From positions 1 through 64,000 of the forward strand of contig NZ_JASCTH010000009.1 of NCBI RefSeq assembly GCF_030009775.1: 64,000 bases of DNA. The letters are read 5' to 3'. The translations under genes were made by a program, and so were the position numbers. Shown in pieces: positions 1 to 64,000 of this stretch. Positions within the stretch are counted from its first letter, which is position 1, and each line of letters begins with the position of its first letter. A model generated the notes under the pieces. The model was given only the letters and a program-made list of their open reading frames with translations. It had not been told where the DNA came from and did not search any database. The stretch is from Actinoplanes sandaracinus. GTDB taxonomy: Bacteria; Actinomycetota; Actinomycetes; Mycobacteriales; Micromonosporaceae.

Positions 1-145
1 TTGTCGCACCGGGCATGTGAAAGAGATTCCAGGGCGGCGGGTGCCAGGCCAGTTCCCGTGCAGGTGCCACCCGGTTGCGGTGAATCGGACACCGGAACGG
101 GCTGATCCGCTTGCACCGGACAGCGGCGGCCGGTAGCCAGGGGAG

Positions 146-1312
146 ATGAACTTGATCATCGACGGCCACAACGACCTGCCGATGCGCCTGCGTGAGTGGC
201 ACGGGTCGGCGGTGACCGGTCTGGAGAAGGAGCGGCCTCCGCTGCACACGGATCTGCCCCGGCTGCGGGCCGGCGGCGTGGGCGGCCAGTTCTGGTCGGT
301 GTACGTGCCCTCCGACCTGCCGGAGCCGGCGGCGGTACAGAGCACGCTGGAGCAGATCGACCTGGTGCACCGGATGGTGGCCGCCTACCCGGACGATCTG
401 GCGCCCGCGTACACGTCGGCGGACGTGGAGTGGGCGATGGCGAGCGGCCGGATCGCCTCGCTGATCGGCGTGGAGGGCGGCCACTGCCTGGGTGGTTCGC
501 TCGGGGTGCTGCGCTCACTGGCGCGGCTCGGGGTGCGCTATGTGACGCTCACCCACAACCACCACACGTCGTGGGCGGACTCCGCGACGCAGGATCCGGT
601 GCACGGCGGCCTGACGGCCGAGGGGCGGGCGATCGTACGGGAGATGCAGCGCCTGGGAGTGCTGGTGGACCTGTCGCACGTGTCCGCCGCGACCATGCAC
701 GCCGCTCTGGACGAGGCCGTCGCCCCGGTGATCTTCAGCCACTCCGGCGCCCGCGCGGTCACCGACCACTCCCGCAACGTTCCCGACGACGTGCTGTCCC
801 GGCTGCCCGGCAACGGTGGCGTCCTGCAGTTGACGTTCGTGTCGTTCTTCGTGTCGTCGGCGGTCCGCGACTGGATGCGGGCCGCCGACGCCGAGTGGGA
901 GCGGCTGGGCCTGCCCGCGTACGGCGAGGACTGGCCCCGCGCGCCGCTCCCCGGCGAGGAGCCGTCCCGCGTGCCGGTCGGCGAGGTCCACGACTTCGCC
1001 GCCGAGCCCGCCTTCCGTGCCTGGTTCGACGCCAATCCGAAGCCGTTCGCGACGGTGACCCAGGTCGCCGACCATGTCGACCATGCCCGCGAGGTGGCCG
1101 GAGTCGATCATCTGGGCATCGGTGGCGACTTCGACGGCACGCCGGAGGTTCCGGACGGTCTCGCCGACGTCTCCGCCTATCCGCGCCTGTTCGCCGAACT
1201 GCGTGACCGCGGCTGGTCGGATTCCGACCTGGAGAAGCTGGCGAACCGCAACATTCTGCGCGCCCTCCGTGACGCCGAGGAGCAGGCCGAGGAGCCTCTC
1301 TGGCCGCGCTGA
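146..1312 (+). CDS. Membrane-dipeptidase family metallopeptidase (M19)
   Basis: Predicted zinc dipeptidase of the renal dipeptidase family, cleaving dipeptides in a TIM-barrel active site. The metal ligands are in place: the N-terminal DGHND (His8, Asp10), Glu110 in VEGGH, His178 in DLSHVS and His199 in FSHSGA, with the late GIGGDFDG motif also present. Length (388 aa) is normal for the family. No signal peptide is seen, so it is probably cytoplasmic. The ATG at 146 directly abuts the AGGGGAG ribosome-binding site; the in-frame TTG at 152 is spaced 6 nt from it and may be the true start. It stands alone, followed by a separately controlled secreted glucanase. Confidence 0.93.
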   Translation: MNLIIDGHNDLPMRLREWHGSAVTGLEKERPPLHTDLPRLRAGGVGGQFWSVYVPSDLPEPAAVQSTLEQIDLVHRMVAAYPDDLAPAYTSADVEWAMASGRIASLIGVEGGHCLGGSLGVLRSLARLGVRYVTLTHNHHTSWADSATQDPVHGGLTAEGRAIVREMQRLGVLVDLSHVSAATMHAALDEAVAPVIFSHSGARAVTDHSRNVPDDVLSRLPGNGGVLQLTFVSFFVSSAVRDWMRAADAEWERLGLPAYGEDWPRAPLPGEEPSRVPVGEVHDFAAEPAFRAWFDANPKPFATVTQVADHVDHAREVAGVDHLGIGGDFDGTPEVPDGLADVSAYPRLFAELRDRGWSDSDLEKLANRNILRALRDAEEQAEEPLWPR

Positions 1313-1373
1313 TGCTTTATTGCAAGAAAGTTAACTGTGAACATTGACAACGACATTGAGCGGCATGAGTCTG

Positions 1374-1387
1374 TGAGAGCGCTCTCA
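1374..1387. promoter_or_regulatory. LacI/CebR-type operator palindrome upstream of the GH64 glucanase
   Basis: A perfect 14-bp palindrome, TGAGAGCGCTCTCA, lies 38 bp before the start codon. A TTGACA -35-like box at 1344-1349 places the palindrome near the transcription start, where a repressor would block transcription. The GAGCGCTC core is the one bound by LacI-family sugar regulators such as CebR in actinomycetes, so carbohydrate-responsive repression of the glucanase is a reasonable inference. The cognate regulator is not obvious in this window; the LacI gene further on is associated with a different palindrome. Confidence 0.75.
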
Positions 1388-1425
1388 GTGAGCCGGTCCT
1401 GAGGGCGCTCGAGCAGAGGAGTCCG

Positions 1426-3066
1426 ATGAAGGGCCTATGCACACTACGAAGGCGACTGCGCTCGGCAGTCCGCGCCCTGGCGGTCACCGTGGTGGCCGTC
1501 CCCGCCGCCCTGACGGTCACCCCGAACGCCGCCCAGGCCATCGGGCCTGACCTGCTGCCGGTGACCATCACCAACAACACGGGCCGCGGTGAGGCCGTCC
1601 ACCTCTACATCCTCGGCCAGGACATCCGCCCCGGAGGACGGCTCGGCTACGTCAACGCGGCCGGGAAGTTCACGAACTGGCCGGCCGGTGGGCTGCCGCC
1701 GACCCCGGCTCCCGATGTCTCGATCGCCGGCCCAGCCAACGGCGGCAGCGTCACCGTCCGGTTCCCGCGGTTCCTCTCCGCACGCATCTACTTCTCGCTC
1801 GGCCGCAAGCTCGACTTCCGGCTGACCCCGGACGGACTGGTGCAGCCCGCTCCGTGGGCCGGTGGCGACCCCAACCGCGACATCCTGTTCGACTGGTCCG
1901 AGTTCACCTACAACGACGCGGGGCTGTGGCTCAACAGCTCCCAGGTCGACATGTTCGCTCTCCCGCACGCCGTGAGCGTCTCCGGCGCCGACGGCCGGAC
2001 CAGCCGCACCGGTGACCCCGTCACGAACGGCCGGCAGAACGTCATCGACCAGATCCGCGGCATCGGAGACTTCAATCGGTCGATCATGACCCGGTCGGAC
2101 GGCACCGTCCTGCGGGTGCTGGCGCCCGGCAAGGCGATGGACGCGGGCCTGATGAACCCCACCTACCTGGACGGCTACATCAACTCGGCCTGGAACGCCT
2201 ACACCGGCCGCACCCTGACCGTCGTGCCGCGGGTCAACGAACCCAACCGGCGCTTCTTCGGGCGCACCTCCGGCAACACCATGGTCTTCACCGACTCGGC
2301 CGGCGCCCAGGTGGCCACCGTCGCCAAGCCGACCACCGGCAACGTCTGGGGCTGTGACGGGGTGTTCAACGCCCCGAACACCCCACCGTTCATCGAGCCG
2401 GAGATCAAGCGGACCCTGTGCGCCGGCCTGAACCGGGGCACTCTGGGCACCTCGTCGCAGGAGCCGGTCCTCGACGCCGGGCAGTTCTACCGCAACGGTT
2501 CGCCGAACCATTACTCGAGGCTGATCCACGCCAACATGGCGGACGGGCGGGCGTACGGCTTCGCGTACGACGATGTCGGTGGTTTCGAATCGCTCGTGCA
2601 CAGCGGTGACCCGCGCTCGGCGGCGATCGTGCTGTCGCCGTTCACCGGCGGGAGCCCGCCGCCGACCGACCCGCCGCCCGCGACGGGCAACGCGATCGTC
2701 AGCAACTGGCACGGCAAGTGCGTCGACGTGCCCAACGGGAACTTCAACGACGGTCAGCGCCTCATCGTCTGGACCTGCACCGGAGGCGCCAACCAGCGCT
2801 GGGAGTTCGTCAACGGCACCCTGCGCACCCAGAACAACAAGTGCATGGACGTCGCCTGGGGCTCGACGGCCGACGGCGCGGCCGTGCAGATCGCGAACTG
2901 CAGCGGCAACCCCGCCCAGCAGTTCGTGCTCAACAGCGCGGGCGACCTGGTCAACCCGCAGGCCGGCAAGTGCGTGGACATCGCCGGCTGGAACCCCGAC
3001 AACGACGCGGTCCTGCACCTGTGGACCTGCACCGGCGGCGCCAACCAGAAGTGGCGCCGGGCCTGA
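1426..3066 (+). CDS. Secreted GH64 endo-beta-1,3-glucanase with C-terminal ricin-type lectin (CBM13) domain
   Basis: Extracellular laminarinase-type enzyme expected to release laminari-oligosaccharides from beta-1,3-glucan such as fungal wall. Residues 1-38 form a signal peptide ending in AQA. The GH64 domain spans about 42-400; Glu159 (DWSEFTYND) and Asp175 (SQVDMF) align with the known catalytic acid/base pair of GH64 laminaripentaose-producing glucanases. A Pro/Gly linker (about 406-420) leads to a beta-trefoil lectin domain (421-546) with three repeats ending in NQRW, AQQF and NQKW; the middle repeat has lost the Trp. AGAGGAG at 1415-1421 sets the ATG. Upstream operator and downstream hairpin make it a monocistronic regulated unit. 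Confidence 0.95.
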   Translation: MKGLCTLRRRLRSAVRALAVTVVAVPAALTVTPNAAQAIGPDLLPVTITNNTGRGEAVHLYILGQDIRPGGRLGYVNAAGKFTNWPAGGLPPTPAPDVSIAGPANGGSVTVRFPRFLSARIYFSLGRKLDFRLTPDGLVQPAPWAGGDPNRDILFDWSEFTYNDAGLWLNSSQVDMFALPHAVSVSGADGRTSRTGDPVTNGRQNVIDQIRGIGDFNRSIMTRSDGTVLRVLAPGKAMDAGLMNPTYLDGYINSAWNAYTGRTLTVVPRVNEPNRRFFGRTSGNTMVFTDSAGAQVATVAKPTTGNVWGCDGVFNAPNTPPFIEPEIKRTLCAGLNRGTLGTSSQEPVLDAGQFYRNGSPNHYSRLIHANMADGRAYGFAYDDVGGFESLVHSGDPRSAAIVLSPFTGGSPPPTDPPPATGNAIVSNWHGKCVDVPNGNFNDGQRLIVWTCTGGANQRWEFVNGTLRTQNNKCMDVAWGSTADGAAVQIANCSGNPAQQFVLNSAGDLVNPQAGKCVDIAGWNPDNDAVLHLWTCTGGANQKWRRA

Positions 3067-3073
3067 CACCGCC

Positions 3074-3105
3074 GCCTGGTCCGCCGCAGTCCCGGCGGAC
3101 CAGGC
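3074..3105 (+). terminator. Rho-independent-type hairpin after the GH64 gene
   Basis: Perfect 12-bp stem GCCTGGTCCGCC / GGCGGACCAGGC with an 8-nt loop, beginning 7 nt after the stop codon. There is no U tract, as is usual for actinomycete terminators. Confidence 0.85.
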
Positions 3106-3286
3106 CATCCGCCCCAGTCCCACCAGGGTCAGGTGTGCGTCCGGGACGGACGAACTGGCTGTCAGCAGCGGCTCACCTACTGACCCCTCCGCATCCGTCC
3201 CGGCCGCTGTCATCAGTCAACCGTGCCGCGGCATCGACCCCCAGGTCGCCGATGCCGCACCAGTGACGCATCGACGTTGCATAGCA

Positions 3287-3308
3287 CCCCGTCATCCGGA
3301 TGATGGGG
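3287..3308. promoter_or_regulatory. 22-bp near-perfect palindrome directly upstream of the XRE gene
   Basis: A central perfect 12-mer TCATCCGGATGA is flanked by CCCC-G on the left and T-GGGG on the right, so the 22-bp element has one mismatched pair. It ends two bases before the ATG at 3310. The position is typical of an autoregulatory operator of an XRE-type regulator, or of an overlapping leaderless promoter. The regulator downstream is broken, so the site may now be bound by another protein or be a relic. Confidence 0.5.
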
Positions 3309-3309
3309 C

Positions 3310-3945
3310 ATGACGGCCAAACGGCGCCGACTCGCTGAGCGGCGCAAGAATATGGGATTCACTCAGGAAGGTCTCGCCGAGGCCGTCGGCGTGGACCGCT
3401 CGACGGTCGTACGGTGGGAGCGTTCCGAATCCCACCCACAGCCCTGCCACCGGCCTCGTCTGGTTGCTTCGCTCGGTGTCTCCGCCGAGGAATTGGCAGT
3501 AATGCTGACTCCGGCCGACCGGTCGTCCGTCGTAGGATCTCTCGGAGTCACTGACGACCTCGAGACCGTACGAACCTTGCGCCGCAGTGATCGCGAGATC
3601 GGCGGGGCAAGCCTCTACGAGCCCGTCTCCAGCTATCTCCACCGCACGGTTGCGCCGCGGGTCTTCGGCTTCGCACCAGGACCCGAGGGCCGTACGACGT
3701 TGGCAGCCGCTGCCACCCTCACCGATATGGCCGGGTGGATGGCACACGAGAGCGGCCAGGACTCACTCGCCGTGCGGCACTTCACCATGGCCTCGGCGAT
3801 GGCCCGGGGTTCGGATCGGGCGCTGGCGGCACACATCTTCGGCAGCCTTGCCCATCTCGCGCTCCGGCTGGGAACGCGGACCTGGCCGCCCGGCACCTCC
3901 AACGCGGCACGATGGCGGCAGCCCAGACGAACGCCCGCCTGCTGA
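3310..3945 (+). pseudogene. XRE-family HTH/TPR regulator, frameshifted and 3'-truncated
   Basis: The N-terminus (residues about 6-62) is a clear XRE helix-turn-helix (FTQEGLAEAVGVDRSTVVRW), followed by an alpha-helical region as in the roughly 400-aa actinobacterial XRE-TPR regulators. After Gly188 (near 3873) the reading frame changes to non-homologous, Arg/Pro-rich sequence and stops at 211 aa. Reading one frame over from the same point restores helical TPR-like sequence (NADLAARHLQRGTMAAAQ...), so a one-base deletion is the simplest explanation. That second frame in turn runs into Nudix-coding sequence near 3945, so the 3' part of the gene is also missing. A truncated HTH protein could still be made and bind DNA. 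Confidence 0.7.
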
Positions 3946-3946
3946 C

Positions 3947-4375
3947 GCTTCGGGCCTGTTGTTTCGCGACGAGGCCGGGCGGCTGTTGCTCGTCGATCCG
4001 GCGTACAAACCTGACTAGGATCTGCCCGGCGGAATGGCGGAGGCGAACGAGGCGCCCGCCGAGGCCGCCCGCCGGGAGGTGGCCGAGGAACTCGGCATCG
4101 GCTTCGGCGGCGGCCGGCTGCTCGTCGTGGATTGGGTCTCGCCGCACGGCCCGTGGGACGACCTGGTGGCCTTCGTTTTCGACGGTGGTGTGCCGGCCGG
4201 GGAGACGCGGGCCGGGATCCGGCTGCGGGACGGCGAGTTGCGGCAGCACCGTTTCGTCACGCCGGAGGTCGCGGCCAGCCTGCTGCGGGACTACGTGTGG
4301 CGGCGGGTCAGCGCCGCCCTGGAGTGCGCCGCCAACGGCACGACCGCCTACCTGCACAACGGCTCGCGGGTGTGA
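3947..4375 (+). pseudogene. Nudix hydrolase remnant: lost start plus in-frame TAG
   Basis: One continuous frame reads ASGLLFRDEAG, LLLVDPAYKPD, TAG (4016-4018), DLPGG and then a complete Nudix box G-x5-E-x7-RE-V-x-EE-x-G-I, continuing to a normal C-terminus at 4375. In intact relatives the stop position is Trp (KPxWDLPGG), so a TGG-to-TAG change is the simplest explanation. No start codon in frame precedes the first strand; the 5' end abuts the broken XRE gene. Reinitiation at ATG 4034 would give a 113-aa product lacking the first strands and the leading glycine of the Nudix box, so activity is unlikely. Intact relatives hydrolyse nucleoside diphosphates linked to another moiety. Confidence 0.75.
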
Positions 4376-4565
4376 TGCGCGGACCCGCCGGCGGCCCGGC
4401 GTCCTGGTGTGGAATCGGGACGTCCGGCGGATCAGCCGGCCGGGGCCGCGGGGCCTTATGGGCTGCGGCAGGGTACGGCCGGTCGCTGAGCGGTGATCAC
4501 CGCCAACGTGAAGATCGTACGGTTTACCGGATCGGCCGCCCCCCAGGGGTCGTCGGAGGAGACGA

Positions 4566-4602
4566 GGAACCCCCGGCACGCGTGGGGCGCGCCGGGGGTT
4601 CC
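4566..4602 (+). terminator. Hairpin terminator downstream of the Nudix remnant
   Basis: Perfect 12-bp stem GGAACCCCCGGC / GCCGGGGGTTCC with a 13-nt loop. It is symmetrical enough to act on both strands. Confidence 0.75.
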
Positions 4603-4658
4603 GCACGGATCGGCCGAGCAGTCCCGGGACGGTCGGGGTGCGCCGATCCCTCCGCGAC

Positions 4659-4705
4659 CCCGGGGAGCTACCACGCGCCGCACCGTTTCGGCGCAGCTCC
4701 CCGGG
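4659..4705 (-). terminator. Two-tier hairpin downstream of the small gene at 4745-4975
   Basis: Outer arms CCCGGGGAGCT and AGCTCCCCGGG (11 bp, perfect) enclose an inner stem GCGCCG / CGGCGC (4675-4680 with 4689-4694). It begins 40 nt beyond the stop codon of the minus-strand gene. Confidence 0.7.
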
Positions 4706-4744
4706 ATCGCGGCGAGAAGGATGGAAGGAGGCGAGAACGGTGGG

Positions 4745-4975
4745 TCAGCCGGCGATGTGCACGGCGGACGTGTGCCGGCGGCCAGCGTCCTGGCGGCTGA
4801 GGATCGCGTGGATCTCGCGAGTCTCCTCGGCGCTGTGGCGGCCCAGCATCAGATCGAGTTCGGAGCGCTCGGCAGCGGTGCGGAACGCGGCGAGCTCGTC
4901 GGCCAGACGGCGGTGGGCGCGGTGTTCGGCGATGCGGTGGGCGATGGCGGTACGGGCGTTGCGAATGAACTGCAT
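4745..4975 (-). CDS. Small helical hypothetical protein (76 aa)
   Basis: I do not recognise a named family. The start (ATG at 4975) is preceded by AAGGAG six bases away, which is better supported than a longer upstream reading. The product is highly charged and predicted almost wholly alpha-helical: an amphipathic N-terminus (MQFIRNARTAIAHRIAEHRA), a middle rich in Ala, Glu and Arg, and a short hydrophilic tail. No cysteine or membrane segment. It lies downstream of, and in the same direction as, the large LAL regulator, separated from it by a hairpin, so it is probably a separate transcript. Confidence 0.7.
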   Translation of the reverse strand: MQFIRNARTAIAHRIAEHRAHRRLADELAAFRTAAERSELDLMLGRHSAEETREIHAILSRQDAGRRHTSAVHIAG

Positions 4976-5085
4976 GACGAACTCCTTGACGGATAGTGAC
5001 GGAGAAAGCCTCGTCGCTTCCGGGTACAACCATCCTCCAGACATGCGACATCCCCAAATCCACCAGGTAAAACTCACGCGACGAA

Positions 5086-5124
5086 AGTGACCGCCGCCAC
5101 CGGATTACCGTTATCCGGGTCACT
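5086..5124 (-). terminator. Nested hairpin after the first LAL regulator
   Basis: Inner arms CCGGAT / ATCCGG (5100-5105, 5113-5118) sit inside outer arms AGTGAC / GTCACT (5086-5091, 5119-5124). It starts 21 nt past the stop codon of the LuxR-type gene; it could alternatively be an operator for the small gene further on. Confidence 0.5.
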
Positions 5125-5144
5125 CTGCGTTGTGTATGGGCTGG

Positions 5145-7868
5145 TCACGAAGGGTTGGTGATCTCCCCCACCGGCAGGGCCGAGAGCAGCTGGGTCCGGG
5201 AACGGACACCGAGCTTGCGGTAGACGCGGGTCAGCGTCGCCTCCACCGTCTTCACACTCAGATAGAGCCGGGTCGCGATCTCGCGGTTGCTGGCGCCGTC
5301 GCGGACCATGCCGGCGATCCGCAGTTCGGTCGAGGTCAGGCCCTGGTCGGGCGTGCCTTCGGTGCGGGCGAGCGCCCGCTTCGCCTCCAGTGCCCACGGG
5401 TGGGCCTCGGCCGTACGAAACAGCGACAGCGCCTCGGCGATCGCCTGCCGCGCGGCGGCGTAGCGGCGCCGGCGGCGTTCCGCGCCGGCTGCCACCAGCA
5501 GGGCGTGCGCCTGCTCGACCGGCTGCCCCAGCCGCTCGAAGTGCCGGGCCGCGGCGTTCGCCAGGTCGGCGGCGGCGTCGGCCTGGCCGGACTCGGAGTT
5601 GACGATGGCGGCGGCCCGGTCCAGATAGCCGCTGAGCGCCGGCGTGCTGCCCAGCTTCTCCGCCGCCGACCGGGCCAGCGCCAGCGTGTCGGCGGCCTCG
5701 CCGTGCTCGCCGAGAGCGGCCAGGGCGGCGGCCAGATCGGCCCGCCAGCGGACGATCATCGGGTCGGCGCTGCCGGCCTCGGCCTCCAGGTCGCGCAACT
5801 GGCGCAGCGTGGCGACGCCGGCGCGGGTGTCACCGGCGCGAACCTCGGCCTGGCCCAGGGCGTGCAGCAGGCGGCGCAGGTAGAGGCCGTCGCCCTCCTG
5901 GCGGGAGGAGCGGATGCCCCGGCGGGCGAATCCGGCCGCCGCTTCACAGGTGCCGCCGGCCAGTTCGGCCACCGCGGCGGTGTACCAGGTCGGGCCGGGA
6001 CTGAGACCCGCCTGCTGCGCTGCCCGGACGGCGCGGTGGGCGTACCGCAGGGCCTCCTGGCACCGGCCCGCCCTCGTCGCCACCTCGGAGAGGGTGCGGA
6101 GCACCTCGACCCGGGCCTCGCCGATCCGGTCGTGCTCGGCGACCGCGAGCAGGGTGAGCAGTTCGGCGCGGGCCTCGTCGAGCCGGTCGTCGAAGAGCGC
6201 CATGCGCGCCGCCATGTAGTGCGGGCCGTAGTGCAGCCAGTCCGGGGCGGGCGCGGCGGGCAGCGCACGGGCCCGGTCCAGAGTCGCGCGCCAGCGTGCC
6301 TCGCCCCGGACCCGTTCGATCTGGGCGAGCATGGTCAGCGCCATCGCCTCGGTGGTCGGGTCACCGGCCCGCCGGGCCGCCTCCTCCGCGCGCCGGGCTT
6401 CGGCCGCGCCGGTGCCGAGGTCGCCGGTGAGGAACGCCGCCCAGGTCAGCCGCAACCGGACGGGGGCGGCGAGCGCCGGATCGTCGCCGGCCTCGGCGAG
6501 CGCGGCCGCGAACATCTCGCCCATCTCGGCCAGCGCCTGCCCGGCCAGGTCGATCAGGACCACCCGGGCGCGGACCCGGTGCCCGGCCGGCGCGTCGGCG
6601 GCGAGGACCGCCTCGGCGGCCCGGCCGGCCAGCGCCGGCGCTCCCCCGGTGAGGGCGGTACGGGCGGCGGTCACCAGCCAGTCGAGGCGGTCGGCGGAGC
6701 GCTCCGGCGGGCAGCGGTCGGCGGCCAGCAGGTACAGCTCGGCGGCGGTGCGGTCGGCGCCGAGCATCGCGCAGCGGCCGGCCTCGGCGGCCAGGGCTCC
6801 GGCGACGGCGTCGTCCGGGCGTGCGGTCCGCAGCGCCTGCTGGCGCAGGGCTTCGACCGGGTCGTACGCGGCCGCCGCGAGTTCCGCGTGCACCCGGCCA
6901 CGGGTCGCGGCCGGCGCCTCGTCGCTGATCACCTGGGCGAGCAGCGGCGGCGTGAACCGGATCCGCTCACCGGACAGCTCGATCACCCCGGCCGCGGCGG
7001 CGACGCGCAGTTCGCGGGCCGCGTCGTCGCGCCCGGCCCGCAGCATCAGGGTGAGCGTGGGCTCGGTGGCGAGCGCCGCCACCAGCAGGGTGTCGCGTGC
7101 CTCGGCGGGCAGGGCGGCCAGCCGTTCGCGGGCCATCTCGCGGACCGGCTCGGGCAGCGGTGCGGGCCGCCAGGCGGGCCCGCGCGTGACGGCGCCGCCG
7201 AGGGCGAGGGCCAGGAACGGATTGCCTTCGCTGGCCTGGTGCAGCTGGCTGGCCGTGCGACAGGGCAGGCCACGGGCTTCGAGGAGAGCGGTGAGATCGT
7301 CCGGGGAGAGCGGCGGCACGGCCATCTCGACCGCCGGGGCGGGGCACAGCCGGACCGCGCGGGACCGGCCGGGGCGGCGCTCGGCGGCGAGCATCCGCAC
7401 GCGCGGGCCGGGGCGCCGCCGCATCGCGAAGCCGATCAGTTCGGCCGACTCCGGGTCGAGCCACTGGGCGTCGTCGAGGACCAGCAACACCGGGGCGGCG
7501 CGGGCGCAGTGGGCGAGCAACTCGTGCAGGGCCAGGCGCCGGGCGAGGGCCGGCACGCCGGTGCGCGACGGCCCGCCCCGGCGCAGCGTGGCCAGCGAAT
7601 GCCGTGGCGCGGGAGCCAGCGCGGCGACCGCCTGCGCCGGGACCTGACGGAGGAGGTCGGCGACCCCGGCGTAGGCGAGGACCTGCTCGCCGCGGGCCGG
7701 GCGTAGCCGGAGGACCAGTTCGCCCCGTGCCGTGGCCTGGTCGGCGACGGTGTCGAGCAGCGCGGTCCGGCCGATGCCGGGCGGACCGGACAGGGCCACC
7801 CCGCCGCCCGCCGCCAGCCGTGCGTCGATGGCCGTGAGCAGGGCCTCCCGGCCGTGCAGAGTAAGCAC
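5145..7868 (-). CDS. LAL-type LuxR family transcriptional regulator (907 aa)
   Basis: Large ATP-binding LuxR-family regulator. The N-terminal AAA/STAND ATPase has a P-loop GPPGIGRTA near residues 29-37 and a hydrophobic Walker-B-like strand VLLVLDDAQWLD; the centre is a long TPR-like helical region; the last 60 residues are a LuxR HTH (LTSTELRIAGMV...SNREIATRLYLSVKTVEATL...RKLGVRSRTQL). The GTG start at 7868 has an AGGGGGTGA site upstream. The family activates nearby or pathway-specific genes on ligand or ATP binding. The divergent neighbour is a GNAT acetyltransferase. A second LAL paralogue lies at 17292, but with different P-loop residues. Confidence 0.93.
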   Translation of the reverse strand: MLTLHGREALLTAIDARLAAGGGVALSGPPGIGRTALLDTVADQATARGELVLRLRPARGEQVLAYAGVADLLRQVPAQAVAALAPAPRHSLATLRRGGPSRTGVPALARRLALHELLAHCARAAPVLLVLDDAQWLDPESAELIGFAMRRRPGPRVRMLAAERRPGRSRAVRLCPAPAVEMAVPPLSPDDLTALLEARGLPCRTASQLHQASEGNPFLALALGGAVTRGPAWRPAPLPEPVREMARERLAALPAEARDTLLVAALATEPTLTLMLRAGRDDAARELRVAAAAGVIELSGERIRFTPPLLAQVISDEAPAATRGRVHAELAAAAYDPVEALRQQALRTARPDDAVAGALAAEAGRCAMLGADRTAAELYLLAADRCPPERSADRLDWLVTAARTALTGGAPALAGRAAEAVLAADAPAGHRVRARVVLIDLAGQALAEMGEMFAAALAEAGDDPALAAPVRLRLTWAAFLTGDLGTGAAEARRAEEAARRAGDPTTEAMALTMLAQIERVRGEARWRATLDRARALPAAPAPDWLHYGPHYMAARMALFDDRLDEARAELLTLLAVAEHDRIGEARVEVLRTLSEVATRAGRCQEALRYAHRAVRAAQQAGLSPGPTWYTAAVAELAGGTCEAAAGFARRGIRSSRQEGDGLYLRRLLHALGQAEVRAGDTRAGVATLRQLRDLEAEAGSADPMIVRWRADLAAALAALGEHGEAADTLALARSAAEKLGSTPALSGYLDRAAAIVNSESGQADAAADLANAAARHFERLGQPVEQAHALLVAAGAERRRRRYAAARQAIAEALSLFRTAEAHPWALEAKRALARTEGTPDQGLTSTELRIAGMVRDGASNREIATRLYLSVKTVEATLTRVYRKLGVRSRTQLLSALPVGEITNPS

Positions 7869-7991
7869 CTGGGCTCACCCCCTAGATCTGAGGGAGTCAG
7901 CCTAGAAACTCGGACACACCGTCATCAATAAGTTCGCGGGTATGTCACACCCCGGCCACTTCGTGGTGGTCACCCCGGTGCCTTGTTCCGC

Positions 7992-8007
7992 CGGCGCTTC
8001 GGCGCCG
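7992..8007. other. UUCG tetraloop hairpin in the LAL/GNAT divergent intergenic region
   Basis: CGGCGC-TTCG-GCGCCG is a perfect 6-bp stem capped by the very stable UUCG loop, in the 244-bp gap between divergent genes. Role unknown; it would lie in the 5' leader of the acetyltransferase mRNA if that transcript starts upstream. Confidence 0.45.
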
Positions 8008-8112
8008 CGGGCCTTGGAGACCTGCGCCGTCCTCAAGCCCCCACTGCCCCGTAACCGCAACGCCGAGCCCCGGTCCCCGGGGCCACTGGGGCGCTAGTGA
8101 TCTACTGAGCCG

Positions 8113-8796
8113 ATGAGGGACCTACGAGATCTCATCGTTCGCTGGCAGCGCGGCTGGGGCGTGGCCCGCGCGTTGCCCGCCGCCGAAGACGTCGACGGCG
8201 GGTTGCGGTTACGGTGCATGCAGCCCGGTCGCGACGTCGAGTACATCGCGACCGATGCCGGTGCGGACCGGGCGTCGCTCACCAAGTTGGCCGAACTCGT
8301 CGCCGGCGAGGACAGCGTCACCTGGCTGACCGTGCCCACCACCGACCCGGCGGGGACGGCCTCGGCCCTGACGGCCGCCGGGCTGGTGCTGCTCAAACGC
8401 TCGGAACTGCTGATGACCGCCGATCTCGACGGCCACCCGCAGAGTACGCCGGCCGCGCCGTACCGGCTTCTGACCCAGATCGACGCGCATCGCGGCGGCC
8501 GCGTGGTCACGGCCACCGTCCGGCACGAGGACGGCGAGGTCAGCGCGCACGGGTCGATGGGACTGGCCGGCCCGGATGCGGTCGCCGACCGGATCGAAAC
8601 CGTGTCAGCCCACCGCCGCAACGGTCTGGCCAGCGCTGTCATGTCGGCGCTGACCCGTTCCGCGAGGGACGAGGGCGCCGAACACGGCATCCTCATCGCC
8701 AGCGAGGAGGGGCAGCGCCTGTACACGACGCTCGGCTGGCAGCCGGTGGCCGACGTGCTGATCGCGACGACGCCGGGCAACAGATACCCGTCCTGA
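8113..8796 (+). CDS. GNAT family N-acetyltransferase
   Basis: The last 110 residues have the GNAT fold: a beta-4-like strand leading to the acetyl-CoA pyrophosphate loop HRRNGLAS, then a helix and the C-terminal strand ending GQRLYTTLGWQPV. The first 110 residues form a divergent N-terminal half, possibly a second degenerate GNAT domain as in double-GNAT proteins. Substrate unknown. The ATG has no clear ribosome-binding site, so a leaderless or weakly translated message is possible. It is divergent from the LAL regulator and convergent with the SCO6745 gene 29 bp away. Confidence 0.88.
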   Translation: MRDLRDLIVRWQRGWGVARALPAAEDVDGGLRLRCMQPGRDVEYIATDAGADRASLTKLAELVAGEDSVTWLTVPTTDPAGTASALTAAGLVLLKRSELLMTADLDGHPQSTPAAPYRLLTQIDAHRGGRVVTATVRHEDGEVSAHGSMGLAGPDAVADRIETVSAHRRNGLASAVMSALTRSARDEGAEHGILIASEEGQRLYTTLGWQPVADVLIATTPGNRYPS

Positions 8797-8825
8797 ACGG
8801 CACGGCTCGCCGGGCGGGCAGTGTC

Positions 8826-9689
8826 TCAGGCCGGCGCCCGCACGGTGCCGATACCCAGGGTGCTGCTCCTCGGCAGCATCCCGGACGTGAACACCTCACC
8901 CAGCAGCGGCCGGGTGAGGTCGGCCAGCCGTTCGGCGTTCGCTTCGCCGAGGGCCCGCCACGGCCCGGCCGCGAGTTCGTCGGTGTGCCGCTCGACCCGC
9001 TCGCGCAGGGCGTGCCCGGCTTCGGTGGCGGTCCCGTCGGCGTAGACCAGGCCGCGGTCGGCGAGCCGCTGCTGCGCGGCCGCCCACTGCTCGCCGGTCC
9101 ATCCGCGCCCGGCGAAGTTGGCGGCGGGCGCGGCGCCGATGGCGGCGAAGGAGACTAGAGCCTCGCAGGGGTCTAGCCCGGCGGCGTGCAGGGCGGTCAG
9201 GTGCCCGTCGCCGCGGTGTTCGCGCAGCACCGTGAACGCCTGCCACAGCGCCAGGTGCGGTTCGTCCGGCCACGGCAGGTCGAGGTTGGCCGCGGCGAGA
9301 GGCCGATGCGCCAGGTCGATGCTCTGCGCGGCCCGGATCGCGAGATCGGCCGCCTCCTCGAGCTGCGTCACGGACGGCAGCAGGGTGCGCAGCGTGCGGT
9401 CGACCGCCCGCAGGCGGGCGTCGAGCACCCGCGGCGGGGCGGTGACGGCCCAGATGCCGGGCACGTGCTCGGCGATCATCGCCGGGCTGAAGCTGTAGTA
9501 GGTGGCGGCCACCAGCGCCGGGCCGGCGGCGCCCAGCGGGGCCGTCCGCCAGGCGAAGTAGCTCGGCCAGCGTGACGTGATGTCGTAGCCGAGCGCCGCC
9601 GCCTCCTCCGAGGCCTCCGCGCTGAAGTACAGCGCCGCGTGGACCGGCTCGATCTGGTGCCACATGTGCCGTGCGAGTGACCCGGACAT
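8826..9689 (-). CDS. SCO6745 family protein (MarR-like helical fold)
   Basis: A 287-aa all-helical protein of the actinobacterial SCO6745 family, whose function is not established. The N-terminal part carries the family-typical start (IEPVHAALYFSAEASEEAAALGYDI...YFAWRTAPLG), and the C-terminal third resembles a winged-helix segment (WTGEQWAAAQQRLADRGLVYADGTATEAG). AGGAGG seven bases before the ATG fixes the start. It is divergent from a CGNR zinc-finger gene with only 36 bp between the start codons and an inverted repeat in that gap, suggesting that one of the two proteins controls both. Confidence 0.85.
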   Translation of the reverse strand: MSGSLARHMWHQIEPVHAALYFSAEASEEAAALGYDITSRWPSYFAWRTAPLGAAGPALVAATYYSFSPAMIAEHVPGIWAVTAPPRVLDARLRAVDRTLRTLLPSVTQLEEAADLAIRAAQSIDLAHRPLAAANLDLPWPDEPHLALWQAFTVLREHRGDGHLTALHAAGLDPCEALVSFAAIGAAPAANFAGRGWTGEQWAAAQQRLADRGLVYADGTATEAGHALRERVERHTDELAAGPWRALGEANAERLADLTRPLLGEVFTSGMLPRSSTLGIGTVRAPA

Positions 9690-9701
9690 ACCTCATCCTC
9701 C

Positions 9702-9729
9702 TCACTGTCTATGTAAGCTACGACAGTGA
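9702..9729. promoter_or_regulatory. Inverted repeat between divergent SCO6745 and CGNR genes
   Basis: Perfect 8-bp arms TCACTGTC and GACAGTGA separated by 12 bp. The right arm overlaps the GTG start of the CGNR gene and the left arm lies 13 bp from the SCO6745 start. A dimeric regulator binding here would occlude both promoters. The CGNR protein is the natural candidate because CGNR proteins are putative DNA-binding regulators. Confidence 0.6.
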
Positions 9730-10319
9730 CGATAGAACCCTGGCGCATCACTGGTCAATCTGAAGTAGACAGTTATGTCGGTCGAGGAGTCGAGCGAGCG
9801 GTCCTCCTGATCAACAGCTTGGCCGTCACAACCGCGCACGGCCGCCTCGTCTCCCCGCCCGACGCGGCCGAGCAACGGCTCGCCGCCGTCACCGCCCAGC
9901 TCGCCGCCCCGACGCGTCTCACCGCCACCGACGCCGACGCCCTGGCAACGGTCGCGGTCGAGATGCGTCCCGTGTTCGGCGCGGGTGATCACATCGCCGA
10001 CGCCGCCGCCCGGCTCAACCACCTGCTGATCCGCCACCAGGCGGTGCCCAACCTGCACGGCCACCCCGGCCGCGCTCCGGTGCTGGCCTTTCACCGCCCC
10101 GACGCCAGCCTCGTCGACGCGTGGGCCGCGGACATGGGCACCGCCCTCGCCATGGTGATCGGCGTGGGCCAGGCGGCGCGGCTCGGCGCATGCCAGGCCG
10201 ACCGGTGCTCCCTGGTGTTCTTCGACACGACACGCAACGCTTCCCGTCGCTTCTGTGACCTGTCGTGCCAGAACCGCGCCAAAGCCTCCGCCTACCGCGC
10301 CCGGCGCAGCGCCTCCTGA
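9726..10319 (+). CDS. CGNR zinc-finger domain transcriptional regulator-like protein
   Basis: 197 aa. The N-terminal ABATE-type domain (LINSLAVTTAHGRL... through VLAFHRPDAS) precedes a C-terminal zinc finger, residues about 150-190, with the four cysteines ACQADRC and FCDLSCQNR. The canonical CGNR tetrapeptide is CQNR here, a Gly-to-Gln change. The GTG at 9726 has no ribosome-binding site; translation may be leaderless or start at a later codon, but the conserved domain begins after residue 25, so the call does not depend on it. Shares a promoter region with the divergent SCO6745 gene. Confidence 0.88.
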   Translation: MTIEPWRITGQSEVDSYVGRGVERAVLLINSLAVTTAHGRLVSPPDAAEQRLAAVTAQLAAPTRLTATDADALATVAVEMRPVFGAGDHIADAAARLNHLLIRHQAVPNLHGHPGRAPVLAFHRPDASLVDAWAADMGTALAMVIGVGQAARLGACQADRCSLVFFDTTRNASRRFCDLSCQNRAKASAYRARRSAS

Positions 10320-10712
10320 GCCGGGCGCAGCGGCATGGGATCGACCCGCCCGCGGGTCACGGACGCGGCAAGGCCGCCAAGGAGAACCTCCATGTCGTAC
10401 GCCGTGGGCCGCCCCGCCGAACCACACCTCCCGCGGCCACCACGCGGCGAGGGCTCCCGCACCGCCCCAGCGCGCCTCTCGGGCGAAATCCGCCCTCACC
10501 GGCCGGCCCGCCGGAGTCCACACCCCAGCCCTCGGTGAGGGCCGCGCGAGTCCGGCCGATCGCCCAAGTCCCGGCCGATCGCACAAGTCCCGGCCGATCG
10601 CCCAAGTCGCGGGGCGATCGCGCGAGTCCCGGCCCCTCGCACGAGTCCCGGCCGATCGCACAGTCCCGGCCGGTCGTCCGTGCCGCCCGTGGCGCGTGGG
10701 CGGGACGGGCGG
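10320..10712. other. Gene-free stretch containing a minisatellite
   Basis: Between the CGNR gene and the 3' end of the LacI gene. Open frames exist on both strands but are Arg/Pro-rich, repeat-driven and lack start signals. The right half is the 19-bp tandem repeat described separately; nothing else is recognised. Confidence 0.6.
10543..10674. repeat. About seven tandem copies of a 19-bp GC-rich repeat
   Basis: Units of 18-20 bp, consensus CGCACAAGTCCCGGCCGAT, begin at 10543, 10561, 10580, 10599, 10619, 10638 and 10657. Variation is concentrated in the CGC(A/C/G)C(A/G)AG half, while CCGGCCGAT is conserved. The unit length is not a multiple of three throughout, so it is not coding. Confidence 0.85.
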
Positions 10713-11732
10713 TCACCGTGGCGGCAGGGCTCCGGCGGCGGCCGGCCCGGTCGTGCCCCGCACCACCAGCCGTGGCGGGATGATCACGGCGCGGGGGCCG
10801 GTGGCCGTACCCTCGATGCGCTCGACCGCCCGCTCGACGGCGCGGGCCGCGAGAGCGTCGATGTCCTGCCCGACGGTGGTGAGATCGATGTGCGCGAGCC
10901 GGCTGAGGGTGGTGTCGTCGTAGCCGACGACGCTGAGGTCGCCGGGCACGCTCAGCCCGTTACGGCGCAGCACGTCGAGCAGCCCGGTCGCGCTCAGGTC
11001 GTTGAAGACCGTCACCGCGGTCGGCGGGTCGGCCAGCAGTCTCTCCGCCGCGGCGGCGCCATGCTCCTCCCCCGGGCCGCCGGCCACCACCCGGATGTGC
11101 CCGTCCAGGCCGTGCCGTCGCATCGCCTCGTGATAGCCGGCCCGGCGCTCGGCCGATCCGTGCAGGGCGCCGCCGTCGACGTGCGCGATCCGCTGGTGCC
11201 CGAGCGCGACCAGGTGGTCGACGGCCTGGTGCGACCCGAGCGCGTCATCGTTGTGGACCACGTCGATGTCGCGCCGCCGGGCGCTGCGCATCATCGCGAT
11301 CACCGGCAGGCGGGCCGCGATCGATGCCAGTTCGGAGCCGCGCATCTGGCCCCCGAACAGCACGATCGCCTCGCACCGGTCCTGCAGGAGGTCGCCGACG
11401 GCCGTACGCTCGCCGCGCCGTGGTGTCACCGCGCTGAGGGTGAGCTGATAGCCGGCCTTGCCCGCCGCGTCGTAGAGCCCGGTGAGCAGGTCGTGGTGGA
11501 ACGGGTGCCGCACGTCGAAGACGACGCCGATCAGGCGGCTGCGCCCGCTGCGCAGCAGCCGGGCCCGGCTGTCCGGCTGATAGCCGAGCCGTCGCGCCAC
11601 CTCGAGGACCCGCTCGCGCGTCGCCGCCCCGGCGCCGGGCGCGCCGCGCATGACGATCGACACCAGCGCGACCGACACCCCGGCCTCGGACGCGACATCG
11701 GCGAGAGTGATCCGCCGCTCCCCTGACCGCAT
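10713..11732 (-). CDS. LacI-family transcriptional repressor
   Basis: 339 aa: an N-terminal LacI helix-turn-helix (ITLADVASEAGVSVALVSIVMRG, residues 8-30), a hinge helix ending SRARLLRSGRS that carries the Leu used for minor-groove insertion, and a periplasmic-binding-like effector domain beginning LIGVVFDVRHPFHHDLL. The divergent gene is an MFS exporter; a palindrome with the central AACGTT typical of LacI operators lies 26 bp upstream of the start codon and is repeated three more times in front of the two MFS genes. It is therefore the likely repressor of both exporters and of itself. The effector is unknown. Confidence 0.93.
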   Translation of the reverse strand: MRSGERRITLADVASEAGVSVALVSIVMRGAPGAGAATRERVLEVARRLGYQPDSRARLLRSGRSRLIGVVFDVRHPFHHDLLTGLYDAAGKAGYQLTLSAVTPRRGERTAVGDLLQDRCEAIVLFGGQMRGSELASIAARLPVIAMMRSARRRDIDVVHNDDALGSHQAVDHLVALGHQRIAHVDGGALHGSAERRAGYHEAMRRHGLDGHIRVVAGGPGEEHGAAAAERLLADPPTAVTVFNDLSATGLLDVLRRNGLSVPGDLSVVGYDDTTLSRLAHIDLTTVGQDIDALAARAVERAVERIEGTATGPRAVIIPPRLVVRGTTGPAAAGALPPR

Positions 11733-11757
11733 CCCGCGATGGTACGGGGTGTGACAA

Positions 11758-11797
11758 CTAGAACGTTCTATCGGCGCGCGCTACTAGAACGTTCTAG
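11758..11797. promoter_or_regulatory. Two copies of the TAGAACGTTCTA operator, LacI/MFS-1 divergent promoter
   Basis: Perfect 12-bp palindromes at 11759-11770 and 11785-11796 (the second extended to 14 bp, CTAGAACGTTCTAG), centres 26 bp apart, that is about two and a half helical turns. They fill the gap between the LacI gene and the GTG of the first exporter gene. Confidence 0.85.
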
Positions 11798-11807
11798 AGT
11801 TTCGCCG

Positions 11808-13040
11808 GTGGACACCCTGACCGCAGGCCGCCGCTGGGCCGCCCTGCTCGCCCTCTCACTCGGCGGCTTCGGCCTCGGCCTGACCGAGTTCTCCGCCATG
11901 GGCCTGCTGCCCGAGATGGCCCGCGACCTGCTCCCCGCCGACTACGCCGGCTCCGCGCCCGACGCCGTGGCCAAGGCCGGCTGGATGATCACCAGCTACG
12001 CCCTGGGTGTCGTCGTCGGCGCGCCCACCATCGCCGCGCTAACCGCCCGGCTGCCCCGCAAGAACCTCGTCCTCGGCCTGCTCGGACTGTTCCTGATCGG
12101 CACACTGGCCTCGGTCGCCGCGCCCACCTTCGAACTGGTGCTGGCCGGCCGTTTCATCGGGGCGCTGGCACACGGCGCCTACTTCGGCGCCGCCGCCATC
12201 CTGGCCGGCCGCATCCTCGGCCCCGGCAATCTGGGCAAGGGTTTCGCGATCGTGCTCGGCGGGCTGACCGCGTCCAACCTTCTCGGCGTCCCGCTGATCA
12301 CCGGGCTCGGCCAGTCCCACGGCTGGCGTGTGGCGTACCTCATCGTCGCCGCCGTCTTCGCCCTCAGCCTCCTCGCCGTGCTCGCCACCGTCCCCGCCGT
12401 GGCCGCCGCTCCCGGCGGCTCGCCCCGCGCCGAACTCCGCGCCTTCCGCTCGCCCCGGGTGTGGCTGGCCGCCGCGATCGTGGCCGTCGGCACCGCCGGG
12501 TTCTTCGCCGTCAACAGCTATATCGCCCCGCTGACCACGAACGTCGCCGGCCTCCCCGACAGTTCCGTCCCGTGGGTGATGGCCCTGATGGGGCTGGGGA
12601 TGACACTGGGCATCGCGGCCGGAGGCGCCGCCGCCGACCGTGACATCCGGCGCACCGTCCTCTACGGCTTCACCGCGGTCGTCGCCGCCGTCGTGCTGTT
12701 CGGCCTGGCCGCCGGGCATCCGGTCGCCCTGTTCCCGGCCGCCTTCGGCGTCGGCGCGGCCAGTGCCTTCATCGGCCCGGCGCTGCAGGCCCACCTGATC
12801 GAAGCCGCTCCCGGCACCCAGCTGATGGGCGCCGCCGTCAACCAGTCCGCAGCCAACGTGGCCAACAGCCTGGGCGCGGCTCTCGGCGGCGCGGCCATCG
12901 CCGCCGGCTGGGGCTACCTGTCGTCCGTCTGGATCGGCGCCGCCCTCGCCGCCGCCGGGCTCGGCCTCGCCGTGCTCAGCTTCCGCACCGGCAGAACCTC
13001 ACAGCCGGAGCGCGCCGCGCGCGAAGCCGTCGCCGCGTGA
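11808..13040 (+). CDS. MFS exporter, DHA1 type (paralogue 1)
   Basis: 410 aa, predicted 12 membrane helices, of the drug/sugar-efflux DHA1 group (relatives include Cmx-type chloramphenicol exporters and arabinose-efflux-like permeases). Motifs include LTEFSAMGLLPEMARDL in helix 1 and GAPTIAALTARLPRK in the helix 2-3 loop. GTG at 11808 is chosen because the paralogue at 13402 starts at the identical position (MDTL-AGRRWAALLALSLGGFGLG); a longer upstream reading would run through the operators. Expected control by the divergent LacI protein. Substrate cannot be read from sequence. Confidence 0.92.
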   Translation: MDTLTAGRRWAALLALSLGGFGLGLTEFSAMGLLPEMARDLLPADYAGSAPDAVAKAGWMITSYALGVVVGAPTIAALTARLPRKNLVLGLLGLFLIGTLASVAAPTFELVLAGRFIGALAHGAYFGAAAILAGRILGPGNLGKGFAIVLGGLTASNLLGVPLITGLGQSHGWRVAYLIVAAVFALSLLAVLATVPAVAAAPGGSPRAELRAFRSPRVWLAAAIVAVGTAGFFAVNSYIAPLTTNVAGLPDSSVPWVMALMGLGMTLGIAAGGAAADRDIRRTVLYGFTAVVAAVVLFGLAAGHPVALFPAAFGVGAASAFIGPALQAHLIEAAPGTQLMGAAVNQSAANVANSLGAALGGAAIAAGWGYLSSVWIGAALAAAGLGLAVLSFRTGRTSQPERAAREAVAA

Positions 13041-13351
13041 CCACCCCGCTCCCGACGCCCGCATCCCGTCCGCCGGCACACCCGCTCCTCCACCCCCAGG
13101 CCGTCCCGACCCAGCCGTCCAGACCCAGCCGCCGCACAACACGCCCGCGCTACGGCCCCGCCGACGCCGCCGGCCCAGCCGTCGCCCACGCGCGTCACGG
13201 CCGCCCCCACAACACGCCCGGGCTACGGCCGGGTGGCGGTTCGGGCGCTGGGCTTCGGCGGTTCAGGCACTGCGGTTCGGGCGCTGCGGTTTCGGGGGCG
13301 CGGGTGTCGGTGGAATGGGGGCCCTCCGGCGTGGGCGGCGGGCTGTGATTG
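13041..13351. other. Gene-free spacer between the twin MFS genes
   Basis: No supported gene. It contains an imperfect 23-bp direct repeat 73 bp apart (13135-13157 and 13208-13230, one mismatch) and a run of short GGTTCGGGCGCTG-like repeats near 13245-13300. The only clear functional signals are the operators at its right edge. Confidence 0.6.
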
Positions 13352-13352
13352 C

Positions 13353-13389
13353 TAGAACGTTCTATTTGTTGACGGACTAGAACGTTCTA
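13353..13389. promoter_or_regulatory. Two copies of the TAGAACGTTCTA operator upstream of MFS-2
   Basis: Perfect 12-bp palindromes at 13353-13364 and 13378-13389, centres 25 bp apart, nearly the same spacing as in front of the first exporter. A TTGACG -35-like hexamer (13369-13374) lies between them, so binding would cover the promoter. Confidence 0.85.
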
Positions 13390-13401
13390 AAGTCCGGAGC
13401 T

Positions 13402-14643
13402 GTGGACACGCTTAACGCCGGCCGCCGCTGGGCGGCCCTGCTCGCCCTCTCACTCGGCGGCTTCGGGCTGGGCCTGACCGAGTTCGTGGCCATGGGACTG
13501 CTCCCCGAGATCGCCCGGGACCTGGTCCCCGAGGCCCACGCGGCTTCCGTCCCCGACGCCCTCGCCAAGACCGGCTGGATGATCACGATCTACGCGCTGG
13601 GCGTGGTCACGGGCGCGCCCACCATCGCGGCGCTGACCGCCCGGACGCCGCGCCGCCGCCTGGTTCTCGGCCTGCTCACCGTCTTCGTGGTGGGCACCGC
13701 CGCCTCCGCGCTCGCGCCCACCTTCGAGCTGGTCCTGGCGGCCCGGTTCATCGCGGCGCTGGCACACGGCGCCTACTTCGGAGCGGCCGGCCAGCTCGCC
13801 GCGCACATCCTGGGCCCGGGCAACCAGGGCCGGGGCGTGTCGATCGTGATCGGCGGCCTGACCGCGGCGAACCTGCTCGGCGTTCCGCTGATCACGGTGC
13901 TCGGGCAGTCGCACGGCTGGCGGGCCGCTTACCTGGCCGTCGCCGCCGTCTTCGCGTTCAGCCTGTTGGCGGTGCTCACGACCGTACCCGAGATGTCGGC
14001 CGCGCCCGGCGGGTCACCGCGCGCCGAACTGCGGGCGTTCCGTTCGCCGCAGGTCTGGCTGGTCGCCCTCGCCGTCGGTGTCGGCACCAGCGGCTTCTTC
14101 GCCGTGAACAGCTATGTCGCGCCGATCACCACGCATGTGGCCGGCCTGTCCGAGAACACGGTCCCGTGGGTACTGGCCTCGATGGGCCTCGGCATGACCG
14201 GCGGCATCGCCCTGGGCGGCATCGCCGCGGACCGCGATCTGCGCCGCAGCGTGCTGTTCGGCTTCGCCGGGCTGATCACCACCGTGGCGTTCTTCGCGGT
14301 GGCGGCCGACGGGCCGGCGGGCCTCATCGTCGGCGCGTTCCTGGTCGGCGCGGCCAGTCTCTTCATCATTCCGGCCCTGCAGTCCCGCTTGATCGCGGTG
14401 GCTCCGGGCGCCCAGCTCATGGGGGCGGCGGTGAACCAGTCCTCCCTGAACGTCGCCAACAGCATCGGGGCCGCTCTCGGCGGCGCGGTCATCGCCGCGG
14501 GCTGGGGATACCTGGCCTCCGCGTGGCTCGGCGTGGCTCTCTCGATCGCCGGCCTGCTGCTGGCGTTGCTCAGTTTCCGCATCGACGCCCGCGCCGCGAC
14601 CCTGGTCGACGCTTCACGGTTCGAGGCGCCCGCACCCGCTTGA
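13402..14643 (+). CDS. MFS exporter, DHA1 type (paralogue 2)
   Basis: 413 aa, 12 predicted membrane helices, collinear and highly similar along its whole length with the preceding exporter, so the two arose by tandem duplication. Differences cluster in helix-lining positions and the C-terminus, leaving room for a changed substrate range. GTG at 13402 has only a poor, close GGAG; the operator ends 12 bp before it, so the leader must be very short. The stop codon lies inside the first unit of a 51-bp tandem repeat, so the last residues (FEAPAPA) are repeat-encoded. Confidence 0.92.
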   Translation: MDTLNAGRRWAALLALSLGGFGLGLTEFVAMGLLPEIARDLVPEAHAASVPDALAKTGWMITIYALGVVTGAPTIAALTARTPRRRLVLGLLTVFVVGTAASALAPTFELVLAARFIAALAHGAYFGAAGQLAAHILGPGNQGRGVSIVIGGLTAANLLGVPLITVLGQSHGWRAAYLAVAAVFAFSLLAVLTTVPEMSAAPGGSPRAELRAFRSPQVWLVALAVGVGTSGFFAVNSYVAPITTHVAGLSENTVPWVLASMGLGMTGGIALGGIAADRDLRRSVLFGFAGLITTVAFFAVAADGPAGLIVGAFLVGAASLFIIPALQSRLIAVAPGAQLMGAAVNQSSLNVANSIGAALGGAVIAAGWGYLASAWLGVALSIAGLLLALLSFRIDARAATLVDASRFEAPAPA

Positions 14644-14770
14644 ACCGGCTCACAAAACGACGTCCCGCGGTACGAGGCGCCCGCACCCGCCTCAACCGGC
14701 TCACAAAACGACGCCCCACGGCATGAGGTGGCCGCACCCGCTCAATCGGCTCGCAAGACGACGGCGTCGG
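14621..14770. repeat. Three 51-bp tandem repeats spanning the stop codon of MFS-2
   Basis: Units start near 14621, 14672 and 14723; GAGGCGCCCGCACCCGC and CACAAAACGACG blocks recur at exact 51-bp steps, the third copy being more diverged. The first unit carries the exporter stop TGA, which is TCA in the second. A multiple-of-three length keeps one frame open through units two and three. Confidence 0.85.
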
Positions 14771-14772
14771 CG

Positions 14773-16005
14773 CTACACCGGTTCACCGGCCAGGATCCGG
14801 TCCATCAAGGGGCGCGGCAGTCCCGGGTTGGCGGCGGCGGATCCGGTGGTCGCCGGGTCGGCGAGCAACTCCAGGACGCGGGCCGTGGTGAGACGTGGGT
14901 CGTCGGCCATGCCGGCGCGTACCGACGGATGCTCGTCCCGGCTGAGCCGGTCGATCAGGCCGGCCGGCGCGGTGGGGTCGAACCGGACCAGGACCCGGGC
15001 CCGCCAGTCCGGGTCGGATGCGTGGCGCGCGAGGTCCGTACGCGGAAAGGCCGGATGCCGCGGCAGGTCGCCGGCGGTGACCGGCCCGGCCTCCCGATAG
15101 GTCCGGACCAGCAGGTCCACCGGGACGGCGGCCTGGTTCTCGCAGAGCAGCAGCCGGACCGCGGGGTCGGGGTCGGCGGCGAGCACGGCGATCAGGCGAG
15201 CGGGCAGGCCGGGGTGGCGGGCGGCGCTGCGGCGCAGGCCGGCGTGAGCGGACCGGGCGCAGGCCTCCAGTTCGGCCGGCCCGGCGGCGAGCACCCAGTC
15301 CAGCACGGGAACCTCGTCTTCGGGACCGATGTGGTAGTCGATGGCGGTCCGCTGACGTTCGGTGAGTTCGGGCCGCATCGAGACGGCCAGCCGCACCTGC
15401 GGTGACGGGTCGCGGGCGAGCGCCGCCACCTGTTCGGCGGGGAGTTCCGGATCGGCGGCGGCCTGGGCCCGGTTCCACGGGGAGAGAGCGGACGCGAAGT
15501 GGACGGCCTCGTCGCGCCCCATCGACGTGGGCTCGAACGGTTTGCGGTCGAGGAGGGCCTGGGCGGCCGAGGCGATGCCGCGGTGCGGGTCGCGGGCGAG
15601 GAGCGCCACCACCTCGCGGGGTACGCCGGGGACGAAGGTGAGCATGTCGCGGACGACGGGTTCCGGGTGTTCGGCGAGGCGGCGGTACGCCCACTCCGGC
15701 AGCGGATCGGCCCAGCGCGACGGCGGTCCCTCGACGACGGCGTGCAGCACCCGGATGCTCAGGTCACCGACGAGGCGGGCGCGTTGTCGGCCGGTGGCGC
15801 CGGCGCTCTGGGCCAGGGCCTCGCGGATCTCCGGGCCGGGGTGGGCGGCCAGCGCGTCGAACGTCTCGTCGGTCCACTCCGCACGCGCGGTGAGGTCCCA
15901 TCGGTCGATCCGTTCGTCGCCGGCGAGCCGCAGCAGCGACTCGGCCGGAAGGGCGGGATTGCGGGCCAGACCGCGCAGCCGTGCCCGGGTGATGTCGGCG
16001 GACAG
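14773..16005 (-). CDS. HEAT/LRV-like tandem-repeat protein
   Basis: About 410 aa of repeated two-helix units with spaced LA-x-(H/D)P and VR motifs (ALAAHPGPEIREALAQS, RLAEHPEPVVRDML, ALARDPSPQVRLAVS, VLAADPDPAVRLLL, RLSRDEHPSVRAGM), as in leucine-rich-repeat-variant and HEAT proteins. These normally form right-handed solenoids for protein binding; no catalytic domain is present and the partner is unknown. Start: a GAGGAGG site lies 4 nt before an in-frame CTG at 16005, whereas the upstream GTG at 16041 has no ribosome-binding site. I favour the CTG, but 16041 remains possible (422 aa). Flanked on both sides by tandem repeats. Confidence 0.8.
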   Translation of the reverse strand: MSADITRARLRGLARNPALPAESLLRLAGDERIDRWDLTARAEWTDETFDALAAHPGPEIREALAQSAGATGRQRARLVGDLSIRVLHAVVEGPPSRWADPLPEWAYRRLAEHPEPVVRDMLTFVPGVPREVVALLARDPHRGIASAAQALLDRKPFEPTSMGRDEAVHFASALSPWNRAQAAADPELPAEQVAALARDPSPQVRLAVSMRPELTERQRTAIDYHIGPEDEVPVLDWVLAAGPAELEACARSAHAGLRRSAARHPGLPARLIAVLAADPDPAVRLLLCENQAAVPVDLLVRTYREAGPVTAGDLPRHPAFPRTDLARHASDPDWRARVLVRFDPTAPAGLIDRLSRDEHPSVRAGMADDPRLTTARVLELLADPATTGSAAANPGLPRPLMDRILAGEPV

Positions 16006-16080
16006 CGTTCCTCCTCGAAGGCCGACGTGACGGGCCGGCACGAGGTTGTGCCGGCGCGAGGATCGACCTTACGGAGCCGC

Positions 16081-16215
16081 ACACCGCCGAGCCAAAAGAC
16101 GACGCCCGGCCGGTGGGCGAGCAGCACACCGCCGAACCAAACGGCGACGCCCGGCCGGTGGGCGAGCAGCACACCGCCCAGCCGAACGACGACGCCGGGC
16201 CGGTGGGTGAGCACC
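16081..16215. repeat. Three 45-bp tandem repeats between the HEAT-like and cutinase genes
   Basis: Units begin at 16081, 16126 and 16171, each containing ACACCGCC, a degenerate AAxGACGACGCC block and CGGCCGGTGGGCGAGCAG. The length keeps frames open on both strands, but no start or ribosome-binding site accompanies them. The AAAA-GACGACGCCC block resembles part of the 51-bp repeat on the other side of the HEAT-like gene. Confidence 0.85.
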
Positions 16216-16238
16216 GGCCCGGCCTCGGCCGGCGGCTG

Positions 16239-17117
16239 CTAGCCGATCGGGCAGGAGCTGCGGTAGTCCGAGATCGCGGTGCCGCTCGGGCCGGGGCAGA
16301 TGAACGGGGTGTAGCGGGTGTCGTCGTCGACGAACCGCTTCAGCCAGGCCACCGCCTGCACCGCGGTCGGCGTGTTCGTCGACTGCGGGAAGAAGTGACT
16401 GGCGTTGTTGAGCTCCAGGTACGCCTTCTCCGCCGACGCCGGGATGCTGTTGTAGAACGGGATCGAGTGCGACGAGACGGACGCGATGCTGTCGCTCTCC
16501 CCACCGATGATCAGGGTCGGCACCCGCAGCTCGCTCCAGGTCTTGTCGGTGTTCCACGGGGCCAGCGGCACCGCGGCCTGCAGCGACGGCCGGGAGCTGG
16601 CCGCTTCCAGGCTGCCGCCGCCGCCCATCGAGTGCCCGGCGACCGCGAGGCGGCTGGGGTCGATGCGCGACCGCACGGAACTGCGCTGGGTCAGGTGATC
16701 GAGCGCGGCGAGGAGCTGGGCGCCACGGGAACCGGGCTGGTCGGAGGTGGTGTTGGTCTCGATGCCGATGACCACGAATCCGTGTGAGGCCAGCCGCGGT
16801 CCGAGCCAGGAGATGCTGGACCAGTAGGCGGTGAAGCCCGGCGAGATCGCGATCGCTCCGAAGGTGCCGTCGGCGGTCGTGGTCGGGTAGTAGATCTCGC
16901 CGCCGCCGAAGCCGGTGGCCGACAGCCGGGAGACGGAGGTCTGGCTGACGGCGTAGGGCCCGCGGGCGGCCTGCAGTGCGGAGAGCGTCGGGGCCGGGCC
17001 CCGCTCGTAGGGGTTGGCGGCCTGCGCGGCGACCGCGCCCGGTCCTGCGACGAGGGCCACCGCGGCGGCGGTGATCAGCAGGCGGCGGGCCCGGGACGGG
17101 ACGGATGTCCGGTGCAC
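16239..17117 (-). CDS. Secreted polyester hydrolase / cutinase (type I PETase-like)
   Basis: 292-aa precursor closely resembling actinobacterial cutinases such as the Thermobifida enzymes. Residues 1-33 are a signal peptide (cleaved after AQA); the mature start ANPYERGP is the family signature. Catalytic triad: Ser163 in GHSMG, Asp209 in GGESDS, His241 in NASHF. Substrate-cleft residues match type I polyester hydrolases: aromatic Phe95 in GFT, Met164 after the nucleophile, Trp188 in LAPWN. Cys274 and Cys289 give the conserved C-terminal disulfide. GTG at 17117 follows AGGAGA by six bases; longer readings lack support. Expected to cleave cutin or other aliphatic and possibly aromatic polyesters outside the cell. 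Confidence 0.93.
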   Translation of the reverse strand: MHRTSVPSRARRLLITAAAVALVAGPGAVAAQAANPYERGPAPTLSALQAARGPYAVSQTSVSRLSATGFGGGEIYYPTTTADGTFGAIAISPGFTAYWSSISWLGPRLASHGFVVIGIETNTTSDQPGSRGAQLLAALDHLTQRSSVRSRIDPSRLAVAGHSMGGGGSLEAASSRPSLQAAVPLAPWNTDKTWSELRVPTLIIGGESDSIASVSSHSIPFYNSIPASAEKAYLELNNASHFFPQSTNTPTAVQAVAWLKRFVDDDTRYTPFICPGPSGTAISDYRSSCPIG

Positions 17118-17291
17118 GTCGATTCTCCTAACCTTGGGGGAATCGGATCGACGAGCGCCAGTTTCGACAGGGTCGTGAGGTGCGCGCATCGGTGAAATCA
17201 CCTGCGTCATTTCATCTGCTCGCAACATCTTGGAAATTTCATTTACCGAAATGGTCTTCCGCCCGAGTCCGGGGCGGGGAACACTCGCCGC

Positions 17292-20039
17292 ATGATTGAT
17301 GCACCGGCAGTGCAGAAACTTGGGCTCGCCGGGCGTGACGCCGCCCTGGCCGAGATCGACCGCCTGACCTCGGCGGCCGCATCCGGTCGTGGCGGCGCCC
17401 TGGTCCTCTCGGCCGGTCCCGGCGAGGGCCGCACCGCCCTGCTGCGTGCCCTCACCGGACGAACCGGCTGGACGGTCCTGACCGCCTCCGGCTACGCCGA
17501 CGAGCGCGATCTTCCGTACGCGGGCCTGCAAGCCCTGCTCGCACCTCTCGGCGACCGGCTCGCCGAGCTCGCGCCCGCGACACGCGAGGCGCTCTCACGG
17601 GCCGGCGACGGCGACCCCGGAGATCCGCTCGCGGCCGGTCTCGCCGCCCTGTCCCTTCTGCGTACGGCCACCCGCACCCGCCCGGTGCTGTGCCTGCTCG
17701 ACGACGCCCACCTGCTCGACCCGGTCTCGTGGCGGGCGATCGTGTTCGCCGTCCGGCGCCTCGGCGGTGAACGGTTCGCGATCGTCGCCGCGTTCCCGGC
17801 CGGCGCCGAACCGCCCGGCCTGCCCGTCCACCGGCTCGCCCCGCTCGACCCGGCGGCCGCCCGGCTACTCCTCGCCGCCCACGCCCCGGACCTGGCCGAG
17901 GACGTCGCCGGCACGCTCGCCGAGATCGCCGCCGGGAACCCCGCCGCCCTGATCGACCTGGCCGCGGCGCTCACGCCGGAACAGCGCCGCGGTTACGCGC
18001 CCCCGCCGGAGTCGCTGCCGCCGGCCAGCCCTCTGCGCCGCCGCCTCGCCGCCGACCTGGAGGCTCTGCCCGCGCGAACCCGCGAAGTGCTGCTGCTCGC
18101 GGCCGCGGCCCCGGACACCGCCCCGGGCACACTGCTGGCCGCCGCCGAACACGGCGTGCCGGAACCATGGACGCCCGAAGCCTCCCGCGACACCGACGCC
18201 GGGGCCGGATCGTGGGGGCTCGATGACTTCGCGGCGGCCGAACGGACGGGACTGGTCACCGTCACACCGGCGGGCGTCCGGTTCCGGGGGCCGCTGATGC
18301 GCGCGGTCGCGTACACCGCCATGCCGGTCGCCCGCCGCCGGTCGGCGCACGCCGCGCTCGCCGCCGTCCTGGAGGCGCGCGGCGCACGCCTGCCCGCGCT
18401 GCTGCATCGCGCCGCCGCGACCGCCGGCCCGGACGCGGCGCTCGCCCGGGACCTGGCGCGGGCCGCGCGGACCGCCGATCCGGCGGTGGCGACACAGGCG
18501 CGACGGTACGCGGCCGGCCTCTGCCCCACCCCCGCCGAGCAGGCCGGACTGTTCCTGGACGCGGCCCGGTCGGCGTGGCTGGCCGGACGCCCGCACCAGG
18601 CCGGCATGCTGATCCGGAGGATCCCGGCGGCCGGGGGCACGGCCCGGGTCCGCGCCCGAGGCCTGACCGCCGAGATGAGCCTGTCCGAGGGCCGTCCCGG
18701 CGCCCGCGACATGCTGCTGGACGTGGCCGCCGAACTCGCCGAGAGCGACCCCGGCACCGCCCTGGAAGCCCTGGCTCTGGCCGGGGAGGCCGCCTGCCGG
18801 CCCGATGAGCAGGACCGGTACGCGGCCCTGGCCCGCCGGGTGGCCGCCGAACAGCGCGGGGACGAGCCGCCGGCCGTGGCGCTCACCTTCCACCACGTCG
18901 CCGGACTGGCCCGCATCGCCGCCCACGACGAGCCGGGCTCGTTCGCCCCGTTGCGGCAGGCCGTCGCGCTGGCCGACCGGGTCGCCGAACCGGGACCCCT
19001 GCTGCGGGCGGCGACCGCCGGCATCCTGACCGGCGACGCCCGCCGCGCCGCCGCCCTGGCCGGCCGCGCCGCGGTGCTGGCCCGCGAGTCCGGCGCGTCC
19101 GTGCTCGTGCCGCAAGCCCTGGAACTCGCCGCCCTGGCCGCGATGGCGTCCGGCGACTACACCGCGGCCGGGGAGGCCGCCCTGGACGGCGCGGCCGTCG
19201 CCCGCGGCACCGGCCAGCCCGTGCTGGCCGGTGCCCACCTGGCGGTCCTCGCCGTGCTGGCCGCCCTGGTCGGCGACCGGGACACCGCGCTGCACCGGAT
19301 CGCGTCCGCCGGCGACGGCCCGTCCCGGCCGCTGTGCGAATGGGCTCTGGCGCTGCTCGACCTGGTCGACGGCCGCCGCCCGGCCGCCGCCGAACGTCTG
19401 CTGGCCGTGGTCGCCGGGCCGCCGGGCCCCGGTACGGCGCTGCTGCGGGTCGCGGTGGTGCCGCACCTGCTGGAAGCCGCCGCGCAGACCGGGGCACGGG
19501 CGGCGGTGGAGCCGGTGGCGATCGCGTTCGACCGGTGGGCCGGCCACACCGGGCAGCCCGGTTGGCTCGCGCTGCGGGACCGCTGCCGGGCGCTGCGCGC
19601 CGACGACGGCGAGGCGGCGGCCGGGCATTTCGACGCGGCGCTCGGCCACGACGGGGAAGCCGGGTTCCCACGGGCGCACACCGAGTTGCTTTACGGGCGG
19701 CTGCTGCGGCGTCGGCGGCGCAACGTGGAGGCGCGCACCCACCTGCGGCGGGCCGCCGAGACGTTCCAGTCACTGGACGCCGGCCCGTGGGCGGCCCAGA
19801 GCGTCCGGGAGCTGCGGGCCGCCGGCGAGCGCGTCGAGGCGCCGGCGCCGGCCGGGCCGGCGCTCACCGCCCAGCAGGAACGCATCGCCTCGCTGGTGGC
19901 CGGCGGCGCCACCAATCGGGAGGTGGCTCAGGAGATGCACCTGAGCCCGCGCACCGTGGACCATCACCTGCGCAACGTCTTCGCCCGCCTGGGCGTGCGC
20001 TCCCGCACCGAGATGGCGCGTCTGCTCACCGCCCGCTGA
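17292..20039 (+). CDS. LAL-type LuxR family transcriptional regulator (915 aa)
   Basis: Second large ATPase-LuxR regulator. N-terminal STAND/AAA domain with an atypical P-loop GPGEGRTA and Walker B VLCLLDDAHLLD, long Ala-rich TPR-like helical middle, and a C-terminal LuxR HTH (LTAQQERIASLVAGG, TNREVAQEMHLSPRTVDHHL, RLGVRSRTEM). It is divergent from the cutinase gene; the 174-bp gap holds an AT-rich ATTTC-N7-GAAAT inverted repeat at 17236-17252, so control of the cutinase by this protein is plausible but unproven. A small pseudo-receiver gene ends 28 bp beyond its stop on the opposite strand. Confidence 0.93.
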   Translation: MIDAPAVQKLGLAGRDAALAEIDRLTSAAASGRGGALVLSAGPGEGRTALLRALTGRTGWTVLTASGYADERDLPYAGLQALLAPLGDRLAELAPATREALSRAGDGDPGDPLAAGLAALSLLRTATRTRPVLCLLDDAHLLDPVSWRAIVFAVRRLGGERFAIVAAFPAGAEPPGLPVHRLAPLDPAAARLLLAAHAPDLAEDVAGTLAEIAAGNPAALIDLAAALTPEQRRGYAPPPESLPPASPLRRRLAADLEALPARTREVLLLAAAAPDTAPGTLLAAAEHGVPEPWTPEASRDTDAGAGSWGLDDFAAAERTGLVTVTPAGVRFRGPLMRAVAYTAMPVARRRSAHAALAAVLEARGARLPALLHRAAATAGPDAALARDLARAARTADPAVATQARRYAAGLCPTPAEQAGLFLDAARSAWLAGRPHQAGMLIRRIPAAGGTARVRARGLTAEMSLSEGRPGARDMLLDVAAELAESDPGTALEALALAGEAACRPDEQDRYAALARRVAAEQRGDEPPAVALTFHHVAGLARIAAHDEPGSFAPLRQAVALADRVAEPGPLLRAATAGILTGDARRAAALAGRAAVLARESGASVLVPQALELAALAAMASGDYTAAGEAALDGAAVARGTGQPVLAGAHLAVLAVLAALVGDRDTALHRIASAGDGPSRPLCEWALALLDLVDGRRPAAAERLLAVVAGPPGPGTALLRVAVVPHLLEAAAQTGARAAVEPVAIAFDRWAGHTGQPGWLALRDRCRALRADDGEAAAGHFDAALGHDGEAGFPRAHTELLYGRLLRRRRRNVEARTHLRRAAETFQSLDAGPWAAQSVRELRAAGERVEAPAPAGPALTAQQERIASLVAGGATNREVAQEMHLSPRTVDHHLRNVFARLGVRSRTEMARLLTAR

Positions 20040-20067
20040 CGAACCCCGTGAGCGTCCGGCCGCCTGA

Positions 20068-20484
20068 TCATTCCCGGGGAAGGTCGAGGTCCGCCCAGCG
20101 CTCGGCGAGTTGACGGCGGCGGCAGGCGACCAGGTGGCCGGCGAGGATGCCCGGGTGGCCACCGCGCACGCACACGTCGGCGCCCGCCGTGAGGACGCCC
20201 GAGACCAGTTCGGCCGCGGCCCAGTCGTCGATCAGAGCGATGATCCGGGTGACCGCGGGCAGCACCGACCGGGCCAGCCGCACGTCGGGCACGGTCGCGC
20301 CGCTGAGCACCACCAGCTCGCCCGGCCGGACGGCGTCGAGGCCGGGCACCAGCCGCGTCTCCCAGCCGGACGGCAGGTGCTGCGGCAGGCCGGCGACCCG
20401 GCTCCGCGCGCCCAGAACGGCCACCACGGGGTGGGCGGCGGGCGCGTTCCGGTGGTCCGTGTCCGGTTCGATCTGCACAAGCAT
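20068..20484 (-). CDS. Pseudo-receiver-like protein (138 aa)
   Basis: Not a named family to me. The strand order looks like a response-regulator receiver: HPVVAVLGARS (strand 1), ELVVLSG (strand 3), RIIALIDD (strand 4), GADVCVRGG (strand 5). However, the phospho-acceptor Asp position is Ser61, the acidic pair after strand 1 is missing and the strand-5 Lys is Arg107, so phosphorylation is not expected. AAGGGA seven bases before the ATG supports the start. Convergent with the LAL regulator, which may share its regulatory pathway; similar small receiver-like proteins often accompany LuxR-type regulators. Confidence 0.75.
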   Translation of the reverse strand: MLVQIEPDTDHRNAPAAHPVVAVLGARSRVAGLPQHLPSGWETRLVPGLDAVRPGELVVLSGATVPDVRLARSVLPAVTRIIALIDDWAAAELVSGVLTAGADVCVRGGHPGILAGHLVACRRRQLAERWADLDLPRE

Positions 20485-20586
20485 GGTGGTGTCCCTTCAC
20501 TGATCCCTCGTGTGACCTCCACGATTCGCCCCGGGGCTGTGCGTCACCATGTGCGTATCCTGTGCGTTCGTTGGCAGCGGCGGCCC

Positions 20587-21159
20587 TCAGGCGGGCGCGT
20601 TCCAGGTGGTCAGCACCGGGTCGTCGCCGTGCTCGAAGCCCAGCGCCGAATAGGTCGCGGTGTCGAGCTTGAGCAGGCCACCAGCGGCCGGGGGCAACCC
20701 GATCCAGCGGGCGCCGGCCACCCGCAGGCAGTGCCCGTGCCCGACCAGGGCCACGTCGCCGTCGGCGAGGAACCCACGGGCCCGGTCGAGCACCCGGTCC
20801 AGGCGTTCACCCGTCTGCTCGGGCGACTCGCCGCCGGGGCAGCCGTCGGTCCACAGCGACCAGCCGGGCCGCCCGGAACGGATCTCGGGCGTGGTGATGC
20901 CCTCGTAGTCGCCGTAGTTCCACTCGGCCAGATCCTCGGTCACCTCGGTGACCGCGAGCCCGGCCAGCTCCGCGGTGTGCAGGGCCCGCCTGCGGGGGCT
21001 GGCGAGAACGGCCGCGAACACGCGACCGGCGATCCGCTCACCGGCGGCACGCGCCTGCCGCTCACCCTCCACGGTCAACGGCAGATCGGTGTACGACGTG
21101 TGCCTGCCATTGGCACTCCACTCCGTCTGCCCGTGCCGGATCAGCACGATCTCCGCCAT
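20587..21159 (-). CDS. Histidine phosphatase family protein
   Basis: 190 aa, phosphoglycerate-mutase/acid-phosphatase fold. The catalytic RHG is at residues 8-10 (LIRHGQTEW), with the second Arg/Glu pair in LASPRRRALHTAEL and DLAEWNYGDYEG, and the second catalytic His in LVGHGHCLR. No signal peptide. The substrate is not determinable; close relatives are annotated as phosphoglycerate mutase-like or acid phosphatases. GAGGAGG precedes the ATG. A SHOCT protein gene follows 62 bp upstream on the same strand, so they may share a transcript. Confidence 0.92.
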   Translation of the reverse strand: MAEIVLIRHGQTEWSANGRHTSYTDLPLTVEGERQARAAGERIAGRVFAAVLASPRRRALHTAELAGLAVTEVTEDLAEWNYGDYEGITTPEIRSGRPGWSLWTDGCPGGESPEQTGERLDRVLDRARGFLADGDVALVGHGHCLRVAGARWIGLPPAAGGLLKLDTATYSALGFEHGDDPVLTTWNAPA

Positions 21160-21221
21160 GTGGCCTCCTCGTCGCCCCGATGTCTACCCCGTAGCGGCAT
21201 TCTCCACCGGGGGACGCGGGA

Positions 21222-21500
21222 TCAAGGACGGGCGTCCCAGGGGACGTCGAGAGGGTGCCGTTGCTCGTCGCGGGCGGCGATCTGCTCCAGAGCCCGCAGG
21301 TACTGCGACCGGGAGATCTCACCGCCGACCAACTGGCCGGCGAGGACACCCTCGAGACTGGTGGGCAACGACGGCGGGGCGTGGCCGCCGGTCCCCGGAA
21401 GGCCGCTCTCCCCGGTTCCGCCGCGATCCTCCCGGGCGGGCCAGAAGGCCAGCGCCGCGGCGACGATCAGGCCCAGGGTCGCCACCAGCAGAACCACCAT
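21222..21500 (-). CDS. SHOCT-domain small membrane protein (92 aa)
   Basis: One N-terminal membrane helix (MVVLLVATLGLIVAAALAFW), a short Gly/Pro-rich linker, and a C-terminal SHOCT motif (LEGVLAGQLVGGEISRSQYLRALEQI). SHOCT segments are short helical hairpins thought to mediate oligomerisation. The start at 21500 is chosen because AGGAGG lies about nine bases upstream, whereas longer readings are arginine-rich and unsupported. Confidence 0.85.
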   Translation of the reverse strand: MVVLLVATLGLIVAAALAFWPAREDRGGTGESGLPGTGGHAPPSLPTSLEGVLAGQLVGGEISRSQYLRALEQIAARDEQRHPLDVPWDARP

Positions 21501-21884
21501 CGGCAACACCTCCTCCTCAGCACTCCCGTGTGACATCTTCGTCACCCACAGCAATGATCGACAGGCGAAGTCCAAAAGATCCTTTTCGACACACCGGCGG
21601 GCAGCCCTTCGCCGATGACTGCCGGCCTGGGTCGCCGCTGTCGACCGCCGGTGGCCCGAGGTGCGGGACGGACCTCCGCCCGGGAAGACGCTCCAGGCTC
21701 CGCGGTGGCGTCCACCTCGCGCGGCGGCCACGGATCGCCGGTCGGGCAGCCGTACGCGATCGAAGGTCTTAGGTCCCGATCCGGGCGGGTCCTCCGCGAG
21801 CGAAGGAGGGGGTTTTCGGCACGGTCGCTCACGGCGGCGCAGGCGGAGAGTCAGCGGTGAGGGAAACGCCTGAGAGAGGATCTG
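21501..21884. other. Gene-free divergent intergenic region
   Basis: Between the SHOCT and DoxX genes. A small inverted repeat GTGAC-N6-GTCAC (21530-21545) lies 30 bp from the SHOCT start and could be an operator. No supported gene and no strong promoter boxes are visible in the rest. Confidence 0.5.
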
Positions 21885-22469
21885 ATGGCCACCGTCGGCC
21901 GCACGAACATCGCCCCGTCGGAGCACGTCGAGGCGCCCGGCTCGCCGCTCGGCCGCACTGCCGCCCGGGTGCTGGCGGTGCTGCGGATCAGCACCGGTCT
22001 CATCTTTCTCTGGGCCTTTCTGGACGAGGCTTTCGGCCTCGGCTACTCGACTCCGGGCGAGCGGGCCTGGATCAACGGAGGATCGCCGACCAGGGGGTTC
22101 CTCTCGGGGGTCGAGGTCGGGCCGTTCCAGGACGCCTTCCGCGCCATCGCCGGCGCCGCCTGGGCGGACCGGCTGTTCATGCTGGGCCCGCTCGGGGTCG
22201 GCGTCGCGCTGATCCTCGGCATCGGTCTGCGGGCCGCCGCGGTCGCCGCCGGCCTGATGATGGCGTTCATGTGGATCGCCGAGTGGCCGCCCGCGCGGCA
22301 GACCAGCGGCGGCGAGGCGACGCGGTCCAGCAACCCGCTCGTCGACTACCACGTGATCTACGGTCTCGCGGCGGCGGTGCTGGCGGTGACCTACGCCGGC
22401 CACACCTGGGGCCTGGGCCGCCGGTGGGCGAGGCTGCCGATCGTCCGCGCGAACCGCTGGCTCATCTGA
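21885..22469 (+). CDS. DoxX/DoxD-like membrane protein
   Basis: 194 aa with about four membrane segments: one near residues 26-48 (VLAVLRISTGLIFLWAFLDE, the DoxX opening), two around 95-132, and one near 155-175. The sequence between helices 1 and 2 (GERAWINGGSPTRGFL) resembles the DoxD thiosulfate:quinone oxidoreductase subunit family. Such proteins are often redox-linked membrane subunits; the specific role here is unknown. AGAGAGGATCTG precedes the ATG. Followed by a strong hairpin, so probably monocistronic. Confidence 0.88.
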   Translation: MATVGRTNIAPSEHVEAPGSPLGRTAARVLAVLRISTGLIFLWAFLDEAFGLGYSTPGERAWINGGSPTRGFLSGVEVGPFQDAFRAIAGAAWADRLFMLGPLGVGVALILGIGLRAAAVAAGLMMAFMWIAEWPPARQTSGGEATRSSNPLVDYHVIYGLAAAVLAVTYAGHTWGLGRRWARLPIVRANRWLI

Positions 22470-22483
22470 CACCCCACCCCCTC

Positions 22484-22512
22484 AGCCCGGCCGGGAGCCC
22501 CTCGGCCGGGCT
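22484..22512 (+). terminator. Hairpin terminator after the DoxX gene
   Basis: Perfect 10-bp stem AGCCCGGCCG / CGGCCGGGCT with a 9-nt loop, 15 nt after the stop codon. It isolates the DoxX gene from the ESX-like cassette that follows. Confidence 0.85.
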
Positions 22513-22607
22513 TCGCACGTCCGGTGGTCAGATCAAGGACTCATCGGGATCTTTGAGGGTGACGGACAGTAGCGTCCGGGGTCGCAGCCGGATGATCGGA
22601 GACCGCG

Positions 22608-22901
22608 ATGACCGCCGAGGCCAGCCTGCCGCCGTACGTCTACGTGCCGTGCTCGCCGGTCCAGCCGGGCGACACCGACCTGACCGTGGACCTGCGCCGC
22701 ACCCAGGCCGGGCAGGTGGCGCTGCTGGTCTACTCGGCCCTGGATCGTCTCGTCGACTGCTGCGGCGAGGGCCAGCCGTGGACCGCTCAGCCCTCCACCG
22801 AACTGGAGAGAATCCAGGAAGCGACCGGCTTCGAACTGATCTTGCTCGATGTGCGTATACCCGAGCATCTGCGGCGGAACGCGGAGGGAGAGCCGTCATG
22901 A
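22608..22901 (+). CDS. SAV_915 family protein
   Basis: 97 aa, matching the small actinobacterial SAV_915 family: YVPCSPV near the N-terminus, then LRRTQAGQVALLVYSALDRLVDCCGEGQPW. This resembles the SseB N-terminal fold associated with type III/VII secretion contexts. GGAGACCGCG before ATG. Its stop overlaps the start of the next gene (ATGA at 22898-22901), so it is translationally coupled to the EspC-like gene and is the first gene of the ESX-type cassette. A regulatory or chaperone role is inference from position. Confidence 0.85.
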   Translation: MTAEASLPPYVYVPCSPVQPGDTDLTVDLRRTQAGQVALLVYSALDRLVDCCGEGQPWTAQPSTELERIQEATGFELILLDVRIPEHLRRNAEGEPS

Positions 22902-23179
22902 GCGATCGTCTGGACGTCGACCCGGCCATGCTCGACGCCATCGCCGATCAGCTGACACGAGCGGGAGCCAACGTCGACGCGACCGGCAAATCCGCTCCCC
23001 CGCCACCGGACGCGGGACTCGCCACCGGGCTCATCACCGGCGTGCTCGCCCGACTGTGCGGCAACGCCGCGCAACTCGCCGGCGACCTTCGCACGGCCGG
23101 ATCCCGGGTCACCGAGGCCAACCAGATGTACGCCCGCGAGGACGCCGCATCGGGACAGAGCATTCGCGGGGCGTCCTGA
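22898..23179 (+). CDS. EspC-like ESX/type VII secretion-associated protein
   Basis: 93 aa, small helical protein with the DRL-x-VDP opening of actinobacterial ESX-associated (EspC/DUF2580-like) proteins and a C-terminal YxxxD secretion motif (MYAREDAAS). In characterised systems this motif, placed after a helix-turn-helix, directs the protein or its heterodimer to the type VII machinery. Overlaps the preceding gene by 4 nt and shares its last base with the start of the next, so it is made in step with the WXG-type protein. Likely the co-secreted partner or chaperone of that protein. A paralogue lies at 25343. Confidence 0.8.
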   Translation: MSDRLDVDPAMLDAIADQLTRAGANVDATGKSAPPPPDAGLATGLITGVLARLCGNAAQLAGDLRTAGSRVTEANQMYAREDAASGQSIRGAS

Positions 23180-24324
23180 TGCCGATCGACACCCGACTCG
23201 ACGGCCGGCCGGAGCAGGTGCACGCCACCGCCCGCTGGCTGCGCGACCAGCTGGCGTTCGAGGTCGGCGCCGGGGTCGCCGCCATGAACTCCGCCCGCTC
23301 CAGCGCCGCCGGCGGCTGGCTGGGCGCCGCCGGCACCGCCTTTCAGGACCGGATGGCCACGAACGCGACCGCTGCCGGCGAATTGCGCGCCGGCATCGAA
23401 CGGACCGCGAACAACCTCACCGAGTACGCGAACCAGCTCGCCGTCGCGCAGCAGCACATGGCCAACGCCAGGGAGATCGCGGCGAACGGCGGCCTGGCTG
23501 TCGACGGCTTCATGATCGGCGAGCCGGGCACCGTGCCGACCGCTCCGGACGCTGCGGCGACCCCGGCGATACTCACCGCGCACACCGATGCGGTCGCCGC
23601 CCACCAGCGGCAGGTGGACGCCTACATCCTGGCCGAAGGCGAGGCCCGCAAAGGAAACGCCGGGGTCCGGTTCCTCGCCGACGTCGGCAAGAACATCTAC
23701 GACGATGTGACACAGAAATGGTTCTTCGCCAGCGGCGACATGACCAACGGGGTCTACGGCGGCTTCCTCAAGCAGCACATCGACATCCTCAACAAGAACG
23801 CCGCGGCGACCCTGGAGCAGGTCAAGAAGCTAGAGGGGCACTACCTGAAATCACAGGGTGGGTCTCCCCACTCCAAGTCACTCGTCAAGCTGCTCTCCGA
23901 GCAGACCCTTGAAGCTAAGGCCGCCGAGGCCAGAGCCACCTCGCTCAGCATGCGCTTCGCCAAGAAGGTGCCCCTCATCGGATACGCGATCACGGCAGCC
24001 GGCGTCGGGTACGACATCCAGCACGGCAAGCCGGCGGTGAAAGCGATCGCGTCCGGCGTGGCCAGCATTGGCGGATCGATCCTCGGCGGCATGGCCGCCG
24101 GTGGCCTCGCCGGGACGATGGGTGCCGGCCCGGTCGGCACCGTGGTCGGCGTGGCGGTCGGAGGTGTCGTCGGCGGCCTGGTCGGGAGCGGTATCACGGA
24201 CGCCGTGTACGACCGGCTGCCGGAAGGAGTGAAAGACGCCTTCAACGACGGGCAGGCCGTTGTCGGCCGGGCCGTCGGTGAGGTCGGGGACGACGCTCAG
24301 AAACTCTGGAACAAGATCTTTTAG
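23179..24324 (+). CDS. WXG-type ESX cargo with glycine-zipper C-terminus (candidate effector)
   Basis: 381 aa. Residues 1-105 are a WXG100-like helical hairpin with WLG at 47-49 between helices; 130-260 is a helical, Lys/Glu-rich middle; 262-340 is hydrophobic and dominated by small residues (GGSILGGMAAGGLAG, VVGVAVGGVVGGLVGSG), a glycine zipper able to insert in membranes; the tail (341-381) is hydrophilic. The layout, secretion-type N-terminus plus membrane-active C-terminus, is that of polymorphic ESX effectors. The codons around 23820-23930 are noticeably less GC-rich than elsewhere in the gene. A membrane protein follows after 10 nt. Alternatively it is a structural substrate rather than a toxin. 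Confidence 0.75.
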   Translation: MPIDTRLDGRPEQVHATARWLRDQLAFEVGAGVAAMNSARSSAAGGWLGAAGTAFQDRMATNATAAGELRAGIERTANNLTEYANQLAVAQQHMANAREIAANGGLAVDGFMIGEPGTVPTAPDAAATPAILTAHTDAVAAHQRQVDAYILAEGEARKGNAGVRFLADVGKNIYDDVTQKWFFASGDMTNGVYGGFLKQHIDILNKNAAATLEQVKKLEGHYLKSQGGSPHSKSLVKLLSEQTLEAKAAEARATSLSMRFAKKVPLIGYAITAAGVGYDIQHGKPAVKAIASGVASIGGSILGGMAAGGLAGTMGAGPVGTVVGVAVGGVVGGLVGSGITDAVYDRLPEGVKDAFNDGQAVVGRAVGEVGDDAQKLWNKIF

Positions 24325-24334
24325 GGGGATCACG

Positions 24335-25141
24335 ATGTCCGAGGAATCCCCCTGGAAAGGGGCGGGCCCGGGAGGCGGGCTCAAGTTCGCGGTCGTGTCG
24401 ATGACGCTTCTGACTGCGGCGGCCACGATCTACGCGGTTCTCGCCGCGGTGGACGGCGACCTCATCGGCGCGCTCGGGCTCGGGGCCGGGGCCGTCTTCC
24501 TCGGCCATCTCATTGGTCTGTGTGTGCGCATGTGGTGGCGACCGCGTCGGCGGAACGCCTCGCCCGAACCGGCCGCTGGTGGCGTGCTGTTCCGCTATTC
24601 CGGATGGACCTACTACTGGGCGGCGAGCTTCCTGGTGCTGATGGTGCTGGCACTGCTGCTCGGCGGCCTGAGCTTCTGGTCCGCCGGCGATGGGCCGGTG
24701 AGCATCGTCGTGGCGGTCCTCGCGTCGGCCGCCGCCTTACTGTTCAGCTGGGCACTGGTACGGCTGTTCTACGGCGGGCTCGGCTGGCTCCGGCTCACCC
24801 CGGACGGGCTCGAGCACCACGGCCCGGGATTCACCCACCGCCTTCCCTGGAGCTCGGTCACCGACGTCGCGGCCGCGAAGGCCGGAGAATCACCGCTCAT
24901 CCTCGTCCTGCCGACGGCGTCGGACACGGTGGACGTGACCTTCGCCCTGCCCACTCGGGTCAAGGCTCGCAAGGATCTGCTTCTGCCGTCGATGGCGATC
25001 AGAGGGATGTGGCTCGCCGACGACCCGGCGGTCGTCTACCACACGCTGTGCCACTATCACGTCAACCCGGAGCACCGAGTGGAGTTGTCGACCGGGGCCG
25101 CTATCGATCGCGTCCGCCAGCGCCGCTTCCTTCTCCGCTGA
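24335..25141 (+). CDS. Four-helix membrane protein with PH-like C-terminus (candidate immunity protein)
   Basis: 268 aa. Four predicted membrane helices at about 16-38, 42-64, 91-113 and 121-145, then a roughly 120-aa cytoplasmic beta-rich region (LRLTPDGLEHHGPGFTHRLPWSSVTDV...) resembling a bacterial PH domain. GGGGGAT precedes the ATG; the gene starts 10 nt after the WXG-type gene, so they are co-transcribed. Membrane-acting toxins are normally paired with membrane immunity proteins encoded directly downstream, which fits, but no homology to a known immunity family is claimed. A general membrane protein is the alternative. Confidence 0.72.
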   Translation: MSEESPWKGAGPGGGLKFAVVSMTLLTAAATIYAVLAAVDGDLIGALGLGAGAVFLGHLIGLCVRMWWRPRRRNASPEPAAGGVLFRYSGWTYYWAASFLVLMVLALLLGGLSFWSAGDGPVSIVVAVLASAAALLFSWALVRLFYGGLGWLRLTPDGLEHHGPGFTHRLPWSSVTDVAAAKAGESPLILVLPTASDTVDVTFALPTRVKARKDLLLPSMAIRGMWLADDPAVVYHTLCHYHVNPEHRVELSTGAAIDRVRQRRFLLR

Positions 25142-25342
25142 CGCGATGCCGGTAACGGCACTACCTGGTCAATTCCGCCACCGGACCGAGCGCGGTGCGT
25201 GAGCCGCCTTAGACCGCACCCGGCAGCTGCACGTGCCTGGACGGAGCGTGACGGTGGGTTGTGAAGAATTCTCGGTGTGTGGTTGAACCGGTGCGAGCGG
25301 TGGCGGGTACATCCGGGAGTCCGTCTCGGAAAGGCTAGAACC

Positions 25343-25579
25343 ATGACTGATCGACTGCCCGTCGACCCGGCGTCGCTCGAAGGGATCGCCGGTGCCGGCG
25401 CGCCCGCGGCGTCCGGCGCCGACACCCCCATCTTCAACGAGCTTCTCGCCCGTCACACGCTCGACGCCACCGGCCTCGCCGCTGGGCTCGGCGCGGCGGC
25501 GGCGCGGGTGGTGCAGGGCGGTCAGACCTATGCCGATGAGGATCTCAGCAGAGTCCGCGACGTCAGCGGAGGCCGGTGA
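25343..25579 (+). CDS. Second EspC-like ESX secretion-associated protein
   Basis: 78 aa. The N-terminus aligns with the protein at 22898 (M-DRL-VDPA-L-IA) and the C-terminus again carries a YxxxD motif (TYADEDLSRV). The middle is shorter, having lost about 15 residues of the first helix. Separated by 201 bp from the preceding membrane protein, so it probably has its own promoter. Probably a duplicate partner protein whose own cargo gene is missing or elsewhere. Confidence 0.75.
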   Translation: MTDRLPVDPASLEGIAGAGAPAASGADTPIFNELLARHTLDATGLAAGLGAAAARVVQGGQTYADEDLSRVRDVSGGR

Positions 25580-25697
25580 TGTCCCACGTCGGCCGGCGGG
25601 TCAGAGGCCGGGTTGTCGGCGATCCCGCCGCGGGTCCGGTCGTGCTACAACCCGATCGCAACCGTCGCCGCAACCGTGGGCGGGCAGAGTGCGGCCC

Positions 25698-25796
25698 ATG
25701 CGCAGAATCGTAGCGATCATCGCCGTGGTCGCCGCCTTCGTGACTCTGGCCGGCGGTATCGCCGGTCCCCTGTACGCCGCGTTCGGGTCGAGCTGA
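25698..25796 (+). CDS. Very small single-helix membrane protein (32 aa)
   Basis: ATG at 25698 opens a frame encoding two Arg residues and one hydrophobic helix (IVAIIAVVAAFVTLAGGIAG) with a short tail. Composition is that of a genuine membrane peptide rather than a shadow frame, but the ribosome-binding site is weak. No known family. It precedes the DUF3516 helicase gene by 15 nt. Confidence 0.4.
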   Translation: MRRIVAIIAVVAAFVTLAGGIAGPLYAAFGSS

Positions 25797-25811
25797 CACA
25801 CTTGACCGATC

Positions 25812-28298
25812 ATGACGCTGACCGATCGCATCCCGGGCTCCCCCGAACCTGACGCTGTCTTCGACGCCTTTCAATCGTGGGTGACGGAGCAGGGCCTGAC
25901 CCTGTACCCGCATCAGGAGGAGGCGCTGATCGAGGTCGCGACCGGCGCCAACGTCATCCTGAACACGCCGACCGGCTCCGGTAAGAGCCTGGTCGCGACC
26001 GGCGCGCACTTCGCCGCGCTGGCGAGCAACCGGACCACCTTCTACACGGCGCCGATCAAGGCGCTGGTGAGTGAGAAGTTCTTCGCCCTGTGCGCGACCT
26101 TCGGCGCGCAGAACGTGGGCATGCTGACCGGTGACGCGAGCGTGAACGCCGACGCCCCGATCATCTGCTGCACCGCGGAGATCCTGGCGAACCTGGCGTT
26201 GCGTGAGGGCGCGGACGCCGACGTCGGCCAGGTCGTGATGGACGAGTTCCACTTCTATGCCGAGCCGGACCGGGGCTGGGCGTGGCAGGTGCCGCTGATC
26301 GAGCTGCCGCAGGCGCAGTTCATCCTGATGTCGGCGACACTGGGTGACACGACCCGGTTCGTGGACGATCTGTCGAAGCGGACCGGGCGGGACACCGCGG
26401 TGGTCAGCAGCGTGGACCGGCCCGTTCCGCTGATCTTCGAGTACGCGATGACGCCGCTGCACGAGACGATCGAGGAACTGCTGAACACCAAGCAGGCGCC
26501 GGTCTACATCGTGCACTTCACGCAGATGGCGGCGCTGGAGCGGGCCCAGGCGCTGATGAGCATCAACATGAGCACGCGGGCGGAGAAGGACGCGATCGCC
26601 GCGGCGATCGGCAACTTCCGGTTCACGGCGGGCTTCGGGCGGACGCTGTCGCGGCTGGTCCGGCACGGCATCGGGGTGCACCACGCGGGCATGCTGCCGA
26701 AGTACCGCCGCCTGGTGGAGACGCTGGCGCAGGCCGGCCTGCTGAAGGTCATCTGCGGCACGGACACTCTGGGCGTCGGTATCAACGTGCCGATCCGCAC
26801 GGTCCTGTTCACCGGCCTGTCGAAGTATGACGGTGTGAAGACGCGCCTGCTGAAGGCCCGTGAGTTCCACCAGATCGCGGGCCGCGCGGGCCGGGCCGGT
26901 TACGACACCATCGGCACCGTGATCGTGCAGGCGCCGGAGCATGTGATCGACAACGAGCGGATGCTGACGAAGGCCGGCGACGACCCGAAGAAGCGCCGCA
27001 AGGTGGTCCGGAAGAAGCCGCCGGAGGGGCAGATCGGCTGGGGCCGGCCCACGTTCGACCGCCTGGTCGAGGCCGAGCCGGAGCCGCTGACGTCGTCGTT
27101 CCAGGTCAGTCACGCGATGCTGCTGAACGTGATGAACCGGCCCGGTGACCCGTACCCGGCGATGAAGCATCTGCTCACCGAGAACCACGAGGAGCGCCCG
27201 GCGCAGCGCAAGCACATCCGCCGGGCGGTCGGTATCGCCCGCGCCCTGATCGCCGGCGGCGTCATCGAGCGAAGCGACACCGGCACGTACCGGCTCGTCG
27301 AGGATCTTCAGCTGGACTTCGCGCTGAACCAGGCGCTGTCGCCGTTCGCCCTGGCCAGCCTGGAGCTGCTGGACCGGGAGGCGCCGGAGTACCCGCTCGA
27401 TGTGGTGTCGGTGATCGAGTCGACGCTGGAGGACCCCCGGCAGATCGTGTCGGAGCAGCGGAAGAAGGCGCGCGGCGAGGCGATCAACGCGATGAAGGCC
27501 GAGGGCATCGAGTATGAGGAGCGCATGCAGCTCCTGGAGGATGTGACCTGGCCGCAGCCGTTGAAGGAGCTGCTGGACGCGGCGTACGAGACGTACCGGC
27601 GCGGCCACCCGTGGGTCGCCGACTACGAGCTGAAGCCGAAGTCGGTGGTCCGCGACATGTACGAGCGGGCCATGACGTTCACCGAGTACGTCTCGTTCTA
27701 CGGCCTGTCCCGGTCCGAGGGCCTCGTGCTGCGCTATCTGGCCGACGCCTACCGGGCGTTGCGGCAGACGGTCCCGGAGGACGCCCGCACCGAGGAGCTG
27801 ACCGACCTGATCGAGTGGCTCGGCGAGCTGGTGCGGCAGGTCGACTCCAGCCTGCTCGACGAGTGGGCGCGGCTGCAGAACCCGGGCGCCGAGATCACCG
27901 AGGCGCGGCTGGACGACAAGCCGCCGGCGGTCACCCGTAACGCCCGCGCGTTCCGGGTGCTGGTGCGCAACGCCATGTTCCGGCGGGTGGAGCTGGCCGC
28001 GTTGCGCCGCTGGGACCTGCTGGGCGAGATGGACGCCGAGCACGGGTGGACCTCGGAGCGCTGGCAGAAGGCGATCGGAGAGTACTACGAGGAGTACGAC
28101 GAACTGGGCACCGGCTCGTCGGCGCGCGGCCCGTCGTTCCTGCACATCGACCAGGGCGCGGAGGTGTGGACGGTGCGGCAGGTCTTCGAGGACCCGGCCG
28201 GCGACCACGACTGGGGCATCGAGGCGACCGTCGACCTGGCCGAGTCGGACGAGATCGGCAGCGCGGCGATCACGGTGACGGCGGTGGGCCCGCACTGA
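25812..28298 (+). CDS. Ski2-like superfamily 2 helicase with DUF3516 C-terminus
   Basis: 828 aa. Helicase motifs in order: Q-like YPHQEEA (32-38), Walker A TPTGSGKS (52-59), DEFH box (144-147), SAT (174-176), a second RecA domain with the motif VI string HQIAGRAGRAG near 352, followed by the long DUF3516 region typical of actinobacterial and plant homologues. The family is implicated in RNA or DNA unwinding, but its biological substrate is not settled. ATG at 25812 lacks a ribosome-binding site; the TTGACC upstream sits too close for a promoter. The next gene, an SF1 helicase, starts 9 nt after its stop, so they form an operon. Confidence 0.93.
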   Translation: MTLTDRIPGSPEPDAVFDAFQSWVTEQGLTLYPHQEEALIEVATGANVILNTPTGSGKSLVATGAHFAALASNRTTFYTAPIKALVSEKFFALCATFGAQNVGMLTGDASVNADAPIICCTAEILANLALREGADADVGQVVMDEFHFYAEPDRGWAWQVPLIELPQAQFILMSATLGDTTRFVDDLSKRTGRDTAVVSSVDRPVPLIFEYAMTPLHETIEELLNTKQAPVYIVHFTQMAALERAQALMSINMSTRAEKDAIAAAIGNFRFTAGFGRTLSRLVRHGIGVHHAGMLPKYRRLVETLAQAGLLKVICGTDTLGVGINVPIRTVLFTGLSKYDGVKTRLLKAREFHQIAGRAGRAGYDTIGTVIVQAPEHVIDNERMLTKAGDDPKKRRKVVRKKPPEGQIGWGRPTFDRLVEAEPEPLTSSFQVSHAMLLNVMNRPGDPYPAMKHLLTENHEERPAQRKHIRRAVGIARALIAGGVIERSDTGTYRLVEDLQLDFALNQALSPFALASLELLDREAPEYPLDVVSVIESTLEDPRQIVSEQRKKARGEAINAMKAEGIEYEERMQLLEDVTWPQPLKELLDAAYETYRRGHPWVADYELKPKSVVRDMYERAMTFTEYVSFYGLSRSEGLVLRYLADAYRALRQTVPEDARTEELTDLIEWLGELVRQVDSSLLDEWARLQNPGAEITEARLDDKPPAVTRNARAFRVLVRNAMFRRVELAALRRWDLLGEMDAEHGWTSERWQKAIGEYYEEYDELGTGSSARGPSFLHIDQGAEVWTVRQVFEDPAGDHDWGIEATVDLAESDEIGSAAITVTAVGPH

Positions 28299-28306
28299 GC
28301 AGCGCG

Positions 28307-31134
<2,828 letters not shown>

Positions 31135-31135
<1 letters not shown>

Positions 31136-31152
31136 ACCCGGCCGGCCGGGTC
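31135..31152. terminator. Bidirectional palindromic terminator
   Basis: GACCCGGCCGGCCGGGTC, a perfect 18-bp palindrome that folds as a 7-bp stem with a 4-nt loop, in the 24-bp gap between convergent helicase and histidine kinase genes. Confidence 0.7.
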
Positions 31153-31159
31153 GCGCGGT

Positions 31160-32941
31160 TCAGCGGTTCAGGATGCTGCGGATGTCGGTGACCGCGGGCA
31201 GCCGGACGGTGAACGTGGTGCCGAGGCCCGGCTCGCTGGTGGCGGAGACGTCACCGCCCAGGTCGGCGACGATCCGCCGGACGATGGTCAGCCCCAGCCC
31301 GGAGCCGCCGGTGGCGCGCTGCCGGGCCGGGTCGGCGCGCCAGAACCGGTCGAAGACCCGGGCCACCTCCTCGGAGTTCATGCCGACGCCGGTGTCGTGG
31401 ACGGTGAGGATCGCGTCGGGTCCCTCGCGGCCGACCTTGAGCTCGACCCGTCCGCCGGCGTCGGTGTAGCGGATGGCGTTGCTCATCAGGTTGCCCAGCA
31501 CCTGCCGCATCCGGTCCGGGTCGGCGCACACCTCGACCGGGGCGGGGGCGTCCACGACCACGTCGATCCCGGCGTTGGTGGCGACCACCCGGTGCGCGGT
31601 GGCGGCCGCCTCGGTCAGTTCGGACAGGTCGAGCGCTATCGGGTCGTAGCCGAGTTCACCGGCCTCGGCGAGCGCCAGAACCTGCAGGTCGTCGAGGATG
31701 CGCCGCTGCAGCAGGGTCTCCTCGTGCAGGGACGCGAACAGCTCGGGGGACGGTTCGACCACCCCGTCGGCCAGGCCCTCCAGATATCCGCGCAGGTTCG
31801 ACAGCGGCGTCCGCAGCTCGTGGGCGACGTCGGCGACCAGCCGCCGCTGGCGTTCCTCGCTGCGTTGCAGGGCCTCGGCCATGGCGTTGAACGCCCCGGA
31901 CAGCCGGGCCAGCTCGTCCTGGCCGTGGGTCGGCACCCGCACGTCCAGGCGGCCGGCCGCCAGTTGCAGGGAGGCGCCGGTGAGCAGCCGCACCGGCCGG
32001 CTCACCCGCCGGGCGATGAGCGCGGTCCCGACGGCGGCGGCCAGCAGCAGGGCGGCGGCGCCGAGCATCGCGGGCCGCTGGAGGTTGGCCAGGTCGCCGC
32101 CCTCCCGAGCGCCGAAGAAGATCTGCACGGGTACGGCCGACGTGCTCGCCGCCGCCTGTGAGAACCCGATCGTGAGGCACTGGCTGTAGGCCTCGGCGGC
32201 GGCGTCGCACTCGGCGAGCTGGGTCCACGCCATGTCCAGCCAGAAGGTGTCTTTCAGGACCTCGGCGACGCCGCCTCGCACGCACTCCGGCTGCGCCTCG
32301 CGCCGCTCCCGGTCGATGTAGGGCGGGAAGGCCGTGGCCAGCTCCGGCGGCCCGGCGCCGTGGGCGGCCATGCAGCGGACCGCGGACAGCGCGGCCCGGT
32401 ACTGCGCGACCTGGAACAGCCCCCGCAGATCCAGGTCGTAGGGGGACGGCACGACCCCGAACAGGTCCTCCGGCAGGTCCGGCCGGGGCCGGACCGGAGG
32501 GCGCTCCGACAGCTCGTTGAAGAGGATGCTGGGCGCCTTCGACTGCCCCAGGGTGCTCAGTTTCCGGGCGGCCTCGATGATGCCCGGCTCCAACTGCGGC
32601 ATCGGGTCGACCTCGGCTGGCAGCATCTGCACCGGCCCGGCCGCCCGCTTGTCGATGTGGTCGGAGTCGGTCAGCACCACGCCGTCGCGGGTCTCCACCC
32701 GGATGTGCAGGCCGGTGCTGGCGGCCAGGTCGCCGACCACCCCGTCGACGCCGTTCCACTGGCCGTTGAGCACACCGAACTTGCGGACGGCCGTGACGAT
32801 CTCGGCCTGGTGCCGATCGCGGGCATGGTCGACACGGGTCACCTCGCGGGAGGTGAGGCTCATGGTCAGCCAGGCGGTCGCGCCGATCGCGGTGCCGGCG
32901 ACGATCAGGACGAGCAGGAAGAGCCGCAGGCGGAAACTCAC
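31160..32941 (-). CDS. Sensor histidine kinase with Cys-containing extracytoplasmic domain
   Basis: 593 aa. TM1 about 6-28, a 260-residue extracytoplasmic region, TM2 291-311, HAMP, HisKA with H374 in DVAHELRTP, and HATPase_c with N (NLMSNAIRYTD), G1 (DTGVGM), F and G2 (GGSGLGLTIV) boxes. The sensor region has four cysteines (190, 220, 245, 255), suggesting two disulfides or a metal/redox site. The GTG start overlaps the response regulator stop (GTGA), so the pair is translationally coupled. The signal is unknown; the domain matches no sensor family I recognise. Confidence 0.93.
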   Translation of the reverse strand: MSFRLRLFLLVLIVAGTAIGATAWLTMSLTSREVTRVDHARDRHQAEIVTAVRKFGVLNGQWNGVDGVVGDLAASTGLHIRVETRDGVVLTDSDHIDKRAAGPVQMLPAEVDPMPQLEPGIIEAARKLSTLGQSKAPSILFNELSERPPVRPRPDLPEDLFGVVPSPYDLDLRGLFQVAQYRAALSAVRCMAAHGAGPPELATAFPPYIDRERREAQPECVRGGVAEVLKDTFWLDMAWTQLAECDAAAEAYSQCLTIGFSQAAASTSAVPVQIFFGAREGGDLANLQRPAMLGAAALLLAAAVGTALIARRVSRPVRLLTGASLQLAAGRLDVRVPTHGQDELARLSGAFNAMAEALQRSEERQRRLVADVAHELRTPLSNLRGYLEGLADGVVEPSPELFASLHEETLLQRRILDDLQVLALAEAGELGYDPIALDLSELTEAAATAHRVVATNAGIDVVVDAPAPVEVCADPDRMRQVLGNLMSNAIRYTDAGGRVELKVGREGPDAILTVHDTGVGMNSEEVARVFDRFWRADPARQRATGGSGLGLTIVRRIVADLGGDVSATSEPGLGTTFTVRLPAVTDIRSILNR

Positions 32942-33642
32942 TGTTCGGCCATCCGGTAGCCACGGCCGTAGACGGTCTGCACGTACCGGGGCTCGGCCGG
33001 GTTCACCTCGATCTTGCGGCGCAGGTTGACGACGTGGGCGTCGATGGTGCGCTCGGAGACCTCGTTCTCGAACCCGAACGTCTTGTCCAGGATCTGGCCG
33101 CGGGTGAAGACCCGGCCGGGCTCCCGGGCGAGCAGTTCCAGGATGCCGAACTCCTTGGCGGTGAGGCGGACGGGGCTGCCGTTCACCCGTACCTCGAAGC
33201 GGGGTGCGTCGACCTCGATCTCGCCGACCCGCAGCACGTCGGAGGCCTCGTTGCCGCGGGTGCGGCGCAGCAGCGCGCGGATGCGCGCGGTGAGTTCGCG
33301 CGGGCTGACCGGTTTGCTCAGATAGTCGTCGGCGCCGATGTCCAGGCCGAGGAGCATGTCGTTCTCCGCGGCGCGGGCGGTGACCAGCAGGATCCCCACG
33401 TTCGCCAGGGACTCGTCGGGGTCGGCGCGCAGGATGCGGCACACGTCGAGGCCGTCGACCTCGGGCATCATCCAGTCCAGGACGACCAGGTGAGGGCGAC
33501 GGGCCCGGGTGTGTTCGAGAGCCGCGCGGCCATCACCCACAGTGAGCACCTGATGGCCTTCGCGCTCCAGGTACAAGCGGATCAGCTGGGCGTGCTTGGG
33601 GTCGTCGTCGGCTACGAGAATGCGGGCGGTCACGGTTCGCAT
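32938..33642 (-). CDS. OmpR/PhoB-family response regulator
   Basis: 234 aa: receiver with acidic pocket ADDD (11-14), phospho-acceptor Asp56 in VVLDWMMPE and the conserved Lys in YLSKPVSPREL; C-terminal winged helix (LTAKEFGILELLAREPGRVFTR..., DAHVVNLRRKIE, VQTVYGRGYRM). Co-encoded with the downstream kinase. It is divergent from asnB across 156 bp, so asnB is a candidate target, though no direct-repeat binding site is obvious. Confidence 0.95.
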   Translation of the reverse strand: MRTVTARILVADDDPKHAQLIRLYLEREGHQVLTVGDGRAALEHTRARRPHLVVLDWMMPEVDGLDVCRILRADPDESLANVGILLVTARAAENDMLLGLDIGADDYLSKPVSPRELTARIRALLRRTRGNEASDVLRVGEIEVDAPRFEVRVNGSPVRLTAKEFGILELLAREPGRVFTRGQILDKTFGFENEVSERTIDAHVVNLRRKIEVNPAEPRYVQTVYGRGYRMAEQ

Positions 33643-33798
33643 TCTGGCTCAGCCTGTCCAGGGACCCAAGAAATGTGAGATTCCGATGAAGATCGGATCC
33701 CGGATTCGTGCCGCGCACGATCGCAGCATCTTCCGCACAGGTTCTTCACAGGTCGCGGCCTACGGTCGGCTCCTTGCAATTCCAGGGAGGAACCTTCG

Positions 33799-35742
33799 AT
33801 GTGTGGCCTGAGCGCTTTCGTCAGCAGCCGGCCTGACGCCGGACCGTTGGACGCCGACTTCTCGGCGGCTTTCGCCGCCGCGCTGGCGAGCATGCACCAC
33901 CGCGGACCCGACGACACGCAGATCGAGCAGGGCGACGGGTACGCGTTCGGCTTCAACCGTCTCGCGATCATCGACCGGGAGCACTCGGTGCAGCCGCTGC
34001 GCTACGGCGGCCGGTGGACGGTGGTGTTCAACGGCGAGATCTACAACTACAAGGAGCTGCGGGCCGAGCTGATGCGCGAGCACCATGCGACGTTCGCCAC
34101 CGAGGGCGACAGCGAGGTGCTGGCGGCGGCGTTCCACTACTGGGGCGAGGCCGCGCTGCCGCGGCTGCGGGGCATGTTCGCGTTCGTGGCGTACGACCAC
34201 TCGACCGGCACCCTGCACGCGGCCCGCGACGCCTTCGGGATCAAGCCGATGTACGTGCTGGAGACCGCCGACGGGCTGTTCCTGGCCAGTGAGCGCAAGG
34301 CCCTGGACCCGTTCGCGGCGCCGGCCGGCGCGGCGCTGGACACCGAGGCGCTGGCCCACTACCTGACGTTCCAGTTCGTCCCCGACCCGATGTCGCTGCA
34401 CCGGCACATCCGGCGGCTGCCGCCGGGCCACCGTCTGGTCTGGACGCCGGGTGGCGGAGTGCGGATGCACCGCTGGTTCCGGCCGTCGCTGCGGCCGCTG
34501 CGGATGCAGCCGGAGGCCGCGTACCAGGCGATCCAGGACGCGCTGACCGGCAGCGTCCGCAAGCATCTGCACGCCGACGTGCCGGTCGGGACGTTCCTGT
34601 CCAGCGGCGTCGACTCGTCCGCCATCGCCGCACTGGCCGCCCGGGAGAAGCCGGACCTGCACGCCTTCACCGCCGGGTTCGCGGCCCAGGGCTACTCGGA
34701 GATCGAGATCGCCCAGGACACCGCCGACCAGCTCGGCATCCGGCTGACTCCGACGGTCGTCACCGACGAGGACGTGCTCACCCACCTGCCGCGGATCATC
34801 CAGCTGCTCGACGACCCGGTGGCCGACCCGTCGCTGATCCCGCTGTACTTCCTGGCCCGCACCGCGTCGCAGTTCGTGACCGTGGTGCTGTCCGGTGAGG
34901 GTTCCGACGAGCTGTTCGGCGGCTACACCATCTATCGTGAGCCGCTGTCGCTGGCCGGGGTCGACAAGCTGCCGCCCGGCGTCAAGCGAGGCCTGCGGCA
35001 CCTGGCCGACGTGCTGCCCGAAGGGGTGCGGGGCCGCTCGTTCCTGGAGCGCGGCACCACTCCGATCGAGCAGCGCTATTACGGCAACGCCCGGATCTTC
35101 TCCCCCGAGGAGAAGGGCAACCTGATGCGTTTCACCGCGCAGCCGCACACGGCGATCACCGCGCACCTGTACGCGGAGACCGCCGACGTCGACGACGTCG
35201 CCTCGATGCAGTACGTCGACCTGCACACCTGGCTGCCCGGCGACATCCTGGCCAAGGCCGACCGGATGTCGATGGCGCACAGCCTGGAGCTGCGGGTGCC
35301 GTTCCTCGACCAGCAGGTGTACGCGGCCGCGGCCGGCCTGCCCACCGACCTGAAACTGCCGCCCGGCACCACGACCACCAAGCACGCGCTGCGCCAGGCC
35401 ATGAAGGGCATCGTCCCCGAGTCGGTGCGGGAGGCCCGCAAGCTGGGCTTCCCGACCCCGACCCGGTTGTGGCTGCGTGGCCCGATCGGCGACTGGGTGG
35501 ACAACCTGTTCGCCACCTCCGGCGCCCGGGAGTACCTCGACATGGAGTACGCGCGGGGCCTGCTCGCCGAGCACCGGGCCGGCGGCGCCGACCGCTCCCG
35601 CAAGGTGTGGACGGTCGCGATGTTCTGCCTGTGGCACGCCATCAACGTGGAGCGCTCGATCGTCGTCGAGAACCCGTTCCCCGCGCCGCTCCCGGCGCCG
35701 CGGCAGGCTCCCGCCGACTACTCCGCCCTCACCATGCGGTGA
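33799..35742 (+). CDS. asnB: Asparagine synthase (glutamine-hydrolysing)
   Basis: 647 aa, class II glutamine amidotransferase plus synthetase. Cys2 is the nucleophile (MCGLSAF), with RGPDD and NGEIYNY glutaminase motifs; the synthetase half carries the PP-loop SSGVDSS and the SGEGSDELFGGY motif. Catalyses Asp + Gln + ATP to Asn + Glu. GGGAGGAA precedes the ATG, and TTCACA/TACGGT boxes around 33746-33768 could be its promoter. Length fits the actinobacterial AsnB class. The flanking two-component system may regulate it, by inference from the divergent arrangement. Confidence 0.95.
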   Translation: MCGLSAFVSSRPDAGPLDADFSAAFAAALASMHHRGPDDTQIEQGDGYAFGFNRLAIIDREHSVQPLRYGGRWTVVFNGEIYNYKELRAELMREHHATFATEGDSEVLAAAFHYWGEAALPRLRGMFAFVAYDHSTGTLHAARDAFGIKPMYVLETADGLFLASERKALDPFAAPAGAALDTEALAHYLTFQFVPDPMSLHRHIRRLPPGHRLVWTPGGGVRMHRWFRPSLRPLRMQPEAAYQAIQDALTGSVRKHLHADVPVGTFLSSGVDSSAIAALAAREKPDLHAFTAGFAAQGYSEIEIAQDTADQLGIRLTPTVVTDEDVLTHLPRIIQLLDDPVADPSLIPLYFLARTASQFVTVVLSGEGSDELFGGYTIYREPLSLAGVDKLPPGVKRGLRHLADVLPEGVRGRSFLERGTTPIEQRYYGNARIFSPEEKGNLMRFTAQPHTAITAHLYAETADVDDVASMQYVDLHTWLPGDILAKADRMSMAHSLELRVPFLDQQVYAAAAGLPTDLKLPPGTTTTKHALRQAMKGIVPESVREARKLGFPTPTRLWLRGPIGDWVDNLFATSGAREYLDMEYARGLLAEHRAGGADRSRKVWTVAMFCLWHAINVERSIVVENPFPAPLPAPRQAPADYSALTMR

Positions 35743-35749
35743 CCGGGCG

Positions 35750-36508
35750 TCAGCCCAGGTAGGGCGGGGCGACGCCCCAGCCCCAGTGGGGCACCGGGGC
35801 CCGGCCGGGCGGAAGAGCGCCGGGCTGGGAATTGCCCAGGGCCAGCCGGGTGCCCCACTCGATGTAGCCCATGAACGCGGCCCGGAACTCCGGATCGTCG
35901 GGCAGCCCGGCCTCGTCGGCGGCGTCGGCCAGCAGGCTCACCCAGCGGCGGCGCTGCACCTCGGTGATCGACTTGCCGAGATGGTGGCCGAGCATGTGCG
36001 CATAGCCGCCGCGCTGCTCGGTGTAGCGGGCCGGGCCGCCGAACACCTCGGCCAGCCACATCGCGACGTAGTGCGGGTGGGCCGGGTCCATGTGGGCGAA
36101 GAGCGGGCCGACCACGTCGTCGGCCGTGACCTTCTGGTAGAACAGGCCGGTCAGCCGCTCGAACGCCTCGGCGCCACCGGCCCACTCGAACAGGGTCGGG
36201 GTGGCGTGGCCGGAGCCCCGCACGGCGGTGGGCTCGTAATGGCGCATCTCCTCGATCGAGGAGACCCAGGGGCGGATCTCGGCGAGGAATCCGGGGAACA
36301 GGTCGCCGCCGCGGAACCCCTTGAGGTGGTCGTCCGCCGACGTCCAGGTGATCCGCAGGATGTAGGCGGCCGGCTCGTCGGTGCAGCGGCTCAGTTCGAA
36401 GTCGGCGCACTGCGGCGCCTGCGCCAGGAACCGGGCGGCCCGGGCGTACGCCTGCTCGAAGGCCTCCGTGTCATCGGTGATGCGATACCGGATGTATTCG
36501 ACCGTCAT
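35750..36508 (-). CDS. ABM monooxygenase-like domain fused to group II truncated haemoglobin
   Basis: 252 aa, two domains. Residues 1-95 form a ferredoxin-like antibiotic-biosynthesis-monooxygenase (ABM) domain (VEYIRYRITDDTEAFEQAYARA...ILRITWTSADDHLKGF). Residues 103-225 form a truncated globin resembling GlbO: LFYQKV with B10 Tyr124, WLAEVFGGPARYTEQRG, proximal His in HMLGHHLGK (175/176), and the group II marker Trp189. A Pro/Trp tail (PHWGWGVAPPY) closes the protein. The globin would bind O2 or NO; the ABM domain might bind haem or a quinone-like substrate, so an oxygen-dependent oxidation or NO detoxification is likely. Convergent with asnB, 7 bp between stops. Confidence 0.92.
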   Translation of the reverse strand: MTVEYIRYRITDDTEAFEQAYARAARFLAQAPQCADFELSRCTDEPAAYILRITWTSADDHLKGFRGGDLFPGFLAEIRPWVSSIEEMRHYEPTAVRGSGHATPTLFEWAGGAEAFERLTGLFYQKVTADDVVGPLFAHMDPAHPHYVAMWLAEVFGGPARYTEQRGGYAHMLGHHLGKSITEVQRRRWVSLLADAADEAGLPDDPEFRAAFMGYIEWGTRLALGNSQPGALPPGRAPVPHWGWGVAPPYLG

Positions 36509-36624
36509 GTGTCCAACCTAGACCGACGCCGCACGGGCCACGGGCAGGCGCCCGTGTACGGAATCCGACGGAATAGGAAAGATCACGCCGATGAGTTCGG
36601 CGGCCCGGCACGGTCTTACCCCCC

Positions 36625-36996
36625 ATGACGAGGTCTGAGGTCCGGTTCGCGGTGGGGGCGGTGACGCGGGCGGACATTCCCGCCCTCTGCGCCGACCTGG
36701 CCGAACTGCTGCACGGGACCCCCGGCGGCATCGTGGTGTGCGAGGTGACCGGGACACCGGCCGCGGACGTGGCGCTGGTGGAGGCCCTGGCCCGGCTGCG
36801 GCTGACCGCCCGGCGGCACGGCCGGCGCCTGCACGTGGCGGGCGCCGGCCCCGAACTGCTGACGCTGACCGGCCTGCTCGGGCTGACCGATGTGCTATTC
36901 GAGCCCGTTCTGCCCCAGGTGGGGCGGGAGACCGAAGAGCGGGAACAGGCGGGCGGTGTCGAGGAAGTTGTTGACGCCCGCGATCCGTCCGTCTGA
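36625..36996 (+). CDS. STAS-domain protein, 3' end antisense to the sigma factor gene
   Basis: 123 aa. A single STAS domain like anti-sigma-factor antagonists: a Gly/Ile-rich strand (GGIVVCEVTG), helix ADVALVEALARLRLTARRHGRRL, strand HVAGAG, ELLTLTGLLGLTDVLF. The phosphorylatable Ser/Thr of typical antagonists is replaced around TPAADVALVEAL, so phospho-control is doubtful. The last 34 codons (acidic, EEREQAGGVEEVV) are complementary to the 3' end of the sigma factor gene, a 102-bp convergent overlap. No ribosome-binding site is evident. Confidence 0.75.
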   Translation: MTRSEVRFAVGAVTRADIPALCADLAELLHGTPGGIVVCEVTGTPAADVALVEALARLRLTARRHGRRLHVAGAGPELLTLTGLLGLTDVLFEPVLPQVGRETEEREQAGGVEEVVDARDPSV

Positions 36997-37890
36997 GATC
37001 TCCAGGACGATCAGGGCCCACGGGTCGTGCCCGGACCCGGTCGCGCTGGCCCGGTACTGACCGAACGCGGGCAGGCCGTTGGCGACCGTGGGGACCAGGC
37101 GGGAGCCCAGGCAGCCGTTGCCGGTGCCGGCCATCCACGCGGTGATGTCGTCGTGGCCACGCAGCCACAGCGGCACCGGCGGCATCGACAGGGTGGCGTC
37201 GGAGTGCAGCAGGGTGGTGAGGGCGCGCAGGTCGTACGCCTCGAAGGCCTTGACGTAGCGGGCGAGGAGCTCGCGTTGCCCGGGGTCGAGAGGCCGGTAG
37301 GTGTCGCCCGCCGAAGGCGTGGCGGCCGACAGGGTGGCCCGGGCGCGCTGGAGGGCGCTGTTGACGCTGGGCACCGAGGTGTCGAGCAGATCGGCGGTCT
37401 CCTGCGCCGACCAGGCCAGCACCTCCCGCAGGATCAGCACGGCCCGCTGCCGGGCCGGCAGGTGCTGCAGCGCGGCCACGAACGCGAGGCGGATCGATTC
37501 GCGTTCGGCGATCAGGTGGGCCGGGTCGGAGCCTTCCGGCAGGACCCGCTCGTCCGGGATCGGGCCGAGCCAGATCTGCTCGGGGCGTGGCTCGCCCGGG
37601 TTGGTGGCGTGCCCCGAGCCGGCCGGCCCGAGGTCCATCGGCCGGACCCGCCGCTGGGCGCTGTCGGCCATGTTGAGGCACACGTTGGTGGCGATCCGGT
37701 AGAGCCAGGACCGCAGCGACGAGCGGCCCTCGAACGAGTCGTGGCCGCGCCACGCCCGGATCATGGTCTCCTGGACGGCGTCCTCGGCCTCGAAGGCCGA
37801 GCCCATCATCCGGTAGCAGTAGCCGATCAGCTCGGGGCGGAAGCGCTCCAGCTCGGCCTCGATCGGTGGATTGGTGACGACTTCACTCAC
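36895..37890 (-). CDS. ECF sigma factor with SnoaL-like C-terminus (SigG/ECF56 type)
   Basis: 331 aa. Region 2 (ELIGYCYRMMGSAFEAEDAVQETMIRAWR, residues about 20-50) and region 4 (LPARQRAVLILREVLAWSAQETADLLDTSVPSVNSALQRAR) are typical ECF; after residue 205 a SnoaL/NTF2-like domain (LLARYVKAFEAYDLRALTTLLHSDATLSMPP...) follows, as in SigG/SigJ-type factors that lack a conventional anti-sigma factor and use this domain for control. GTG start at 37890. Divergent from an alpha/beta hydrolase, a plausible target. Confidence 0.92.
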   Translation of the reverse strand: MSEVVTNPPIEAELERFRPELIGYCYRMMGSAFEAEDAVQETMIRAWRGHDSFEGRSSLRSWLYRIATNVCLNMADSAQRRVRPMDLGPAGSGHATNPGEPRPEQIWLGPIPDERVLPEGSDPAHLIAERESIRLAFVAALQHLPARQRAVLILREVLAWSAQETADLLDTSVPSVNSALQRARATLSAATPSAGDTYRPLDPGQRELLARYVKAFEAYDLRALTTLLHSDATLSMPPVPLWLRGHDDITAWMAGTGNGCLGSRLVPTVANGLPAFGQYRASATGSGHDPWALIVLEISDGRIAGVNNFLDTARLFPLFGLPPHLGQNGLE

Positions 37891-37986
37891 GCGCCGAAAC
37901 CTATCGCGGAAATTTCTCCGACGGCAGCGATGAGTTCCGGGCGCGGGTCTGGTCTACCCCGTAGAGACCGACACAGAGGAGCGATC

Positions 37987-38778
37987 ATGAGCTACGCGGA
38001 CGTCAACGGCATCAACCTCTACTACGAGCTCCAGGGCGAGGGCGAACCGCTGATCCTGCTGCACGGCGGCCTCGGCTCGGGCGAGATGTTCGGCCCGGTC
38101 CTGCCCGCCTTCACCGCCCACCGCCAGGTCGTCCTGGTCGACCTGCAGGGACACGGGCGCACCGCCGATGTGGACCGCCCGTTCGACTTCCGGGTGATGG
38201 CGCAGGACGTGGCCGCGCTCATCGACCACCTGGGCCTCGACAAGCCGGACGTGGTCGGTTTCTCGATGGGCGGCGGGGTCGCCCTGCACCTGGCGATCAT
38301 CGCCCCGGAGAAGCTCGGCAGGGTGGTGTCGGCGTCGGCCGGCATCCGGCGCGACGCCACCTATCCGGAGATCCTCGAACAGCAGGGGCAGGTGACCGGC
38401 GCGGCGGTCGAATTCATGAAGGAGACCCCGATGTACCAGTCCTACCAGAAGATCGCGCCCCGCCCGGAGGACTTCCCCCGCCTGCTCGACAAGATCGGCG
38501 CGGCGATGCAGAAGGATTACGACCTGACCGACGAGGTCCGCGGCCTGCGGGTGCCCACCCTGGTCATGGGCGCCGACGCCGACATGGTGCCGCCGAGCCA
38601 CTTCGTGGAGATCTTCAACCTGCTCGACGGCGGCCTGCGCGACGGCGGATGGACGGGCGACGGCCGGCCGAAGGGTGGTCACGCGCTGGCGATCCTGCCC
38701 GGCACCACCCACTACAACCTGGTCGACTCGCCGCTGTTCCCCATCGTCGCCCTGGCGTTCCTCGACCAGGGGGCCTGA
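37987..38778 (+). CDS. Alpha/beta hydrolase
   Basis: 263 aa. Oxyanion motif HGGLGSG (26-32), nucleophile elbow GFSMGG with Ser93, Asp in VMGADADMV, and catalytic His in PGTTHYNLV. No signal peptide. The fold is that of small cytoplasmic esterases or C-C hydrolases; substrate unknown. GGAG near 37978 supports the ATG. Divergent from the SigG-type sigma gene across 96 bp; the gap holds an imperfect GGTCTAC-N3-GTAGAGACC inverted repeat (37951-37969). Convergent with the UvrA-like gene. Confidence 0.9.
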   Translation: MSYADVNGINLYYELQGEGEPLILLHGGLGSGEMFGPVLPAFTAHRQVVLVDLQGHGRTADVDRPFDFRVMAQDVAALIDHLGLDKPDVVGFSMGGGVALHLAIIAPEKLGRVVSASAGIRRDATYPEILEQQGQVTGAAVEFMKETPMYQSYQKIAPRPEDFPRLLDKIGAAMQKDYDLTDEVRGLRVPTLVMGADADMVPPSHFVEIFNLLDGGLRDGGWTGDGRPKGGHALAILPGTTHYNLVDSPLFPIVALAFLDQGA

Positions 38779-38804
38779 CCGCCGCCACGGCCCGGCCCCA
38801 CCGG

Positions 38805-41063
38805 TCAGGCGACGTATTCGCGCAGGTGCTGGGCGGTCACGGTGTCGGCCTCGGTGATGAGCTCGGACGGCGTGCCGGTGAAGACGACCTGACCGCCGTC
38901 GTGGCCGGCGCCCGGGCCGAGGTCGATGATCCAGTCGGCGTGGGCCATCACCGCCAGGTGATGTTCGATGACGACGACGGTGTTGCCGGCGTCGACGAGC
39001 CGGTCCAGCAGGGCCAGCAACTGGTCGACGTCGGCCAGGTGCAGGCCGCTGGTGGGTTCGTCGAGCAGATAGGTGGCGGTGCCGGCGCCCATGTGGACGG
39101 CCAGTTTGAGGCGCTGGCGCTCACCGCCGGACAACGTGTTGAGCGGCTGGCCGAGGGTGATGTATCCGAGACCGACGGCGGCCAGGCGTTCCAGGATCGC
39201 CTTGGCCGCCTTCTCGGTGAAGAAGCCGGCGGCCTCGCTCACCGGCATGGCCAGGACCTCGCTGATGTCGCGGCCGCGCAATTTGTATTCGAGGACCTCG
39301 GCGGTGAAGCGCTTGCCCTCGCACTCCTCGCAGACGCCCGCGACGCCGGCCATCATCGCCAGGTCGACGTAGACCAGGCCGATGCCCTTGCAGTTCGGGC
39401 AGGCGCCCTCGGAGTTGGCGCTGAACAGCGCGGCCTTGACGCCGTTGGCTTTGGCGAAGGCGGCCCGGACGGCGTCGAGCAGGCCGGTGTAGGTGGCCGG
39501 GTTGCTGCGCCGGGAACCACGGATCGCGGACTGGTCGACGACGATGACCCCGTCGCGCTGCGGCAGGGAGCCGTAGATCAGCGAGCTCTTCCCGGAGCCG
39601 GCCACTCCCGTCACGACGGTCAGTACCCCGGTGGGGACGTCCACGGAAACGTTCCGCAGATTATGCGTAGAAGCATCCCGAATGGGGATATTTCCGGCAT
39701 GCTGCCTGACGATGGGCTTCAGTGCGACGCGATGACCGAGATAGCGCCCGGTCAGCGTGTCCGAGGCGCGCAGCCCGGCCACCGTGCCCTCGAACTGGAT
39801 GCGCCCACCGGCCGGCCCCGCCCCCGGCCCGATGTCCACCACATGATCGGCGATCGCGATCGTCTCCGGCTTGTGCTCGACCACCAGGACCGTGTTCCCC
39901 TTGTCCCGCAGGCGCAGCAGCAGCCCGTTCATCCGCTGGATGTCGTGCGGGTGCAGGCCCACGGTCGGCTCGTCGAACACGTAGGTGATGTCGGTCAGGC
40001 TGGACCCCAGGTGCCGCACCATCTTGACCCGCTGCGCCTCCCCGCCGGACAGCGTCGCCGACTCCCGGTCCAGAGACAGATAGCCGAGTCCGATCTCCAC
40101 CAGCGAGTCCAGGGTCTGCCGCAGGTTCGCCACGACCGGCCCGACCGACGGCGCGGTGACCCCGGCCAGGAACGCGGCCAGGTCACTGACCTGCATGGCC
40201 GAGCACTCGGCGATGTTCCGCCCGTCGATGCGCGACTCCAGCACGGCCGGCTTCAGCCGGGCGCCGCCACAGTCCGGGCAGGCGGCGAACGTGGCGGCCC
40301 GGTCGATGAACGCCCGGATGTGCGGCTGCGCCGACTCGCGGTCCTTCGTCAGATACATCCGCTGCACCTTGACGACCAAGCCCTCGTACGTCGTGTTGAT
40401 GCCGTTGACCTTGACCTTGGTCGCCGGTTTGTGGAGGAAGTCGTCCAGCTCCCGCTCGGTGAACTCCTTGATCGGCTTGTCCGGGTCGAACAGCCCCGAC
40501 TCGGCGAAACCGCGCACGTACCAGCCGTCGACGCTGAAGTTCGGGACCGTGATCGCACCCTCGTTGATCGACTTCGACCGGTCGACGAGCTGGTCCAGGT
40601 CGAGAGTGGAGACCTTGCCGAGGCCTTCGCAGCCCGGGCACATGCCCTCGGCGTTGAACGAGTAGGCCAGCGCGCTGCCCGCGCTCGGCGAACCCAGCCG
40701 GCTGAAGATGATCCGCAACATCGTGTACGCGTCGGTGGCCGTCCCGAGCGTCGACCGCGCGTTGGCGCCCATCCGCTCCTGATCCACCACGATCGCGGCG
40801 CTCAGATTGTGCAGGGCGTCCACGTCCGGCCGGGCCGGACTGCCCATGAACGACTGGAGGAACGCCGAGTACGTCTCATTGATCATCCGCTGGGACTCGG
40901 CCGCGATGGTGCCGAAGACCAGCGAGGACTTACCCGAACCGGAGACACCGGTGAAAACCGTCAAACGGCGTTTCGGTACGTCGAGCGACACGTCGCGGAG
41001 GTTGTTCTCGCGGGCGCCGCGAACCTGGATGACATCGTGGCTGTCTGCCTTGTGCTGGGTCAC
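38805..41063 (-). CDS. UvrA-like ABC ATPase (class lacking the UvrB-binding region)
   Basis: 752 aa versus about 950 for housekeeping UvrA. Two ABC modules: Walker A TGVSGSGKSSL (residues about 39-49) and TGVAGSGKSSL, signatures LSGGEAQRVKM and LSGGERQRLKL, and Cys pairs of zinc modules (CPGCEG, CPDCGG, CPNCKG, CEECEG). The shorter length and missing UvrB-interaction segment match the UvrA-like proteins associated with resistance to DNA-binding drugs (DrrC-like) rather than general nucleotide excision repair. GTG start. Not part of a repair operon here. Confidence 0.93.
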   Translation of the reverse strand: MTQHKADSHDVIQVRGARENNLRDVSLDVPKRRLTVFTGVSGSGKSSLVFGTIAAESQRMINETYSAFLQSFMGSPARPDVDALHNLSAAIVVDQERMGANARSTLGTATDAYTMLRIIFSRLGSPSAGSALAYSFNAEGMCPGCEGLGKVSTLDLDQLVDRSKSINEGAITVPNFSVDGWYVRGFAESGLFDPDKPIKEFTERELDDFLHKPATKVKVNGINTTYEGLVVKVQRMYLTKDRESAQPHIRAFIDRAATFAACPDCGGARLKPAVLESRIDGRNIAECSAMQVSDLAAFLAGVTAPSVGPVVANLRQTLDSLVEIGLGYLSLDRESATLSGGEAQRVKMVRHLGSSLTDITYVFDEPTVGLHPHDIQRMNGLLLRLRDKGNTVLVVEHKPETIAIADHVVDIGPGAGPAGGRIQFEGTVAGLRASDTLTGRYLGHRVALKPIVRQHAGNIPIRDASTHNLRNVSVDVPTGVLTVVTGVAGSGKSSLIYGSLPQRDGVIVVDQSAIRGSRRSNPATYTGLLDAVRAAFAKANGVKAALFSANSEGACPNCKGIGLVYVDLAMMAGVAGVCEECEGKRFTAEVLEYKLRGRDISEVLAMPVSEAAGFFTEKAAKAILERLAAVGLGYITLGQPLNTLSGGERQRLKLAVHMGAGTATYLLDEPTSGLHLADVDQLLALLDRLVDAGNTVVVIEHHLAVMAHADWIIDLGPGAGHDGGQVVFTGTPSELITEADTVTAQHLREYVA

Positions 41064-41102
41064 CTGACGAAGGTAGCCCCCATTGCGGTCGGTTTCCGGC
41101 CG

Positions 41103-41657
41103 TTATCCCGCGCGACGGCGGGCCCGGCGGGCCGCCAGCTCGTCACCCTCACTGGTCGCTGCCGGAACGTCGACACCGACCGGCTGCGGACCACCGGCAG
41201 GCTCGGACGGCAGATGCGACAACGAACCCTGGATCTCCTTGAACGCCCCGCCGATCGCGATGCCGAACACGCCCTGTCCACCCTGGAGCAGATCGACGAC
41301 CTCCTCCGGCGACCGGCACTCGTACACCGTCGTGCCGTCCGAGATCAGCGTGATCTCGGCCAGATCGTCGACCCCGCGCGACCGCAGCGTGTCGATCGCC
41401 CGGCGGATGTTCTGCAACGACACGCCCGCGTCCAGCAGACGCTTGACGACCTTGAGAACCACCAGGTCACGGAAGGAGTAGAGCCGAGACGTGCCAGAGC
41501 CGGAAGCGTCCCGGACGCTCGGGACCACCAGGGTGGTCCGTGCCCAGTAATCGAGCTGGCGATAGCTGATCCCGACCGCCTGACAGGCGGTGACGCCGCG
41601 GTATCCGACCTCGCCGTCCTCGCCGACGAAAGGGCCTTCAAGAGGTTGCTCGTGCAC
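41103..41657 (-). CDS. MerR-family regulator (second MerR of the gcvH-ftsR locus)
   Basis: 184 aa. The MerR HTH is present (YRGVTACQAVGISYRQLDYWARTTLVVPS...SRLYSFRDLVVLKVVKRLLDAG), followed by a dimerisation helix and an Ala/Arg-rich tail. No effector-binding Cys cluster. Position and sequence match the Mycobacterium gene Rv1830, which also follows the bifunctional nuclease and the FtsR-type MerR gene. GGGAGG eight bases before the GTG. Target genes unknown; an association with cell growth and division is inferred from synteny. Confidence 0.92.
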   Translation of the reverse strand: MHEQPLEGPFVGEDGEVGYRGVTACQAVGISYRQLDYWARTTLVVPSVRDASGSGTSRLYSFRDLVVLKVVKRLLDAGVSLQNIRRAIDTLRSRGVDDLAEITLISDGTTVYECRSPEEVVDLLQGGQGVFGIAIGGAFKEIQGSLSHLPSEPAGGPQPVGVDVPAATSEGDELAARRARRRAG

Positions 41658-41860
41658 GCGACTACCTCCCCGCGCCCATGATCGAAATCTAGGCGGTGTG
41701 CCGGTTCACCTGGACTTCACGAGCGTATATCTCAATGACGGCCGAAACATGGAGGTAACCGCTCGACACGCCGCCAACGGACGAACGGCGCACGTCGATG
41801 GGGCCGCGCTCAGGCCGCGCTCCAGCGACGCGCGGCCCGAGCCTCAAGCCTGTCCTGCCG

Positions 41861-42325
41861 TCAGCCGGCGAAGTCTTCGGGACGCACCTGGTCGAGGAAC
41901 TCGCGGAACTTCTCGACCTCGTCCTCCTGCTCGTCGGGGATGACGATACCCGCCTCGGTGAGCACCTGGTCGGCACAACGAATCGGCGCGCCCACCCGCA
42001 GAGCCAGAGCGATCGAGTCGCTCGGCCGGGCCGACACCCGCAGATTGTCACCGATCAGCAGATCGGCGTAGAAGACGTTGTCCTTCAGTTCGGTGATCTC
42101 GACCGCCTTCAACGGCGCCTTCAGCGCCGCCAGGATGTCGCGCAACAGGTCGTGGGTCAACGGCCGGGCCGGCTTGACCCCCTGCTGCTCATAGGCGATC
42201 GCGGTCGCCTCCACCGCACCGATCCAGATCGGAAGGTACCGGTCGCCGTCGACCTCCCGCAGCAACACGATCGGCTGGTTGCTGGGCAGCTCCACCCGGA
42301 CCCCGACCACGCTCAGCTCGCGCAC
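41861..42325 (-). CDS. Bifunctional nuclease family protein (DUF151)
   Basis: 154 aa. BFN domain: strands and helices around LREVDGDRYLPIWIGAVEATAIAYEQQG (family core), DLLRDILAAL, NVFYADLLIG and RPSDSIALALRVGAPI. Related plant and bacterial proteins show RNase and DNase activity, but function in actinobacteria is not established. GGAGG five bases before the GTG. The gap upstream to the FtsR-type gene is 122 bp. Equivalent to Rv1829 by order and sequence. Confidence 0.92.
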   Translation of the reverse strand: MRELSVVGVRVELPSNQPIVLLREVDGDRYLPIWIGAVEATAIAYEQQGVKPARPLTHDLLRDILAALKAPLKAVEITELKDNVFYADLLIGDNLRVSARPSDSIALALRVGAPIRCADQVLTEAGIVIPDEQEDEVEKFREFLDQVRPEDFAG

Positions 42326-42447
42326 CGCCGCCTCCGTGTCGTTGATGTCTCGGCTGCTCCGCAGCCGCCCCTAACCTGCACGGTACACGCACACCACAGT
42401 CGCCCGATCCGTGCGGCACACCCCGAAACAGGGTAGGCGCAACGGGG

Positions 42448-43188
42448 TCAGCGGCCCAGTTCGCCGCGCAGGCCGGAACGGACCAGTGCGGCGTGCAACC
42501 GCTGCGAAAGCGCCTGCAGCTCACGCGCGGTCTCGACGGCACGGGCCCGCGCCGCCGGGTCGTGCTGCCGGGCCATCGGGGCCAGCAACTGTGTGAACAA
42601 GCCCACCTCACGATCCGCGGAGTTCTTGAAAGCCCGCAGGTGACGGGCCTCCAACCCGTAACGGGCAAGACCCACCACGGCCTCCACGATGATCACCTGG
42701 TCGGCGTCGTACCAGCCCGGCGGACGCGCGGTGACCAGACCGATCTGCTCCAGATCGGCCAGCACCGCCTCGTCCACCCCGGTCCGCTCCAGCAGGTCCG
42801 CTTTCGGAATGCGGGCGTCGGCCGGATCCTTGGCCTGAGAAGCGCCCACCGCCACCAGCGTGGGCCGCTGCGGGACCACCGGCTCCTTCTCCATCCGGTC
42901 CAGCTGCTCGCGGATCACCCGCAAGGGGAGGTACTGATCCCGCTGGGCGGTCAGCACGAACCGCAGCCGGGCCACGTCGTTCCACGAGTACTTGCGGTAC
43001 CCGGAGGCGGTGCGTTGCGGGTCGACCAGACCCTCCGCCTCCAGGAACCGCAATTTCGAGATCGTGGTGTCGGGGAACTCGGTGCGCAGATGGGCCAGCA
43101 CCTCCCCGATGCTCATCAGCGCACCCTCACGCCCGTCCTGGGGACGCGAAGCCCCCGGGTCACGCGCGGCCGCCCCCGGCGAAGTCAC
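42448..43188 (-). CDS. ftsR: MerR-family regulator, FtsR type
   Basis: 246 aa. N-terminal extension, then the HTH (MSIGEVLAHLRTEFPDTTISKLRFLEAEGLVDPQRTASGYRKYSWNDVARLRFVL), coiled-coil, and a C-terminal helical domain (YGLEARHLRAFKNSADREV). Closely resembles Rv1828/FtsR, a regulator linked to ftsZ expression in Corynebacterium. The GTG at 43188 overlaps the FHA gene stop by 4 nt, supporting translational coupling; the ATG of MSIG (24 codons on) is the alternative start. Confidence 0.93.
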   Translation of the reverse strand: MTSPGAAARDPGASRPQDGREGALMSIGEVLAHLRTEFPDTTISKLRFLEAEGLVDPQRTASGYRKYSWNDVARLRFVLTAQRDQYLPLRVIREQLDRMEKEPVVPQRPTLVAVGASQAKDPADARIPKADLLERTGVDEAVLADLEQIGLVTARPPGWYDADQVIIVEAVVGLARYGLEARHLRAFKNSADREVGLFTQLLAPMARQHDPAARARAVETARELQALSQRLHAALVRSGLRGELGR

Positions 43189-43634
43189 GCCCGGCCCTCG
43201 CCCTCCGGCCGCGGACCGGCGATGAACACCAGACGGAACTTGCCGATCTGGACCTCGTCGCCATTGCTGAGCGTCGCGGCTTCAACCCTTTCCCGGTTCA
43301 CGTACGTACCGTTGAGGGAGCCGACGTCGCGGACGGTGAAGACGCCACCGTCACGGTGGAACTCGGCGTGGCGGCGCGACACCGTCACGTCGTCGAGGAA
43401 GATGTCACTGTCCGGGTGCCGGCCGCTGGTCGTCACGTCGTGATCGAGGAGGAAGCGGGCGCCGGCGTTCGGGCCACGCCGGACCACCAGCAGAGCCATC
43501 CCCGGCGGGAGCGAACCGGCCATCCGGCTCGGAACCACGTCCGTCTCAGGTCCCTCCAGCACCTCGTCAAGGGCGCCAAGGTTCAGCGTGGACGTGACGT
43601 CGAGCGGGGGGAACTCGTCGTCTGGGCGCGTCAT
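43185..43634 (-). CDS. garA: FHA-domain protein, GarA/OdhI type
   Basis: 149 aa. FHA domain at about 55-135 with the phosphothreonine-binding residues in SGRHPDSDIFLDDVTVSRRHAEF and SLNGTYVN. The N-terminal segment (DVTSTLNLGALDE) corresponds to the region of GarA that carries the kinase-target threonines (ETTSVF). In mycobacteria and corynebacteria this protein inhibits 2-oxoglutarate-using enzymes when unphosphorylated. ATG at 43634 is preceded by a GAGGTGG site; a GTG 12 nt upstream is possible. Translationally coupled to the FtsR-type gene. Confidence 0.93.
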   Translation of the reverse strand: MTRPDDEFPPLDVTSTLNLGALDEVLEGPETDVVPSRMAGSLPPGMALLVVRRGPNAGARFLLDHDVTTSGRHPDSDIFLDDVTVSRRHAEFHRDGGVFTVRDVGSLNGTYVNRERVEAATLSNGDEVQIGKFRLVFIAGPRPEGEGRA

Positions 43635-43812
43635 GGACCACCTCACGGATCAGTTGGTCGTCGCCTCCCGGCCAGGGCATGCAGCGTTGCTGCCCCGCCG
43701 AGGCCTATTGGCCCGGACGCTCGACTATCGGTTTCAAAGGAATAACAGTTCTGCGCGTGCTCCGCGAGCCTAGTCAGCGCCAATATCGCTGGGCAACCGG
43801 ACTCGCGGAAAA

Positions 43813-43849
43813 CGAATGGCTTCCATTCGCCTCCGGGTATGAAACCCGG
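43813..43849 (-). terminator. Twin hairpins after gcvH
   Basis: CGAATGG-CTT-CCATTCG (43813-43829) and CCGGGT-ATGAA-ACCCGG (43833-43849) lie 23-59 nt downstream of the gcvH stop, separating gcvH from the FHA gene, which therefore likely has its own promoter in 43635-43812. Confidence 0.6.
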
Positions 43850-43871
43850 CACGCCGACGACTGGGGAAAGC

Positions 43872-44252
43872 TCAGCTCTCGGTCAGAGCCCTGTACGCCG
43901 CGGCGTCCAGCAGCGCGGAAACCGACGCCGGGTCGTCCGGCGCGATCTCGACCAGCCAGCCCGCCGCGTACGGCTCGCCGTTGATGATTTCCGGCTCGTC
44001 GGCCAGAGTGGCGTTCTTCGCCACGACCGTGCCGGAAATCGGGGCGTAGATCTCCGAGACGCTCTTGGTCGACTCGATCTCGCCGAGTGAGTCACCCGCC
44101 TGCACCACCGTGCCCTCCTCGGGCAACTGCACGTAGACGATGTCGCCCAGGGCGTCCTGTGCGAAATGGGTGATGCCCACCCGCACGGGCCCGCTGCCGT
44201 CACCGGCGATCCACTCGTGCTCCGCGGTGTACCGCAGATCCTCAGGAATCAA
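43872..44252 (-). CDS. gcvH: Glycine cleavage system H protein
   Basis: 126 aa lipoyl carrier. The lipoylation lysine is in the motif ESTKSVSEIYAP, with the family opening EHEWI and the C-terminal NGEPYAAGWLVEI. Shuttles the methylamine intermediate between P, T and L proteins; none of those genes is in the window. Start is TTG at 44252, after GGAGGAAGCG. The gene follows the second DUF881 gene by 15 nt in the same direction. Confidence 0.95.
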   Translation of the reverse strand: MIPEDLRYTAEHEWIAGDGSGPVRVGITHFAQDALGDIVYVQLPEEGTVVQAGDSLGEIESTKSVSEIYAPISGTVVAKNATLADEPEIINGEPYAAGWLVEIAPDDPASVSALLDAAAYRALTES

Positions 44253-44267
44253 CGCTTCCTCCGTAAT

Positions 44268-45833
44268 TCACGAAACCGGACGTGCGTATCGCAAGGCTGC
44301 CGCCTTACGCACCGCGGTCACTTCGACCAGGGAACGCGAGTCCATGGTCACGCTACCGCCGGCGCTCTTCGCCTGCGCCACCACCCCGCCCGGGATCTGC
44401 AGCGCCGTGCTCATCGTGCCCGGCGGGCCGACCACCAGCAGATGGAACGGACCGGCGAGCTGCTCACCGTCGGCGATGATGCCACCACCCGCCGCGTCCA
44501 CGAAAAAGCTCGACGCGACCACCCGCACCGACACCCCGTTGGCACCGTTGAGCTGCATCACCTCACCGCCAGCACCGCGCAGCTCCTGCACCGAGTTCAG
44601 CACGTGAGAGGCGCCGACGTCGCGCAGCGTGATGTCCAGGCCCGGGCCACGGCCCGGCACCGTGCCCGCCAGCAGACCCAGCTCCTGACTGCGCCGCTCG
44701 GCCTCCTCACGGGCCGCCTCCTTACCGGCGACACCCGAGGTGAGCTGCTGCTTGCTCTGCTCCAGCCCCTGGATCTCGGCGAGCAGGCGACTGTCCTGCG
44801 CCTCTAGATCGCTCAGGATCCGGACCAGGTCCTCCTGTCGCGCGCCCGCCAGACCGTCGTCGGAGTCGTTGCTGCGCAACTGCACCACCAGCGTGAACCC
44901 GAGCAGCGCCAGCAACACCCAGATCAGCGTGCCGGCCGGCGCGGGCCGCCGCAGCCGAGGGCCCTGGCCCTGGCCTTGGTCCACGCTTGCGGTCGTGCTC
45001 GTGCTCCCGGTCGGGCTCGGGCTCGGGCGATCAAGATCACTTTCTCGGGCGGGCGTTCCGGAAATCGACGGATCGGGTGACGTGGCGGACGTCTCCCCCG
45101 CAGCGGGGGCCCCCTCACCCGTCCGGGGAGCCGCGACGCCGGCGGTGGTCCCAGTCTCCCCCGCGGCCTCCGATCCGTGCCGCCGGCGATCAAGATCACG
45201 ATCATGCGGTACGGCCTGAGCACCGTCCCGTCCAGCGCCTCCCACGGGGGCGTCCTCCACCGCGGGTGACCCGGCGGCCGGCGGCCTGAGGTCGAGGTTC
45301 CGCCCCGCCAGAGACACCGTCGGCTCCTCGTCCTCCTGCCTCGCGACGGAGTCCTGCCACGCGGGGCCTTCCCGGCCCGCGGCGGAGTCCGGCACGAGGT
45401 CAGTGCCACTTCCGAAGAACGCCGCCGTCGGCTCATCTCGCGCCGTCTGCGGCACGGGGTCAGTGCCACCTCCGAAGAACGCCGCCGTCGGCTCATCTCG
45501 CGCCGTCTGCGGCACGGGGTCAGCGCCACCTCCGAAGAACGCCGCCGTCGGCTCGCCTTCCGGGAGCGGCGCGGCGTGGGAGGCGGGCCTTCCGAAGAAC
45601 GCGCTCGTCGGCTCCTCCTCGGTGGGCTGCCGCGCGGAGGGCGCCTTCTCCCTGAAGAACGCGGTCGTCGGCTCCTCTTCCGTGTCGGCCGGGGCGCCGG
45701 AAGGCGAACCCCCGGAAGTCGGTCCGCTCGTGGGCGACGGAGGCGTCTCGGCCGGTCTGCGGCCGGCCATGGGCAGGCCCGGACCGGGCACCGCCTCGTT
45801 CGCGGGCCGGACGGAGTCGTCAGGATCGGTCAT
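44268..45833 (-). CDS. DUF881 membrane protein with five EPTxAFF repeats
   Basis: 521 aa. Residues 1-300 are disordered and cytoplasmic: five exact 20-residue periods with core EEPTTAFF, EEPTSAFF, GEPTAAFF, DEPTAAFF, DEPTAAFF at 53, 73, 93, 113 and 133, and a sixth diverged copy (EEPTVSL) at 169. One membrane helix at 302-318, then a coiled coil (LVRILSDLEAQDSRLLAEIQGLEQSKQQL) and the extracytoplasmic DUF881 domain. Equivalent to Rv1825 by order. ATG at 45833. Function of DUF881 is unknown; the repeats are discussed as a possible kinase target. Confidence 0.9.
   Translation of the reverse strand: MTDPDDSVRPANEAVPGPGLPMAGRRPAETPPSPTSGPTSGGSPSGAPADTEEEPTTAFFREKAPSARQPTEEEPTSAFFGRPASHAAPLPEGEPTAAFFGGGADPVPQTARDEPTAAFFGGGTDPVPQTARDEPTAAFFGSGTDLVPDSAAGREGPAWQDSVARQEDEEPTVSLAGRNLDLRPPAAGSPAVEDAPVGGAGRDGAQAVPHDRDLDRRRHGSEAAGETGTTAGVAAPRTGEGAPAAGETSATSPDPSISGTPARESDLDRPSPSPTGSTSTTASVDQGQGQGPRLRRPAPAGTLIWVLLALLGFTLVVQLRSNDSDDGLAGARQEDLVRILSDLEAQDSRLLAEIQGLEQSKQQLTSGVAGKEAAREEAERRSQELGLLAGTVPGRGPGLDITLRDVGASHVLNSVQELRGAGGEVMQLNGANGVSVRVVASSFFVDAAGGGIIADGEQLAGPFHLLVVGPPGTMSTALQIPGGVVAQAKSAGGSVTMDSRSLVEVTAVRKAAALRYARPVS
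45421..45540 (-). repeat. 60-bp tandem repeat within the DUF881 gene
   Basis: Two copies, 45421-45480 and 45481-45540, differ at one base; neighbouring units are diverged but keep the 60-bp register. They encode the 20-residue EPTxAFF periods, so they are recently expanded coding repeats. Confidence 0.9.
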
Positions 45834-45840
45834 CGGATTC

Positions 45841-46173
45841 CTATGCCCTGAACAGGTGCCGTCGGATTGCCGCGACATTACCGAAGATCCGGACGCCGAG
45901 CACGACCACGACACCCGTCGACAACTGGCCGCCGACGCCGAGTTGGTCGCCCACATAGACGATCAGCGCCGACACCAGCACGTTCGAGATGAACGACACG
46001 ACGAACTGCTTGTCGTCGAAGATGCCGTCCAGCTTGGCGCGCACCCCGCCGAACACCGCGTCCAACGCCGCCACCACCGCGATCGGCAGGTACGGCACCA
46101 GTTCCGGAGGCACCGACGGTTCGAACAGAATGCCCAGCAGGACACCGGCCAACAGGGCGAGTACGGCGATCAT
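45841..46173 (-). CDS. Small basic protein family membrane protein (DUF1290)
   Basis: 110 aa, three to four membrane helices (MIAVLALLAGVLLGILF, YLPIAVVAALDAVFGGVRA, ISNVLVSALIVYVGDQLG, STGVVVVLGVRIFGNV). Typical Sbp/DUF1290, a family found with DUF881 genes across actinobacteria and in division clusters of Firmicutes. ATG overlaps the stop of the preceding DUF881 gene by 4 nt. Corresponds to Rv1824. Confidence 0.93.
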   Translation of the reverse strand: MIAVLALLAGVLLGILFEPSVPPELVPYLPIAVVAALDAVFGGVRAKLDGIFDDKQFVVSFISNVLVSALIVYVGDQLGVGGQLSTGVVVVLGVRIFGNVAAIRRHLFRA

Positions 46174-47453
46174 CGGCCGCCTTCCGTCACTGACGAATCG
46201 GGGGCGGGCGACCCCGCACCCGACGACACTTTCGACGAGCCGGAGGGTGAGGGCGCGACGCTGGGCTCAGCCGACCGCAGCTTGAAGTCGGCCGCCGCCT
46301 CCAAGGTCACGTCCTCGGCCTCGGCGGTCTCGAAGGAGATACCGAACCGGTCCGACAACGTCTCGAAGAACTCGCCGGCATAGCCGTCACGGAAGTCGTC
46401 GGCCAGATCGTCGGGCCCGATCGCCACGACCTCGTAGGGCGACCCGACCGGTCGGATGTCCACCAGGATCGCCTCGCCGGCCTGCCGGATCCGGGATGTC
46501 GCGGTCAGCCGCTGCCCATTGATCATGATGGCCTCGGCGCCGGCCTCCCACAGCGCGTTCGCCGCAAGCTGCAGATCGGTGTCCTTCACCTGCGCCTCGG
46601 TCCGCCGCTCACCGGTCACCGCGTTCACCGAGGTCGGCCCGTCCACCAGGGTGATCCGGGCGCCGGAGCCCCGCACCTTCGCCACACCGGTGACCGCCTC
46701 CAGGTCGCGCAGCCGGGCCACCGCCGCGCCGCCCAACTCGTTGTCACGCAGCGTCGCGACCTCATCGGCGAGCCTGTCCGCCTGCTGCCGCAACCTCTCG
46801 GTCCCGTCCCGCCGCGTCTGCACCTGGGCGATCAGCGCGTCCCGTGCCTGCGTGCGGGCCGGCTCCTCGTCCACCGTCTGCCGGTAGGCGAACACCAGCA
46901 AAAACCCGATCACCACCAGGGTGAGCGCCGCCGAACCGGTCGCCAGGCCCCGCCTCGCCCCGGTCCGCGGTCCCTCCTTCGCACGCCGGGCCGCGGCGTC
47001 CGCGTAACCCGGGTCGAGGGGATTCTGGAACAACTCCGTCAGGAAGTCGGGCGCGTAGGTCCGCTTGCCCGCCGCACCGCCGTCCGGATCCGGTGGCTTG
47101 ACCACACCGTCCCCGTCATCGGCGGTCCCACTGGCCGCCGGCCGGATCACCGCCGGGCTTGCACCGCCCTCGGCACTCGCACCATGCGCCGGGCTTCTAC
47201 TGCCCTCGGGGCCTGCACCATCCGCCGGGCTTGCACCGCCCGCCGGGCTCTCAGCCTGTCCGGAACTGGGCCGGCCGGCCGCATGCTGCCCGACGCCCTC
47301 CGTGTCAGCGCCTACCGGGGCAGGGGTCGCCGGGTCGACCGCGTCGTTCGCGGCCGGGTCGGCCGCATCATCGTTCGTTGCCGGGTCAACCGCGTCGTTT
47401 CTGGCCGGCGTGACGGGAGTGTCGTCGGGCCGACCGGACGGCGGCTGATTCAC
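46170..47453 (-). CDS. DUF881 membrane protein (first copy)
   Basis: 427 aa. The first 130 residues are disordered, with a short DPATNDA-type repeat near 20-45; the segment around 130-156 (YAPDFLTELFQNPLDPGYADAAARR) is conserved in Rv1823-type proteins; TM at about 172-190; then a coiled coil and the DUF881 domain (ARITLVDGPTSVNAVTGER...). GTG at 47453 overlaps the phosphatidyltransferase stop (GTGA), which is better than the longer upstream reading. Followed by small basic protein with 4-nt overlap. Confidence 0.92.
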   Translation of the reverse strand: MNQPPSGRPDDTPVTPARNDAVDPATNDDAADPAANDAVDPATPAPVGADTEGVGQHAAGRPSSGQAESPAGGASPADGAGPEGSRSPAHGASAEGGASPAVIRPAASGTADDGDGVVKPPDPDGGAAGKRTYAPDFLTELFQNPLDPGYADAAARRAKEGPRTGARRGLATGSAALTLVVIGFLLVFAYRQTVDEEPARTQARDALIAQVQTRRDGTERLRQQADRLADEVATLRDNELGGAAVARLRDLEAVTGVAKVRGSGARITLVDGPTSVNAVTGERRTEAQVKDTDLQLAANALWEAGAEAIMINGQRLTATSRIRQAGEAILVDIRPVGSPYEVVAIGPDDLADDFRDGYAGEFFETLSDRFGISFETAEAEDVTLEAAADFKLRSAEPSVAPSPSGSSKVSSGAGSPAPDSSVTEGGR

Positions 47454-48052
47454 GAGGACTCCTCGCGGTCGGCGCGCAACAGCCGCACCGCCTGGACCAG
47501 GTAGAGCACCGCCGCACACCAGTACAGACCCAGCGCCCACCAGGCCAGACCCCAGCCCACCGGGCCCGCCCACCAGTCGACCGACGGCACCGCCTCGGCG
47601 AGCAGGATGATCGGGAACGAGCCGAGCAGCAGGAACGTCCCCGTCTTGCCGACGTAATGAACGGGCGGAGGACCGTAACCGTGGCGGCGCAGGATGATCA
47701 GCGCCACCCCGAGCACCGCTTCACGCAGCAACAACGCGCACGTGAACCACAGCGGTAGCACCTCACGGATGGTGAACCCGACCAGCGTCGCCACGATGTA
47801 GAGCCGGTCCGCGAACGGATCCAGCAACTCCCCGAGGCGGCTCACCGAGTTCATCCGGCGGGCGACATAGCCGTCGACCCAGTCGGTGGACCCGCCCACC
47901 GCCAGCACGATCACCGCGGCGATGTCGTTCTCCACCCCGAGCAGCAGGTAGAGGAAGAGCGGCACCCCGAGCAGCCGCACGAAACTGATGACGTTAGGCA
48001 GGGTCCAGATCCGGTTGGAGGACTCGATGGACGGCGCAGGCTGCTGCGACAT
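47450..48052 (-). CDS. CDP-alcohol phosphatidyltransferase (PgsA/PgsA2-like)
   Basis: 200 aa, about five membrane helices. The catalytic motif is DWVDGYVARRMNSVSRLGELLDPFADR, fitting D-x2-DG-x2-AR-x8-G-x3-D-x3-D. Transfers a phosphoalcohol to CDP-diacylglycerol; the acceptor (glycerol-3-phosphate, inositol phosphate or another) cannot be read. Position matches Rv1822 at the head of this locus. ATG at 48052 follows AGAGGAAG. Likely the first gene of a translationally coupled group running through DUF881 and small basic protein. Confidence 0.92.
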   Translation of the reverse strand: MSQQPAPSIESSNRIWTLPNVISFVRLLGVPLFLYLLLGVENDIAAVIVLAVGGSTDWVDGYVARRMNSVSRLGELLDPFADRLYIVATLVGFTIREVLPLWFTCALLLREAVLGVALIILRRHGYGPPPVHYVGKTGTFLLLGSFPIILLAEAVPSVDWWAGPVGWGLAWWALGLYWCAAVLYLVQAVRLLRADREESS

Positions 48053-48515
48053 CGCGACTTCCTCTCCCCCTCGGCCGAGGCCCCCGCCCGGCGCGTACGC
48101 AAGCCCGGGTCCCGTCGCCGCCCGCTTCCGGGCGGCTGTGCACGTATGTCCCGATCGCTCGCCGAGCAACTATAACCAGCCGCGTCCTCCCGCCTGACGC
48201 GCAGTCACACCGGCCACACCCGCCAGGTCATCCTAGGAGGCTAGCCTCCCCCTCCGTTCGCCCCGACCCGCACACTCCACCAGGGCACCGAACGACCCGC
48301 CAGCCGTGGCCGAGCCAAGACCACCAGCCGTCGCCCACAGCACCGCCTGGAGGATGGGTTTGAGCGGCCCAGCTGCGGCTGGACCTGAGGGTTGGGACGT
48401 CGGCGGAGCGCACCGCGGGCCGATCGCACCGCCGAACGCACCGCCGGCCGAACGCACCGCGGGCGGGGCCGGGCGCAGGCGGGGACGGGCTTGAAAGGTG
48501 GCGGATGAGCGCGGC
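48053..48515. other. Gene-free region with promoter and leader hairpin of the pgsA-like operon
   Basis: The left part carries a -10-like TATAGT (minus strand, 48169-48174) and, in the resulting leader, a perfect hairpin GCCGCCCG-CTTC-CGGGCGGC (48117-48136). The right part (about 48400-48500) is a set of imperfect CGCACCGCC repeats. No gene supported. Confidence 0.55.
48169..48174 (-). promoter_or_regulatory. Candidate -10 box of the pgsA/DUF881 operon
   Basis: TATAGT on the minus strand, about 120 nt before the start codon, in an AT-rich island of a GC-rich region. No good -35 is visible 16-18 bp upstream, so it is tentative. Confidence 0.35.
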
Positions 48516-50471
48516 TCAGCGGGGGTGGCGACCGCGGCGGGCGCGGACGTAGTCGTCGATCACGTAGCGGCCCAGGTCGGCCGCGTCCGGGCTGAAGACG
48601 CGGCCGCCGTTGCGGTTGGCGACGGCGCCGACGAAGCGGCGCAAGCCCGGGTCCTCGCCGAGCATGAAGACGTTGAGGGTGGCGCCGTAACGGGTCAGCA
48701 GGTCCACCTCGCGGACGGTCGCCTGAATGGTCTCGGGCAGCGGCGGCCACCAGAAGAGGGCCTCGCCGTCGTCTTCCAGGTGGGAGGTGGGTTCGCCGTC
48801 GGTGACGACGAGGACCACCGGCTCCGATCCGGGGTGGCGGCGCAGGTGGCGGCCGGCGAGTTTGAGGGCGTGCTGCAGATTGGTGCCTTTCTCGATGGTG
48901 GGCTCGATGGCGGCGAGCTCACCCTGCGAGAGGGTCTGCGCGTAGCGGCCGAACCCGATGATCTGCAGCGCGTCCTGCTGGAACTTGGTGGCGACCAGGT
49001 GGGACAGGGCGAGGGCGGTCTGTTTCATCGGGCCCCAGCGGCCGTCGGCGTACATCGAGTAGGACAGGTCGACGCAGAGGGCGACGGCCGCGGAGGACCG
49101 TCGTTCGGTTTCCGCGACCTCGAAGTCGTCGGCGGTCAGCCGCACCGGGAGAGAACGGTCGGAGGCGGCGCGGCGCCGGACCGCGTTGCCGATGGTGCGG
49201 ACCACGTCGAGGGGCTGGTCGTCGCCGAATTCCCAGCGGCGGGAGGAGCCGATCAGGTCGCCGGCGGCACCGGCGTCGCGCATGTCGTGGTCGCCGCGTT
49301 TGCCGGCGATGTCGCGGAAGATGGCGGACAGGGCGGACTGGCCGAGCCGGCGCAGCGCTTTCGGGGAGAGGGTGAGCCCGTCGGCGTCGCGCTGCACCCA
49401 GCCTTGGCGGCGGAGTTCGCGTTCGAGTTCACGCAGGCGGCGCACGTCGTCGGCGGCGCTCCGGCCGAGTTGGCGTTCGACGGCCTCGACGTCGACGTCG
49501 TCGAGGGTGGCACCGGGGTGTTCCTGGCCGAGTTGGTCGATCAGTTCGTCGAGGTCGGCGATCTCTCCGAGGGCGGAGGCGGCGTCGCCGTAACCGAGTT
49601 CGGCGGGACCGCGCATCCGTTCGCCGCGCCCCCAGTTGAGGCCGGGCCGCAGCGCGCGGAGGTTGTCGGTCAGCTCGGCGAGCCGGCCCCGGAGCGGGCC
49701 GTCGCCGAGGGCCTGCGCCATCAGCTGTTCGAGTTCCTCACGCTGCTGCGGGCTCAGGGAGCGGAGCAGCCGCTCGGCGGCGGCGGCCTGCCGGGCCAGC
49801 GAGTCGATCAGCTCGTCGACGTTACGGGGGTTGTCGGGGAAGAACTGCCCGTGCTTGGCCATGAAGTCACGGAAAGCGTCGTCGGTCTCCTCGCCGCGGG
49901 CGTGTTTGCCGAGCAGGTCGTTGAGGTCGCCCAGCATCGCGGAGACGTCGGCGAAGTCGCCCTGTCGCAGCGCCTGCCTCATGCCGGCGAAGCGCTGCGC
50001 GACGACCTCTTCCCGGAGCCCGGCGAGGATCTGCTGGTAGATGTCGCGTGCCTCGGTGGACGCCCAGTCGTAGTCGGACAGATCCGACACCGCCTGGGAC
50101 ACCGACCGTGGCAGGTTGTCGAGGACGGCCTCGTTGAAGCGGGCGGCGTCGTCGTCGCGGGCGGCGAGGGCGTCACGCTCGGTGGCGAGGGCCTGGTCGA
50201 GCATCTGCCGGGCCCGGGTGACGGCCCCGTCCAGGTTGCCCCGCCGCAGCGCCTCCCGCCGCAGCCGCCGGGCCCGTTCCCGCAGTGCCTCGAGGCCGCC
50301 CTGCCCGTCCCGGGGGCCCTGCCGGATCAGGTCGCGCAGCGCGTCGCGCAGGCTGTCGCCGGCGAGGACCCGCTCCCCCATCTCGTCGACGGCGGCGCGC
50401 ACGTCGTAGGGCGGGGCGAGCGGGTCGGGGCCGTCACGCCAGGCGCCGTAACGGAAGACGTTCCCGCTCAC
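48516..50471 (-). CDS. VWA-domain protein partnered with MoxR-type ATPase
   Basis: 651 aa. A long helical N-terminal region (1-450) with charged repeats precedes a C-terminal von Willebrand A domain (about 460-640) with an intact MIDAS (DLSYSMYADGR, TNLQHALKLA, VVLVVTDGEPTS). Corresponds to the Rv0959-type partner of a MoxR AAA ATPase; such pairs act as metal-dependent chaperones or remodelers of protein complexes. GTG at 50471 overlaps the stop of a small Pro-rich ORF that lies between it and the ATPase gene, implying translational coupling. Confidence 0.9.
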   Translation of the reverse strand: MSGNVFRYGAWRDGPDPLAPPYDVRAAVDEMGERVLAGDSLRDALRDLIRQGPRDGQGGLEALRERARRLRREALRRGNLDGAVTRARQMLDQALATERDALAARDDDAARFNEAVLDNLPRSVSQAVSDLSDYDWASTEARDIYQQILAGLREEVVAQRFAGMRQALRQGDFADVSAMLGDLNDLLGKHARGEETDDAFRDFMAKHGQFFPDNPRNVDELIDSLARQAAAAERLLRSLSPQQREELEQLMAQALGDGPLRGRLAELTDNLRALRPGLNWGRGERMRGPAELGYGDAASALGEIADLDELIDQLGQEHPGATLDDVDVEAVERQLGRSAADDVRRLRELERELRRQGWVQRDADGLTLSPKALRRLGQSALSAIFRDIAGKRGDHDMRDAGAAGDLIGSSRRWEFGDDQPLDVVRTIGNAVRRRAASDRSLPVRLTADDFEVAETERRSSAAVALCVDLSYSMYADGRWGPMKQTALALSHLVATKFQQDALQIIGFGRYAQTLSQGELAAIEPTIEKGTNLQHALKLAGRHLRRHPGSEPVVLVVTDGEPTSHLEDDGEALFWWPPLPETIQATVREVDLLTRYGATLNVFMLGEDPGLRRFVGAVANRNGGRVFSPDAADLGRYVIDDYVRARRGRHPR

Positions 50472-50662
50472 CGGGCGGCCCCAGCGTCCGAAAGCAGAAC
50501 CGGCGGAGGCAGAGCCGACGGAAGCAGAACCGACGGAAGCGGGGCCGACGGAAGCGGAGCCGACGGAAGCGGAGCCGACGGAAGCGGAGCCGGCGCAACC
50601 CGAGCCGATGCGACCAGAACCGGCGGAAGCGGGCCCGGCGGGCGGGCCGAGAGGTCAGTCAT
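50468..50662 (-). CDS. Small Pro-rich repeat ORF coupled between moxR and VWA genes
   Basis: 64 aa. ATG at 50662, 5 nt after the ATPase stop, has GGGAG about nine bases upstream; its TGA overlaps the VWA GTG as GTGA. Residues 24-53 are pentapeptide repeats (APLPS four times, then VLLPS and ALPPP). The whole repeat region is made of ten 15-bp DNA units, so in-frame expansion would not break the gene. No known family; could be a coupling linker or a short extracytoplasmic/disordered peptide. Expression is inferred only from start/stop architecture. Confidence 0.5.
   Translation of the reverse strand: MTDLSARPPGPLPPVLVASARVAPAPLPSAPLPSAPLPSAPLPSVLLPSALPPPVLLSDAGAAR
50491..50640 (-). repeat. Ten 15-bp tandem repeats inside the small ORF
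   Basis: Units every 15 bp from 50491 to 50640, core GAAGC(A/G)GAGCC(G)ACG on the plus strand, the central five nearly identical. Length is a multiple of three, keeping the minus-strand frame that encodes APLPS. Confidence 0.85.
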
Positions 50663-50667
50663 CGCGA

Positions 50668-52092
50668 TCAGCTCCCGTAGAGGGCTCGGCCGTCGTCGGT
50701 CAGTTCCTTGGCGAGCCGCCGGGTCAGATGCAGACCCTCCAGCACGAACTCGATTCCGGAGGCGGCCTGACCGGGGCTCGGCGCGTCGCCCAGCCCGAGC
50801 CGGTCGAGCACTTTGGCCAGGCCCGGCACCGTCCCGATCTGGCCGAGCAGCTCCTCGGCGCTGACCAGGTCGCCGGTCTCGATGATGGCGCCCTCGGCGA
50901 CCAGGTCGGTGAAGCCGGACAGGTCGAGGCCGGCCAGCCGGGCCCGGAAGGTCTCGGCCGTCGCGACTCGCAGCAGGTGGCCGAGGACCTCGGTCTCCCG
51001 GCCCTCCTCGCCGCTCTCGAACTCGACCTTGCCGCGCAGCGTGGAGGTGACCGACACGGCGTCGCAGACCCGTGCCACCGCCTCGCGCTCGCCGCGCAGC
51101 CCGGCCCGCCGCAGCGCCGACGCGGCGACGGTCTCGGCGGCCGCGATCGCGAACCGGGCCGACACACCGGACCGGGAATCCACCGACGGCGACTCACGGA
51201 CGCCACGGGTGTATCGGGCCAGGACCTCGACCAGGTGTTCCGGGAGCGACGCGACGAGCGACGCCTCCTGACGGATCAGGGCCGTCTCCAGGTCGAGGTC
51301 GATCGGGTAGTGGGTGCGGATCTCGGCGCCGAACCGGTCCTTGAGCGGGCTGATGATGCGGCCGCGGTTGGTGTAGTCCTCCGGGTTGGCCGACGCCACC
51401 AGCAGCAGGTCGAGCGGGAGCCGCAGCTGATATCCCCGGACCTGGATGTCGCGCTCCTCCAGCACGTTGAGCAGCGACACCTGGATGCGCTCGGCCAGGT
51501 CGGGCAGCTCGTTGACGGCGAAGACGCCGCGGTTGGTGCGGGGCACCAGGCCGAAGTGGATGGTCTCCGGGTCGCCCAGGGCCCGGCCCTCGGCCACCTT
51601 AATCGGGTCGACGTCGCCGATCAGGTCGCCGACACTGGTGTCGGGGGTGGCGAGTTTCTCGCCGTAGCGCTCGGAGCGGTGCAGCCAGGCGATCGGCAGC
51701 AGGTCGCCGGCGTCGGCGGCGAGGCGGCGGGCCGCCGGGGTGAGCGGATGGTACGGGTGTTCCCGCAGCTCGGACCCGGCGATGAACGGGGTCCACTCGT
51801 CGAGCAGGCCGACGAGAGCCCGGAGGAGCCGGGTCTTGCCCTGGCCCCGCTCGCCGAGCAGCACCATGTCATGGCCGGCGAGCAGCGCCCGCTCGACCTC
51901 GGGCAGGACGGTGTCGTCATAACCCACGATGCCGGGGAACCGCGGCTCGCCGGAGCGGAGCTTGACGAGCAGGTTGTCGCGCAGCTCCTCTTTCACCGTG
52001 CGGAACTCGTGCCCGGAGGCACGCAGCTCGCCCACGGTGCGGGGCAGGTCGGCGGGTGGGGTGGGCGTGATCGCGCTGGTCGCCTCTGTCAC
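50668..52092 (-). CDS. MoxR-type AAA ATPase (Mg-chelatase-like)
   Basis: 474 aa. Walker A GERGQGKTR (residues near 70), Walker B FAVNELPD, sensor 1 SANPEDY and an arginine-finger region (SPLKDRF), as in MoxR/magnesium-chelatase AAA proteins. The C-terminal 150 residues are helical. Paired with a VWA protein downstream, matching Rv0958/Rv0959. GTG at 52092 (VTEATSAI) is favoured over longer readings that run into Arg-rich sequence. Function likely ATP-driven remodeling of a target complex through the VWA partner. Confidence 0.92.
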   Translation of the reverse strand: MTEATSAITPTPPADLPRTVGELRASGHEFRTVKEELRDNLLVKLRSGEPRFPGIVGYDDTVLPEVERALLAGHDMVLLGERGQGKTRLLRALVGLLDEWTPFIAGSELREHPYHPLTPAARRLAADAGDLLPIAWLHRSERYGEKLATPDTSVGDLIGDVDPIKVAEGRALGDPETIHFGLVPRTNRGVFAVNELPDLAERIQVSLLNVLEERDIQVRGYQLRLPLDLLLVASANPEDYTNRGRIISPLKDRFGAEIRTHYPIDLDLETALIRQEASLVASLPEHLVEVLARYTRGVRESPSVDSRSGVSARFAIAAAETVAASALRRAGLRGEREAVARVCDAVSVTSTLRGKVEFESGEEGRETEVLGHLLRVATAETFRARLAGLDLSGFTDLVAEGAIIETGDLVSAEELLGQIGTVPGLAKVLDRLGLGDAPSPGQAASGIEFVLEGLHLTRRLAKELTDDGRALYGS

Positions 52093-52294
52093 CGCAAGAA
52101 CGCTACTCCGGCCGTGTGACAAACCACGACCGGACTTTGCCCCGCGCCGCGTCCGCAACCGCCGGTCACCTGCCGCGAACCCGCACGACCGGGCCCGATG
52201 CCGGGTGGAGGAGCATGTGTTGTGCCGCCGGACACATCCAACCTCGTGGGATTGGCTCTGGTCGCCGTGCGTGCCTCGCGGCACGCTCGGCTGC

Positions 52295-53113
52295 ATGACG
52301 CAGATTCAGCGGTACGCGGCCTTCACGCTCGATCCGGCGGGCGGCAACCCGGCCGGTGTGGTCCTGGACGCGAGCACCCTCGACGACGCCACGATGCAGA
52401 AGATCGCCGCCGAGGTGGGGTACTCGGAGACGGCCTTCGTCACCGGCCGGACCGGCGCGAACGGGTACCGGGTCCGCTATTTCAGCCCGCTCGCCGAGGT
52501 GCCGTTCTGCGGTCACGCCACAGTGGCGACGGCGGTCGCGCTGGGCGCGGGCGAGCACGTCTTCACGACCAACGCGGGCGTGGTCCCGGTGCGGGTGGAC
52601 GAGTCCGCGACGGCGACCCTGACCAGTGTGGACCCGCACGTCGGCGACCTCTCACCGGCCGACCTGGAGGCCCTGCTGGCGGCGCTGCGCTGGCAGGTGG
52701 GCGACCTCGATCCGCTTCTTCCGCCGAAGGTCGCGTTCGCCGGGGCGTACCACCCGATCATCGCCGTGGGCAGCCGTGACCGCCTCGCGGACCTGGACTA
52801 CGACGTGCCCGCGCTGAAGGCGCTGATGACGGAGCGTGGCTGGACCACGGTGCAGCTGGTGTTCCGGGAGGGGCCGGCCGCGTTCGACGTGCGCGACCCG
52901 TTCCCGGTCGGTGGCGTCTACGAGGACCCGGCCACCGGTGCGGCCGCGGCGGCCCTCGGTGGTTACCTGCGGGAGCTGGGCCTGGTCGCGGCGGATGCCA
53001 CGATCGCGCTGCGGCAGGGCGATGACATGGGGCGGCCGAGCCGGATCACCGTCCGCCTGGACCCCGGCGTGACCGGGGTCCAGGTGAGCGGATCAGCGGT
53101 GGAGATCAGTTGA
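52295..53113 (+). CDS. PhzF family isomerase-like protein
   Basis: 272 aa, the PhzF/diaminopimelate-epimerase fold. Catalytic Glu45 in GYSETAFV, conserved DPAGGNPAGVV, FCGHATVATA and DPATGAAAAALGGYL motifs. Substrate not known outside phenazine biosynthesis; no phenazine genes are nearby. The 3' end overlaps the S15 peptidase gene by 8 bp on the opposite strand. Confidence 0.92.
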   Translation: MTQIQRYAAFTLDPAGGNPAGVVLDASTLDDATMQKIAAEVGYSETAFVTGRTGANGYRVRYFSPLAEVPFCGHATVATAVALGAGEHVFTTNAGVVPVRVDESATATLTSVDPHVGDLSPADLEALLAALRWQVGDLDPLLPPKVAFAGAYHPIIAVGSRDRLADLDYDVPALKALMTERGWTTVQLVFREGPAAFDVRDPFPVGGVYEDPATGAAAAALGGYLRELGLVAADATIALRQGDDMGRPSRITVRLDPGVTGVQVSGSAVEIS

Positions 53114-54887
53114 GGCGCAGCTCCACCGAGGAGGCGCCGGGCTCGATCCCGACGACGGTGCCCGCCGGGTAACGCAGGGTGTGATCACGGTCGGTCGAGA
53201 TCAGCACCAGGCCGATCCGGTGGCCGGCCGCGAACACGTGGTCGGTGGTCTGCAGATCCCAGCGGAAGGTGTACGGCTTCCCGGCCGTGACCGGCGTGGT
53301 CACCGCCGGTGAGAACCGGTTCCGCACGTCGATCCAGCCGCGGGCGACGATCTCGTAGTCGGACGGGGCCGTCACGTGCTCCCGCTTGGCGAAGCATCCG
53401 GGGTCGCCGTCGATGCCGGGGCCGACGCAGTCCTGTTCGGGCAGCGCACGGAGCCGCACGAACCGGTCAGCGGTCCCGTAGTCGACGAGCAGCGCCGTCA
53501 GGAACGGAGACTCCCCGGCCACGTCGGCCCGGACCGTGACGGACGGCGTCCCGGAGAGCCGCGTGTCCCTGGTGAGCGGCGCGGTCAGGTGGGCGAACCG
53601 GTGGGGGTCGGCGGCGCCGGGCGCGGCGGCCAGCGACTCGGCGGTCCGGGAGGTGTCGTCGGTGAACGTCTGCCTCGGCCCGCTGCCCAGCCGGATCGTG
53701 GTGGAGTTCCCGGGCAGCGGCCAGGAGCGCGAGGTCACCCACCGGTTCGGGGCCACTTCGACGTCGGCCGCCGGTTCCCGCATGATCCCCGTGTCGATCT
53801 TGTATAGGTGGTGGTCGAACCACCGGTGCAAGGTGGTGAGCCACTCCGCGCGGCGGACGTTGAACGGGTCGGTGTGCCCGGCCTGGTGCAGCCAGATCTT
53901 GCGGGGCACGCCGTTCCTGCCGAGCGCGTCCCACCACTGCCCGGCCTGCCCGGTCCGCACGTTGAAGTCGTGCAGCCCGTGCACCAGCAGCACGCTGGCA
54001 CGGACCTTGTGGGCGTCACGCACGTAGTCGCGCTCGGCCCAGAACGCGCTGTAGTCGCCGGTCTCGCGGTCCTGCGCCCGCTCCAGGTGTTCCGTCACAC
54101 CGGCGCACACGTCCGGCGAGGACCGGGTCAGGACCGCCTTGGCCAGGATGTCGGTGTCCTCGCCCTGGAAGCCGCCCGGGGCGACCACGCCGCCGTTACT
54201 GCGGTAGTAGTCGTACCAGCTGCTGATCGCGGCGATCGGCACGATCGTCTCCAGGCCGCGCACGCCGGTGGCGGCGACCGCGTTCGGCAGGGTGCCGTTG
54301 TAGGAGACGCCGATCATGCCGGTCCGCCCGGTGGACCAGCCGGCTCGCACCGGCGCGCCGGCCGCGTCGAAGGCTCGTGCCCGGCCGTTGAGCCAGTCGA
54401 TCACGGCTTTCATGCCCAGGGTCTCGTTGCGCCCGCCGGAGGTGGGGCAGCCGTCCGAGCCGCCGCTGCCGAGGCTGTCGGCGAAGACCACCGCGTAGCC
54501 GCGCGGCACGAAGTAGTTGTCGAGGTAGCCGGCGAAGGTGATGTTCTCCGCGCGGTTCACCGCCGGAGGCGCCGCCAGGGACGAGGAGCCACGGTCGACA
54601 TCGTCGTGGTTGGGGATGTCGTTGAGGCCCGCGTAGTACGGGCTCGGCTGGAAGATCACCGGCACCTTGCGCGCGGTGGCGGGCCGGATGATCCGCACGG
54701 AGACCCGGTCGGGCCGCCCGTCGGCGTCGCTGTCGGCCGGGGTCTGCACCCAGACCTGTTCCCGGATCGCTGAGGCGTAGTCGTGGATCGGCTGGGTCGG
54801 GGTCGCGGCGTGGGCCGGATCGGCGGCCATCACCACCGGGCCGGTGAGGACGAGGAGCACGGCGAGGCTCCTGGCTAGCAGTCGCAT
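53106..54887 (-). CDS. Secreted CocE/NonD family hydrolase (S15 X-Pro dipeptidyl-peptidase type)
   Basis: 593 aa. Signal peptide 1-27 (ends ADPAHA). The alpha/beta-hydrolase domain carries the nucleophile motif GVSYNGTLP and His in HQAGHTDPFN; the C-terminal third is the jelly-roll X-Pro-type domain (SVTVRADVAGESPFLTALLVD...DHVFAAGHRIGLVLIST). Expected to cleave X-Pro dipeptides or esters extracellularly. ATG at 54887. Divergent from an ABC-F gene across 56 bp carrying two adjacent palindromes. Confidence 0.92.
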   Translation of the reverse strand: MRLLARSLAVLLVLTGPVVMAADPAHAATPTQPIHDYASAIREQVWVQTPADSDADGRPDRVSVRIIRPATARKVPVIFQPSPYYAGLNDIPNHDDVDRGSSSLAAPPAVNRAENITFAGYLDNYFVPRGYAVVFADSLGSGGSDGCPTSGGRNETLGMKAVIDWLNGRARAFDAAGAPVRAGWSTGRTGMIGVSYNGTLPNAVAATGVRGLETIVPIAAISSWYDYYRSNGGVVAPGGFQGEDTDILAKAVLTRSSPDVCAGVTEHLERAQDRETGDYSAFWAERDYVRDAHKVRASVLLVHGLHDFNVRTGQAGQWWDALGRNGVPRKIWLHQAGHTDPFNVRRAEWLTTLHRWFDHHLYKIDTGIMREPAADVEVAPNRWVTSRSWPLPGNSTTIRLGSGPRQTFTDDTSRTAESLAAAPGAADPHRFAHLTAPLTRDTRLSGTPSVTVRADVAGESPFLTALLVDYGTADRFVRLRALPEQDCVGPGIDGDPGCFAKREHVTAPSDYEIVARGWIDVRNRFSPAVTTPVTAGKPYTFRWDLQTTDHVFAAGHRIGLVLISTDRDHTLRYPAGTVVGIEPGASSVELRLN

Positions 54888-54905
54888 CGGCACACCGTAT
54901 CGCCA

Positions 54906-54932
54906 AACATCGATGTTAGGGGATGCCCCTAA
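54906..54932. promoter_or_regulatory. Two adjacent palindromes in the S15/ABC-F divergent gap
   Basis: AACATCGATGTT (perfect, 54906-54917) is overlapped by TTAGGGG-ATG-CCCCTAA (7-bp arms, 54916-54932), which runs into TAAAAT, a possible -10 for the ABC-F gene. Candidate operator; the second element could also act as a small leader hairpin. Confidence 0.55.
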
Positions 54933-54943
54933 AATGAGAGCCG

Positions 54944-56566
54944 ATGAGCGCAACACTGATCGCCCGGCAACTCGCGGCGGGACACGGGGACCGCACCCTC
55001 TTCACCGCCCTCGACCTGGTCGTCGCACCGGGCGACGTGATCGGCCTGGTCGGGGTGAACGGGGCCGGCAAGACGACGCTTCTGCGTACCCTCGCGGGGT
55101 TGATCCCCACGGAGAGCGGAGGCGTCTCGCTGAGCCCGCCCGCGGCGAACGTGGGATATCTCCCGCAGGAGCGGGAGCGCCGGGCGGACGAGAGCGTGCG
55201 GGACTTCCTGGCGCGGCGCACCGGCGTCGCCGCCGCGCAGGCGGCGATGGACGCGGCGGCCGAGGATCTCGCGTCGGAGGAGCCCGGCGCCGACGACCGG
55301 TACTCGGCGGCTCTCGAGCGCTGGCTCGACCTGGGCGGCGCCGACCTCGACGAGCGGATCGCCGAGACCGACCTCGGGTTCGACCTGGACCTGCCGATGG
55401 CCGCCCTCTCCGGCGGCCAGGCGGCCCGCGCCGGCATGGCGTCGCTGCTGCTCAGCCGCTACGACCTGTACCTGTTGGACGAGCCCACCAACGACCTCGA
55501 CCTGGACGGCCTGGCCCGCCTGGAGGCGTTCGTGGCCGGGTTGCGCGCCGGGGTCGTGGTGGTCAGCCACGACCGCGAGTTCCTCACCCGCACCGTCACC
55601 AAGGTGCTCGAGCTCGACCTGGCGCAGAGTCAGGTCAACCTCTACGGCGGCGGCTACGGGTCCTATCTGGAGGAGCGCGACCGGGCCCGGCGGCACGCCC
55701 GCGAGGAGTTCGAGGAGTACTCCGACAAGAAGGAAGACCTGCTCGAGCGCGGCCGCATGCAGCGCGCCTGGATGGACAAGGGGGTCCGCAACGCCCGCCG
55801 CAAAGCCACCGACGGTGACAAGCACGTCAAGAACAACCGCGGCGAGACCAGCGAGAAACAGGCCGCGAAAGCTCGCCAGACCGAACGGCTCATCGAGCGC
55901 ATGGAGGTCGTCGAGGAGCCCCGCAAGGAGTGGGAACTGCGGATGGAGATCGCCGCCGCGCCACGGTCCGGCGCCGTCGTGGCCACCCTCCGCGACGCCG
56001 TCGTGCACCGGGGGTCATTCGTTCTCGGCCCGGTCACCCTGCAGATCGACTGGGCCGACCGGGTGGCCATCACCGGCGCCAACGGCTCCGGCAAGTCCAC
56101 CCTGCTGGCGGCCATGCTGGGCCGGCTCCCCCTCGACTCCGGCGACCGCCATCTGGGCCCCGGCGTGGTGATCGGCGAGGTCGACCAGGCCCGCGGCCTG
56201 TTCCTCGGCGACGAGCCGCTGGTCCGCGCGTTCGGCACGGCCGTTCCCGACTGGCCCGACGCCGACGTGCGCACCCTGCTCGCCAAGTTCGGCCTCAAGT
56301 CGGCCCACGTCGTGCGCCCCGCCGCCACCCTGTCGCCCGGCGAGCGCACCCGCGCGGCGCTCGCCCTGCTCCAGGCCCGCGGCGTGAACCTGCTGGTCCT
56401 CGACGAGCCCACCAACCACCTCGACCTGCCGGCGATCGAGCAGCTGGAGTCCGCGCTGACGTCCTACACGGGCACGTTGCTGCTGGTCACCCACGACCGC
56501 CGGATGCTGGAGGCGGTCGCCACCAACCGGCACATCGAGGTCGGGGACGGCAAGGTCAAGGGCTGA
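54944..56566 (+). CDS. ABC-F family ATP-binding protein
   Basis: 540 aa, two ABC domains without membrane segments. Walker A GVNGAGKTT (37-45) and GANGSGKST; signatures LSGGQ and LSPGERTR; Walker B LYLLDEPTNDLD and LLVLDEPTNHLD; inter-domain linker is long, charged and Arg/Lys-rich (about 225-315), the P-site-tRNA interaction motif region. ABC-F proteins act on ribosomes in translation or antibiotic protection. ATG at 54944 is used; an earlier ATG at 54934 is possible but out of frame. Control region described with the palindromes upstream. Confidence 0.92.
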   Translation: MSATLIARQLAAGHGDRTLFTALDLVVAPGDVIGLVGVNGAGKTTLLRTLAGLIPTESGGVSLSPPAANVGYLPQERERRADESVRDFLARRTGVAAAQAAMDAAAEDLASEEPGADDRYSAALERWLDLGGADLDERIAETDLGFDLDLPMAALSGGQAARAGMASLLLSRYDLYLLDEPTNDLDLDGLARLEAFVAGLRAGVVVVSHDREFLTRTVTKVLELDLAQSQVNLYGGGYGSYLEERDRARRHAREEFEEYSDKKEDLLERGRMQRAWMDKGVRNARRKATDGDKHVKNNRGETSEKQAAKARQTERLIERMEVVEEPRKEWELRMEIAAAPRSGAVVATLRDAVVHRGSFVLGPVTLQIDWADRVAITGANGSGKSTLLAAMLGRLPLDSGDRHLGPGVVIGEVDQARGLFLGDEPLVRAFGTAVPDWPDADVRTLLAKFGLKSAHVVRPAATLSPGERTRAALALLQARGVNLLVLDEPTNHLDLPAIEQLESALTSYTGTLLLVTHDRRMLEAVATNRHIEVGDGKVKG

Positions 56567-56672
56567 TCTCCGGTACGGCCACCGAAGGCGCCGTGGCTCC
56601 CACCGCGGCGTCGTCCCCGAGCCCGGGCCGCGGCGCGGCCACCGGGCTGCTGCGTGGTCGCCGCCCGGCGCC

Positions 56673-57410
56673 TTACCGCAGGTCCTTCAGTTTCGCGACG
56701 GCGGCGCGGGTGGCGGCTTCCAGGTCGGCGGTCTTCGGGGCGTCCTCGGTCATCAGCAGGACGGTGACGTGCAGGCCGTGGGTGGCGGCGGTCAGCAGGC
56801 GGCCGTTCACGGTCAGGTTCATGTCGGGGACGGTCATCACGAAGGCGAGACCGGCCGAGACGTCACCGATCCCGGGGTCGGGGTGGGCCGAGATCGCGAA
56901 CCGCATCTCGGCCGGCAGCTCGCCCGGCGCCCGGGTGAAGGACTTGCAGGCCGGCAGGGTTCCGGCGAGGGCGGCGACCGCCGCGCGGGCGGCCTCGTCC
57001 CCCGGCGCGGCCAGGGTCTCGATCAGCAGTTCCTCGTCGTTGGTGCCGCGGAGGTACTCGCGGTAGACGGCGCCCGGGGCGACGCCGGTGGCTTTCCCGC
57101 AGGCGGCGATCTCGGCGGGGATCCGGGCGAACAGGTCGTCGACGGCGTCCGGCTGCGGGGCGAAGCCGGCCGGCAGCTCGGGTGCGGCCAGCAGCGCCGC
57201 GGTGAGCCGTTGCGCGTCGGGGCCGCCGGCCGGGGGCACGGGAACGCCGTCCGGCCCGGCCCGCAGCGCCGTCGCGACGCCACCGGACGGCGCGGCCGGC
57301 CCGGACGGCGGCAGCGCGGCGCCACCGGACGGCGCGGCCAGCCCCGCGGAGGGCAGCGCGAACACGGCGGGCAGGGTCAAGGCCGCGGCGAAGGAGAAGA
57401 TTCGGGACAC
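56673..57410 (-). CDS. Secreted hypothetical protein (possible PknH-like sensor domain)
   Basis: 245 aa. Signal peptide about 1-25 (MSRIFSFAAALTLPAVFALP...), low-complexity Gly/Pro/Ser stretch to residue 65, then a globular part with two cysteines (IAACGKA, LPACKSF) and a late conserved-looking strand (LNLTVNGRLLTAATHGLHVTVLLM). The cysteine spacing and strand pattern resemble extracellular PknH-type sensor domains, but the match is weak. GTG start overlaps a close ribosome-binding site. Confidence 0.75.
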   Translation of the reverse strand: MSRIFSFAAALTLPAVFALPSAGLAAPSGGAALPPSGPAAPSGGVATALRAGPDGVPVPPAGGPDAQRLTAALLAAPELPAGFAPQPDAVDDLFARIPAEIAACGKATGVAPGAVYREYLRGTNDEELLIETLAAPGDEAARAAVAALAGTLPACKSFTRAPGELPAEMRFAISAHPDPGIGDVSAGLAFVMTVPDMNLTVNGRLLTAATHGLHVTVLLMTEDAPKTADLEAATRAAVAKLKDLR

Positions 57411-57458
57411 ACCTCACGCTAGCGCCGCAAACGCCTCAGTCGTGATGAAACGGGATAG

Positions 57459-59072
57459 TCACCCAGCGGTGGTGAACGGGCTGCTCGGCGGCCCCTCGTT
57501 GGCGGAGCGGTCCAGGCCGGCCAGACAATACGTGGCGGGGCCGGGCGGCGGGCTCGGGTCGGTCACGGCGGAGCCGGCACGACCGGTCGCCACCAGGGTC
57601 GCCTCGCGCTCCCCCACACGGTAGAGGGCCCAGCTCGTGCCCCCGCCGTCGGCGACCGTCAGGGTGACCGCGCCGGAGGCGGACCTGGTTCCCGCGGTGA
57701 TCCGCGGCGCCGCCGGCGGCGAGGCTGGCAGGCGTGCCATCCGCGGTGGCAGCGCCGGTGAGGCGTAGTGCTTCCCGGCGTAGCGGGTGACCGAGCCGAG
57801 CCGGTCCTCGCGGACCTGCTTGGCGGAGAAGTGGACCTGGCCCTGGACGCCGTACTTGTCGTTCAGCGCCATCTGCCGGTCGAGCTGGGCCGGGTCGCTC
57901 CAGTCGCCCTTCTCGCCGACCCGGTAGTCGGCCATGCCGATGTAGAGCTGCACCGGGCTGCCCTTCATCATCGTGATCCACCAGGGCAGCACCTTGGCGT
58001 AGTCGGCCTTGTCGAACCCGATGGTCCAGTAGAGCTGCGGGACGATGTAGTCGAGCCAGCCCTCGCGGACCCATTTGCGGGTGTCGGCGTAGATGGCGCT
58101 GTAGCTCTCCAGCCCGCTGGTGTCGGAGCCCTCGCCGCCGTTGCGCCAGATGCCGAACGGGCTGATGCCGTACTTCACCCACGGCTTGATCTCGGCGATC
58201 CGCTCCTTCATCTCGCGGACCAGGGTGTCCACGTTGTCGCGGCGCCAGTCGGCCCGTGACTTGCCGGCGCCGTACTTCGCGAACGACGCCCCGTCGGGGA
58301 AGTCCTCGCCCTTCTCCGGGTACGGGTAGAAGAAGTCGTCGAAGTGGACGCCGTCGACGTCGTACTTGCGCACCGCCTCCAGCATGGCGTCCTCAACGAA
58401 CCGGCGGGCCTCCGGGTTGCCCGGGTCGAAGTACAGGCGGCCGGTCGTGCCGGTCGGATAGGCGATCCGCCAGTCCGGGTGGGCGAGCAGCGGATGGCCG
58501 GGCGCCAGCTTGGTCAGGTCGGTTCCGGCGCCGGACGGCGCCGGCTGGGTGCCCCGGTACGGGTTGAACCACGCGTGGAACTCGAGGTTGCGTTTGTGGG
58601 CCTCGTCGACCATGAACGCCATCGGGTCCCAGCCCGGGTCGGTGCCGTCCAGTTTCCCGGTCAGCCAGTTCGACCACGGCGCGTAGTCGGATTTCCAGAA
58701 CGCGTCACCGCTCGGCCGCACGTGCACGAAGATCGCGTTGTGCCGCTGGGCGACCGCCACGTCCAGCCACTTCAGGTACTCCGCTCGCACCTGCTCCTGC
58801 GGCAGTCCCGGCTTGCTCGGCCAGTCGATGTTGTAGACCGTGGTCAGCCACATGCCGCGCAACTCACGGGTCGCCTTGATCGGCTGGACTCCGCACATCC
58901 CCTGCGACACGGTCTGCGCCGGCCCGAAGGGCTCCGTCAACTCGGCGGCGGTCGGCGCCGGCGGCTTGTAGAACGCGGCCCGCATCAGGCCGACCCCCAG
59001 CACCGCCCCGGTGAACAACACCACGGCGAGCAGCAGGGCGACCCAGACCGGCGGCCGGCGCAGCACCGTCAC
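57459..59072 (-). CDS. GHL10/DUF187 family glycosidase, membrane-anchored
   Basis: 537 aa. N-terminal anchor helix (WVALLLAVVLFTGAVLGVGLM), then a (beta/alpha)8 domain of the family 10-like (GHL10) type: RELRGMWLTTVYNIDWPS, NAIFVHVRPSGDAFWKS, EFHAWFNPYRG, VDGVHFDDFFYPYP, YGISPFGIWRN, DYIVPQLYW. The C-terminal 100 residues look like a fibronectin-type module (TSWALYRVG). Substrate unknown, likely a cell-surface or extracellular polysaccharide. GTG start overlaps glgA stop (GTGA), so the two are coupled. Confidence 0.9.
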   Translation of the reverse strand: MTVLRRPPVWVALLLAVVLFTGAVLGVGLMRAAFYKPPAPTAAELTEPFGPAQTVSQGMCGVQPIKATRELRGMWLTTVYNIDWPSKPGLPQEQVRAEYLKWLDVAVAQRHNAIFVHVRPSGDAFWKSDYAPWSNWLTGKLDGTDPGWDPMAFMVDEAHKRNLEFHAWFNPYRGTQPAPSGAGTDLTKLAPGHPLLAHPDWRIAYPTGTTGRLYFDPGNPEARRFVEDAMLEAVRKYDVDGVHFDDFFYPYPEKGEDFPDGASFAKYGAGKSRADWRRDNVDTLVREMKERIAEIKPWVKYGISPFGIWRNGGEGSDTSGLESYSAIYADTRKWVREGWLDYIVPQLYWTIGFDKADYAKVLPWWITMMKGSPVQLYIGMADYRVGEKGDWSDPAQLDRQMALNDKYGVQGQVHFSAKQVREDRLGSVTRYAGKHYASPALPPRMARLPASPPAAPRITAGTRSASGAVTLTVADGGGTSWALYRVGEREATLVATGRAGSAVTDPSPPPGPATYCLAGLDRSANEGPPSSPFTTAG

Positions 59073-60271
59073 AGCACCGACCGGTAGATCTCGAGGGTGT
59101 CCTCGGCGATCCTCGACCAGCTGAACTTCTCCACGGCGCGGCGGCGGCCGGCCTTACCCATCCGCTCGGCGAGCTGCGGGTCGGAGAGCACACGCGTCAG
59201 GGTGGCGGTCAGGTCGGCGACGAACTTCTCCGGGTCGACGGGCGTGCCCGTACCGTCCTGGATCTGCTCGATCGGGACCAGCAGGCCGGTCTCGCCGTCG
59301 GCGACGACCTCGGGGATGCCGCCGGTCGCGGTCGCGACCACCGCGGTCTCGCACGCCATCGCCTCGAGGTTGACGATGCCCATCGGCTCGTAGACCGACG
59401 GGCAGACGAACACCGTGGCGTGCGTGAGGACCTGGATGACCTCCTGCTTGGGCAGCATCTCCTGCACCCAGATCACGCCCCGTGGGTCACGCGTCTCACG
59501 CAGCTCGACCGCCAGCTCGGCGACCTCGGCGGCGATCTCGGGCGTGTCCGGGGCGCCGGCCAGCAGGACGATCTGCGCCTCGGCGGGCAGGCCCTGGCAG
59601 GCGCGCATCAGGTAGGGCAGGCCCTTCTGCCGGGTGATCCGGCCGACGAACACGACGCTGGGCCGGTTGCGGTCGATGCCGAGCCGGTCCACCACGTCGG
59701 TGCCGTGATCGGGCGAGTACAACGCGGTGTCGATGCCGTTGTAGACGACCTGGATCCGGTCCGGGTTCACCGACGGGTACGCCTTGAGCACGTCCCGCCG
59801 CATCCCGCCGGAGACGGCGATGATCGCGTCGGCGCTCTCGATCGCGGTGCGCTCGCAGAACGAGGAGAGCGCGTAACCGCCGCCGAGCTGCTCGGCCTTC
59901 CACGGGCGCAGCGGCTCCAGGCTGTGCGTGGTCAGCACGTGCGGCACCCCGTGCAGCAGTTTCGCGGTGTGGCCGGCGAAGTTCGCGTACCAGGTGTGGC
60001 TGTGCACCACGTCGGCGCCCGCGCAGCCCTGGGCGATCGCCAGGTTCACCCCCATGGTGCGCAGCGCGGGGTTGGCGCCGGCCAGCTCGGCGGGTTCCGG
60101 GTACGCCGTGACACCGGGCTCGTCCCGCGGCGCGCCGAAGCAGTGCACCCGCACGTCGGCGAGACCGCGCAGGTCACGGGCCAGGTATTCGAGGTGGACT
60201 CCGGCGCCGCCGTAGACCTCCGGCGGGTACTCACGGGAGATCAGGTCGGCGCGCAGTCGAGAGTCCATCAC
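59069..60271 (-). CDS. glgA: Glycogen synthase (actinobacterial GT4 GlgA/GlgM type)
   Basis: 400 aa GT-B glycosyltransferase of family 4, about the length of the mycobacterial GlgA rather than GT5 enzymes. N-terminal REYPPEVYGGAGVHLEYLA; UDP/ADP-glucose binding in VGRITRQKG and the E-x7-E motif in CPSVYEPMGIVNLEAMAC. Transfers glucose from ADP-glucose to alpha-glucan or maltose-1-phosphate. GTG at 60271 or ATG at 60268. Divergent from the GGDEF-EAL gene; glgC lies beyond that. Confidence 0.93.
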   Translation of the reverse strand: MMDSRLRADLISREYPPEVYGGAGVHLEYLARDLRGLADVRVHCFGAPRDEPGVTAYPEPAELAGANPALRTMGVNLAIAQGCAGADVVHSHTWYANFAGHTAKLLHGVPHVLTTHSLEPLRPWKAEQLGGGYALSSFCERTAIESADAIIAVSGGMRRDVLKAYPSVNPDRIQVVYNGIDTALYSPDHGTDVVDRLGIDRNRPSVVFVGRITRQKGLPYLMRACQGLPAEAQIVLLAGAPDTPEIAAEVAELAVELRETRDPRGVIWVQEMLPKQEVIQVLTHATVFVCPSVYEPMGIVNLEAMACETAVVATATGGIPEVVADGETGLLVPIEQIQDGTGTPVDPEKFVADLTATLTRVLSDPQLAERMGKAGRRRAVEKFSWSRIAEDTLEIYRSVL

Positions 60272-60395
60272 GATGGGAGCTTAGCCGCCGGCCGCCGGAC
60301 CGGTCCGCACGGTGACCGCGGATGCGGCACGGCACGCTACCCGAAGCGACCGGCACGGCACCCGTAACGCAACCGGGACGCGGTGACATGACCCC

Positions 60396-62609
60396 GTGCA
60401 CATCCATCGGTTACCGGCCTGGCAGGCCACCCTCGCGGGTGGCACTGTGGCGGTGCTCGGCGCCTACGCGCTGGACAGCACGGTCCTCTGGCTGGCCCTC
60501 CCGGCGGCCGGGACCGCGATCCTGCTGCGGACCGCCGTCCGCCACCGGTGCAGCTGGTGGCTGCACTTCGCGGCGGCCCTCGCCGGGCTGATCGCCGCCG
60601 TCTGGTGGAGCACTCGCACGGGCGTGCCGTCGAACACCCCGGCCGGGCTGTCCCTGGCCGTCCAGTACGCCCTCGCCGCGGCGGCGGCCTTCCAGTTCGG
60701 CCGGCTCAAGCAGCCGGGCTCGGCGGCCGAGGCGGGCGCGGTGGTGCTCTGCGTGGCGATGCTGGCCTGGTCGTTCGTCGTCCTGCCGTACCTGGGCGAA
60801 CCCGGCCACCAGCAGGCCGACATCGCGCTGGCCGCCCTCTACGCCGTGCTGGACCTGGCGCTGCTGGCGACCGTGCTGCGCAACCTGGCCGACTCCCGAC
60901 ACGGCCCGGCCCGGCTGCTGGCCACCGCCGGCGCGGTCCTGCTGGCCGCGCATCTGGTCCACGTCGTCGCCGGCGGCGTGGGCGGCACGCCGTTCCTGCC
61001 CGGGGGCCTGTCCCACCTCATGGTCCAGTTCTGGTGGGTGCTGGTGGCGGCCGCCGCGCTGCACCCCGGTTCCGGCCGGTACCGCACCGGCGACGCCCAG
61101 ACCGGCCGGACCGCGCTGATCGCCATGTACACCGCCGCGGTCGCCAGCCCGCTACTGCCGGCGATCGCCCACCCCATCCCGGCCGTGATCGTCCCGGCGC
61201 TGCTCACGTCCGCGCTCTGCGGGCTGCTGCTCCTGCGCATCGTCCTGCTCGCCCGGCTCGCCGGGCACCGGGCCGGGCAGGCCCGCCAGGCCCTGGACGA
61301 GCAGCGGACGCTGCAACGGCGGCTGGCGTACCGGGCCGGGCACGACGGGCTCACCGGGCTGGCCAACCGCGACCTGCTGCTGGAGCATCTGGGGCGGGCC
61401 GTCGCCGGGGACCGGCCGTACGCGCTGGTCCTCTGCGCGCTGGACGGATTCAAGGAGGTCAACGACACCTACGGGCACACCGTCGGCGACACCGTGCTGC
61501 GCCAGCTGGCCGGCCGTCTGCTGCTGTTCGCGCCCGAGGTGGAACTGGTGGCCCGGCTCGGCGGCGACGAGTTCGGCATTCTGATCACCGCCGGCGACAT
61601 CACCGGCGGTGACGCCGCGGAGCTGGCCGAGCGCGTGGTGGCGGCGGTCGCGGCGGCGCCGTTCGCGGTGGACGAGCGGCGGATCCCGCTGACCGCACGG
61701 GCCGGGCTCGCGGACGGCGTGCCCGGCAACGACGCCGTGCTCGGTGACGCCGACCTGGCCCTGCGGGCCGCGAAGCAGGCCGGCGGCGCCCGGGTCGCCC
61801 GGTTCGACGAGTCGCTGCGCGCCGACCAGTCCGAGCGCGCCCGGATCGCCGCCGGGCTGCGGGAGGCGCTCGCCGACGGCACCCTGTTCATGCACTACCA
61901 GCCGGTGGTGGACACCGCGACCGGCCGGATCACCGGGGTCGAGGCGCTGATGCGCTGGCGCCGCGACGGCGAGCTCGTGCCGCCGGCCGTGTTCATCCCG
62001 GTGGCCGAGCAGACCGGGCTGATCGGGCTGCTCGGCCACCGGGCGCTGCGGCTGGCGTGCGAACAGGCCGCCGCCTGGCACCGCGAGCACGGCCTCTACC
62101 TGACCGTCAACGTCTCCACCCACCAGCTGCGCGATCCCGGCTTCGGCGACTCGGTGCTGGAGGTCCTGGCGCAGACCGGGCTGCCCGCCGGCGCCCTGGT
62201 GCTGGAGATCACCGAATCGGTGCTCATCGACGCAGCGGACACCCCGGTGCTCGGAACCCTGCGAGCACACGGCGTCCGGATCGCCATCGACGACTTCGGC
62301 ACCGGGTACTCGTCACTGGCGTACCTGCACACCCTGCCGGTCGACATCCTGAAGATCGACCAGTCGTTCATCCGCCGCCACCAGGACCCGCCGCGGCCTC
62401 AGGACGTGAGTCTGACCAGGGCGATCCTGGAGCTGGCCCGCAGCCAGGATCTGCTCGCGGTGGCCGAGGGGGTGGAGACGGCCGGGCAGGCGGACCTGCT
62501 CCGGGAGCTGAACTGCCCGCTCGTGCAGGGCTATCACTTCGGCCGGCCGGCGCCCGCGGAGGCGATCGGGGCGCTGTTGCGCGAGGCGGCCCTTCGCGCC
62601 GCCGCCTGA
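60396..62609 (+). CDS. Membrane GGDEF-EAL c-di-GMP enzyme
   Basis: 737 aa. About 300 residues of N-terminal membrane helices with no recognised sensor, then GGDEF (389-393, RLGGDEFG) and EAL (516-518, GVEALMRW; later [30 protein letters not shown]). Both sites look catalytically complete, so it may make or degrade c-di-GMP. The RxxD inhibitory site five residues before GGDEF is absent (PEVE). GTG start. Sits between glgA and glgC. Confidence 0.92.
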
Positions 62610-62707
62610 GCGTCACCATGCCGGTAAGAGGACGGCAGGGGCAGCAAGATATTTCGAACCGCCCTTTCGGGTGGCGCGGGGGCGGCCGGAATATTAGCGT
62701 CCTCCCC

Positions 62708-63940
62708 ATGGCTGTCAAGGTGCTTGCGATCGTTCTGGCTGGTGGGGAAGGCAAGCGCCTGATGCCGTTGACGGCTGACCGGGCCAAACCCGGTGTTCCG
62801 TTCGGCGGCATCTATCGCATGATCGATTTCGTGCTGTCGAACCTGGCGAACGCGGGCTTCCTGAAGATCGTCGTCCTGACGCAGTACAAGTCGCACTCCC
62901 TCGACCGGCACATCTCCAAGACGTGGCGCATGTCGACGCTGCTCGGCAACTACGTCACCCCGGTCCCCGCGCAGCAGCGGCTCGGGCCGCGCTGGTTCGC
63001 CGGTTCCGCCGACGCGATCTACCAGAGCCTTAACCTGATCAACGACGAGTCTCCGGACTACGTGATCGTGTTCGGCGCCGACCACATCTACCGCATGGAC
63101 CCGAAGCAGATGGTCAACGACCACATCGCGTCGGGCGCCGCGGTCACCGTCGCCGGCATCCGCCAGCCGCTGTCGCTCGCCGACCAGTTCGGCGTCATCG
63201 ACGTCGGCCCCGACGGCAAGAAGATCAAGGCGTTCCGCGAGAAGCCGAAGGACGCGGTCGGCCTGCCCGACTCGCCCGGCGAGGTCTACGCGTCGATGGG
63301 CAACTACGTCTTCACCACCCGGGCGCTGTGCGAGGCGGTCAGCGCCGACGCGCAGAACCCCGACAGCAAGCACGACATGGGCGGCAACATCATCCCGATG
63401 CTGGTGGAGAAGGGCGAGGCGAACGTCTACGACTTCCGCGACAACGAGCTGCCCGGCGCCACCGAGCGCGACCGCGGCTACTGGCGCGACGTGGGCACGC
63501 TCGACTCGTTCTACGAGGCCCACATGGACCTCATCGCCACCCTGCCGATCTTCAACCTCTACAACCACGACTGGCCGATCTTCACCAACTACGGCTCGTG
63601 GCCGCCGGCGAAGTTCGTGCACGGCTACGACGACCGCCAGGGCCGCGCCATCGACTCGATGATCTCCCCCGGCGTCGTGGTCTCCGGCGCGCTGGTCGAG
63701 CGCTCGGTGATCTCCCCGAACGTCCGGGTGAACTCCTGGGCCCACGTCGACGGCGCGGTGATCATGGAGGGCGTCTCGGTCGGGCGGCGCGCGGTCATCC
63801 GCAACGCCATCATCGACAAGAACGTCATCATCCCCGAGGGCGCCCAGATCGGCGTCGACCTCGACCGCGACCGCAAGCTCTACACCGTCAGCGACAACGG
63901 CGTGGTCGTCATCGGCAAGGGCCAGCGGGTGGAGCTCTGA
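62708..63940 (+). CDS. glgC: Glucose-1-phosphate adenylyltransferase
   Basis: 410 aa. Nucleotide-binding loop [32 protein letters not shown], active-site [10 protein letters not shown], and the C-terminal left-handed beta helix ([28 protein letters not shown]...). Makes ADP-glucose for glycogen synthesis. The ATG at 62708 has no ribosome-binding site; TATTAG at 62692-62697 is positioned to start transcription at the ATG, so the mRNA may be leaderless. Confidence 0.95.
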
Positions 63941-63961
63941 ACCCCTTTCCCCCCTTCGGGT

Positions 63962-63996
63962 ACGGGACCGGCCGCCCCCAACCGCACCGGTCCCGT
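63962..63996 (+). terminator. Hairpin terminator after glgC
   Basis: Perfect 10-bp stem ACGGGACCGG / CCGGTCCCGT with a 15-nt loop, 22 nt after the stop codon. Confidence 0.85.
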
Positions 63997-64000
63997 CCCG

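Follow-up and report, generated by a model that had tools for sequence, protein, structure and literature searches.

A tandem array of candidate threonine kinase sites in the tail of a DUF881 membrane protein of Actinoplanes sandaracinus

Introduction

What does it mean that a seven-residue sequence centered on threonine occurs five times, at a spacing of exactly 20 residues, in the tail of a bacterial membrane protein? The question is raised by a gene of Actinoplanes sandaracinus that lies in the window analyzed here, the 64,000 nucleotides at positions 1 to 64,000 of contig NZ_JASCTH010000009.1. FHA domains need phosphothreonine and often favor a given residue three positions after it. A preliminary description of the locus, made from the sequence alone, had proposed that the tail is a multi-site kinase target that could recruit the GarA-type FHA protein encoded nearby. 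The gene belongs to the DUF881 family, whose members adjoin sbp in all family, order and class loci that we examined, yet almost no functional literature on DUF881 was found, and the papers that name the domain are, by their titles, not about function. We therefore followed the array through the relatives of this species, its neighboring genes and the remainder of its genome.

Sequences and site definition

The family search returned 130 genomes with a match, 15 of them from Actinoplanes, and a full search of that genus then matched all 67 of its genomes. The orthologous tails used are those of the 66 other Actinoplanes genomes and of one genome from each of 34 other genera, sampled from the 39 with a match (five were left out). 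One locus, L099, was kept despite a doubtful tail start (9 aa, with a 384-base gap). A site was defined as a Thr with Asp or Glu at -2 or -3 and Leu, Ile or Phe at +3. We settled on this motif once the first loci had been viewed, and the test set includes those loci; the sets for the order, the class and the second protein were assembled afterward. Expected counts are from shuffles that keep composition and ignore ancestry, so species counts should not be read as independent.

Beyond the family, the order-level sample comprised 40 of 181 matching genomes, from 11 other families, and the class-level sample 20 of 82, from 11 families outside the order.

Insights from the genome sequences

The array carrier is a membrane protein of 521 residues, homologous to Rv1825, encoded at 44268..45833; all genes and protein features of the locus given here with coordinates lie on the reverse strand. 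Its DUF881 domain (residues 383-518; 44280..44687) matches PF05949 at an E-value of 1e-22 and 81 bits, against a gathering score of 25, and the protein matches the solved structure of Rv1825, PDB 3gmg, at 3.5e-21. DUF881 was the sole Pfam match, with no match to FHA, and named Actinoplanes relatives are 79-90% identical to the carrier in this domain. With a profile score above the gathering threshold, one preceding membrane helix and an adjoining sbp gene, the carrier has the features of an Rv1825-type DUF881 protein. The membrane helix, at residues 300-321 (44871..44936), appears in the AlphaFold model and is supported by hydropathy and the positive-inside rule across 101 orthologues; two further modeled helices, 326-365 and 369-388 (44670..44858), read as coiled-coil-like.

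Ahead of the membrane helix the tail is predicted to be disordered, as the preliminary description had held. In the AlphaFold model residues 1-296 have a pLDDT under 50 nearly throughout and no secondary structure; the model of the whole carrier, built on nine sequences, has a mean pLDDT of 51 and low confidence except in the helices and the domain, so its support for a disordered tail is weak. Lys and Arg are in excess on the N-terminal side of the helix in 82 of 101 orthologues and in deficit in one, which fits the positive-inside rule and suggests that the tail is cytoplasmic. The disordered cytoplasmic tail and single helix of the preliminary description thus agree with the model and with the charge pattern, and stand as a prediction. 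Between array and helix, at about residues 246-269, lies the sequence ETSxTSPDPSIS followed by ESDLDRP, which is present in most of nine aligned relatives.

The array itself consists of five units of 60 bp or 20 residues, r1 to r5, at residues 52-151 (45381..45680, from the unit listing). Pattern matching places the cores at 45654..45674 (r1, EPTTAFF, Thr56), 45594..45614 (r2, EPTSAFF, Thr76), 45534..45554 (r3, EPTAAFF, Thr96), 45474..45494 (r4, EPTAAFF, Thr116) and 45414..45434 (r5, EPTAAFF, Thr136). The translation bears out the five strictly spaced EPTxAFF sequences first reported, as well as a separate EEPTVSL (Thr172; 45309..45329), a form also present in relatives such as those at L062 and L065. 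Tandem Repeats Finder reports a 60-bp array at 45390-45554 with 2.8 copies, 97% matches and a score of 309, values which argue that the repeat is not due to chance. Other tandem repeats in the window lie at 14607-14763, 16074-16213 and 50492-50641 (51, 45 and 15/30/45 bp).

The repeats had been called exact, and this is true of the seven-residue cores and their period of 20 residues; the linkers have diverged in units 1 and 2, and the core is all that the five units have in common. Between units, the cores are identical at 86-100% of bases. For the linkers the figure is 69-87% within units 3-5, 41-51% between units 1-2 and units 3-5 (codon-shuffled 28-35%) and 51% between unit 1 and unit 2 (shuffled 37%), so that instead of the two nearly identical periods noted before there are three close copies, units 3-5. 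Core codons are the same in all units except at position x, although in a genome sample ACG makes up only 27% of Thr codons and GCG 38% of Ala codons, so that the cores within this gene are explained by common descent and not by convergence. The five units seem to have decayed from a single ancestral unit of 60 bp.

The literal EPTxAFF is found in this protein in none of the other 66 of the 67 Actinoplanes genomes. Over all 67 it occurs five times here and once in another genome, on a contig differing from that of its DUF881 gene. The preliminary description had named confinement to one strain as counting against its proposal, and the literal sequence is so confined (one of 67 species); the wider Thr grammar is not. 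In the 66 other Actinoplanes species we counted 119 Thr +3 sites against 15.1 +/- 3.9 expected (the maximum of 300 shuffles was 27), and 43 species have a site against 12.9 expected. The 34 other genera gave 27 sites against 2.3, in 13 genera against 2.2. Ser at the same place shows no excess, either in the genus (14 vs 13.1) or in the other genera (1 vs 2.3).

Scanning the offset of the hydrophobic residue in the genus tails gave a peak at +3 for Thr, with +1, +4 and +5 at expectation and +2 also raised (37 vs 15.0). Around Thr in these tails, that of A. sandaracinus included, Asp is enriched 2.1-fold at -3, Glu 2.0-fold at -2, Val 2.0-fold at +1, Leu 3.5-fold at +3 and Lys 2.3-fold at +4, and around Ser there is no hydrophobic excess at +3. 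Among the 133 different 11-residue sites of the other species, 114 have Leu at +3 and 63 have Pro at -1. Sites with two or more acidic residues at -2 to -4, this species again included, number 79 for Thr and 4 for Ser, among 1141 Thr and 1077 Ser residues in all. A site is present in 57 of the 101 tails and three or more in 25; the 44 tails without one have a median length of 87.5 residues, compared with 165 for site-bearing tails.

Both the words and the periods of the arrays vary between relatives, from DDEPTTSLTAP at 16 residues (L121), DPGEATQLLSS at 17-19 (L114) and LDGPTRPLDR at 16-17 (L097) to the GDEPTTALTA type (L067) and the EPTxAFF at 20 of this species. Copy number differs even between near neighbors on a FastTree tree of the domain: L067 has 8 sites and L065, at a distance of 0.027, has 1; L114 has 8 and L107 and L108 have 3; L121 has 7 and L119 has 2. 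A. sandaracinus itself has 7, a count that includes the overlapping Thr57, and its tree neighbor L059 has 1. The copy-number comparison suggested in the preliminary description thus finds the acidic, Thr, +3 hydrophobic pattern recurring at 0 to 8 sites. In one Actinoplanes clade only 3 of 11 members have sites, and this, together with the 44 site-free tails, implies that the array is dispensable. The tail of L059 is built of TGEHRVVP repeats, which fall outside the acidic-Thr-x-x-Leu grammar.

Beyond the family the pattern thins out. The order-level loci hold 15 sites against 2.3 expected, all of them in 6 loci of two families, and Thr +5 is equally raised there (15 vs 2.2, in 10 loci), in part because words such as TERIDL and TEAITL have Leu at that position. 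The 20 loci outside the order show no excess (3 vs 1.4 expected); two of the three sites, EDET[LI]LI, are in two loci of one family, and the third, AGTTVL, is in another. The array is thus a difference from the DUF881 cluster elsewhere, with tails free of sites in 9 of the 11 families sampled from the order and in 9 of 11 outside it.

Directly upstream of the carrier is sbp (DUF1290; 45841..46173; PF06947 and synteny), which has the same upstream position and orientation in all 101 family loci, at most 50 bases away in 100 of them, in all 40 order-level loci and in all 20 outside the order. A paralogous DUF881 protein without an array follows as an open frame at 46170..47573 (start codon uncertain; PF05949, 6.7e-34). 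On the other side, gcvH (43872..44252; PF01597, 5.6e-43) stands between the carrier and a gene for a GarA/OdhI FHA protein (43185..43634; PF00498, NF041660 and PDB GarA chains). Other neighbors are two MerR genes, a bifunctional nuclease and a CDP-alcohol phosphatidyltransferase. The domain and the gene order are those of Rv1825 and of the actinobacterial cluster pgsA2-DUF881-sbp-DUF881-gcvH-garA, which we take to be the form found in M. tuberculosis as well.

NF041660 identifies the neighboring FHA protein as the GarA/OdhI equivalog, with 206.7 bits where the cut-off is 200. The switch site of this protein is DVTSTLNL and differs from the ETTSVF that the preliminary description gave for GarA; all 100 loci with a garA match have DVTST[LM]. 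Adjacency had made GarA the proposed reader of the array, and we set this aside, since garA is matched in the fetched locus regardless of the motif (57 of 57 loci with it, 43 of 44 without) and its FHA core and switch site are nearly invariant across loci.

The paralogue is not a general array carrier. Its tail has a site in 88 of 101 loci, in windows of the 150 residues before the helix, which for short tails may run into translation from outside the gene, and this is one fixed PDFLTELF-like element with no array; beyond it only L120 and L147 showed sites. The juxtamembrane element, PDFLTELFxNPLDPGYADAA, includes a motif-like Thr. At L120 (genome G188) the paralogue tail holds three PTVDLRSYRE repeats (DETPTVDLRS); the tail of the orthologue is short there and has no sites, which in this one case looks as though the array had moved between the DUF881 paralogues.

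Within the genome of A. sandaracinus, disordered segments in a 464-kb sample without the carrier have 48 Thr +3 sites against 35.6 +/- 6.8, together with 51 Thr +2 against 36.8 and 18 Ser +3 against 27.5, at most a weak general tilt toward Thr +3. A scan of 864 kb, with Val added to the +3 set and the non-randomly chosen window included in the sample, found disordered segments of 60 or more residues in 415 of 578 predicted proteins. Three of the 415 have three or more Thr sites at a z above 3, and none has Ser sites at that level: a protein at L270 (11 vs 1.1 expected), the array carrier (7 vs 0.8) and a protein at L273 (5 vs 1.0). Two literal patterns were also tried genome-wide as array finders and rejected, as many words matched by the DEPT pattern look like ABC-transporter Walker B segments and those matched by the second look like WD40 repeats.

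The L270 protein (L270:17048-18346; C35:37048-38346 of the same genome) pairs a hydrophobic membrane region with a long tail at the C-terminus that carries a Thr-site array, has no DUF881 domain and matched nothing in Pfam or NCBIfam at 0.001. With its first 134 residues as query, a match was found in 28 of 30 genus genomes, its own included, and in one species the open frame extends to 1716 codons. The family was picked from this genome, and the other 27 species played no part in the choice. Sites occur in 28 of 28 tails, 10 of which are incomplete at the end of the fetched stretch; with Leu, Ile, Val and Phe as the hydrophobic set, Thr +3 sites number 337 against 53.8 +/- 6.5 and Ser sites 10 against 28.8. 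Other offsets are raised as well (+1, 181 vs 53.5; +2, 280 vs 53.1; +4, 99 vs 51.9; +5, 120 vs 51.7), partly because units such as DEPTTVL hold several hydrophobic residues, and +3 is the highest.

Kinases, a phosphatase and FHA proteins are all encoded in this genome. At L279 two kinases, one of them a PASTA kinase, are clustered with a PP2C phosphatase and an FhaA-type FHA protein; from the usual gene order we take the genes of this cluster to be PknB, PknA, PstP and FhaB. FHA matches number eight genome-wide, and since two pairs have identical scores on two contigs there are about six FHA loci. Near the kinase cluster, at L279:5268-7073, is a sortase-domain protein with a long disordered N-terminal tail and a few similar Thr sites.

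Discussion

The tail of the DUF881 protein has an upstream acidic residue, Thr and a hydrophobic residue at +3, as in a PknA-type Ser/Thr kinase site. In M. tuberculosis, Thr sites lost on pknA depletion have acidic residues at -1 and from -6 to -3, Pro at -1 and +2, Leu or Val at +3 and Lys or Arg at +4, with -2 not listed and the pknB set not significant in the available text of that study (PMC7164672). The array grammar is like this motif, though not at every position; Glu, which these tails favor at -2, is an addition to the reported motif.

Our preferred reading, which we hold to be about evenly balanced, is that the tail is a multi-site Ser/Thr-kinase target read by FHA domains, and that it forms a tunable multivalent scaffold at the membrane. 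A flexible cytoplasmic arm would present six similar sites, five in tandem and one apart; PknA/PknB-type kinases would phosphorylate their threonines, and FHA-domain proteins would bind the resulting phosphothreonines. As the sites are many and alike, we propose that the number phosphorylated would set the degree to which FHA proteins accumulate at the DUF881 protein and at Sbp, its likely partner, with which it probably forms a complex, and that kinase and phosphatase together would tune the scaffold. Of the original proposal, a multi-site kinase target with FHA recruitment, the kinase-site grammar is strengthened by its recurrence in orthologues; the naming of GarA as the recruited protein is not. 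An array family on another contig of the same genome likewise counts against the GarA of this locus as the reader. On present sequence evidence GarA is one candidate reader among several, and FhaA or FhaB seems at least as likely.

Several known systems share parts of this design. The GarA/OdhI switch also joins an acidic-Thr-x-x-hydrophobic site to an FHA domain, and garA is present here. Its one or two phosphosites are on the FHA protein itself, whereas the many sites described here are on a membrane protein with no FHA match. The transporter Rv1747 presumably holds FHA domains in the very protein that clusters, unlike the array carrier; by analogy, the carrier may still act in an Rv1747-like manner with FHA partners in trans. 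The clustering of Rv1747 is driven by Ser/Thr kinases, and its condensates, as described in the available text (PMC8573418), share the kinase-set multivalency at a membrane protein that is proposed here. A precedent for an FHA reader is the binding of FhaA to phosphorylated MviN and CwlM, where an FHA protein encoded in the pknA/pknB cluster binds phosphorylated envelope proteins; unlike here, a tandem array is not mentioned in the available text (PMC11898655).

Phosphorylation could also suffice without any FHA reader, the phosphates altering charge or the contact of the tail with the membrane, Sbp or DUF881, or the tail acting as a sink for kinase and phosphatase. Mycobacterial kinase sites alone yield the acidic, Thr, +3 hydrophobic pattern, at least in the available text (PMC7164672), so an FHA reader is not needed for the grammar, and the adjacency of garA is independent of the array. 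We nevertheless consider this fairly unlikely, in that many similar sites clustered in two membrane proteins would fit a multivalent reader better than bulk charge. The restriction to Thr does not discriminate here, as it suits a Thr-preferring kinase and an FHA reader alike.

That restriction does bear on the idea that the repeat acts as a short linear motif (acid-P-T-V-x-L) without being phosphorylated and is recognized by a different folded domain. The EPTxAFF and EPTVxL cores are compact and repeated, and similar strings occur in apparent ABC Walker B and WD40 segments, that is, in non-phospho settings; yet the near exclusion of Ser (79 to 4 in the DUF881 tails, 337 to 10 in the L270 family) would be hard to explain with a generic groove, and we regard the idea as improbable. 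Neutral slippage in a low-complexity, GC-rich tail, which would make the repeats functionless, seems to us very improbable. It agrees with a 60-bp tandem repeat that has recent copies, with the highly variable tail length and with the 44 of 101 tails lacking sites, but differing words and periods share one Thr, acidic and +3 grammar, a convergence that slippage alone does not predict.

Conclusions

Kinase/FHA signaling is itself known; what appears to be new is a repeated and rebuilt Thr-site array on the tail of a DUF881 membrane protein. A broader possibility, which we advance tentatively and think doubtful, is that homotypic phosphothreonine arrays form a general system in Micromonosporaceae, in which copy number would set FHA clustering and valence would be an evolving trait; DUF881 proteins, L270-type proteins and perhaps other envelope proteins would then gain and shed kinase-site arms independently. 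With orthologues that range from 0 to 8 sites, some of them near-sisters, the link between kinase, FHA protein and envelope protein can be tested directly. That a second protein family has multi-site Thr arrays suggests that bacteria make wider use of them, in a manner comparable to the multisite phosphorylation of eukaryotes, and the rebuilding of arrays in new forms by relatives suggests that the tail may be a tunable, many-handed docking platform.
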